A stretch of DNA of 45,928 bases. It comes from Candidatus Uhrbacteria bacterium (lineage in GTDB: Bacteria > Patescibacteriota > Patescibacteriia > UBA9934). The position numbers and the translations under genes are program-made. The stretch lies in assembly GCA_943359325.1 (NCBI GenBank), contig CALRHD010000006.1, forward strand, positions 1 to 45,928, written 5' to 3'. Below the pieces are notes generated by a model that searched no databases, was not told where the DNA came from, and was given only the letters and a program-made list of their open reading frames with translations. Below, piece by piece: positions 1-45,928 of this stretch. Each line of letters opens with the position of its first letter. The first letter of the stretch is position 1.

Positions 1-696
1 AAGTTTGAAAAAACGCTGGCGCAAGGTTTGCGTGAGTTTGAAAAAATCTGGAACGTGAAAAATACAATTTCTGGCGAGGACGCATTTACACTTTATCAGT
101 CTTTTGGTTTTCCACTCGAAGTGACGCAGGAACTTGCGAATGAGCAAGGTCAAGAAGTCAATCGTGATGTTTTTGCGGCAGAGTTTAAAAAACATCAAGA
201 TCTCTCCCGTGCAGGCAGCGAACAAAAGTTTGCAGGTGGGCTTGCGGATCATTCGGTGGAGACAACGCGGTTGCACACGGCGACGCATTTGCTGCACCAA
301 GCGCTACGTGAAGTTCTTGGTGATCATGTTGGGCAAAAGGGGAGTAACATTACGGCAGAGAGAATGCGATTCGACTTTAGTCATGGTGAGAAGGTGACGC
401 AGGAACAGTTGGCGCAAGTTGCAGCGATCGTCAACGAACAAATTAAAAAAGATCTTCCTGTGCATTTTGAATTGTTGACAGTCGACGAAGCGAGGGCGCG
501 TGGGGCGATTGGGCTCTTCGGCGACAAGTATGCAACGCTCGGCGACAAGATGAAGGTTTATTTTGTTGGAGATTTCTCATCTGAAATTTGCGGTGGGCCG
601 CATGTTGCGCATACGGGAGAGCTCGGCGGATTCAAAATAGTCAAGGAAGAGGCTGTTTCGGCAGGAGTACGCAGAATAAAGGCTATTTTAGGCTAA
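1..696 (+). CDS. alaS: Alanyl-tRNA synthetase, C-terminal part (5' end outside window)
   Basis: Open from base 1; HTATHLLHQALREVLG, GxNIxxERMRFDFSH and EICGGPHVAHTGELGGFKI match the AlaRS C-terminal editing region. Confidence 0.95.
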   Translation, partial: KFEKTLAQGLREFEKIWNVKNTISGEDAFTLYQSFGFPLEVTQELANEQGQEVNRDVFAAEFKKHQDLSRAGSEQKFAGGLADHSVETTRLHTATHLLHQALREVLGDHVGQKGSNITAERMRFDFSHGEKVTQEQLAQVAAIVNEQIKKDLPVHFELLTVDEARARGAIGLFGDKYATLGDKMKVYFVGDFSSEICGGPHVAHTGELGGFKIVKEEAVSAGVRRIKAILG

Positions 697-721
697 ATTT
701 GACAGAGTGGAGGGAGGGGTG

Positions 722-750
722 TGGACAAATAGGGGCATATATGCTATATT
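722..750 (+). promoter_or_regulatory. Putative sigma70 promoter for csp
   Basis: TGGACA (722-727), 17 nt, TATATT (745-750) with extended -10 TGC. Confidence 0.55.
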
Positions 751-781
751 ACAACCAGCAAAAAGACGCTGTGTAGAAGTT

Positions 782-807
782 ATTCTGCAAGCGAGCATTT
801 GCAGAAT
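782..807 (+). promoter_or_regulatory. Perfect 9-bp hairpin in csp 5' leader
   Basis: attctgcaa (782-790), 8-nt loop, ttgcagaat (799-807). Confidence 0.5.
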
Positions 808-823
808 TATTAACGCATACACT

Positions 824-1021
824 ATGCAAGGAACAATCAAGCGCCTTACAGACCGCGGTTTTGGCTTCATCGCCCCCGAGGATGGTAGCGCAGACCTCTT
901 CTTCCACTCGAGCGAGCTCGTTGGCGTACAGTTCAACGACCTTCGCGAGGGCGACAAAGTGACTTTCGAAGTCATGCAGTCCGAGAAGGGTCCAAAGGCC
1001 GTGGGAGTTTCCCGCGCGTAA
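824..1021 (+). CDS. csp: Cold shock domain protein (65 aa)
   Basis: MQGTIKRLTDRGFGFIAPEDGSADLFFHSSELVG; RNP1/RNP2-like motifs; the listed ORF start at 707 is too long. Confidence 0.93.
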   Translation: MQGTIKRLTDRGFGFIAPEDGSADLFFHSSELVGVQFNDLREGDKVTFEVMQSEKGPKAVGVSRA

Positions 1022-1034
1022 CCTTTACACAATC

Positions 1035-1060
1035 GCGCCCCGAAAGGGGTGCTTTTGTTT
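1035..1060 (+). terminator. Intrinsic terminator/attenuator after csp
   Basis: GCGCCCC-gaaa-GGGGTGC followed by TTTTGTTT. Confidence 0.65.
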
Positions 1061-1070
1061 GGGGCAATTC

Positions 1071-1100
1071 TTGACACTCCACACATGGTTAGGCTACTAT
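1071..1100 (+). promoter_or_regulatory. Promoter of infA operon
   Basis: TTGACA (1071-1076), 18 nt, TACTAT (1095-1100), 8 nt before the ATG. Confidence 0.65.
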
Positions 1101-1108
1101 TGCGGGGC

Positions 1109-1324
1109 ATGGTAGAAAAAGTGTTTATCGAAATGCGCGGAGAGGTTCTTGAAGCCCTTCCTGCAGGTTCGTTCAGAGTCAAGCTCGAGAACGACCAAGA
1201 GATCATTGCTCACTTGTCGGGAAAAATGCGTCAAAATCGCATTCGTATCCTGCCGGGTGACGATGTCAAAGTTGAGATCAGTCCTTACGATCTCACAAAA
1301 GGACGCATCACGTTCCGCTTCTAG
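1109..1324 (+). CDS. infA: Translation initiation factor IF-1
   Basis: 71 aa; [63 protein letters not shown]. Confidence 0.96.
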
Positions 1325-1427
1325 TGCGAACGACATGACGTCCTTCGATGAAATCATCCCGTTCCTTGTCGGATGATTTTATCGTAGAAGTGAGATCCGC
1401 CAGCTGGAGGAAAAAATAAAATACTTT

Positions 1428-1544
1428 ATGAAAGTTCGCGCATCGGTAAAACCAATGTGTCGCGATTGCCAGGTGGTTCGCCGCCAAGGTCGTGTGCACG
1501 TTATCTGCCCAAAGAGTCCCAAACATAAACAACGTCAAGGTTAA
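1428..1544 (+). CDS. rpmJ: 50S ribosomal protein L36 (38 aa, below ORF-track cutoff)
   Basis: [38 protein letters not shown]; zinc ligands conserved. Confidence 0.95.
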
Positions 1545-1547
1545 GCT

Positions 1548-1934
1548 ATGGCACGTATTGCTGGAGTCACACTCCCAAACCAAAAACGCATCGTTATTGC
1601 AGTGCAATATATTTATGGCATTGGCAAAACGCGTGCGTCGCAGATTCTTGCAAAGGCAACGGTCGATGAAGATACTCGCGTGAAAGACCTGACACCAGAT
1701 CAGGAAAACGCTATTCGCCTGATTGTCGAAAAGGAATTTCGTGTTGAAGGCGAATTGCGACGCGAGGTACTCGGAAACGTGAAGCGTTTGAAAGATATTG
1801 GTGCGTACCGTGGTGTTCGTCACATGCGCAGTTTGCCGGTTCGTGGGCAGCGCACACGTACGAACTCGCGCACACGTCGCGGCAACGTGCGTAAAACTGC
1901 AGGCAGTGGTCGCCGTGCACTGACAAAGACGTAA
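1548..1934 (+). CDS. rpsM: 30S ribosomal protein S13
   Basis: [26 protein letters not shown]...[14 protein letters not shown]. Confidence 0.97.
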
Positions 1935-1937
1935 TTT

Positions 1938-2405
1938 ATGACTGACGAAATTATCAAAACTGAAGTTGCTGAGGACGTTGTCGCCGCTCCTGTTGCGTCA
2001 AAGAAAGTTGACGCAAAAACACTCCGCACTGCGAAAGGGAAGAAGCGTGTGATACGCACCGTGCCGCAGGGTCGTGCGTACATTCACGCAAGTTTTAACA
2101 ACACCATCGTGACGCTCTGCGACGCGAACGGCAATACGATTGCATGGGCATCGGCAGGAAACTGCGGATTCAAAGGTCCGAAGAAAGCAACGCCATACGC
2201 CGCAAGCGTCATTGTGAAAAAAGTTACCGACCTTGTTGCGCCTTACGGTTTGAAAGACATTTCCGTTTTTGTCACAGGTATTGGTAATGGTCGCGACGGC
2301 GCATTGCGCGCACTGAACGGCAGCGGATTCAACGTACTCTCGATTAAAGACTTGACGCCCGTGGCGCATAATGGATGCCGCCCTCGCCGTGCACGTCGCG
2401 TCTAA
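1938..2405 (+). CDS. rpsK: 30S ribosomal protein S11
   Basis: AYIHASFNNTIVTLCDANGNTIAWASAG...HNGCRPRRARRV. Confidence 0.97.
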   Translation: MTDEIIKTEVAEDVVAAPVASKKVDAKTLRTAKGKKRVIRTVPQGRAYIHASFNNTIVTLCDANGNTIAWASAGNCGFKGPKKATPYAASVIVKKVTDLVAPYGLKDISVFVTGIGNGRDGALRALNGSGFNVLSIKDLTPVAHNGCRPRRARRV

Positions 2406-2410
2406 CGATT

Positions 2411-3034
2411 ATGGGAAAGACATTAAACAAATTGGGAAAGATGAGCCGTCGCGAAGGTATTCCGCTTTCCACAAGCGCGAGTATTTTGAAGCTCATGCAA
2501 AAGCGTCCATATGCTCCGGGGGTTCACGGCAAGGTCAACGCGGGTCGCCCGTCGCGTCTCTCTGTATTCGGTCAGCAGTTGCGTGAAAAGCAAAAGGCGA
2601 AGCGTTTGTACGGTATAATGGAACGACAGTTCCGCAAGTATTTTGCAAAAGCCTCGAGCTTGGAAGGCAATACAGGTGAACAGCTCTGCCGTTTGCTCGA
2701 GCTGCGACTGGACAACGCAGTGTTTCGCCTCGGTTTTGCGAAGACGCGTCCACAGGCTCGTCAGATGGTGAGTCATGGCATGTTCCTCGTGAATGGCGGT
2801 AAGGTCGACATTGCGTCGTATCAGGTACATATTGGTGACATCATCGAAATTCGCCCAGGCAAAGTCGACAAAAAAGTGTTCGGTGATCTCGACGACCGCA
2901 TAAAGTCTGCAATTGTCCCAGGTTGGCTGCACATGGAAGGAAAGAAAGGCAAAGTGGTAAGCGCTCCGGCAGGCGAGGACCTTAAGGAAGCATTTGACCC
3001 TAAACTCATCGTCGAGTTCTACTCGATGCGATAA
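2411..3034 (+). CDS. rpsD: 30S ribosomal protein S4
   Basis: KKLG/EKQK-type S4 N-terminus and S4 RNA-binding domain LRLDNAVFRLGFAKTRPQARQMVSHGMFLVNG. Confidence 0.96.
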   Translation: MGKTLNKLGKMSRREGIPLSTSASILKLMQKRPYAPGVHGKVNAGRPSRLSVFGQQLREKQKAKRLYGIMERQFRKYFAKASSLEGNTGEQLCRLLELRLDNAVFRLGFAKTRPQARQMVSHGMFLVNGGKVDIASYQVHIGDIIEIRPGKVDKKVFGDLDDRIKSAIVPGWLHMEGKKGKVVSAPAGEDLKEAFDPKLIVEFYSMR

Positions 3035-3046
3035 TCGCCTTATTCT

Positions 3047-3790
3047 ATGGAGAATATTCTCCTTCCATCAAAGATGTACTTCACGAAAGGTGAACGTGAG
3101 CACGAAGGCGTGCTCACAATCGAGCCATTGCACCATGGGTATGGTGTGACAGTGGGGAACGCACTTCGCCGTGTGCTTCTTGCTTCACTTCCGGGTTCCG
3201 CAGTTGTCGCCATGAAAATCAAAGGCGTGCAACACGAATTCTCGGCAGTGAATGGCGTCAAGGAAGACGCGCTTGAAATCATGCTCAACCTGAAGCAGTT
3301 GCGCATGAAGGTGCACACAGAAGAGCCTGTTACCGTGAAGGTGACGTCAAAAAAGGCGGGTGTGTTGACCGCGGCCGATATCACGGCAAATGCGGACGTT
3401 GAAATCATGAATCCCGATCTCGTATTGTGTACGTTGACAGATAACGTACCATTTGACATGGACATTACCGTGTCACGCGGTCGCGGCTATCTGCCAACAG
3501 AAGAGCGTGAACATGCCACTACGGAAATCGGCGTTATGGCAATTGACGCGCTGTTCAGTCCTGTGCGCCAAGTCGGCATTCGTGTCGAAAACACGCGCGT
3601 TGGCGAAATTACAAACTACGACAAACTCGTCATGAACATTTTGACCGACGGAACAATTACATCGCAGGAAGCGGTCGAACATGCAACAAAAATTCTCCTC
3701 AACCATTTTACGTGGATTCAAAGTCAGTTGAGCCACGCGTCGCTTACCGAACAGATCGCTAAGGCCGCGGACGCTTCCGCTGAAGAGTAA
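3047..3790 (+). CDS. rpoA: RNA polymerase alpha subunit, N-terminal domain only (247 aa)
   Basis: HGYGVTVGNALRRVLLASLPGSAVVAMKIKGVQHEFSAVNGVKED; ends before any alpha-CTD. Confidence 0.95.
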   Translation: MENILLPSKMYFTKGEREHEGVLTIEPLHHGYGVTVGNALRRVLLASLPGSAVVAMKIKGVQHEFSAVNGVKEDALEIMLNLKQLRMKVHTEEPVTVKVTSKKAGVLTAADITANADVEIMNPDLVLCTLTDNVPFDMDITVSRGRGYLPTEEREHATTEIGVMAIDALFSPVRQVGIRVENTRVGEITNYDKLVMNILTDGTITSQEAVEHATKILLNHFTWIQSQLSHASLTEQIAKAADASAEE

Positions 3791-3791
3791 T

Positions 3792-4142
3792 ATGCGACAT
3801 CGCAGTACAAAAAAGACGTTCGGACGGCACACCTCGGCGCGAAAAGCGCTCGAGCGTGATTTGGTGACGAGTCTCGTGACATACGAGAAGATCGAAACCA
3901 CGATTGCGAAGGCGAAGTATTGTCGCCCCGCTATTGAAAAGCTTATCACCGACAGCAAACGCGGAGATTTGGCGACACGACGTGCGCTCATGGCGTATTT
4001 CGCAACCGAGCAGCCCGTCAAAAAGTTGCTCGAGGTGCTTGGTCCACGTTTTATGGATCGTACGGGAGGCTATACGCGCGTTACGCAGCTCGGCACGCGC
4101 AAGGGCGACAAAGCGCCAATGGCGTTGATTGAACTTGTATAA
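3792..4142 (+). CDS. rplQ: 50S ribosomal protein L17
   Basis: MRHRSTKKTFGRHTSARKALERDLVTSLVTYEKIETT. Confidence 0.95.
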   Translation: MRHRSTKKTFGRHTSARKALERDLVTSLVTYEKIETTIAKAKYCRPAIEKLITDSKRGDLATRRALMAYFATEQPVKKLLEVLGPRFMDRTGGYTRVTQLGTRKGDKAPMALIELV

Positions 4143-4143
4143 T

Positions 4144-4503
4144 ATGACACCGAAAATCGAACATCCTCTCGTTGCGTTCGACGCGACGGACAAAATTCTT
4201 GGACGCTTTGCTTCGCAGATTGCGCGCTCACTTATGGGCAAGACGAGTCCTGCGTACCAGCCGCACATTGATTCAGGTGCAAAAGTCGTCGTGACAAACG
4301 TCGACAAAATTAAAGTTACAGGAAAAAAGATGGTGCAAAAAATGTACTATCACCACACGGGTCACCCAGGCGGTTTGCGCACAAAGAGCTTGCAGGCCAA
4401 GTGGAACGAAAGCCCGGCCGAAGTGTTGCGTATGGCAGTTTCGCGCATGTTGCCAAAGAACCGCTTGCGCACGGGACGTCTGTTGCGACTCAACATCAAA
4501 TAA
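4144..4503 (+). CDS. rplM: 50S ribosomal protein L13
   Basis: VAFDATDKILGRFASQIARSLMGK...YYHHTGHPGGLRTKS. Confidence 0.95.
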   Translation: MTPKIEHPLVAFDATDKILGRFASQIARSLMGKTSPAYQPHIDSGAKVVVTNVDKIKVTGKKMVQKMYYHHTGHPGGLRTKSLQAKWNESPAEVLRMAVSRMLPKNRLRTGRLLRLNIK

Positions 4504-4505
4504 TT

Positions 4506-4901
4506 ATGGCCGAAAAATATTTCCAATCCGTCGGGCGTCGCAAGTCCGCTGTTGCACAGGTTCGTCTTTTCCCTGAAGGGAACGGCACGATTACGGTCAA
4601 CGACAAACCAATGACGGAGTACTTCACCACGCCGCGTCTTCGTGCAGCAGTTATGGCGCCATTGACGCAGGCAGGGAAGGTAACGACGATGAACGTCACC
4701 GTGCGTGCCGTGGGCGGTGGTCCAGTCGGCCAAAGTGATGCCGTAAAACTCGGCATTGCTCGTGCACTCGTCATGTTCGACGCCGACAATAAACCCGGCC
4801 TCAAAGCGCAGCATTTACTTACACGCGATCCTCGCAAAAAGGAACGCAAAAAGTTCGGTAAACGCGGCGCCCGTCGCAGCCCACAGTGGCGCAAGCGTTA
4901 A
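4506..4901 (+). CDS. rpsI: 30S ribosomal protein S9
   Basis: YFQSVGRRKSAVAQVRLFPEGNG...KKFGKRGARRSPQWRKR. Confidence 0.96.
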   Translation: MAEKYFQSVGRRKSAVAQVRLFPEGNGTITVNDKPMTEYFTTPRLRAAVMAPLTQAGKVTTMNVTVRAVGGGPVGQSDAVKLGIARALVMFDADNKPGLKAQHLLTRDPRKKERKKFGKRGARRSPQWRKR

Positions 4902-4916
4902 TGTATCAACGATGCC

Positions 4917-4949
4917 AAAACCCCTCGCTCATGCGAGGGGTTTTCTTTT
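4917..4949 (+). terminator. Intrinsic terminator of ribosomal protein operon
   Basis: aaaaCCCCTCGCtcatGCGAGGGGttttctttt. Confidence 0.9.
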
Positions 4950-4965
4950 GGGATAACCGTGGCCG

Positions 4966-5009
4966 TGTGGTTTAGCCACATGGCGGGTGGCTAAACCACA
5001 TGGTACGAT
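4966..5009 (+). promoter_or_regulatory. 14-bp perfect inverted repeat plus extended -10 upstream of flippase gene
   Basis: TGTGGTTTAGCCAC (4966-4979), 7 nt, GTGGCTAAACCACA (4987-5000), then TGG-TACGAT (5004-5009), 6 nt before ATG 5016. Confidence 0.6.
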
Positions 5010-5015
5010 GTTCTT

Positions 5016-6479
5016 ATGCTTAATCCGCAAACACTGGCGAAAAATACGATGTTTCTGACGGTCGCATCCGTCGGGCAAAAGGTGATTGCGTTTTTGTATT
5101 TTAGCGTTATCGCACGAACGATTGGGGTGGAGAATACGGGTGCATATTTTTTAGCGCTTGCCGTGGTGACAACAATCGGTGTGCTCGACGACGTAGGGTT
5201 GACGTCGGTGCTTATTCGTGAAGTCGCACGAGTACCAGAGAAGGCAAAAGAATGGACGCAAAACGTAATTGGGGCAAAGTGCATTGCGATGCCGCTCACC
5301 GTGCTCGTTGCATTCTTTGTGCCTGCAATGTTTGGCTACGACGGCGACTCGGCAACGCTGGTACGTATCGCGATTGCAATCATGCTTTCTGACACGCTGT
5401 CCCTCACATTTTATGGCGTACTGCGTGGTTTGCACGTACTGAAATATGAATCGCTTGGCATATTTGTGGGGCAGGGGCTTACGGCAGCGCTTGGCGCAGT
5501 ATTTTTGTTGACGGGGCACGGTACCCTGCCGCTTCTCGTTGTTGCCCTCATCGCGGGTAGCACATGGAATGCGGTATTTTCGGCGGTGCAGGTCGTGCGT
5601 CGACTTGGCATTGGTGTATTGCAGCCGTCGTTCTCGTTCGGACTTTCGCCGCTTCGTGCGGCGTCTGCGTTCTTTCTTGCCGCACTATTCGTCAAAGTGT
5701 ACTCGTACATTGATTCGTTCACGCTCAATGCCGTTATCGGTAAAGAGGCAGTGGGGTTATATAGCGTTGCATATAAATTGACGTACGCATTTCAATTTTT
5801 GCCAATGGCGTTTGTCGGTGCGTTGTACCCCACGTTCGCCGCACACGTCGGCAATATTCCCGCACTCCGTAAAACACTCATCGACGCACTGTGGTACGTT
5901 GCACTCCTTGCGGTGCCAATCGTATTCGGTATCTTTGCGCTTGCACCTGAAATCGTCCGCTACTTTTACGGTGCAGCGTACGCAGGTTCGGTACTTCCAC
6001 TTTCGATTCTTATTTTTGTTCTCCTTTTTATCTTTATCGACTTTCCGATCGGCGCACTGTTGAACGCGACAGGGCGACAAGTGACGAAAACAAAAATAAT
6101 GGGTGCGACGATGGTCGTCAATGCGGTCGCAAACATCGTACTCGTACCACGAATTGGCGTTCCAGGGGCGAGTGTCGCGGGACTCATCACCTTCATCTTT
6201 ATGTGTATGGCAGGGTGGTATTGCTTGCCGTCATCACTCGGCATTCGCCTCCGCGATCTTGTACGCAGCATTGGTGGCATTGTCGTTGCAGGTATCATAA
6301 TGTCTTTCGTGGTGATCGTGGTAAAACAGTATGTATATTGGATGCTCGCTGTTCCTGTTGGCGCAGCAGTATTTTTTGCGGCGCTTGTCGCGACAAAGTC
6401 ATTTACCATAGAACACGTCCGCACGTTCCGACACTCTCTTCGTTCCACATCGTATGCGAATACTCCTTCCGACTCTTGA
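5016..6479 (+). CDS. Polysaccharide flippase (Wzx/MOP superfamily)
   Basis: 487 aa multi-pass membrane protein; NTMFLTVASVGQKVIAFLYFSVIARTIGVENTGAYFLAL. Confidence 0.88.
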   Translation: MLNPQTLAKNTMFLTVASVGQKVIAFLYFSVIARTIGVENTGAYFLALAVVTTIGVLDDVGLTSVLIREVARVPEKAKEWTQNVIGAKCIAMPLTVLVAFFVPAMFGYDGDSATLVRIAIAIMLSDTLSLTFYGVLRGLHVLKYESLGIFVGQGLTAALGAVFLLTGHGTLPLLVVALIAGSTWNAVFSAVQVVRRLGIGVLQPSFSFGLSPLRAASAFFLAALFVKVYSYIDSFTLNAVIGKEAVGLYSVAYKLTYAFQFLPMAFVGALYPTFAAHVGNIPALRKTLIDALWYVALLAVPIVFGIFALAPEIVRYFYGAAYAGSVLPLSILIFVLLFIFIDFPIGALLNATGRQVTKTKIMGATMVVNAVANIVLVPRIGVPGASVAGLITFIFMCMAGWYCLPSSLGIRLRDLVRSIGGIVVAGIIMSFVVIVVKQYVYWMLAVPVGAAVFFAALVATKSFTIEHVRTFRHSLRSTSYANTPSDS

Positions 6480-7449
6480 CGATCCGTCGTCTCACGGCGG
6501 TGTTGCACGCTACATAGACGCAATAGCAAAAACGTTTTCAAACGTTCGTGTTGTATTTGTCGACATCAAACATCTCACCCGATTTTTTTGGAACGCATAT
6601 CACGAATATGACGAGTTGTGGGTGCATCACGTTTTGCCGATCGGTACGCGCGCATGGATGTACCGAATGTGTGGGGGAAAACCCTATGTGATTTTTCTGC
6701 ATGGTCTTGATTTCGACCTTGCACGTCGCAATGTCTGGAAGCGTTGGCTCACGCGCCGCATTCTTCGCAACGCAAAAAACGTCGTGACGAATTCACATGC
6801 ACTCGCGAACGAGGTCGCTCTATTCGCGAGTATTCCCGATCCGCTTGTCGTCTATCCGTGCGTCGACGATGCACTTGTTGCTGCTGCATGTACTATCCTC
6901 CCATCCCACTATCCTCTCATCCCACTTCGCCTCCTCACTGTAGGACGATTGGTAGAACGCAAGGGTCATCTTACGGTTATTGAGGCAATAAAAGACGATG
7001 ATCGTTTTTCGTATACGATTGTGGGTGACGGGGAAATGAAGGAAGAGATTCAACAAAAAATTCGTGAGTATGCGCTTGAGGATCGTGTGCAGATTCACGG
7101 TAACGTCGACAATGTCGCGCTGGCGAATTTCTACATGAACGCCGATGTGTTTGTGATGCCTTCGCACAAATCCGCGAGCGATCGAGAGGGTTTTGGCATC
7201 GTCTATCTTGAAGCGGCGTTATTCGGTTTACCTGTTATTGCGGTGCGTCAGCCCGGAGTCGACGAGGCGGTTGTTGACGGTGAAACGGGTGTGTGTATCG
7301 AGGACGCTGTTGCTGTATTGCAGAGTACACTGAGACACATGGTGACCGACCCGACACGTGTAGGTGAAATGGGTTTGCGGGGCAGGGAGCGCGTGCTTGC
7401 CGAATTTACGCGTGAGAAGCAATTTGGTAGGCTTCGAGAGTTACTATGA
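6454..7449 (+). CDS. Glycosyltransferase family 4
   Basis: LLTVGRLVERKGHLTVIEAI...VFVMPSHKSASDREGFGIVYLEAALFGLPVIAV. Confidence 0.92.
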   Translation: MRILLPTLDDPSSHGGVARYIDAIAKTFSNVRVVFVDIKHLTRFFWNAYHEYDELWVHHVLPIGTRAWMYRMCGGKPYVIFLHGLDFDLARRNVWKRWLTRRILRNAKNVVTNSHALANEVALFASIPDPLVVYPCVDDALVAAACTILPSHYPLIPLRLLTVGRLVERKGHLTVIEAIKDDDRFSYTIVGDGEMKEEIQQKIREYALEDRVQIHGNVDNVALANFYMNADVFVMPSHKSASDREGFGIVYLEAALFGLPVIAVRQPGVDEAVVDGETGVCIEDAVAVLQSTLRHMVTDPTRVGEMGLRGRERVLAEFTREKQFGRLRELL

Positions 7450-8195
7450 AATCGCTTGTTTCCATCATCATCCCAACGTATCAACACGCACGAATCTTGC
7501 CGCAGTGTTTGGATTCTGTATTTCTACAAACGTACCCCGACATTGAAGTCATTGTGGTTGATGACGGCTCGACAGACGACACGCAGGACGTGCTTCGGTT
7601 GTATGCCGATCGTGTCACAATCATTGCGCAGAAAAATAGTGGGTCGAACAGAGCGCGCAATAGAGGTTTCGCAGCATCGTACGGCACATATATCATTTTC
7701 GTCGATGCGGATGTCATTATGCACCCCGAAATGATTGCACGATGTGTTGCAGCGCTTGACGATGACCGTGAGGCGAGCATTGCATATAGTGATTTCCGTT
7801 TCGGGTGGAAGCGGTTTTTCACGCCAACATGGGACGCCGAGCGATTGCATCGAATGAATTATATTCATACAACCTCACTTATTCGCCGTAGCGCCTTTCC
7901 AGGGTTCGACGAGTCAATTCGTCGATTTCAGGATTGGGATGTATGGCTGACCATGCTCGAACAAAAAAAACGTGGCGTGAAAGTCGACGGTATTTTGTTT
8001 CATTGTATCATTGACGGCGTATCGCGGATTGGTTCGTCGTGGCTGCCGTCGTTTGTGTACCGCCTTCCGTGGCACATGTTGCCGTGGGTTCCACAGCGCA
8101 TTGCGAAGTATGAGGAGGCACGTGATGTCATTTTGGCGAAGCATCATAGCGACCAAGCCGCGAGTGGTACTTTTCACGACTCGTGGAGGAAATAG
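7446..8195 (+). CDS. Glycosyltransferase family 2
   Basis: VSIIIPTYQHARILPQCLDSVFLQTYPDIEVIVVDDGSTDDT; ATGA overlap with upstream gene. Confidence 0.93.
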   Translation: MKSLVSIIIPTYQHARILPQCLDSVFLQTYPDIEVIVVDDGSTDDTQDVLRLYADRVTIIAQKNSGSNRARNRGFAASYGTYIIFVDADVIMHPEMIARCVAALDDDREASIAYSDFRFGWKRFFTPTWDAERLHRMNYIHTTSLIRRSAFPGFDESIRRFQDWDVWLTMLEQKKRGVKVDGILFHCIIDGVSRIGSSWLPSFVYRLPWHMLPWVPQRIAKYEEARDVILAKHHSDQAASGTFHDSWRK

Positions 8196-8318
8196 CACGA
8201 TTCAGTCGTCGAGTCCTATTCAGGATATATTCGACGATCGTAAGAGTGCTCCTCCGCGATGTCGGGAAAACGTACCCGAGCGGCGTAGGGAGCGTAGATA
8301 AAACTTGTACAAGACATT

Positions 8319-9167
8319 ATGCCAACACTCTCCATTGTCATTCTCACATACCACGAAGACATCGCCGTATTGCGCGATTGTTTTTCGAGTGTACGCGATT
8401 CGATTGGAGTTTCACCGGAAATTTTTGTGGTCGACAATGCACTGCGCGAAGAAACGGAAGAACTACTTTTTGAGATTCTCCCAAGCGCAACATACATACC
8501 GAACGCCGAGAATCGTGGGTTCGCAGCAGGTGTGAATCAGGGCATGCAAAAAAGCACGGGGAAGTACGTGCTGCTTCTGAATCCTGATACCGTACTACCA
8601 CCCGTCACACTTTCAAAAATGCTCGACTACATGGAGCGAGATGCCGGTGTTGGTATTGGCAGTTGCATCATTCGTTATCCCGACGGAAAGCTACAGGAAA
8701 GCATTCGACGGTTCCCGACGCTCATAGATCAGCTTGTGGTAATGTCGAAATTGCCGCATATTTTTCCACAACTCCTTGATCGCTATATGATGCGCGATGC
8801 CGACCCCGAGGCAACGAATGATGTGGACAGCATCATGGGCGCGTTCATGATGATTCGTCGCGGCGTCATCGATCATATAGGGCTTTTTGACGAGCGCTAT
8901 TTTATCTGGTTCGAAGAGGTTGATTATTGTAAAATGACGAAGGACGCGGGCTTCGCCATTCGTTCGTACGGCGATTGTCACATTGTGCATCACAAAGGGC
9001 ATGCATTCAGTAAGCTCGCGACTATTCGCAAGCAACGCTGGATTCGCGAAAGCATGCGAAAGTATTTCGCGAAGCACCATGGGCGTCTACCAAATCTTGT
9101 ACTCTGGTTGCTCGCACCGATATTTATCACCCTTGCATATTGCACCGCCATTATCAAGCGTCGCTAA
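8319..9167 (+). CDS. Glycosyltransferase family 2 (rhamnosyltransferase-like)
   Basis: LSIVILTYHEDIAVLRDCF...VLLLNPDTVLPP...FDERYFIWFEEVDYC. Confidence 0.9.
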   Translation: MPTLSIVILTYHEDIAVLRDCFSSVRDSIGVSPEIFVVDNALREETEELLFEILPSATYIPNAENRGFAAGVNQGMQKSTGKYVLLLNPDTVLPPVTLSKMLDYMERDAGVGIGSCIIRYPDGKLQESIRRFPTLIDQLVVMSKLPHIFPQLLDRYMMRDADPEATNDVDSIMGAFMMIRRGVIDHIGLFDERYFIWFEEVDYCKMTKDAGFAIRSYGDCHIVHHKGHAFSKLATIRKQRWIRESMRKYFAKHHGRLPNLVLWLLAPIFITLAYCTAIIKRR

Positions 9168-9170
9168 CCT

Positions 9171-10760
9171 ATGTTTGCAAAACAGTTTTTCGGAAAAATA
9201 TCGTGGGTCGTCATTTTGGTCGTGGCAGCGATGCATGCCATCGCTATTCCGTTACAGCACGCACAAACTCCATCGCTTATCGCGCTCATGCTCATGGGCA
9301 TTCTGGTCGCAGTTATTTCGTGGCGATCATTGTCGACAGGGTTGCTTATTGCGTTTGCCGAAATCATGGTCGGCGGGCACGGACATCTTATCGACGCGAG
9401 TGTCGGAGGTTTTGCGGTGTCGCTTCGTATTGTCATTTTTGCAGCGGTCATGTTCGCATGGCTTATTTTATTGTTACAGCGTCGTGTTACGCCGAAATTT
9501 TTTCCTTATCGCGACATTCCGTTCCTCATGCTCGGCACGGCGGTTGTTATTGCGACAGCGACAGGCGTTCTCCATAACACACCTGGCAACATGTTCGACG
9601 ACATGAATGGTTACCTCACTATTCTGTACATTCTGCCCATGGTGAGCGTTCTATGGGACCAGAATTTTAAACGCCAATTGCTTCATGTTTTATGCGGAAG
9701 TGCCGCGTGGATTGCGGTGTCGACACTTCTTGCTGTTTTTCTTTTTACACATCTTCCCGGCCTTGCGCTTCATGATGTGTATCGGTTTGTTCGTGACGCA
9801 CGTTTGGCAGAAGTGACGCTGCTTACCACCCCGTCGTGGTTCGTTGGTCATCTGTTGTCGACAGATGCGCCATGGTATTTCCGCGTTTTTGCTCCTGGGC
9901 AGTTTTTTACTTTGGCGACGGCGCTACTTCTTGGTGCGGCACGTTTCGTGCTGTGGCGTGACGGAAAAATGCCCATTGGCGCTCGCATACTGTTCAGTTT
10001 GTGTGCTGCAACATTCATCGCGAGTCTTTCTCGCAGTTTCTTTCTCGGTGCATTCGTGGGCGGCACGGTGATGTTTGTAACCGTGATCGCTAACATACCA
10101 CGTCCACTCATGCGCAACGTCCGACACATCACCTCGCTTACGCTACTGACATTTTTTGGTATAGGATTATTTTGGGGTGTGATTGCGTTTCCTTGGCCGC
10201 ATCACCCCGATTTACGTGACGCAGCGTTCTACCAAGAAGAGAGCGGCGATGCACGCGGCATGGCAGTTTCGAGTCGATGGAATTTACTGTATCCGATGTG
10301 GGAAGCAATTATTGCACATCCGATTGTCGGCAACGGCTTTGGCACGGAGGTGACATTTATTTCCGACGACCCGCGGGTTCGCGAAATCACTCCCACGGGC
10401 GAATGGACGACGTATCGATTCGAGTGGGGCTATCAAGACATCTGGCTTAAAATGGGGTTGCTTGGACTCGCGGCATTTATTGCGTACGCGATTGTGTTGA
10501 CACAAGCATTTCGGTTTACTGTTCGCACGCAGGGTAATCGATGGATTGCTATTGGACTCTACTCGGGCGCAGTTGCACTCTTCGCGGCACACGCATTCTC
10601 ACCGTACCTCAATCATCCTATCGGGCTCGGTTTCATGTTATTTATTCTTCCGTTCTTTGATTGGAAGGGAACACTCTCCGCAATTGAAGTAAAGGATCGT
10701 CAGCGCGTTCATGTTTCGCTGGCCATGCCACGACCTATTGCAGCCATGCACAAAGACTAG
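9171..10760 (+). CDS. O-antigen polymerase/ligase-like membrane protein
   Basis: 529 aa multi-pass protein; SLSRSFFLGAFVGG and HPIVGNGFGTEV resemble Wzy/WaaL family regions. Confidence 0.7.
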   Translation: MFAKQFFGKISWVVILVVAAMHAIAIPLQHAQTPSLIALMLMGILVAVISWRSLSTGLLIAFAEIMVGGHGHLIDASVGGFAVSLRIVIFAAVMFAWLILLLQRRVTPKFFPYRDIPFLMLGTAVVIATATGVLHNTPGNMFDDMNGYLTILYILPMVSVLWDQNFKRQLLHVLCGSAAWIAVSTLLAVFLFTHLPGLALHDVYRFVRDARLAEVTLLTTPSWFVGHLLSTDAPWYFRVFAPGQFFTLATALLLGAARFVLWRDGKMPIGARILFSLCAATFIASLSRSFFLGAFVGGTVMFVTVIANIPRPLMRNVRHITSLTLLTFFGIGLFWGVIAFPWPHHPDLRDAAFYQEESGDARGMAVSSRWNLLYPMWEAIIAHPIVGNGFGTEVTFISDDPRVREITPTGEWTTYRFEWGYQDIWLKMGLLGLAAFIAYAIVLTQAFRFTVRTQGNRWIAIGLYSGAVALFAAHAFSPYLNHPIGLGFMLFILPFFDWKGTLSAIEVKDRQRVHVSLAMPRPIAAMHKD

Positions 10761-10783
10761 TGGCGTGATACAATTATGCGCGT

Positions 10784-12535
10784 ATGTCTTCTGCGGCAAC
10801 GCTGCGTGTATTTTGGCGTCATGCAATTCGTTATAAATGGACGATGGCGTTGTTGACGTTTGCAATTGTTGCGCTCAACATCGTCGAACTTTTTCTTCCT
10901 GTTTTTTATAAACGACTTGTTGATGTTGCGACAACCTTGCCGCTCGGCACCGCGCTTCGTGATGCACTTATCGCTGTGCTCCTCAGCATTGCTGCGCTGA
11001 ATATTGCGCGCTGGGCGATGTTTCGCATTGCCGCATTCACGAACAATCGTTTTCAACCTCGGGTCATGATCGACCTCGAGCGTTCGGCATTTTCGTACCT
11101 TCTTGGTCATTCCTATCGCTTTTTTAGTAATGCGTTCGCTGGAGCGCTCGTTCGAAAAGTCCATCGCCTTTCACGTGGTTTTGAAATGTTCGCCGACCAA
11201 ATCTTTTGGCGTTTTCTCAATGTCATTACGTTGACAACAGGCATGCTTGTCTTGTTTGCAATTCGTGCGCCAATACTTGCGGTTGTGCTCGCGGTATGGG
11301 TCGCGCTCTTCGTGACGGTCAACGTTATCTATTCTCGCTGGAAAATGCGCTATGACACACAGCGTGCCGCGCTCGATTCTGAAGCAACGGCGGTGTTGTC
11401 CGACGCAATTGCAAACGCCGCAACAATCCAGCAGTTTAACGGTACGCGGTTCGAGGAGGGCACGTTTCACGGCATCACCGAGCGTTTGCGTCGCATTTAC
11501 ACGTTTACATGGAACCTGGGTGAAATGAATGACGCAATTCAATTTGCGTTCATGGTGTTGCTCGAAATTGTTGCAATGTATATCGTCATCAACGGCTATG
11601 CGGCAGGCGTGTTGACGATTGGCGACTTCATTCTCATTCACGTTGCACTCGCGCAGTTGTTCGATAGGCTGTGGGACTTTGGCCGTGTGATACGTCACGT
11701 CTACGAATCGATTGCCGACGCGCAGGAGATGGTCGATATTTTCGAGATGCCGTATGAATTGGTCGACGCGCCACATGCACAAGCGCTTGCGGTGCATTCG
11801 GGTGCAATTAATTTCAATGCCGTATCGTTTGGCTACACTGCGCAACACGAAATTCTCCGCGACTTTACACTGTCGGTTGCTGCACACGAAAAAATTGCAT
11901 TCATCGGGCCGTCGGGTGCAGGGAAGTCGACGATTATTAAGGTGCTATTGCGTTTGTTTGACGTTACAGACGGTTCGATTGAAATCGACGGGCAAAATAT
12001 TGCAATGGTAACACAAGAAAGTTTGCGTGACGCCATCGCGCTTGTGCCGCAGGACCCGGCGCTGTTCCACCGTTCGCTCATGGAAAACATTCGTTACGGC
12101 AGGCGCGACGCGTCGAACGCCGAGGTGATTGAAGCGGCAAAGCAAGCGCATTGTGATGAGTTTATTTCTCACCTTCCAAATGGCTACGACACAATGGTTG
12201 GAGAGCGCGGCATAAAACTTTCGGGCGGCGAGCGTCAACGTGTTGCCATCGCGCGAGCAATTTTAAAAAATGCACCAATCCTTGTGCTCGACGAAGCAAC
12301 GTCGAGTCTCGACAGCGAAAGCGAGTCACTGATTCAGTCGGCATTGAAGGTGCTTATGGTTGGCAAAACCGTTGTTGTTATCGCACATCGTTTGTCGACG
12401 ATTATGCTGATGGACCGTATTGTCGTTATTGAACAGGGTGGTGTTGCAGACATGGGAACGCACGAAGAATTGCTCAAACGAAAAGGAACGTATGCAAAAC
12501 TCTGGAATATTCAGGCGGGTGGGTTTTTACGATAA
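10784..12535 (+). CDS. ABC exporter, fused membrane and ATPase domains (MsbA-like)
   Basis: Walker A GPSGAGKST, signature LSGGERQRVAIARA, Walker B ILVLDEATSSLD. Confidence 0.94.
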   Translation: MSSAATLRVFWRHAIRYKWTMALLTFAIVALNIVELFLPVFYKRLVDVATTLPLGTALRDALIAVLLSIAALNIARWAMFRIAAFTNNRFQPRVMIDLERSAFSYLLGHSYRFFSNAFAGALVRKVHRLSRGFEMFADQIFWRFLNVITLTTGMLVLFAIRAPILAVVLAVWVALFVTVNVIYSRWKMRYDTQRAALDSEATAVLSDAIANAATIQQFNGTRFEEGTFHGITERLRRIYTFTWNLGEMNDAIQFAFMVLLEIVAMYIVINGYAAGVLTIGDFILIHVALAQLFDRLWDFGRVIRHVYESIADAQEMVDIFEMPYELVDAPHAQALAVHSGAINFNAVSFGYTAQHEILRDFTLSVAAHEKIAFIGPSGAGKSTIIKVLLRLFDVTDGSIEIDGQNIAMVTQESLRDAIALVPQDPALFHRSLMENIRYGRRDASNAEVIEAAKQAHCDEFISHLPNGYDTMVGERGIKLSGGERQRVAIARAILKNAPILVLDEATSSLDSESESLIQSALKVLMVGKTVVVIAHRLSTIMLMDRIVVIEQGGVADMGTHEELLKRKGTYAKLWNIQAGGFLR

Positions 12536-13462
12536 TGTTGCGCCGTCAATGTCCATATGACCCTGTAAAAATGCGTTCGCTGACATACGTTTGCCACCAG
12601 CGGGCTGGAGCTCGAGGATTTCGAGCGCGGTGGTTGCGGTGCCAATCATGATTCGATCGGTGAGCATTTGTACGACGCCGGGATCGAGGTGTTCGGTATC
12701 GATGCGTGCAGAAAGAATCTTTAGCGTCAGTTCTTTTCCATCATGCTTCCAGACAGCGAACGTGCCAGGCCACGGCGTGTACGCGCGGATTTTTGCGTCG
12801 ATAGCCTCAGCAGATTGCGACCAGTCAATGTGACCGTCCTCGCGTGAGAGCATCTTGCAAAATGTTGCATCGGGGTGATTTTGTTCTTGCGGCGTGACTG
12901 TTCCCGCAAAGAATCTTTTGAGTGTATTGATGAGCAGCGGCACGCCGTGCACAACGACTTTTTGTGTGAGCGACGCTGATGTTTCATTGGGAGCGATCGA
13001 GAACGACGTTTGCGCAAGGATTGGCCCGTGATCCATATCTGCATCGATCTGCATAATCGTGACCCCTGTTTCTTTTTCTCCGTTCACAATCGCGGAAATA
13101 ATGGGCGAGGGGCCACGGAGTTTTGGAAGGAGCGACGGGTGGACATTTACACAACCGAGTTTTGGAATATCAAGAATAGCTTGCGGGATAATGCGACCGT
13201 AGGCAATGACGACAAAAAGGTCTGCGTTGAGATTTATGAGCGCGTCGAAAAACGTGGCATCTTTTAATTTTGTAGGTTGAAAAACGGGGACGTTGTGTTC
13301 GCCTGCAACAGCTTTCGTTGGCGGAGGTGTGAGGACTTTTTTGCGACCTTGCAGTTCGTCTGTTTGCGTCACGACGCCGACAACATCAATCTCCGCATCG
13401 GCAATGAGTGCGCGAAGAAAATCAGCGGAGAATTCGGGCGTGCCAAAGTACACTATTTTCAT
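12527..13462 (-). CDS. fmt: Methionyl-tRNA formyltransferase
   Basis: MKIVYFGTPEFSADFLRAL...GCVNVHPSLLPKLRGPSPI. Confidence 0.95.
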   Translation of the reverse strand: MKIVYFGTPEFSADFLRALIADAEIDVVGVVTQTDELQGRKKVLTPPPTKAVAGEHNVPVFQPTKLKDATFFDALINLNADLFVVIAYGRIIPQAILDIPKLGCVNVHPSLLPKLRGPSPIISAIVNGEKETGVTIMQIDADMDHGPILAQTSFSIAPNETSASLTQKVVVHGVPLLINTLKRFFAGTVTPQEQNHPDATFCKMLSREDGHIDWSQSAEAIDAKIRAYTPWPGTFAVWKHDGKELTLKILSARIDTEHLDPGVVQMLTDRIMIGTATTALEILELQPAGGKRMSANAFLQGHMDIDGATLS

Positions 13463-13938
13463 AGTCTCGATCGAACGTCTTTCGTGAGTTTTGTCGCCTT
13501 GTCGATGAACAGAATACCGTCGAGATGATCAATTTCATGCTGGAAGATAATTGCAGTTAATCCGTTCGCTTTGACCTCGACGTCTTCACCGAGGCGATTT
13601 TTTGCTTTTACTTTGACACTCGAATGACGCTTTACGATACCCGAAACTCCCGGAACAGAGAGGCAGCCCTCCATGCTGTCGACGATACGCACGGAGCGAG
13701 ATGTGATTTCAGGGTTAATGTATGCATGGACGCCCGATGGCGTTTCAATAATGATAATCCGTTCGCTCGCACCAACTTGCGGCGCAGCGATACCGACGCC
13801 GTTTTCTTCGACCATAGTGAGTGCAAGGGCGTCGATGAGTTCCTGCGTTTTCGCATCGACGATTGCGAAGTCTAAAACAGGCGCAGCAACTTTGCGCAGT
13901 TCAGGACTTGGTTCGTGGAGGACGTGGAGTGGTGTCAT
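13459..13938 (-). CDS. def: Peptide deformylase
   Basis: GVGIAAPQVG, EGCLSVPG, FQHEIDHLDGILFIDK. Confidence 0.96.
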   Translation of the reverse strand: MTPLHVLHEPSPELRKVAAPVLDFAIVDAKTQELIDALALTMVEENGVGIAAPQVGASERIIIIETPSGVHAYINPEITSRSVRIVDSMEGCLSVPGVSGIVKRHSSVKVKAKNRLGEDVEVKANGLTAIIFQHEIDHLDGILFIDKATKLTKDVRSRL

Positions 13939-15691
13939 AGGTTTGGTCTATTGCAATGACGGCAGTGTCGGGGAGAGTAAAAAGAGGAACGAGGGAGCAA
14001 ATCTCAGACGGTGCGATACGAGCCTCTACAGTATCGTCTGTCGTTGGGGCGAAATAGGCGCCAGTTATTTGGCTGAGGGCGTCTGCATCGGCGTGGCGAA
14101 TGGTGATTCGTGCACGGTGTGGCGGCAGGCCGTAGCGTTCACGCAGTGCAGATTCTTTTTTGAGGAATGTTTCCGCATCACACATTTCTCGTACATCGTC
14201 CGCAAGCCATGTTTGTACGATGCACATGGCGTTCTGTTGCGTGGCAAATGCCACGAGTCGATGAAGATTGCGCGCAGTGTCTTCGTTGCTACGAAAATTT
14301 TCAGGGTGCATGGAAAGGTCGATAGCAAGGTCGGCGACAAGTCCAAATGTTTTTTGTGCAAATGGTACGACAATGCGTGAGAAGAAGAATTCTGTAACAA
14401 GCTGTATGCGTGCGTCGGTTTTTGATGAACCTTTTTCTACCCGTGCAATAGTGATACCGGGAAAGAGTTTTGTGAGTGACGCCTCAACGTGGGCGTTGCC
14501 AATTCCGCGCAGGGCAACGATGCCGTCGTTGCATGTGGGGCATGCTTCGGGCATATCACGTTTTTTGCTGCATCTTCCGCATGCCAAGCCCTCGGCATCA
14601 CCGCCATACACTCCGCCGCAGTCGCAACAGAGAATTGCGTCGCATTTCCGACATTGCGCTCGTTTTGCAATGCCTTTACGGTTGTAAAAAAGTAGCACGT
14701 TTTTTTGGCTCTGTAAAGCATTTTTGATCGCCTCAATGAGGGGCAGCGAGAGGAGCGGGGAATCGCTGTGCGTGTCTCTTGCGCGAAGGTCGATGATAGT
14801 TGGCGTTGGTGTTTGTGCAGAAAAAATCGTTGTCGGCATTGCAACAAATTCCTCGGGACGGGGCAGGACATCGCATGCGACAAAATGTACGGCGTGTTGC
14901 TCGGCTTGCAACCACGCAGTATTCCGTGTGTCCAGCCGCGGATTGCGGCGATCGTTAAAGTGGTCACGCGCTCCAGACGACAGTACGACAACTGCACCGA
15001 TTTTTTTCGCGGGAATGAGCGATGCCTGTCGTGTGCCAATGAGCGTGCGGATCGTTCCGTTTTTCCATGCGCGAATAATGCGTTCTCGTTGGCGTGGTGA
15101 TGTTTTGCCATGGAGCACGGTTGTCGCGTCGTCAAAACGAATCGTTCGACTCAAGACATCGGCATCACGTTCACGTGGGACGAGAATGAGGAGTTGATCG
15201 TTAATGCGCTTGCGTAAAAGTTGTGCAATACCTATAGCACCCTCGCCGGAAATTTGCACCGCAATGTTTGTATGATGCGTATTGATATCATCGAGTACAC
15301 GTTTCACGGTTTCCGCAACGTCACGATTGAGCGATATGCTTTCTGCTGCACCGTGCACCATTGCAGGCAATGAAATATCGCCGTGGAGTGTGCCAAAGAG
15401 ATGAAAGAACAGTGTCGACGGCGACTGCACAATGCTTGCTGCGATATGCTCGACGCGTGAAATGTCGCTTTCAGATAGTGCTCCACGCCAGTCGATTGTT
15501 TCAATGACACTTATTTTCCCACGAACATCTGTTGCTTCCGAAAGTGCACCCACAACGCCACGAACGTTGCGACCGTGAAATGGCATGCGTACAACGTCAC
15601 CAATTGCAGGTATCATGTCGCTCGGAATTTCGTAATCAAAAAAACCGAATCTCCTCGGGAGTCGGATAATGGGGTAGACACGAGCGAACAT
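13901..15691 (-). CDS. priA: PriA-like primosomal protein N' with degenerate helicase motifs
   Basis: LRRFGFFDYEIPSDMIPAIGDVVRMPFHGRNVRGVV; eight-cysteine zinc region; RYGLPPHRA; Walker A/B absent. Confidence 0.85.
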   Translation of the reverse strand: MFARVYPIIRLPRRFGFFDYEIPSDMIPAIGDVVRMPFHGRNVRGVVGALSEATDVRGKISVIETIDWRGALSESDISRVEHIAASIVQSPSTLFFHLFGTLHGDISLPAMVHGAAESISLNRDVAETVKRVLDDINTHHTNIAVQISGEGAIGIAQLLRKRINDQLLILVPRERDADVLSRTIRFDDATTVLHGKTSPRQRERIIRAWKNGTIRTLIGTRQASLIPAKKIGAVVVLSSGARDHFNDRRNPRLDTRNTAWLQAEQHAVHFVACDVLPRPEEFVAMPTTIFSAQTPTPTIIDLRARDTHSDSPLLSLPLIEAIKNALQSQKNVLLFYNRKGIAKRAQCRKCDAILCCDCGGVYGGDAEGLACGRCSKKRDMPEACPTCNDGIVALRGIGNAHVEASLTKLFPGITIARVEKGSSKTDARIQLVTEFFFSRIVVPFAQKTFGLVADLAIDLSMHPENFRSNEDTARNLHRLVAFATQQNAMCIVQTWLADDVREMCDAETFLKKESALRERYGLPPHRARITIRHADADALSQITGAYFAPTTDDTVEARIAPSEICSLVPLFTLPDTAVIAIDQTYDTTPRPPRTKS

Positions 15692-15699
15692 GAGTAGTG

Positions 15700-16503
15700 C
15701 TAAAGGGAAAAATGGACAACAAGATAGCCGACACCAAACGGCGCCTCGTCACTCATGACTGTTGCGGTGGTGTGCATACCGTCGAGCGCGCCAAGGAGCA
15801 TGAGGAGTTTTTTATATGACGATTCTTGGGCGGCGGCAACAAGATCTTCATCGAGCTGCAGAAGGCCGACGGCGTTGTTGTGCTCGAGCAGCGTGCGTAG
15901 TGCTTCGTCATATTTTTCGCCCGCTTCATGGTAGCCTCCTGGAGCGAAGTCGGTAAGTGTTTGCGACGTGTCGCCCGCAGAAATAACAGCGATGCGTTTT
16001 TCGCTTGCGACAAGCGTATGTTTGAGCGCTTGGCCAAAAGTGAAGTGCGCTTTTGGTGACAACATGGATGGCGCGATGGGAACAATGCGAACGGCAGGAA
16101 GGTGCGTGGTGAGAAAATGGAGAGGAACAGTCGCTGCAAAGTGTAGACTCGGATCGGTCGAGAGTGTGATAGGCTCATTTGCGGCACGAAGGTCACGTTG
16201 CAAACGATCGATAACCGAGAAGTCGGGGTGATATGTTTTTTTGTAGCCAAGATCGCCGACATCCTGCATGGAACATGTGTACGGGTCGGCAACAGAAATG
16301 GAAAATGCGTTGTCGAACATTGTGGGGTGGTCGGAGATGAGTACGATGGCGTCAGGTTTTGTTGCAGCAAGTTCCTCAGCAAGCTCACTGAGTGCATCAA
16401 CTGTTTTTTTGACTGCGCCAATTCTATCGCCGCTGATAGACGGAATCAGTAGTGGGGAATGAGGGACGTGTGCGGCGAATGTAATCATAATGAGATGGCT
16501 CAC
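15700..16503 (-). CDS. LigB / class III extradiol dioxygenase superfamily protein (AmmeMemoRadiSam B-like)
   Basis: FAAHVPHSPLLIPSI...ISDHP...VISAGDTSQTL; GTG start at 16503 or ATG at 16488. Confidence 0.75.
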   Translation of the reverse strand: MSHLIMITFAAHVPHSPLLIPSISGDRIGAVKKTVDALSELAEELAATKPDAIVLISDHPTMFDNAFSISVADPYTCSMQDVGDLGYKKTYHPDFSVIDRLQRDLRAANEPITLSTDPSLHFAATVPLHFLTTHLPAVRIVPIAPSMLSPKAHFTFGQALKHTLVASEKRIAVISAGDTSQTLTDFAPGGYHEAGEKYDEALRTLLEHNNAVGLLQLDEDLVAAAQESSYKKLLMLLGALDGMHTTATVMSDEAPFGVGYLVVHFSL

Positions 16504-17867
16504 TCCGCGCCCTGTGCAATTGCATCGCCAAGAGGGTGAAGGTTAATGACGACATCACTCACAGTGACAATGTTGCCCCACGACCAACCGTAGGCAAGGA
16601 AGGTTTGCTCGCTATCTATAGCGCGACGCATGCCGTCGGAAATAACGTATACCGTCGGCTCCGTTATAGACTTTACGAGATAACCGTCGGGAAGTTTAAC
16701 GGGCTTTCCTTCCTTGTACTGTTCTATGACGATAGATGCAACGGTCTTTTTGCTCATGCCAGAAAAGTTTGCGTCAAGAATCGTTTTGTCAAAAATAGGT
16801 TGACGGACGCCGTCGCGAACATAAAACACCGCGCCGTTGTTCGCGAGCTGCAAGAGTGTGCCCTGTGGGAAGATTGTTGCGGCGGTAATCGGTGTACCTG
16901 TTTCGTATGCGGTAATGTCGCTGCTTGTTACGCGGGTAATTTCGTCCTCGTTGAATCCTATTGCACGGAATGTCGTCATGCTATCGATTTTACGGAGTGC
17001 GTCGTCGACGAGAAGATAAATATTTCCATTGTCGTCCTTCAGCAGGGAATAGTTGGGGAAACTAATTGGACTACCGTCGGGGTAGTTTTCGAGCGTTGCC
17101 GCACTGACGGGCAGAATGAGGCTCGGGTTAAAACGAGAGAGCAGCGCGCTCTTGCTTGTGATCGCACGTTTATATCCATACTGAATGAGGTAGACACCGT
17201 CCTGTCCCACAGCTTGCAAAAGGGAACCCGACGGATATTCCGCCCCAAACCATCGATCCCAAATGTTCACGAAGTTCAGGTTGCCGTGAATGTGTGGCGT
17301 ATATGCATACATCGCAGCAGTCGCGGCGTTTTCGGGAGTGACGATGGTACTGTCGATGAGAACGGGAACGTCGGGGCCATACTTTCCCTGTGTCGTACCG
17401 CTGTCTTCGATGTCCGCAAGATAGCCTTCACTAAATTGGAGTGCGGCACTATTTATTTGTTTTCCAAAACCCTTCCAACGTTGAATTGATGCGTCATCTT
17501 TACTGCAATCATCACAGACCGCGTACCCTGTTGCCCAGTCCAGTTGACGGTCGGTTGGAGCGTCATCTTCTACAAGACTTTGTTCCTTTTGAAGAAGTAC
17601 GAGCAAAAATTTCGGACTGATTTTATTCAGTTGTGCTGCTCGCCATATAATATCGGTTGCGTAGCGTTTCACGCCTTCAAAGTCGAGCGTTTTATATGTA
17701 CCGAGAAAACCACGATCGAGATATGTTTGGATTTGATTACGGTCGAGCGCAAATGGGTTTTGCATGTCGTCGTCGGAAATGATGTAGTCTGGGTCGAACG
17801 CGAACGCATTTATAGGAAACACACCCACGATGCCACAAAAAACCAGCGTTGCAAGGATACGCTTCAT
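16500..17867 (-). CDS. Secreted lysozyme/transglycosylase-like protein with C-terminal ~60-aa repeats
   Basis: Signal peptide MKRILATLVFCGIVGVFPINAFA; KISPKFLLVLLQKEQSLVEDD; repeats such as VYVISDGMRRAIDSEQTFLAYGWSWGNIVTVSD. Confidence 0.75.
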   Translation of the reverse strand: MKRILATLVFCGIVGVFPINAFAFDPDYIISDDDMQNPFALDRNQIQTYLDRGFLGTYKTLDFEGVKRYATDIIWRAAQLNKISPKFLLVLLQKEQSLVEDDAPTDRQLDWATGYAVCDDCSKDDASIQRWKGFGKQINSAALQFSEGYLADIEDSGTTQGKYGPDVPVLIDSTIVTPENAATAAMYAYTPHIHGNLNFVNIWDRWFGAEYPSGSLLQAVGQDGVYLIQYGYKRAITSKSALLSRFNPSLILPVSAATLENYPDGSPISFPNYSLLKDDNGNIYLLVDDALRKIDSMTTFRAIGFNEDEITRVTSSDITAYETGTPITAATIFPQGTLLQLANNGAVFYVRDGVRQPIFDKTILDANFSGMSKKTVASIVIEQYKEGKPVKLPDGYLVKSITEPTVYVISDGMRRAIDSEQTFLAYGWSWGNIVTVSDVVINLHPLGDAIAQGAE

Positions 17868-17885
17868 AGGGTTATAGTATAGCAT
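17868..17885. promoter_or_regulatory. Divergent, near-symmetric -10 region between the lysozyme-like gene and ppa
   Basis: TATAGT (17873-17878, +) and TATACT (17881-17876, -), each 7-8 nt from its ATG. Confidence 0.55.
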
Positions 17886-18398
17886 ATGCAAATTTCTATA
17901 GGGTCAAAGGCTCCAGAAGTGTGTCAGGCTATTATCGAAGTGCCTCGGGGCAGTCAAAATAAGTACGAGTTCGATAAAGAGCAGGGCATCGTAAAACTCG
18001 ATCGCGTGTTGTTTGCGCCAATGTTCTACCCTTGTGACTACGGATTTTTTCCGGAGACGCTTGGCGGTGACGGCGACCCACTTGATGTGCTCGTCATGGT
18101 GAGCAATCCACTTTTCCCCGGTGTTGCCGTTGACGTACGGCCGATCGGCGTTCTTGTGATGAGCGACGACAAAGGGCAAGACGAAAAAATTCTTGCTGTT
18201 GCAAAAGACGACATTCGTTTTAGTCACATAAAGGACTTATCAGACATCCCCGAGCATACAAAAAATGAAATCGCATTTTTCTTCGAAACGTATAAGGTGC
18301 TCGAAAAGAAAATGACGAAAATCGACGGCTGGAAGGACGCCGCAGCCGCAAAGGAAATTATTGTCGCAGGCATGGCGAATTTTACACCCCAACCGTAG
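17886..18398 (+). CDS. ppa: Inorganic pyrophosphatase, family I
   Basis: VPRGSQNKYEFDKEQGIVKLDRVLF...YPCDYGFFPETLGGDGDPLDVLVM. Confidence 0.96.
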   Translation: MQISIGSKAPEVCQAIIEVPRGSQNKYEFDKEQGIVKLDRVLFAPMFYPCDYGFFPETLGGDGDPLDVLVMVSNPLFPGVAVDVRPIGVLVMSDDKGQDEKILAVAKDDIRFSHIKDLSDIPEHTKNEIAFFFETYKVLEKKMTKIDGWKDAAAAKEIIVAGMANFTPQP

Positions 18399-21030
18399 CA
18401 GGCATTTTTGTGCGAATTTCGATGAGCTCGCTCTTTGCGTCGATAGTGACAGGGGACTCTTCTGCAACTTCGCCTTTGATAATTTTGAGCGCGAGTGGGT
18501 CGAGAATAAGATTTTGAATTGCGCGCTTGAGTGGGCGGGCGCCATATTGCGGATCGAAACCCTTTTCTGCGAGGAGTATTTTTGCGCGTTCTGTCACTTT
18601 CAGCGTCATGCCGCGTTGTTCGCGGAGTCGAGAAGAGATGCGTGCAAGCTGTAACTCCACAATTTCTCCAATTTCTTTTTTGGAGAGACCGTGAAACATA
18701 ATGATATCGTCGATGCGATTGAGAAATTCGGGGCGGAATTCGTCGCCGAGAAGCTCCATGATTTTTGCGCGAATATTATCCTCGTGCACTTCACCGTCGC
18801 TAAAGCCGAGGTCGGTGCGGTTGATGTCGTGAAGAATAACGTCGCTCCCGACGTTTGAGGTCATAATGATGATTGTGTTCTTGAAGTTGACCACGCGGCC
18901 CTTTGCGTCGGTAAGGCGACCGTCGTCAAGAATTTGCAAAAGCATGTTGAACACGTCGGGGTGCGCCTTTTCAATTTCGTCGAGCAACACCACAGAGTAG
19001 GGGTGCTTGCGAATCGTTTCTGTGAGCTGTCCCGCCTCGTCGTAGCCAACATAGCCTGGGGGCGAACCGATCATCTTGCTTGTGCTGTGACGTTCCATGT
19101 ATTCGCTCATATCGAGACGCACAAGTGATTTTTCGTCGTTAAACATGAACGCCGCAAGCGCTTTTGCGAGTTCGGTTTTGCCGACGCCTGTTGGCCCCAA
19201 GAAAATGAACGAACCAATGGGGCGACCCTCTTCGCCAATGCCTGCACGTGAACGGCGGAGCGCGTTACTCACCGCCCGGATGGCTTCGTCTTGGCCAACG
19301 ACACGCTTTGCTAGTTCATCTTCCATGCGTGCAAGCTTTGCCATTTCGTGTTCAAGCATTTTATGAACAGGAATGTGCGTCCAACGTCCAACAACAGCGG
19401 CAATGTCTTCCTCGGTGATAACCTCTTTAAGCAGACCGCGGTTGGACTGTAACTTTTTGAGTGAGACTTCGAGCTTCTTTAATTCGACGCGCTGCGCAGG
19501 GATGAGGCCGTAACGAATTTCTGCAACACGCTCAAGATTGCCACGGCGTTCCTCGAGCTCGGCTTCGCTCGCGAGTTTATCGGCCTGATTTTTGCATTCG
19601 CGGATTTGCTCGATGATTTGTTTTTCGTTCTTCCATGCAATTTCAAGTGCGCCCGACTTTTCCTTATGGTCAGCAATGAGCTTCTCGATTTCTTTTAAGC
19701 GTGCCTTTGACGCTTTGTCTTCTTCTTTCAACAGCGCCTGACGTTCAATCTGCAAACGCATTTCGTCACGTTTTTCGCGATCGAGTTCTTCGGGCATGGA
19801 GTCGATCTGCAAACGCAGTGCTGATGCTGCTTCGTCGATGCAATCAACGGCTTTGTCGGGCAGTTGACGGTCGGTGATGTAGCGACTGGAAAGCTCGGCC
19901 GCAGCAACAATAGCGTTGTCGCTAATGCGCACGCCATGGTGAATTTCGTAGCGCTCCTTGATACCACGGAGAATAGCGATAGTATCATCGACCGAAGGTT
20001 CCTCGACCATAATCGGTTGAAAGCGACGTTCGAGCGCATGGTCCTTCTCAATGTATCGTTGATATTCCTTTGTTGTCGTTGCGCCAATGACACGCAGCTC
20101 GCCACGAGCAAGGGATGGTTTGAGTAAATTCGACGCATCCATTGGTGCTTCGTCGCCCTTGCCTGCACCGACAAGCATGTGCAACTCGTCGATAAACATG
20201 ATAATTTTTCCGCTTGAGTCGTGAATTTCCTTAACGACAGCCTTTAGTCGTTCCTCGAATTCGCCACGGAACTTTGTACCCGCAATGAGTGACCCTAGAT
20301 CAAGCGACACTATTTCTTTTTCCTTGAGCGACTCAGGAACGTCGCCCGCAACAATACGCTGTGAAAGCCCTTCGACGATTGCAGTTTTGCCTACGCCCGC
20401 CTCACCAATAAGTACAGGGTTATTTTTTGTACGGCGCGAAAGTACCTGCATGACACGGCGGATTTCTTCGTCACGACCAATGACAGGATCGAGCTTGCCT
20501 TTGCGAGCAAGCTCAGTCATGTTGATGGTGTATTTTTCGAGCGCCTGATATTTCGCTTCGGGGTTCGCGCTGTCGACACGCTGGCTGCCGCGAATTTCCT
20601 TCAGCGCTGCAAACACGCTCGCCGCATTCACGTTGTTTGTGATAAGAATGTGCCCCGTCATTTTTTCGTCGAGGAGCGCGAGGAAAAGATGCTCCGTAGA
20701 AATGTACTCATCGCCAAATTGTTTTGCGACATGTGCACTGTTCGTAATGACGTGCGCCAACGGTGGCGTCAAAAAAACCTGGCCCAAGCCCGGTGGCTCG
20801 ACAGTGCTACTTTTCGGCAGTGAATCGAGGACGCGCATGACGTCGGCCTGCAGCGGTTCGATGCCGATGCCGAGTTTTTTGAGGAGCGTCAACACGATTC
20901 CGTCGTCTTGTGCGAGGAGAGACGCGAGAAGATGGATAGGTTCGATACCGTGCTGGCCATTGTCTGCGGCGATCATTTGCGCAGCCTGCATGGCGTGATT
21001 GGATTTGCTTGTAAAATTATTCGGCATCAT
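18382..21030 (-). CDS. clpB: ATP-dependent chaperone ClpB
   Basis: Two AAA+ domains ([28 protein letters not shown]), Clp N-domain; start taken as MMPNN because the upstream ATG at 21054 lies inside the predicted -10. Confidence 0.95.
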
Positions 21031-21040
21031 AATCGATTCA

Positions 21041-21067
21041 TTAGCAGTCTCCATTATAGAGTGCTAA
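21041..21067. promoter_or_regulatory. CIRCE-like operator (HrcA site) at clpB promoter
   Basis: TTAGCAGTC-N9-GAGTGCTAA; one mismatch to TTAGCACTC-N9-GAGTGCTAA. Confidence 0.85.
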
Positions 21068-21081
21068 GTTGATCGCGTCAA
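21053..21081 (-). promoter_or_regulatory. clpB promoter
   Basis: Minus strand TTGACG (21081-21076), 17 nt, TATAAT (21058-21053). Confidence 0.8.
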
Positions 21082-21097
21082 CTTTTTTTGGTACAAT
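21069..21097 (+). promoter_or_regulatory. Divergent promoter for 21108 gene
   Basis: TTGATC (21069-21074), 17 nt, TACAAT (21092-21097); ATG 10 nt downstream. Confidence 0.65.
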
Positions 21098-21107
21098 TTT
21101 TGCACGT

Positions 21108-21524
21108 ATGATTACGCTCCGTCACGCATTCTCCGCAATAGCGATTGTGCTCTTTTTTCACGCCATTGGCATGTGGCGCTATTATAGCTGGTATCACTGG
21201 TATGACATACCGATGCACATCGGTGGTGGCATAGCGATGGGAATTTTGGCCCTTGCATTCTGGAATCTTTTTGTAAAGAGCGTTTCGCTGCGTACCAAGA
21301 AAAAATGGGCAGCGGTTCTCCCGAAGATTTTCTTTGTCCTCGGTTTTGTGGGGCTTGTGGGAATCGGCTGGGAATGGTTCGAGTTTCTTTTTGACGAGAT
21401 ATTGTCTGTTCGGCTTGCGTGGGGGATCGCACAAACAAGTGTCGCGGACACGATGGCCGACCTTTTCTGCGACCTCGTTGGCGGTCTTTCCGCAGTTGTT
21501 GCTGCTCAGCTTCGCCGCGTATGA
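21108..21524 (+). CDS. Small multi-pass membrane protein (DUF2238/YjdF-like)
   Basis: WYDIPMHIGGGIAMGILALAFW...GWEWFEFLFD...VADTMADLFCDLVGG. Confidence 0.65.
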   Translation: MITLRHAFSAIAIVLFFHAIGMWRYYSWYHWYDIPMHIGGGIAMGILALAFWNLFVKSVSLRTKKKWAAVLPKIFFVLGFVGLVGIGWEWFEFLFDEILSVRLAWGIAQTSVADTMADLFCDLVGGLSAVVAAQLRRV

Positions 21525-22195
21525 CGTCCTACACGCTGCTTGGTGTGCGTATTGACGACATCGCGCTAGACGAACTGCACGCACTTTTTCTTCTCTGGCT
21601 GCAAGGAGAAGGTCAACATGTTGTCGTCACGCCAAATCCCGAGTTCCTCGTTCTTGCACATCGTGATGAATCGTTCCGTGCATTTCTCAATGCTTCGGAC
21701 CTTGCACTACCTGACGGATTTGGTTTAAAGATCTTTGTACCGATCACACATCGTATGACAGGTATCGATGCGCTGACAATGCTCGATGAAATCTGCAAAG
21801 AGCGCGATCTGCGTCTCGTCACTATTGGCAGTGTGCCGTGTGACATTGTCGTTGGAAACGTACATGATCACCTATCTATCGATGACGTGCAACGAATTGC
21901 AAAATTACAGCCAGACGTCATTGCTGTGGCATTGGGACAGGGGAAGCAGGAGCGCATTATTGCCACACACCAGCACGAATGGCCGTCGGCAAAAATTCTC
22001 ATTGGGGTTGGTGGAGCTGTCGACGTTCTCTCGGGTATAAAACACCGTGCACCCAAACTATTTCGATATGTGGGACTGGAGTGGTTATGGCGGCTCATCA
22101 GCGAGCCTCGGAGGTTGCGTCGAATAGTAAATGCCGTTATTGTTTTTCCAACACTTGTTATTCTCGACCGTCTGCATCACCGTAAAAATATATGA
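21521..22195 (+). CDS. WecB/TagA/CpsF family glycosyltransferase (GT26)
   Basis: HVVVTPNPEFLVLAHRDESFRAFLNASDLALPDGFGLK...GVGGAVDVLSGIKHRAPKLFRYVGLEWLWRLISEPRR. Confidence 0.93.
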   Translation: MTSYTLLGVRIDDIALDELHALFLLWLQGEGQHVVVTPNPEFLVLAHRDESFRAFLNASDLALPDGFGLKIFVPITHRMTGIDALTMLDEICKERDLRLVTIGSVPCDIVVGNVHDHLSIDDVQRIAKLQPDVIAVALGQGKQERIIATHQHEWPSAKILIGVGGAVDVLSGIKHRAPKLFRYVGLEWLWRLISEPRRLRRIVNAVIVFPTLVILDRLHHRKNI

Positions 22196-23655
22196 CCGTT
22201 CGTACACGCATCGCCCCATCGCCAACAGGCTACATGCACATAGGTACACTGCGCACGGTGCTTTTTGATTATTTTTTGGCACGTCAAGGCGGCGGACAAT
22301 TTATTCTTCGTGTCGAGGATACGGATCAAGCACGGCTCGTTGATGGTGCGCTCGAGAGCCTGCTTGGGACGTTTCAAAAACTCGGCATCGACTACGACGA
22401 GGGGCCTGTGCTGCAGGCGGACGGATCGATTGCTGAAAAAGGGGATTGTGGGCCGTATGTACAGTCGGCGCGATTATCGCTTTACAAAAAATACGCCGAT
22501 GAGCTATTGGCGGATGGCCACGCATATATTTGCTTCTGCACGAAAGAGCGACTCGACGAAATGCGTGCGGCACAAACAGCTGCAAAACAAACGCCGAAAT
22601 ATGATCGTCGTTGCTGCGCGCTTACTGTCGATGATATCGCGTCACGCCGCACGAATGGCGAAACATATGTGGTGAGGATGAAGATTCCAGAAGGGAAAGT
22701 GGCATTCGACGACGCAATTCGTGGACGTATTGCATTCGACCTTTCCGACGTCGACGATCAAGTCATTATCAAGTCTGATGGTTTTGCGTCGTACCACCTC
22801 GCAGTTGTCGTCGACGACCACTTGATGAGAATTTCACATGTTCTTCGAGGAGAGGAGTGGATTTCGTCAACGCCAAAGCAGATCGTGCTGCACGAGATGT
22901 TCGGTTGGAAAATGCCGGTCTACGCTCATGTTCCACTTATTTTGAATCCTGATAAAACGAAGCTATCGAAACGCAAAGGCGACGTATCTGTGGAAAGTTA
23001 TCTTGCGAAGGGTTACCTGCCTGCAGCAATTTTGAACTTCATTGCAACGCTCGGGTTCAATCCCACGGCCGACAGGGAAGTGTACACAATGGATGAGCTT
23101 GTGGCGTTGTTCGACCTTACAAAAGTGAATCACGGTGGGGCAGTGATGAACATCGAAAAGCTTGATTGGATGAATCAGCAGTACATCACAAAACTCGACA
23201 AGGATGCGCTGTTGGCCGCAGTCACGCCATTTACCACATACGATGTGACGGAACCGATAATGCGCCGTGCAGTACTTGTTGAAAGGGGACGGGTGAGTCG
23301 GTTGACGGAATTTACCGAACGCATTGCCCCATACGCGGAAATGCCCCCATATGATGCGTCAATTTTGATCTGGAAAAAATCAAATGCAACTGACTGTCAA
23401 ATGCAACTAAGCAACATTTGTAACTTCGTAACAACAACAAGCGACGAGACGTTCACACAGATTGCACTTCTCGAAACGGCGATAAAGGCGTATATTGAGA
23501 GTAACGGATTGCAGAATGGCAATGTATTGTGGCCGCTGCGCGTTGCGTTGTCGAGCGCAGAAAAATCGGCAAGCCCGTACGAGCTGCTTTGGGCTCTGGG
23601 AAAGGAGGAGTCGATCGCACGAATTACTGCGGCAATAACAAAGTTTGACGCATGA
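22192..23655 (+). CDS. gltX: Glutamyl-tRNA synthetase
   Basis: VRTRIAPSPTGYMHIGTLRT (HIGH) and KTKLSKRKGDVSV (KMSKS). Confidence 0.95.
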   Translation: MTVRTRIAPSPTGYMHIGTLRTVLFDYFLARQGGGQFILRVEDTDQARLVDGALESLLGTFQKLGIDYDEGPVLQADGSIAEKGDCGPYVQSARLSLYKKYADELLADGHAYICFCTKERLDEMRAAQTAAKQTPKYDRRCCALTVDDIASRRTNGETYVVRMKIPEGKVAFDDAIRGRIAFDLSDVDDQVIIKSDGFASYHLAVVVDDHLMRISHVLRGEEWISSTPKQIVLHEMFGWKMPVYAHVPLILNPDKTKLSKRKGDVSVESYLAKGYLPAAILNFIATLGFNPTADREVYTMDELVALFDLTKVNHGGAVMNIEKLDWMNQQYITKLDKDALLAAVTPFTTYDVTEPIMRRAVLVERGRVSRLTEFTERIAPYAEMPPYDASILIWKKSNATDCQMQLSNICNFVTTTSDETFTQIALLETAIKAYIESNGLQNGNVLWPLRVALSSAEKSASPYELLWALGKEESIARITAAITKFDA

Positions 23656-24860
23656 ACAGATTTTCTGGAGGAAAATCAATTGCATTTCTTTTTTGTGCAG
23701 CATTGATTGCGGCGAATTTTGGTGTTCGTGCGGTTTTTGCAGAAACGCCAGAAGACGTCAACGAATTACAGAGTGAAATTACCGAACGAAAAGCACGGGT
23801 TGACGACATTAACACAAAACTTGACCAATATCGTTCGAAGATTAGGGAGTATGCGGGGAAGTCTGCCTCACTTTCGACGGACCTCGCGCTCATTGAAAAC
23901 GAGACGGCCATGGCCGAGCTTGATATTGCAGCAACCCAAATAGAAATCGAGTCGCAGAACTATGTACTTGCTGCGCTCGAAGGTCGTATTCACGACGAAA
24001 CAGCAAAACTCGACAATGAACGTGAAATGCTTGCGGCATTACTGTTTTCGCTCCATGCGCACGACGACCGCAGTGTGGTGATGGCTTTTTTTGGCGCAAC
24101 AACATTTAATGAGGCGTTCGACACAGTTACACAGCTCGAGCAAGTGAATAATAGCCTGACGCAAGCGGTCGATGCTACAAAACTCATGCGCGCGAACCTC
24201 GAAAGTGATAAATCGCAGCACGAAGAAAAACTTTCGATGCTCGGCGACCTTGAATCACAGCTTGGAGAACGCGTAAAAAAACTCGACATGCAGGGTGCGG
24301 CAAAAGAGGTGCTTGTTTTGCAAACACAAAATTCCGAATCGGAATACCGAACGCTCATGAGCGAATTGCGACAGGAGCAGTCGTCGATAACGTCACAAAT
24401 CAACGCACTTAAGAACAAGATTGAAGCAAAGATTGCGAACGACGACCTTGGGGGCGACACGTCAGCAGTAACGTGGCCGCTGACGGGCATCATCACCGCA
24501 TTATTTCACGACTCTACATATCCGTTTCGTCGTTTATTTGAACACCCAGGGCTCGACATTGCGACGCCTGTTGGGACATCGGTTGAAGCTGCTGCCCCTG
24601 GGTATGTTGCATGGGCGCGCACCGGCCAACAATATGGAAATTACGTGATGATCATCCATGCAAACGGTATGGCGACGTTGTACGCGCACCTTATGCGAAT
24701 GGACGTTGCCGCCGATCAATTCGTTGCGCGAGGCCAGCAGATTGGACTCTCGGGCGGCAAGCCCGGAATGCAGGGCGCAGGACTATCAACAGGTCCACAT
24801 TTACACTTTGAGGTCCGTAAAGACGGCATTCCCGTCGATCCACTGCAGTATTTACCGTAA
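23652..24860 (+). CDS. Coiled-coil M23 peptidase (EnvC-like murein hydrolase or activator)
   Basis: Signal peptide, long coiled coil, M23 motifs HPGLDIATP and GPHLHFEVRKDGIPVDPLQYLP. Confidence 0.93.
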   Translation: MNRFSGGKSIAFLFCAALIAANFGVRAVFAETPEDVNELQSEITERKARVDDINTKLDQYRSKIREYAGKSASLSTDLALIENETAMAELDIAATQIEIESQNYVLAALEGRIHDETAKLDNEREMLAALLFSLHAHDDRSVVMAFFGATTFNEAFDTVTQLEQVNNSLTQAVDATKLMRANLESDKSQHEEKLSMLGDLESQLGERVKKLDMQGAAKEVLVLQTQNSESEYRTLMSELRQEQSSITSQINALKNKIEAKIANDDLGGDTSAVTWPLTGIITALFHDSTYPFRRLFEHPGLDIATPVGTSVEAAAPGYVAWARTGQQYGNYVMIIHANGMATLYAHLMRMDVAADQFVARGQQIGLSGGKPGMQGAGLSTGPHLHFEVRKDGIPVDPLQYLP

Positions 24861-25157
24861 GAGCCTGTTTGCAATGCGCAGAGTAAAAAAACGAACGATT
24901 TAAACGCGCTGTGTTGATTTATGGGTGCTATACTACCCATGACATTAAAACGTCTACGAGCCATCAGATAAACATGCACACGTAGTAAAAAAAGTAGGCC
25001 GACGATGAGATCGGGAACGTAACTGTAACTACTAACCGTAGATGCAGATTTGAGTGGCCCGCAGGGGATTGCACGAGGCATGTGGGAACGACCGAGTAAT
25101 TACATGCAACAACATACAAGTGTCGTAAAAGGTATATTGTGAGACGCCAGAAAAGGT

Positions 25158-25628
25158 TTACTCATTCTGAAGTTCGGCAAGGTCTGCCACTACCCCATCG
25201 ACGTGTCCGTTCACTTTGACGTCGTCGTAAACTTTACGAATAACACCTTTTGGATCAATCAAGACCGTTGTACGAACAATGCCCATGTATTTTTTGCCCA
25301 TCATGGACTTTTGCTGCCACACACCATACGCTTCAAGCGCTGCATGTGACTCATCCGACAATACGGGAAAATTCAGCTTTTCACGTTCTGCAAATTTTGC
25401 ATGACGTTTTACCGAATCAGCGGACACACCGAGCACTTCTGCTCCTACCCCATGCACTCGTGCCATGTTGTCGCGAAAATTACATGCTTCAATTGTACAT
25501 CCTGGAGTCATGTCCTTGGGATAAAAATAAAGTACGAGCCATTTTCCCAGATAGTCGGCAAGCGTGTGCGTCTTCCCTATCTGGTCGGCAAGAGAGAAAT
25601 TGGGAGCGGGCGTATTGACAGTCAACAT
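25158..25628 (-). CDS. bcp: Peroxiredoxin, Bcp/AhpC-TSA family
   Basis: GKWLVLYFYPKDMTPGCTIEACNFRDN. Confidence 0.94.
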   Translation of the reverse strand: MLTVNTPAPNFSLADQIGKTHTLADYLGKWLVLYFYPKDMTPGCTIEACNFRDNMARVHGVGAEVLGVSADSVKRHAKFAEREKLNFPVLSDESHAALEAYGVWQQKSMMGKKYMGIVRTTVLIDPKGVIRKVYDDVKVNGHVDGVVADLAELQNE

Positions 25629-25634
25629 AAAAGT

Positions 25635-26519
25635 TTATTTATTTTTGCTGTAAACGTGGTCTCCAAAGCGAATGTCAATGTATGCCATGTTTGGCATGTT
25701 GGTGGCATTTTCCTTTACGAATACATCGTACATGACCATAGCCACTTCAGGCGATACGGAGATATCGACAAGTAGAGAAGGTGCATTCTGCACGCCGACG
25801 GTAAGCCAAGGCGATTGTTGCGTGTCGAGGGTATAGACAAGTGGAAGAAGATTTCTCGTACGTAGTCCATCGTCGAGAGCGAGAATATGAGAAAGTCGTG
25901 TTGCATCGATAATAACCGAGCCCAGTGCAACATCGAACGTCCCCGTAACATCAATGATCGGCATGGTGGGCTGTATACCTCGCGCAGTCGGGATTTCTAC
26001 AGCATTCGTACGCCGAGCAGCGATCATCCTAAGTGTTTCTGACGAAGCACCGCTCACTGCAACACCGTTCAGATCGACGAGATATGTCGTGGCGTTTATT
26101 GTCACGGCGACTTCGGTGATACGCTCTTTTGCATCGATAATAAGCGTTCGGCCATCACGATGGAGAGACAGATTGTCAAAATGAAACTGTGTATTGAGCG
26201 CAACGGAGACTTTCTGTGTGTTCGTAAAAAAAATGTGGTTTGCAGGAAATACAAGCCACCGATGGGCATTGAGCATTGGTTCAACGATAGAGATAACGTC
26301 TTCGCTCGCGATAGTCGTAAGACCTGATACTTCGACGCTACGGTAATGCATGAATGGAGCGAAAAGTAATACAAGAGGAACGCCCACTACGATCAGAACG
26401 AGAGCAGCTGCAAAAAGCCACGCGGCAATTTTTTTTGGTGCGTTCGCAAAAAACGGGTTCCGCATACGCGGCCCGTCGTAGCTTCGTGAAAGAGATCGTG
26501 TGAAGTTTCTGCGCTTCAT
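25635..26519 (-). CDS. ftsQ: FtsQ/DivIB-like POTRA protein
   Basis: Basic N-terminus, one TM helix, POTRA-like YRSVEVSGLTTIASEDVISIVEPML, C-terminal YIDIRFGDHVYSK. Confidence 0.75.
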   Translation of the reverse strand: MKRRNFTRSLSRSYDGPRMRNPFFANAPKKIAAWLFAAALVLIVVGVPLVLLFAPFMHYRSVEVSGLTTIASEDVISIVEPMLNAHRWLVFPANHIFFTNTQKVSVALNTQFHFDNLSLHRDGRTLIIDAKERITEVAVTINATTYLVDLNGVAVSGASSETLRMIAARRTNAVEIPTARGIQPTMPIIDVTGTFDVALGSVIIDATRLSHILALDDGLRTRNLLPLVYTLDTQQSPWLTVGVQNAPSLLVDISVSPEVAMVMYDVFVKENATNMPNMAYIDIRFGDHVYSKNK

Positions 26520-27664
26520 ACCACAAAGCGAGGGATGAGTGGATTAATGCGCGTGACTATTTCGTAGTTAATTGTGCCGACACGCTCGGCGAGTTCGTCG
26601 GCGGTAACGCTGTGCATGCCTTCGCGCCCGAGGAGTGTCGCGACGTCGCCTTTTTTGACGTGCGGTGCGTCGGAAACATCGACCATCATCATGTTCATGC
26701 AAATACGTCCAACGACGGGGCATAGCCTGCCGCTTAACAGGACAACACCGTGGTTTGATAGGTGGCGATCATACCCGTCGTAGTACCCCACCGGCAGAAC
26801 TGCGATACGCATTGGGCGATTAGCGATACACGTTCGATTGTACCCTATCCCACCACCGTTTGGCACGTCCTTCACCTGTGCGACAGTTGTTTTCCATGAG
26901 AGAACTGGTCGTAGTTCAAAGGCTCTTCCCCGCTGTACCGCAATGTGCAATTCCCGACTTGGCCACAGGCCATAAAGCGCAATGCCGGTGCGCACCATAG
27001 TGAGGTGAGACTGCGTGCGGAGAATTGCTGCTGCGCTGCATGCGGCATGAATGTACGGCACATGCAAATCGTACGCGGCGAATGTCACTTCTGCATTTTT
27101 GAGTGCATCAATCTGTGCATCGACGATATGCTGCGCATTGACGTCTTCCGACGACGAAAAGTGTGTGGAAACGCCAACGAGCTTCACACTTCGCGGATTG
27201 TTTTTTATTGCACGGGAAATATCAACAATCGTGCGCGGCATTGCACCGAGACGGTGAAGGCCTGTTTCAATTTCGATGTTGATGAGGGCGACAGCCTGCT
27301 GTGAAACGGCAGCGCCAATGATTGCTATGAGCCCCTCTTCGTCATAGATATTTTGTACGAACTGTTGCGTAACAATTTCGGAAAAACGCTCAGCGGGAGT
27401 CATGCCCAAAATAAAAATAACGGCGTCTTTTGACTGTCGACGCACCACAAACGCTTCGTCGATGTTATCAACTGCAAAATGTGTGATACCCATTTCGATG
27501 AGCATTCCTGCCGTCAGTGTGATGTCGTGTCCATACGCATTTGCTTTGACAACGGCGCATAATGTTGTCGCAGGTGTAAGAAGAATTTGCAACGAACGAA
27601 CATTCGCCTCGAGTGCAGAGCGCGAAATTTCAACCCATGTGCGGGGCTTGAGAGAGATCCTCAC
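26516..27664 (-). CDS. alr: Alanine racemase
   Basis: VVKANAYGHD PLP motif; VGRICMNMMMVDVSD. Confidence 0.95.
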   Translation of the reverse strand: MRISLKPRTWVEISRSALEANVRSLQILLTPATTLCAVVKANAYGHDITLTAGMLIEMGITHFAVDNIDEAFVVRRQSKDAVIFILGMTPAERFSEIVTQQFVQNIYDEEGLIAIIGAAVSQQAVALINIEIETGLHRLGAMPRTIVDISRAIKNNPRSVKLVGVSTHFSSSEDVNAQHIVDAQIDALKNAEVTFAAYDLHVPYIHAACSAAAILRTQSHLTMVRTGIALYGLWPSRELHIAVQRGRAFELRPVLSWKTTVAQVKDVPNGGGIGYNRTCIANRPMRIAVLPVGYYDGYDRHLSNHGVVLLSGRLCPVVGRICMNMMMVDVSDAPHVKKGDVATLLGREGMHSVTADELAERVGTINYEIVTRINPLIPRFVV

Positions 27665-27668
27665 AGAA

Positions 27669-28949
27669 TTATTGTTTCTGAGTCAGAATTTTTTTGCCCA
27701 TAAGTGGGTGCAACACATCAGGAATGCGCACACTGCCGTCTGCGTGTTGAAAATTTTCGAGAATTGCAGCAATGGTACGACCAATTGCGAACGCCGTGCC
27801 ATTGACGGTGTGAACGAACGCCGTCGTGCCGCCTTGTCCTCCGTCTGTCGAAGGGCGGTACCGCGTGTTGAGTCGACGTGCCTGGAAGTCGGTACAGTTG
27901 CTTGTTGAATGCGTTTCACGGTAGCGATTCTGTGCAGGAAACCATGCCTCGATATCCCACTTTTTTGCCGCAGGCAAGCCAAGATCGCCACTCACAATGT
28001 TGAGGACATGATACGGCAACCCAAGTCCTTGCATGAGCTCTTCCTCGATGCCAAGAATCATTTCGTGTTCTTTCGCCGACTCTTCCGGCTTGCAGAAACT
28101 GAACATTTCGACTTTATCGAATTGGTGCATGCGAATAAAACCTTTTGTGTCCTTACCGTAGCTGCCTGCCTCGCGGCGATAGCACGGTGAAATACCAATG
28201 TAGCGAAGCGGTTCATCGAGCGCGATAATTTCGTCCATGTGCATAGGACCAATCGCTTGCTCGGACGTGCCAATGAGATACTGGTTATCTTTTGCAAGAT
28301 GGTAAATCTCGTCGCTGCCACCATGCTCTAAATATCCCATCGCCCGCATCGCCTGTGCGGTGACCAGATGCGGAACGAACACGGGTACAAAGCCGTGCTT
28401 CGCCGCGACAGTCAACGCATATTGCGTAAGCGCAAGTTGCAGTAATGCTCCATCCCCAAGAATATATCCAAATCGTGCGCCGCTTGCTTTTGTCGCGCGT
28501 GCAAGGTCGACAATACCTAAGTGCTCTGCGAGCGTTGCGTGGTCCTTCACGTCAAAATCAAATGTAGGAACAGTACCCTCTTCGCGCAGCACCGAATTTT
28601 CTTCGTCGGATTTTCCGACGGTAACGTCGGCGAGTGGTGGATTCGGGATTTTGTAAAGCAGATCGGAAAGCTCCTCATCGAGCGGCGCGAATTCCTCTGC
28701 CAATTTTTCTGCCCGTGCATCAACATGCCGCATTTCTTCGATCATCGCAGTACGTTCCTCCTTGCTCGCGGTGGGAATACGTTTTGACACCTCATTTTTT
28801 TGCGCAGCGATCGCTTCAATTTCACCTTTGAGACTTCGCACTTTACGATCGAGTTCCACAATACGATCGACATCGAGCGTGACATTTTTTGCCGCAGCCG
28901 CTGTGCGGATAGCGTTTGGATTTTCGCGCAAAAGTTTGAGGTCGATCAT
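27669..28949 (-). CDS. serS: Seryl-tRNA synthetase
   Basis: MIDLKLLRENPNAIRTAAA; CYRREAGSYGKDTKGFIRMHQFDKVEMF; STSNCTDFQARRLNTRYR. Confidence 0.97.
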   Translation of the reverse strand: MIDLKLLRENPNAIRTAAAAKNVTLDVDRIVELDRKVRSLKGEIEAIAAQKNEVSKRIPTASKEERTAMIEEMRHVDARAEKLAEEFAPLDEELSDLLYKIPNPPLADVTVGKSDEENSVLREEGTVPTFDFDVKDHATLAEHLGIVDLARATKASGARFGYILGDGALLQLALTQYALTVAAKHGFVPVFVPHLVTAQAMRAMGYLEHGGSDEIYHLAKDNQYLIGTSEQAIGPMHMDEIIALDEPLRYIGISPCYRREAGSYGKDTKGFIRMHQFDKVEMFSFCKPEESAKEHEMILGIEEELMQGLGLPYHVLNIVSGDLGLPAAKKWDIEAWFPAQNRYRETHSTSNCTDFQARRLNTRYRPSTDGGQGGTTAFVHTVNGTAFAIGRTIAAILENFQHADGSVRIPDVLHPLMGKKILTQKQ

Positions 28950-29347
28950 ACCATTAGGATGAGAGAAGACTTGAAGCGTTCGGGTTCGTGGCTTTTGATA
29001 TACATGACGGGGACTTGTCTATTCAGTGTCATCCATACCTTGAGTGCGGCATCGAGTTCGCCTTGATCGTAGCCGATTGCAATCATATCTGGATGCACAT
29101 CGTCGATGACGGAGAAATTTCCTGATGCGTCGCTTGCGACGATGTCATCAATAGTCGGCAGGAGTCGCAACGATCCCCTTCTCTCTTCGAATGTGTAACG
29201 TGGCTCATGACGCTTGAGTGAGCGTATTGCGTCGTCGGTTGCGAGTGCGACGATAAGTCTGTCGCCTAATGCACTTGCCTCGCCAAGAAAATGCGCATGG
29301 CCCTCGTGCAGTCCGTCAAACGCGCCGAATGCAAGAACCGTCGTCAT
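28946..29347 (-). CDS. Cytidylyltransferase-like nucleotidyltransferase (G3P cytidylyltransferase / archaeal-type FAD synthetase family)
   Basis: FGAFDGLHEGHAHFLGEASALGDRLIVALATD; 133 aa single domain. Confidence 0.82.
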   Translation of the reverse strand: MTTVLAFGAFDGLHEGHAHFLGEASALGDRLIVALATDDAIRSLKRHEPRYTFEERRGSLRLLPTIDDIVASDASGNFSVIDDVHPDMIAIGYDQGELDAALKVWMTLNRQVPVMYIKSHEPERFKSSLILMV

Positions 29348-30795
29348 ACTTTTGGTCGAAGTGTTGGGAACAGAATGACTTCTTTGAGATTTGGTGCTTT
29401 CGTAAGGAATGCGACGAGTCGATCGATGCCGATGCCGACACCGCTTGTTGGTGGCATTGCATGCTCGAGCGCCGAGAGGAATTCCTCATCCATCCACTGC
29501 GCCTCTTCGCTTCCCTTTTCGCGGAGCATCTGCTGTTCATCAAGCCGCGCACGTTGGTCAACGGGATCGATAAGCTCGTGGTAATACGCATTGACAACCT
29601 CTGCACCTTCAACGACCAGCTGCACGCTCGCGCTTTTTGTTGCATCCTCACGCTTTGCCTTCGTAAGCGGCTTAAGCTCTATTGGATAGTCGAAAACCCA
29701 AGTCGGCGCGATAATTTTTTCGCGTGCAGTCGCTTTCCACAGCGCATCATAATACTCACCAATTCCATAGCAGCCCTCAAAGTCAACAGCGACTTTTGCC
29801 TTCTTTGTTGCCGCGATGATTTCTTTTGGCGTACGCACGGTATTGATGTCGACACCACATGCATCGAGAACTGCGTCGCGAAATGTGACACGGGGGAATG
29901 GTGGCGCAAAGGTATCTGTGGCCTCGCCGCCAACGACACGTGCTGCAGTTGCGATGAGTTCTTCAAGAAGGTGAACAAAAGTTTCGACGTCGGTGAACGC
30001 ACTATAAAGCTCGAGCATCGTGAATTCAGGATTATGTGCGTAGTCGATGCCTTCGTTACGAAAGCATCGACCGATTTCAAAAATTTTTTCAAATCCGCCA
30101 ACAACGAGACGTTTGAGGTAAAGTTCGGGAGCGACACGTAAATACAAATCCGCATCGAGTGCATTGTGGTGCGTCACAAATGGTCGCGCACTGGCACCAC
30201 CCGGAATAGGCTGTAAAATTGGCGTTTCAACTTCAAGAAAACCGCGTTCATCGAGAAAATGTCTCATTGCCGCAACAATGCGAGAGCGAAGAATGAGGCG
30301 CTCGCGAACTTCAGGGTTAGCGATGAGATCAAGTTCGCGCTGGCGATAACGCGTTTCAACGTCGGAGAGGCCGTGCCACTTTTCGGGGAGTGGCGAGAGT
30401 GCTTTACTTGCGATGGTCGCCACCGTTGCGAGCACCGACTTTTCACCCTTCTTTGTAGTGAATGCCGTTCCTGTAAACGAGAAAAAATCTCCGACGTCTG
30501 CGTGATCGATAAAAATTTTATACCGCTCCTCACCGACCTCGTCCTCTTTCAGCACTACCTGCATCGTTCCCGAACCGTCCATGACGCGAATGAATGTGAG
30601 GCCGCCCATTTGGCGAAGCGCAAGAATACGCCCGACAACGGTGACGGACTGTGCACTCGCAGACAGTACGTCGAATTGCGAAAGCACGTCGGCGACGGTG
30701 TGCGTACGGTGTGTTTCGGATGGGTAAGGGTCGATTCCGAGTTTATTGAGCGAGGCGAGCCTGTCGCGTCGAACCTTTTCTTCACCTGAAAGCAT
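29344..30795 (-). CDS. lysS: Lysyl-tRNA synthetase, class II
   Basis: RYRQRELDLIANPEVRERLILRSRIV...FEIGRCFRNEGIDYAHNPEFTMLE...GVGIGIDRLVAFLT. Confidence 0.97.
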   Translation of the reverse strand: MLSGEEKVRRDRLASLNKLGIDPYPSETHRTHTVADVLSQFDVLSASAQSVTVVGRILALRQMGGLTFIRVMDGSGTMQVVLKEDEVGEERYKIFIDHADVGDFFSFTGTAFTTKKGEKSVLATVATIASKALSPLPEKWHGLSDVETRYRQRELDLIANPEVRERLILRSRIVAAMRHFLDERGFLEVETPILQPIPGGASARPFVTHHNALDADLYLRVAPELYLKRLVVGGFEKIFEIGRCFRNEGIDYAHNPEFTMLELYSAFTDVETFVHLLEELIATAARVVGGEATDTFAPPFPRVTFRDAVLDACGVDINTVRTPKEIIAATKKAKVAVDFEGCYGIGEYYDALWKATAREKIIAPTWVFDYPIELKPLTKAKREDATKSASVQLVVEGAEVVNAYYHELIDPVDQRARLDEQQMLREKGSEEAQWMDEEFLSALEHAMPPTSGVGIGIDRLVAFLTKAPNLKEVILFPTLRPKV

Positions 30796-30833
30796 AGAAA
30801 ATCACTGAAACACTTCAGGAACAGTTTATCGCA

Positions 30834-31298
30834 TTATTCGATAGCCGTCACTTCATACCCCATAACACCAGACGGAACATTAACGTCGACTTTGTCCCCC
30901 ACCGATTTCCCAACAAATGCGGCACCGAGCGGCGAAACGTTGCTAATCTTCCCCTGCATCGGGTTTGCCTCGTTTTCGCCAACCATTTCGTATCGTTTTT
31001 CAACACCACCTGTTTTTACAGAGAACGTAGAGCCGAGGTTTATTGTTCCGCCTGCCTTGCTTTCAACAATTACCGCACTTGCAAGCATGTGCTGAATGTC
31101 GACGATACGCATTTCGTTCAGCCCTTGTTGATCCTTCGCATCGTGATACTCAAAATTTTCAGAAATATCGCCAAGCTCTTTTGCGTCACCAATTTTTATT
31201 GTTATCTGTGGTCGAATAACCTTAATACGATTCTGCAATTCATCTTTGAGCTGTTGCAAACCTTCGCGTGTAATGTAGGTGACAATTTCGTGTGCCAT
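30834..31298 (-). CDS. greA: Transcript cleavage factor GreA
   Basis: YITREGLQQLKDELQNRIKVIRPQITIKIGDAKELGDISENFEYHDAKDQQ. Confidence 0.95.
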   Translation of the reverse strand: MAHEIVTYITREGLQQLKDELQNRIKVIRPQITIKIGDAKELGDISENFEYHDAKDQQGLNEMRIVDIQHMLASAVIVESKAGGTINLGSTFSVKTGGVEKRYEMVGENEANPMQGKISNVSPLGAAFVGKSVGDKVDVNVPSGVMGYEVTAIE

Positions 31299-31357
31299 AT
31301 TGTTTCGAACGAAATCCGCCCCGCATTGCGGGACGGTTTTATGTATCTGATAGTTTG

Positions 31358-31385
31358 ACTATATCATGAGCGAAAGCCGTGTCAA
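31358..31385 (-). promoter_or_regulatory. Putative greA promoter
   Basis: Minus strand TTGACA (31385-31380), 16 nt, TATAGT (31363-31358). Confidence 0.6.
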
Positions 31386-31397
31386 TGCGGATTCACG

Positions 31398-31536
31398 ATC
31401 GTATTTGTACTCGGGATAGTCTGCTCTTCGCTGCGACCCGCCGGCCGCAGTCCGTACACAAGGCCTCGGCTTACGCCGGCCACGGACTGCGGGTCGGGTC
31501 TCACTCATCGCAAACTATCCCGAGTACAAATACGAT
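31398..31536 (-). repeat. Structured repeat, copy A, with 23-bp perfect terminal inverted repeats
   Basis: ATCGTATTTGTACTCGGGATAGT (31398-31420) and its exact reverse complement (31514-31536); core homologous to 40493-40621. Confidence 0.9.
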
Positions 31537-31538
31537 AT

Positions 31539-33440
31539 TCACTCCTGCGAAAAGTACCACGTCAAAATTTCACGGCTCACGGGAATGGCAAGCGCTTGGT
31601 TTCCGCCATTTTCTATGATGACGGAAATGACGAGCGTCGGATCATCGAATGGGGCGAAGCCCATGAACCATGAATGTGGCGGTGCGCTTTTCGACCATTG
31701 TGCAGTTCCCGTTTTCCCTGCAACAGGTACAGGAACCGACTGCATGGACGTTGCGCTGCCGTTTGTTACTGTCTGGCGCATGGCGTCCCTTACGACGGTG
31801 GTGACGTCGCTCGTGAGTATTATCGATGACTCGGCATCGTCGCCAAGAACAAGGTGCGGAGTGACGAGTGTGCCACCGTTGGCAAACACCGCTGTCGCTC
31901 GCGCAATCTGCACCGGCGTCACCAAAAAATCACCTTGACCGATAGATACGTTATACGTGTCGCCAATATACCACGGCTCGCCCTTTTCCGCTTCCTTCGC
32001 TTCCTTGCTCGGCAAAAAACCGTCGGCCTCGCCAGGAATATCAAGCCCACTTGGCGTACCGAATCCAAACGTCTTTGCCCACGACATTAGCCTGTCGATG
32101 CCGAGCCCCTGAAACGTGTCGTACCCACCGCCGATGGTGTAAAAAAATGTATTCACCGAGTCGGCAATCGCATGGTAGACATTGGTGACGCCATGACCGC
32201 CCGGTCGCCAATCAGGAAAAAATCGGTTGCCAATTTGCAACCCACCCGTTGATAAGAACGATGTCGACGGCGTAATTATTCCCTCCGACAACGCCGCGGC
32301 TGCGTACACAGGTTTTATGGTTGAACCAGATGGATATTTTCCCGCATACGCCCGTGGAAAGAGCGGATCGTTCGGGTCTTCGAGCAACGCCTTGTACGCA
32401 TCCTCACTTATCCCTGCGGCAAATAAATTTGCATCGTAACCAGGCCACGAAACGAGCGCACGAATTTCGCCGTTCCGTGGATCCATCGCCACAACGGCCG
32501 CTCGCGATGCTTCCGTTCCTCTTAACCGACCCGCAAGCACAAATTCGACGTACGCCTGCAGTCGCGCATCTATGCTGAGCGTCAACTGCTCACCGTTTAC
32601 GGGACTTTCCTTTGCAATCGTTCGCAAATAACGGCCGAGAGAGTCGACCTCAATAATTTCTTTTCCGTACGTTCCTCGTAGCAACGATTCATACTCTGCT
32701 TCGATCCCCTGTTTGCCAATGCGTTCGTATGGCATGTAGCCATTTTTTTTCTCACGGGCGTATTCGTCGACGTTAATAACCCCCGTGTAACCAAGTACAT
32801 GTGAAAGCGAAGGAATATTATTTGAAACATATGCACGTCGTTCGTGCAGCACAAGGTCGACCCCCTGGAGCGTATTGTCGATAACGGCAAACGCGAGCGC
32901 ACGTTCGTACGGCACGTCGATAAGAAGTGCGACGTCTCCTGTCGCTTTTGCGTCGTTCACCATCTGCACAAACATCGTTGTGTCACCACCTGTTATTCGT
33001 GCCGCGGTCGTGAGAACAGCTTCCCGTTCAAGGCTTCCCTCTGGCAATTCGGCAATACGAGCAACGAGCGTAAACGACGGCGTATTGTGCGCGAGCACGA
33101 CGCTATGCATATCAGTAATGACACCGCGCTGTGCGGGAAGAATGTGCGTTCGCGTGCGATTTGCATCGGCAAGCAAACGAAAAGAGTTGCCGTGCACAAC
33201 TTGTAGCCAACCTGCACGGAGAAAAAAGAGACCCACGATAAAAAAGAGAAATATTGCACTCCATCGCAAACGCGACCGCGAAACAACATTGCCAACGAAC
33301 GAGCGATTTGGTTGCTCAGCAGCACGCGGACGTCGACTCACGATCTCATACAACGCCGATTCGTCGCGGTGTGTGTACACCGCGCCAAGTTCATCGTGCG
33401 GCATGAGGCCAAACGGATTATCGTGCGCCTGCTGCGACAT
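31539..33440 (-). CDS. mrdA: Penicillin-binding protein 2
   Basis: YPSGSTIKPVYAAAAL (SxxK), SVNTF (SxN), GKTGTAQ (KTG); ATG start at 33440 preferred over upstream TTG at 33473. Confidence 0.93.
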   Translation of the reverse strand: MSQQAHDNPFGLMPHDELGAVYTHRDESALYEIVSRRPRAAEQPNRSFVGNVVSRSRLRWSAIFLFFIVGLFFLRAGWLQVVHGNSFRLLADANRTRTHILPAQRGVITDMHSVVLAHNTPSFTLVARIAELPEGSLEREAVLTTAARITGGDTTMFVQMVNDAKATGDVALLIDVPYERALAFAVIDNTLQGVDLVLHERRAYVSNNIPSLSHVLGYTGVINVDEYAREKKNGYMPYERIGKQGIEAEYESLLRGTYGKEIIEVDSLGRYLRTIAKESPVNGEQLTLSIDARLQAYVEFVLAGRLRGTEASRAAVVAMDPRNGEIRALVSWPGYDANLFAAGISEDAYKALLEDPNDPLFPRAYAGKYPSGSTIKPVYAAAALSEGIITPSTSFLSTGGLQIGNRFFPDWRPGGHGVTNVYHAIADSVNTFFYTIGGGYDTFQGLGIDRLMSWAKTFGFGTPSGLDIPGEADGFLPSKEAKEAEKGEPWYIGDTYNVSIGQGDFLVTPVQIARATAVFANGGTLVTPHLVLGDDAESSIILTSDVTTVVRDAMRQTVTNGSATSMQSVPVPVAGKTGTAQWSKSAPPHSWFMGFAPFDDPTLVISVIIENGGNQALAIPVSREILTWYFSQE

Positions 33441-33933
33441 AAAAAATTCGTTCAAACCACCTGCGTAATGCAACGGAAAGGATGAATCCTGCGTACAGTC
33501 CTACCAAGAGGAGGATAAACGTAGATTGCGCCTCGTGTGCGCTGAGTCGTACGACATCGTCGCGTCCGAAGAACAACGTCACCGCATTGCCGAGCCATGA
33601 CGTCGCAATAAACACCCCGCCAACAATAGTGCCAAGCCCTAGCAGTGCATATACTGATCGCTTTGCAAACGTGCGCGCGGCAAAAAACGCGCCAACGATC
33701 GCCGCAGCAATGTACGACATGGTGTGCAAAGGCATGTTGTCGCCGTGAAGAAACAGCACGCCCGACAGCAAAAGCCATACAACGCCGTGCGCAATACTCA
33801 CGCGGTGCAACACGATGACGCCGAGAATGAGCATGAGCGGCGTATACGCAAAAGGAGCAGGCAACGACGGAATAAGTGTGACCGCCAAAATGCTGCTGCA
33901 TACAAATCCGAGCGCAAGCCAAATCCCTTCCAT
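33418..33933 (-). CDS. mreD: Rod shape-determining protein MreD-like
   Basis: Hydrophobic 171 aa ORF between mreC and PBP2. Confidence 0.75.
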   Translation of the reverse strand: MEGIWLALGFVCSSILAVTLIPSLPAPFAYTPLMLILGVIVLHRVSIAHGVVWLLLSGVLFLHGDNMPLHTMSYIAAAIVGAFFAARTFAKRSVYALLGLGTIVGGVFIATSWLGNAVTLFFGRDDVVRLSAHEAQSTFILLLVGLYAGFILSVALRRWFERIFYVAAGAR

Positions 33934-33936
33934 ATA

Positions 33937-34737
33937 CTAATTTCGTACAACAAGAACATTCGTCCATTCGCGCGCATCAAATAGCGGTTCAACGAGCGCA
34001 TCAAGAAACGGTGCAGTGTCTTGGCGACTGACGCTCGTCACGATGCCGACAACAATATTCGGCGGTAACGCACCGTCGAGCCCCGACGTCGCGACAACGC
34101 TCCCAACATCGATTGTGGTGTCCTCGGGAATATACGCCATGTGCAGCACAGAACCCTCCTGCCCTTCCACAAGCCCAATCGTTCGTGTACGCCCAAGAAT
34201 CGTTGCGGGAATTTTACTTTGTGCGTTGTGGGTGATGCGTATTGTTGATGTAATCGTATTCGCAGTGGCAACAACGCCGAAGAGTTGGCCATCGCCGACA
34301 ACGACCGCACTACCCACTACGATGCCATCGCTTGTGCCTTTGTCGATCACCACAAGCCCCGCCTCGGGGAGCGAACGCTCAATAATTCGTGCGGCAATCA
34401 TGGGATGTGCCGCAATTCTCGTGTAGCCGAGCAGAGCCTCGAGTTCGTCGACATTACGCAATTCTTGTCGCAACAGTGCGTCCTGTGCGGTGACCATTCG
34501 CACTTCATTCGTGCATATATCAAGTTGAGCAGTAAGAGAATCTTCGCTTGTGGTCGCGCGTGCGATGACGCTTCCGACCGCCGTTCCTGCGACAAGGACG
34601 ATGTGCTCACCGTACGCAAACACGCGGCTAACCGGCGGCACCGCACGGAGGAGTGCGTACAGAACGACTACACCAAAAAATATTGCCGCAGAGCGGAGTC
34701 GCTTATCAATTCGTGATGTGCGAAAAAATCTTTTCAT
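33937..34737 (-). CDS. mreC: Rod shape-determining protein MreC
   Basis: Adjacent to mreB; IAARIIERSLPEAGLVVIDKGTSDGIVVGSAVV; VVATSGLDGALPPNIVVGIVTSV. Confidence 0.92.
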   Translation of the reverse strand: MKRFFRTSRIDKRLRSAAIFFGVVVLYALLRAVPPVSRVFAYGEHIVLVAGTAVGSVIARATTSEDSLTAQLDICTNEVRMVTAQDALLRQELRNVDELEALLGYTRIAAHPMIAARIIERSLPEAGLVVIDKGTSDGIVVGSAVVVGDGQLFGVVATANTITSTIRITHNAQSKIPATILGRTRTIGLVEGQEGSVLHMAYIPEDTTIDVGSVVATSGLDGALPPNIVVGIVTSVSRQDTAPFLDALVEPLFDAREWTNVLVVRN

Positions 34738-34746
34738 GTCCGAGCG

Positions 34747-35805
34747 TTATCGTGATGAAGAATCTGAACCTGTTGACGGCAATGCAATGTCGCGAAGAAG
34801 CACGTCGTTGACGAGTAACGTTCCTAACCCGCGCACCGTTGCGGTTGTGGGGTCTTCGGCGACACGCACGGGAATATCCGCTTCTTTTGCAATGCTGCGA
34901 TCAAGCCCGCGCAACAATGCACCGCCGCCCGTCAACACAATGCCGCGCTCATAAATATCGGCGACAAGTTCTGGCGGCGTCACTTCTATTGTTGCTTTGA
35001 TATTATCGATAAGTCCGCGCACGGATTTGTACATGGCTTCGCGCACCTGCCCCTCGTTCACAAGCACTTGTCGTGGCAAACCTGTCACGAGGTCGCGACC
35101 GCGCATTTCCATCTCGAGCCGATCGCCCGTATCTGTCGTGCTCCCAATGCGCCACTTCACGGTTTCGGCAACACGTTCGCCGATGAGCAGGTTAAATACG
35201 TCTCGCGCATATTGCATGATATTTTTTGTCATTTCATCGCCCGCGACCGTAAGCGACTTCCATGTGACAATGCCACCGAGGCTAATAACCGCAATTTCGA
35301 CAGTGCCACCTCCAACGTCGACAAGCATATTGCCGATAGACTCTTCAACGGGAAGGCCTGCACCAATTGCTGCAGCAAGAGGTGCTTCAACAAGCGACAC
35401 TTCCCGAGCACCTGCACCAATCGCTGCGTCCTCGACCGCCTTACGTTCGACCTCGGTAATTTCGAGCGGCACGCCCATAACAATGCGCGGTCGCGGCACG
35501 ATTGCAAATCCGCTATCCTCGTGAATAGCGTCAACGAAATACTTTAACATTTTTTCTGTTACCTCAAAGTCGGAAATAACACCTTTTGTGAGTGGCCGTG
35601 TCGTCGTAATATGCGGAGGCGTTTTACCCACCATGTCTTTTGCACTGTGTCCCACAGCAAGAATTTGGTTTGTGCGTGTGTTGACCGCAACAAACGAAGG
35701 CTCGTGCATGACGAGGCCCTTTTCCTTCACAAACAAGCGCGTATTCGACGTACCGAGGTCGATAGCAATGTCGCGAGAAAAACGTCCAAAAAAACGGTTC
35801 AGCAT
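34747..35805 (-). CDS. mreB: Actin homologue MreB
   Basis: FSRDIAIDLGTSNTRLFVKEKGLVMHEPSFVAVN; MLVDVGGGTVEIAVISLGGIV; GIVLTGGGALLRGLD. Confidence 0.96.
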   Translation of the reverse strand: MLNRFFGRFSRDIAIDLGTSNTRLFVKEKGLVMHEPSFVAVNTRTNQILAVGHSAKDMVGKTPPHITTTRPLTKGVISDFEVTEKMLKYFVDAIHEDSGFAIVPRPRIVMGVPLEITEVERKAVEDAAIGAGAREVSLVEAPLAAAIGAGLPVEESIGNMLVDVGGGTVEIAVISLGGIVTWKSLTVAGDEMTKNIMQYARDVFNLLIGERVAETVKWRIGSTTDTGDRLEMEMRGRDLVTGLPRQVLVNEGQVREAMYKSVRGLIDNIKATIEVTPPELVADIYERGIVLTGGGALLRGLDRSIAKEADIPVRVAEDPTTATVRGLGTLLVNDVLLRDIALPSTGSDSSSR

Positions 35806-35888
35806 AGGCGGGTATTGGGACTTCATCTTACCCAATCACGCGCTCTCTCGCTACCAAGGTTATGCACCGCGTGAAGACTATGCGAACA

Positions 35889-36266
35889 TCAGCCATTTTT
35901 TCGCATGACAAAGAAAAATTCCACAAGAGTGACAAGTGCGACGAGCAGCAGCGTCGTCCAAATTCGTAAATAGCCGTGCGACGAGAGAAGCAGCGCGACG
36001 AGAACAAGGATAGCGAGAAATGCGCCTTGGCGAAGCGAGCGTGCGACCGCATCACCGACGTCTTCGGTTTTGTTGCGGGCGACACGGTAAAGCGTTCCAA
36101 GAATTGTGAAGAGTCCAACACATGCAGCACCGAGCGTGATGTACAGCGCAAGAAATGCAAAACCGCTCGCCGTGATTGGATCGATCGCAACAATCACAAT
36201 AATTGCCGCAGCAATCGCCGCAACCGTGCCGAACGTCAACGCAAGCAAATACTGTCGCAGTGTCAT
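35889..36266 (-). CDS. Small integral membrane protein, unknown function
   Basis: 125 aa with about four hydrophobic segments, collinear with neighbours. Confidence 0.65.
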   Translation of the reverse strand: MTLRQYLLALTFGTVAAIAAAIIVIVAIDPITASGFAFLALYITLGAACVGLFTILGTLYRVARNKTEDVGDAVARSLRQGAFLAILVLVALLLSSHGYLRIWTTLLLVALVTLVEFFFVMRKNG

Positions 36267-36269
36267 AGT

Positions 36270-36297
36270 ACTTGTTACTCGTCTACTTGTTACTCGT
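36270..36297. repeat. 13-bp direct repeat (ACTTGTTACTCGT x2, 2 nt apart)
   Basis: 36270-36282 and 36285-36297. Confidence 0.8.
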
Positions 36298-36615
36298 TAC
36301 TCCCCCATCATACCACTCATGGGGTGCGATACGGACAACGATATGTGCAAAAGTGTGACTCGGAAACACACCTTCAAGTTCAGCTTTGAGTGACGGCAGA
36401 AGATGCGCCGTATCGAACGACGCTGCCGCATGCTTGCACGCCAAAACCAATTCGTCGTTTTTGTACACAACAGCACGTACGTCTTCCGCCAATGGTCCAA
36501 CCGCCAGCACCATCAAAATTTCATTCGCCTTTGCAACCACAACCGTCGCGGTCACCTGCTTTTTAATGCCATGACGATGCAATGCGCCCTGTAGGAGATG
36601 TGCGAGAGTTTGCAT
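36283..36615 (-). CDS. DUF721/DciA-like small protein
   Basis: MQTLAHLLQGALHRHGIKKQVTATVVVAKANEILM...VYKNDELVLACKHAAASFDTAHLLPSLKAEL; weak family resemblance. Confidence 0.5.
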   Translation of the reverse strand: MQTLAHLLQGALHRHGIKKQVTATVVVAKANEILMVLAVGPLAEDVRAVVYKNDELVLACKHAAASFDTAHLLPSLKAELEGVFPSHTFAHIVVRIAPHEWYDGGVTSNK

Positions 36616-36616
36616 A

Positions 36617-39529
36617 TTACGCAGCTGAGTGTTCACAAATAGTGTTGAAGTCGCACCATGTGCAGTGGAAGCCGGGAGTTGGCAAAAAATCACTCGACTG
36701 AATTTTCGTCATGAAGTCGAGAATATCGTTGGTGAGACGGTCTTTGTCATCCTCATTGGGTTCGAAGCTTACTGTTGTCCCGGACTCTAAATAATAATAC
36801 GATAATTTTTTTACGACCACCGACTGTGGAAAACACTGTTCAACGGCCATTGCGTATAAGACGAGCTGACGACGGTCATCCCACGAAAGTTTTTCGTCTT
36901 TTGCCTCACCAGTTTTGTAGTCGATGATTTCCAGTCCCCCGTTGATAGCATCAATACGGTCAATACGCCCCTTCACACATACGTCATGAAGTTTCAGTGT
37001 AAAACCTTTTTCCAGATACGCAGGCTGCGGCTTCTCTGCAATGAGTTTTTTGTGAAATGCGCGCATTGCTTCCCTCCCCCGCTCGCGATACTCATTTTTT
37101 GTTACCTCGTCGGGGTACCATTCATCGATCCAGCATTCGTCGAGCATGGAAAGCAAGTCGTTTACAGGAGGAATTTGGGTGTAGGCTGTAGGCTGTAACA
37201 GGTGTTCCATGAATCGCTGGAGCGCATTGTGCATCGACTTTCCGAAACTCATTTGATAGCGACCAAAAACCGGGACGTGTAGAATGTGCGCGTATTTGTA
37301 CTGCAATGGACACTTCGCAAACGCGGTGATTTGCGTGAAGCTAAGTTTTTCAGGTAGAGGGTGAGCCTGTTGCGTATTATTTTTTGTTTGCACATTGCCT
37401 GCGCTCTGCACCAGATCCTTAAGGTCTGAAGTCTTTCGTCCGGAATCTGGAGTCTCAAATCCTATTTCCCGAAGAAACCGCGATGGTTTTTTCTTTCGTG
37501 TGCCACCGTAATCGTCCGCGGAGAGTAGGAACAACCCCTCTTTCGCGCGCGTCATTGCAACGTAAAACAGCCGCCGCTCTTCGCGATGGTGCTCGTCTGA
37601 TGTCCACTCAGAATCCTTCATAAGTCCTGGCGGAAACGTGAGTCCTGCACCGCGGGACTGTGACGGGAATCGCTGCTCAACAAGATTTGCGACAAACACA
37701 TATTTGAACTCGAGCCCCTTTGCGCCGTGAACGGTCATAATACTCACAACGTCTGGGCCGTCCTCAACGTCTTGCGGCAACGAACCACTCTCCCCTGCCG
37801 CACGTTCGTGCTCGAATTCCTGCAGAAACGAATGAAGCGTACGGTCGGTATTCGCATCCGAAAACCTTCGAAGACGGTTCAAAAACGACTGAAGTAATTC
37901 GAATTCGCGACGCTGTTCGCGTTCAGGAAGACGTTGCACGTCGGTAAGGAGACCTGTCTGCTTTACGATGTCTACGAAAAGTTCTTGTACGGGAATACGT
38001 TTTGCCTTTGTACGAAGATCGTCGATAAGGAGGAGAATTTCGTGCACGCATTTTTTGCCCTCCATACTCACGTCATGCAACAATGCTGCTGCTGAGAGCG
38101 CATCGTTCCATGTGAGTCCAGCTTTTTTTGCGTGATGCGCGATAGCGGCGACGTCGCGTTCCGACAACCCAAGACGCGGATGGCTCACGATGCGGTAGAA
38201 CGATGTGCTTTCGTGCGGCTCGTCGATTGCACGCATATATGCGAGGCAGTCGACGATAATCGGTTTGGTGTAGAGGCCGGACAGCGCGAGAAATCGGTAC
38301 GGTATGTCGGCGCGTTCGAGGTCGCGCAGAAACGGGTCGGCGCTGCCGTTCGCACGCACAAGAAGCGCGATGTCGCTCCATGCACAACCGTCGTTTTTGA
38401 GTGCGAGCATTGTGTCGGTTGCGCTCCGCACTTCGTCCTCAAGCGTCGCGGCGTGCATGTGGCGCACAAACCCATCGCCTCCCGTTGCGGCGCGCAGTCG
38501 CTTATCTAGCTGTTCGGTCGCCTCAAGTCGGTGAGGATTATTTTGTTGAATGAGCGTATACGCCTTGTCGAGAATCTCACGGCCACTCCGATAGTTATGC
38601 ACGAGCACAATTTTCGCCGTGTCAGGATAGTCCTCGCGGAAACGAAAAATGTTTGCAAGCGCTGCGCCGCGAAAACGGTAAATGGCTTGGTCGTCGTCAC
38701 CGACAATGGTGATGTTACGATTTTTGGACACGAGAAGTTTGACAAGCTCGTACTGCGCGGTGTTTGTGTCTTGAAACTCGTCGACAACAACATAGCGGAA
38801 ACGGTCGGTGTATTCCTTGAGAACATTTGGTCGATTGCGAAAAAGCTCGAGTGTGTAGGAAATAAGGTCGCCAAAGTCGAGCGCGTTGTTATCGAGCAAC
38901 ACCTGTTGATATGTGCGATATGCATTCGCGAGTTCACGCCATTTTTTACGCTCAAGTGCATTTTCATCAGTCGTGTCAGCTCCGTGCACAAGCGGATCAG
39001 CATCCATGTTGTTCGCCTCGCGCTTCGTCACCGCAGCATCGTAATCATCAGGCGTAATACCTTCGTCTTTCGCCCGTGAAAAATGCCCGAGCATCGTTTC
39101 GATAAATTTCGTGGGGTTGCCGCGCGGTTTGTAATAGTCGAGCGAAAACTTGTCGAGGTTGCGCCTCACAAGCATCCACGCGTCAACGTCGTTCAACAAC
39201 GTAAATCCATGCGGCAGCCCGATGTCGAGACCGTGACTGCGAAGCACGCGCTCGCAAAAACCGTGGAACGTCGAAATCCACAAGTCGAGATAACCAATTG
39301 GAAGAAGTTTGTCGACGCGCTCTTCCATTTCGCCTGCGGCTTTGTCCGTAAACGTTAGCGCAAGAATTTCATCCTGCTTCGCCTTGCCACCTTCGATCAG
39401 CCATGCAATGCGCTTCGTAATGACCGTCGTCTTCCCCGTTCCCGCACCTGCGACAATCATGAGCGGGCCGTCGCCATGCGTCACCGCCGCACGTTGTTCG
39501 TCGTTCAGCCCATCGAGAAGGTTTTCCAT
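36617..39529 (-). CDS. UvrD/PcrA-family helicase fused to C-terminal PD-(D/E)XK nuclease with Cys cluster
   Basis: AGAGTGKTTVITKRIAWLI, VVDEFQDTNTAQYELVKLL, GDDDQAIYRFRGA, LFYVAMTRAKEGLFLL; C-terminal LEIIDYKTGE with FAKCP and FHCTWCDFNTICEH. Confidence 0.93.
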   Translation of the reverse strand: MENLLDGLNDEQRAAVTHGDGPLMIVAGAGTGKTTVITKRIAWLIEGGKAKQDEILALTFTDKAAGEMEERVDKLLPIGYLDLWISTFHGFCERVLRSHGLDIGLPHGFTLLNDVDAWMLVRRNLDKFSLDYYKPRGNPTKFIETMLGHFSRAKDEGITPDDYDAAVTKREANNMDADPLVHGADTTDENALERKKWRELANAYRTYQQVLLDNNALDFGDLISYTLELFRNRPNVLKEYTDRFRYVVVDEFQDTNTAQYELVKLLVSKNRNITIVGDDDQAIYRFRGAALANIFRFREDYPDTAKIVLVHNYRSGREILDKAYTLIQQNNPHRLEATEQLDKRLRAATGGDGFVRHMHAATLEDEVRSATDTMLALKNDGCAWSDIALLVRANGSADPFLRDLERADIPYRFLALSGLYTKPIIVDCLAYMRAIDEPHESTSFYRIVSHPRLGLSERDVAAIAHHAKKAGLTWNDALSAAALLHDVSMEGKKCVHEILLLIDDLRTKAKRIPVQELFVDIVKQTGLLTDVQRLPEREQRREFELLQSFLNRLRRFSDANTDRTLHSFLQEFEHERAAGESGSLPQDVEDGPDVVSIMTVHGAKGLEFKYVFVANLVEQRFPSQSRGAGLTFPPGLMKDSEWTSDEHHREERRLFYVAMTRAKEGLFLLSADDYGGTRKKKPSRFLREIGFETPDSGRKTSDLKDLVQSAGNVQTKNNTQQAHPLPEKLSFTQITAFAKCPLQYKYAHILHVPVFGRYQMSFGKSMHNALQRFMEHLLQPTAYTQIPPVNDLLSMLDECWIDEWYPDEVTKNEYRERGREAMRAFHKKLIAEKPQPAYLEKGFTLKLHDVCVKGRIDRIDAINGGLEIIDYKTGEAKDEKLSWDDRRQLVLYAMAVEQCFPQSVVVKKLSYYYLESGTTVSFEPNEDDKDRLTNDILDFMTKIQSSDFLPTPGFHCTWCDFNTICEHSAA

Positions 39530-39561
39530 AGCACAGACCATTGTAGCTGGCGGCGGTCGCG

Positions 39562-39590
39562 TTGACAAAACAAGATGTTTTGTGTACCAT
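39562..39590 (+). promoter_or_regulatory. Promoter of 39613 ORF
   Basis: TTGACA (39562-39567), 17 nt, TACCAT (39585-39590); GGAG before the ATG. Confidence 0.6.
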
Positions 39591-39612
39591 TTTGTCGCTT
39601 CACGGAGTAAGC

Positions 39613-39924
39613 ATGAATAAGTCTCGTGTCCGCTTTCCTGGTTTTGTCGCGCGTGCCGTCACGCATTTCAGGGTAAAAAATGATGTACGGAAAGAGCTTC
39701 TGCTGGCAGAAAACCGCGATTTGCGCGATGCGTACCGTTACCATCGCCACCTCGAGGCGGGTCACATGAAGGACCTTCTCGAACTCGTATCGAACGGTAC
39801 TGTCTCGCTGCGCAAGCCCATCGTGCCGATCCTCATCAGTGCGTCAAGGGACGCACGGCAATCGCGCCGAGCAATCGAACAAGCAGTGCTCGTCCGTCGC
39901 CAACGCCGCCTCGTCGGCCTGTAG
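39613..39924 (+). CDS. Small basic protein of unknown function (103 aa)
   Basis: ATG with SD-like GGAG, own promoter and downstream terminator; MNKSRVRFPGFVARAVTHFRVKNDVRKELLLAENRDLRDAYRYHRHLEAGH. Confidence 0.6.
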   Translation: MNKSRVRFPGFVARAVTHFRVKNDVRKELLLAENRDLRDAYRYHRHLEAGHMKDLLELVSNGTVSLRKPIVPILISASRDARQSRRAIEQAVLVRRQRRLVGL

Positions 39925-39933
39925 CCAAACCGT

Positions 39934-39971
39934 AAGCCCCGCCGTTGTCATCACGACACCGCGCGGGGCTT
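39934..39971 (+). terminator. Putative terminator of 39613 ORF
   Basis: AAGCCCCGC (39934-39942) / GCGGGGCTT (39963-39971). Confidence 0.6.
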
Positions 39972-39990
39972 CTGCTATTCACTTTTCGTG

Positions 39991-40029
39991 AAATCAACAC
40001 TCGGCACTGACAGTGCCGAGTGTTGATTT
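39991..40029 (-). terminator. Terminator of ATP synthase operon, overlapping atpC stop
   Basis: aaatcaacactcggcact-gac-agtgccgagtgttgattt, 18-bp perfect stem. Confidence 0.8.
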
Positions 40030-40486
40030 ATTGCGCGTTTTGGGAGTGTTTGATTGTTTGGCGGCCGCGTTTATGTTTGAGGGCGACGTGGTAACGGGCG
40101 AGTTCACGCGCAAGGTGCGCGGCAGCATCGGTGAACCCGACGTCGGCGCGATTGCGCGCATTTTCAAGGGAGACCTCAGCGCGTTTTTTTGCCTCCTCGA
40201 TCACCGCAAGCTCAAGCTCCTCCGAACGCTCTGCCGTTTGTGCGAGCACAACTATTTCATTCCCCGCCTTCACCTCGAGCAGTCCCGTCGACGCCGCAAG
40301 CAGCACTTCTTCGCCCTTCATCATCACGCGCATTTCACCCGCCTTGAGCAGTGTCGCGAGCGGAATGTGATTTGGCAAAATGGTAATCTCGCCGTTCTCT
40401 GTCATCGCCGTCACCGAATCAACCGTGCCCTCAAACACGATGCGTTCTGGAGTGACGATTTTGAGATTCAGATTCGACATACCCAC
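40028..40486 (-). CDS. atpC: ATP synthase epsilon subunit
   Basis: NLKIVTPERIVFEGTVDSVTAMTENGEITILPNHIPLATLLKAGEM. Confidence 0.95.
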   Translation of the reverse strand: MGMSNLNLKIVTPERIVFEGTVDSVTAMTENGEITILPNHIPLATLLKAGEMRVMMKGEEVLLAASTGLLEVKAGNEIVVLAQTAERSEELELAVIEEAKKRAEVSLENARNRADVGFTDAAAHLARELARYHVALKHKRGRQTIKHSQNAQ

Positions 40487-40492
40487 ATATAA

Positions 40493-42837
<2,345 letters not shown>

Positions 42838-42898
42838 AGTCGGACTTGCCGGTTGGAGAACTTGTAGAAGATGGAGAAATGTAAATTCCGACCTGTTA

Positions 42899-44401
42899 CT
42901 ACTTCACAAAAATACTGAGAAAGTTTGTGAGGTGTGTTTCGAGTTCTGTTTTTGTTTCCGCGGTGACGTCTTTCGACGACTCTATCGCCTTCAGCGTCTT
43001 TTCGCCTGTCGAACGCATGTACGCCAATACCTCGTCCTCAAAACGTAACACATCCGTCACGGCAATGCCGTCGAGATAGCCGTTGTTCAAGGCAAAGATA
43101 ACAACCGCTTGTTCGAAAAATGGCAACGGAGAATATTGCTTCTGTTTCATGAGTTCCATTGCACGACGTCCGCGTTCGATTTGCTTTTTCGTCGCGTCGT
43201 CAAGGTCGGTTGCAAATTGTGCGAACGCCTCAAGCTCACGATACTGGGCAAGATCCACCTTGAGTGTCTTCGCGACGTTCTTCATTGCCTTTGTTTGCGC
43301 GGCGCTCCCGACACGCGACACCGAAAGCCCAACGTTGAGTGCGGGGCGCTGACCGCGATAGAATAAATCACTTTCAAGATAAATTTGACCGTCGGTAATC
43401 GAAATAACGTTTGTCGGAATGTACGCTGCAACGTCACCACCCTGCGTTTCAATAATCGGTAGCGCAGTAATGCTTCCGCCGCCATGTTCTTCGTTGACGC
43501 GCGCCGAACGTTCAAGCAAACGAGAGTGCAAATAGAACACGTCGCCTGGGTACGCTTCACGTCCCGGAGGTCGGCGGAGTAACAGCGAAATTTCGCGATA
43601 CGCCCACGCGTGTTTCGAAAGATCGTCGAATACGATAAGCACGTCCTCGCCCTTTGCCATGAAATATTCTGCAATCGCACAGCCTGCATACGGCGCAACG
43701 TACAACATGGACGCAGGGTCGCTTGCTCCGGCCAACACAATCGTCGTGTATTCCATTGCGCCCGCTTTTTCGAGCCGCGCCTTGATGCTTGCAACCTTCG
43801 ACGCCTTTTGACCGATGGCGACATACACACATTTAACGCCCAAACCTTTTTGGTTGAGAATCGTGTCAATCGCAATCGCAGTTTTTCCTGTTTGACGGTC
43901 ACCAATAATAAGTTCGCGCTGGCCACGGCCAATCGGGATAAGCGCGTCGATCGCCTTGATGCCCGTTTGGAGCGGCACGCTCACTGATTTACGCGTCATC
44001 ACACCTGGTGCAACTTTTTCGATAGGCATTTGTGTTGTGGCGGTAAGCGCGGCACGGCCGTCAACAGGGTTGCCGAGTGCGTCAACAACACGGCCGACAA
44101 TATCGTCACTCACCGCGATAGAAAGAATGCGCCCTGTTGCACGCACGGTGTCGCCCTCCTTAATCGTCGACGTGAGCCCGAGAATAATTGCACCAACCTG
44201 CTCCTCCTCGAGGTTAAGTGCAATGCCCATGACGCCGTTGAAGTCGAGCATTTCCTGCGCCTTCACGTTTTGCAACCCTTCGACACGTGCAACGCCATCT
44301 GCAACCGCAAGCACGCTGCCGACGTTTTCGACATGCGCCTCAGCTTTGAATGCGGAGATCTGCTCACGCAACGCCGTAATAATATCTGCTTTTTTTGTCA
44401 T
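42899..44401 (-). CDS. atpA: ATP synthase alpha subunit
   Basis: [52 protein letters not shown]. Confidence 0.97.
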
Positions 44402-44410
44402 AGTTCCCTA

Positions 44411-44800
44411 TTAAACTTCTGTGTACATCGCTGCCTTCAGTCGCATGAGCGCTCCCGTCAACGAACCATCAATGCGTGTGTTGTCGATGCGCACGACTGC
44501 TCCGCCGATAAGTCGGTCGTCGACCATCTCGGTCACGTCTGCACCGTGTGCATGTTCCACAATTGCGTCACGCACCTTTTTGGAGAGCGCATGTGCGCTG
44601 ACAACGGTGACGTTCGACGCTCCGTATGTTTTTGCCCACGCATAGTTCATTGCACGTTCCAGTTCGCGCCACCTGCCAAGCGCCTGCTCTTCATGCAAAA
44701 GCTGAACGACTTCCTTTATGATCGCTGTTGTTTGCGTCACAGTTTTTCCGTCCGTCATGGCGACAATGGCAGTCCCAAGTTTTTTAATATCAAGGCGCAT
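44411..44800 (-). CDS. atpH: ATP synthase delta subunit (short, 129 aa)
   Basis: Position between atpF and atpA; DDRLIGGAVVRIDNTRIDGSLTGALMRLK. Confidence 0.85.
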   Translation of the reverse strand: MRLDIKKLGTAIVAMTDGKTVTQTTAIIKEVVQLLHEEQALGRWRELERAMNYAWAKTYGASNVTVVSAHALSKKVRDAIVEHAHGADVTEMVDDRLIGGAVVRIDNTRIDGSLTGALMRLKAAMYTEV

Positions 44801-44804
44801 AGCG

Positions 44805-45350
44805 TTACGTCATTTTGCGTACGACTTCTTCCGCAAGCGATTGTGACTTTTTCTCGTCAACGCCATTGTGCACAATGCGCGCCGCGGCTTTCATTGCAAT
44901 GTCGACGATGTCCTTGCGCACCTCGCGCAACATTGCCTCACGCTCCACGACAAGCTGCTGTTTACTTTTTTCGACAACACGTTCGACTTCACGCTTTGCA
45001 GCGTCAACCATTTCTGTTTTGCGCGTATCAGAAAGTTGAACGGCCTGCACCACAATTTCCTGTGCCTCTTTACGCGCCGTCGCAAGCACGTCACGTCGTT
45101 CGTTTTCCAAATCGGCAACACGCTTTTCGATTGCATCGGCGTCATTCACGCTCTTTGCGATTTTCGCCTCGCGTTCTTCGAGCATGCGGATAATTGGCTT
45201 ATACGCAAAACGCCACAGCACAAAAAGCACCAAAAGAAAGTTCACGAGCTGTGCGGCAAACAAATCACCGCGCAACCCAAAAGTTCCCGCAACGGCACCA
45301 ATGCCACCTTCGTGCTGTGTTTCTGCTGTTGACTCTTCAGTTTGCGACAT
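44805..45350 (-). CDS. atpF: ATP synthase b subunit
   Basis: N-terminal TM segment and long charged coiled coil; position between atpE and atpH. Confidence 0.93.
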   Translation of the reverse strand: MSQTEESTAETQHEGGIGAVAGTFGLRGDLFAAQLVNFLLVLFVLWRFAYKPIIRMLEEREAKIAKSVNDADAIEKRVADLENERRDVLATARKEAQEIVVQAVQLSDTRKTEMVDAAKREVERVVEKSKQQLVVEREAMLREVRKDIVDIAMKAAARIVHNGVDEKKSQSLAEEVVRKMT

Positions 45351-45392
45351 AACTTTCTACAACTTCTACAATTTTTACCTATCTCCCAATCC

Positions 45393-45928
<536 letters not shown>

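Follow-up and report, generated by a model that had tools for sequence, protein, structure and literature searches.

Mobile hairpins with a conserved core and copy-specific outer arms, probably rewritten by fold-back template switching, in a genus of Candidatus Uhrbacteria

How can the outer arms of a repeated hairpin differ largely in sequence from one copy to the next and still pair with each other? This question is raised by a 45,928-nucleotide stretch of a Candidatus Uhrbacteria genome (GCA_943359325.1, contig CALRHD010000006.1, positions 1 to 45,928; hereafter the window), in which the first-pass annotation had described a structured repeat in two copies. The sequences, coordinates and strands given for both copies were correct on re-reading. 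Copy A (31398-31536, minus strand) lies between the stop codon of the PBP2 gene (mrdA) and greA. Its copy-specific 5′ outer arm ATCGTATTTGTACTCGGGATAGT (31514-31536, minus strand) is the perfect complement of its 3′ outer arm ACTATCCCGAGTACAAATACGAT (31398-31420, minus strand), and the described 23-bp perfect inverted repeats are thus present, with the core between them. According to the alignment of copies (A1) and the consensus structure taken from it, the core (31421-31513, minus strand) comprises a conserved inner stem, internal loops and an apical stem. The apical hairpin GGCCGGCGTAAGCCGAGGCC (31462-31481, minus strand), the pairs of which are largely invariant in A1, is flanked by GGCC...GGCC, as had been noted, and its loop in copy A and most other copies is GTAA, a GNRA tetraloop. 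The distinctive arm tip of copy A has no second occurrence in the 733 kb of its genome that were scanned.

Copy B (40493-40621, plus strand) occupies the atpC-atpD junction in antisense orientation relative to the operon. Its core is homologous to that of copy A (83% identical) and includes the apical hairpin GGCCGAGTAACGCCGAGGCC (40543-40562, plus strand). The outer arms of copy B do pair, over 13 bp in strict Watson-Crick terms and over 20 bp when G-U pairs are counted. The compensatory change from G-C to A-T reported for the inner stem is real; the copy B strands CAGTCCAT/ATGAACTG also hold one C-A mismatch, so that this stem is not fully compensated. The folding energy of copy A is -100.5 kcal/mol, compared with -54.9 for shuffled sequences (z = -13.5), and that of copy B is -71.3 (z = -4.9 against shuffles).

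The repeat is not limited to two copies. The window's own genome (G000; 790,734 bases or 0.79 Mb, 24 contigs) was searched at the DNA level and with a covariance model, the latter covering 733 kb, and was found to hold 11 full copies and 3 fragments, labelled A and B (both in the window) and then c1 onward. They form two subfamilies, one of B, c8 and c9 and the other of c1-c7, with copy A intermediate. The conserved core is 85-89 nt long in full copies except c7, where it measures 106 nt and contains a small extra hairpin with a CCCGTC duplication on its flanks. The uninterrupted stem has 18-28 pairs in ten full copies and 11 in c9. No gene lies inside the element, and its coding capacity is nil. 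DNA and model searches also found related hairpins in all four sister species of the same genus (G001-G004), compared at one genome per species with G001 and G003 covered in part. R2, a model trained solely on sister-species copies, has 22 matches in G001, 32 in G002, 41 in G003 and 42 in G004; two copies of G000 are picked up by it as well (E = 1.5e-6 and 8e-4), indicating that the subfamilies are related. Element length is ~130 nt in G000 and mostly 140-230 nt in the sister species. In some sister-species elements (L131 in G001; G002_C11:35601-35802), the apical region is swapped for a longer hairpin of ~95-135 nt reading GAGCCTCCGCCGA...GGCAAGCGAGCACC, which looks as if the cores were modular.

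Beyond the genus, the R1 search of 60 relatives and the R2 search of 18 other genomes of the family gave zero matches. An exact-pattern search across 85,488 species genomes returned 10 scattered matches; as neither R1 nor R2 backs any of them, they were rejected as distant copies and ascribed to chance. Viral contigs gave 13 matches to a 16-mer, none backed by the models, and zero to a longer core pattern, and no element was found in phage and plasmid searches. The annotation had recognised no named family, in line with Rfam 15, which has no match in the window at gathering score and nothing credible below it; at four copy-bearing loci, Rfam 15 gave one match at E = 0.9, outside the element. 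No earlier description of the hairpin family was found in the part of the literature covered. The elements are thus a genus-specific, small, non-coding and previously unnamed family.

Two functions had been suggested for such an element, a MITE-like mobile element or an operon-gap regulator. Element-free orthologous junctions exist for G000 copies A, B, c1, c3 and c11. At the atpD-atpC junction, G001 has no element and only four bases between the genes, G002 and G003 carry different elements of their own, both in sense orientation, and G000 carries the antisense copy B. The PBP2-greA junction of G003 holds no element, nor does the pheS-pheT junction, the site of copy c1, in G001 and G002. A 14-bp target duplication (GAAATTATTCATAA / GAAATTGTTCATAA, i.e. 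GAAATT[A/G]TTCATAA) that is single-copy in G001 and G002 borders copy c1, and G002_C10:72134 is flanked by a duplication of ~17 bp with three changes (AAACTACCCTAAGCAAC / AAATTACCTTAAGCGAC). Besides these two, which are the only clear cases against permuted flanks, duplications are possible at 6, 11 and 15 bp, and most copies have none; three direct repeats score above 11, compared with 0.17 expected from permuted flanks, one of the three being inside element sequence. Insertion sites are mostly intergenic gaps and gene ends, and some elements have inserted into others. The gaps occupied may be sense, antisense, convergent or divergent, and the sense orientation is not favoured. Copy number, empty orthologous sites, target duplications and the absence of coding capacity support the first suggestion: the elements are mobile, non-coding, MITE-like hairpins. 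The second finds no support in a family that occupies gaps of all orientations and lies antisense in the atp operon, and these orientations together with the empty junctions indicate mobile elements rather than fixed operon signals. It is likewise quite improbable that the element is a cis-acting transcript signal (a terminator, RNA stabiliser or operon attenuator) that spread with operon ends. Very stable hairpins do adjoin gene ends, but both orientations with respect to the genes occur, window copies A and B are not followed by a T-run, and sister species have junctions without the element.

The annotation had further taken conserved structure over diverging sequence as a sign of selection, and here the inner stem and the outer arms behave differently. 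Stem positions were numbered outward from the internal loop in the 11 copies, 0-9 being the inner stem and 10-19 the outer arms, so that outer-arm counts rest on ten positions per arm. Over the 11 copies, 96.5% of the structure cells are paired, compared with 82.7% in shuffles and 34-47% with the partner slid, so that the pairing is not due to chance. The cell counts that follow are descriptive, and not independent because the copies share ancestry. The inner positions have 87 Watson-Crick pairs, 23 G-U pairs and no A-C, a strand asymmetry that would follow from selection on the core strand in its folded, single-stranded form. At the outer positions, 96 of 110 pairs are Watson-Crick, with 5 G-U, 1 A-C and 8 others, a significantly lower G-U share than in the inner stem (Fisher p = 0.0009); when a 5′ arm is set against the 3′ arm of another copy, only 38% of positions 10-19 are Watson-Crick. 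Between copies of subfamily 2, inner-stem differences are single-sided in 58 cases and two-sided in 28, all of the latter being transitions. In the outer arms of the same subfamily, 80 differences are two-sided and 17 single-sided, with transitions making up 52 of the 80 and transversions involved in the other 28. The inner stem therefore behaves like a selected RNA or single-strand structure, and for this part the argument from conserved structure stands. It does not extend to the outer arms, which are short of G-U intermediates and, in copy B, mirror a coding sequence, features better explained by arm-to-arm copying.

Ordinary compensatory evolution, in which a selected RNA or single-stranded DNA requires pairing but no particular sequence in its long outer stem and single mutations are followed by compensating ones, would also give strong covariation along the whole stem, as is seen here, and the 52 transitions among the two-sided outer changes are of the type reachable through G-U pairs. 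It would hardly be expected to leave G-U pairs so rare in the outer arms and common in the inner stem. The outer arms differ even between copies with cores 98-99% identical; c5 and c3, for example, have cores 98.9% identical (one difference), and their arms agree at just 5 and 4 of the 10 positions, so that about half of the arm positions differ. With a fixed coding arm mirrored over 9 nt in copy B and no orientation bias relative to genes, stepwise compensation is a rather unlikely source of the outer arms.

Copy B shows how a new arm may have been made. The sequence CTACCC (40607-40612, plus strand), an element end common to copy c8, supplies the last codon (GGG) and the stop (TAG) of atpD. 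Beyond it, the 3′ arm tip TGTAACCTC (40613-40621, plus strand) consists of native atpD codons, its reverse complement being GAG GTT ACA, i.e. Glu-Val-Thr. The 5′ arm tip GAGGTTACA (40493-40501, plus strand) is perfectly complementary to this segment and is thus an exact 9-nt inverted copy of a constrained coding arm. G001, G002 and G003, which have no element or another one there, all retain the C-terminal SIDEVT of atpD; atpD of G000 ends in ...IDEVTG-stop and those of the relatives in Ala or Val plus stop. Nothing similar to GAGGTTACA was found at the corresponding position beside atpC in G001, G002 or G003. The comparison of copy B with G001 is the nearest case to the change of an imperfect into a perfect arm between close relatives. 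Fold-back copying would be expected to leave free sequence as the mirror image of a constrained coding sequence, as seen here. In each copy, DNA synthesis that used one outer arm as template for the other seems to account for their complementarity. At copy c1, the beginning of the right duplication is mirrored by 5 nt adjoining the element (ATTTC), together with a 6-nt filler.

Such copying might have taken place at insertion, with a single-stranded intermediate (for example in target-primed copying) snapping back and copying the target flank before joining. This would fit target duplications of variable length (~6, 14 and 17 bp), the mirrored ATTTC and filler at c1, a copy B 5′ arm that mirrors the native 3′ flank, and a G-U bias that marks one strand as the folded one. 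Against it, c7 looks as if the opposite side had been copied (AAAAACT; AGTTTT on the 3′ side), and c1 and c6 have 9 of 10 arm positions in common at different loci, indicating that arms often travel unchanged. The latter observation also weakens the idea that arms are replaced at every insertion. RVT_1 and Y1_Tnp genes are present as candidate partners; the two RVT_1 proteins of G000 (~350 aa; C11:7771-8379 and C1:95640-96251) resemble diversity-generating-retroelement enzymes, which also counts against copying at insertion. A reverse transcriptase was accordingly set aside as the driver. On balance, the formation of the arms at insertion is doubtful. A bolder version, that the element moves as a folded single strand and extends its hairpin by copying new flank at each insertion, possibly with RNA as the template, seems less likely still. 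Were this version true, the arms would be a partial record of earlier insertion sites, and an RNA-templated element would be SINE-like in a bacterium.

The arms could also belong to the target if elements inserted into the loops of pre-existing palindromes. The genomes are palindrome-rich, and some sister-species hairpins are nested in the apical part of others, as this explanation would have it. However, the empty sites of A, B, c1, c3 and c11 have no palindrome matching the arms, and the distinctive arms of A and c7 were not found outside the element in the scanned G000 sequence, making this origin very improbable.

We therefore favour, as the probable reading, a mobile hairpin family in which the inner stem is kept by selection and the outer arms are rewritten in blocks by fold-back template switching. 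Selection on the single-stranded fold (RNA or ssDNA) of one strand would maintain the inner stem and loops. A DNA end stalled within the hairpin would fold back on its own strand, use the opposite arm and a few flanking bases as template, and then return, leaving arms that are perfect and specific for each copy, with no ordinary compensatory drift. We infer that template switching is the copying mechanism and that it probably acts mainly after insertion. Template switching is known to create or repair perfect stems in one step, with GNRA loops enriched among the events (PMC8794818). It is expected to yield multi-base, two-sided arm changes without single-sided intermediates, and this is the pattern of the outer arms in both the differences (80 versus 17) and the G-U pairs (5 versus 96). 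In sister-species hairpins, the arms are imperfect and common to several copies, suggesting that rewriting is not equally strong everywhere; it is strongest in G000.

Palindromes are frequent in these genomes. Those with arms of at least 12 bases occur genome-wide at 90 per Mb, and at 51-109 per Mb across four species, compared with 3 in all in shuffled G000. SbcD is one half of a nuclease that, as established in E. coli, cleaves long hairpins. None of the five draft genomes of the genus yielded it, and the same search was positive in 13 of 14 control genomes; its loss may let long hairpins persist. Loss of ExoVII was rejected as a cause, since G000 has xseA.

Perfect arms with copy-specific changes and extensions are also seen in unrelated short palindromes of G000, several of them beside Y1 transposase genes. 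The clearest extension is at G000 C3:20582-20636, which has 27-base perfect arms and an outer ATAAAAACAAT that is missing from other family members. In the window, a perfect short palindrome, AAATCAACACTCGGCACTG-A-complement, lies at 39991-40029, at the downstream end of the atpC reading frame. It belongs to a set of nine in G000 with CACTG at an arm end; in this set, the middle bases and the arm tips vary from copy to copy and nevertheless remain paired. A second window palindrome, TGTGGTTTAGCCAC (4966-5000, 7-base loop), has two relatives flanking a Y1 (RAYT-like) gene (G000 C3:49840 and C3:50553). Similarly, palindromes of other short families at G000 C14:9801-9841 and C14:12693-12733 lie beside the Y1 gene C14:10070, and those at C19:5962-5992 and C19:6714-6752 beside the Y1 gene C19:6278. 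The small genome of G000 would seem to hold several REP/RAYT pairs. RAYT-like Y1 transposases are present in all five genomes of the genus, and the palindromes adjoining them are sequences other than the hairpin element.

Mobile hairpins have precedents, and the fungal mitochondrial double-hairpin elements are similar. The RHE of sponge mitochondria (PMC2800124) are likewise recognised by shape more than by sequence and invade intergenic regions of small genomes. Unlike these mitochondrial elements, the present family has a bacterial host, a conserved structured core of ~85 nt and inverted copying of flanking coding sequence. Among bacterial MITE-like families, NEMIS/Correia, ERIC, RUP, RPE and YPAL (PMC2229807) are also ~100-200 bp long, gene-less and mostly intergenic, form stable stem-loops in transcripts, and have many insertion sites and, in some families, target duplications. 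They have fixed terminal inverted repeats, often with TA ends, whereas the outermost arms here are copy-specific and perfectly paired, the duplications are long and differ in length, and none of the RVT_1 and Y1_Tnp genes examined could be identified as a parent transposase. The elements are short, non-coding and dispersed as MITEs are, but they have no terminal inverted repeats common to the copies, only the inner stem being conserved. REP/REPIN sequences with RAYT are also palindromic, extragenic, hairpin-forming and non-autonomous, with REPs of 20-40 bp and REPINs made of two REPs in opposite orientation (PMC3116915). The present element forms one long structured hairpin; the RAYT genes were seen with separate short palindromes next to them, but not with the element. 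With the template-switch mutations of PMC8794818 it shares one-step perfect stems, multi-base compensatory changes and GNRA loops; those events were read from rRNA gene histories, and here they would act on a dispersed mobile repeat and be visible across copies in one genome.

In summary, the finding is real; it is more ordinary than first stated, in that the repeat belongs to a MITE-like family, and also more interesting, in that its arms appear to be copied blockwise, an essential gene being one of the sources. The origin of long RNA or DNA stems and the maintenance of their perfect pairing are an old question, and a genome with many copies that have near-identical cores and arms replaced wholesale makes template switching testable against stepwise compensation. 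It also carries a warning that covariation among repeat copies need not imply selection for pairing. The family is a main class of intergenic repeat in these small genomes, often found at contig ends, and it touches essential operons (atp and mrdA-greA).
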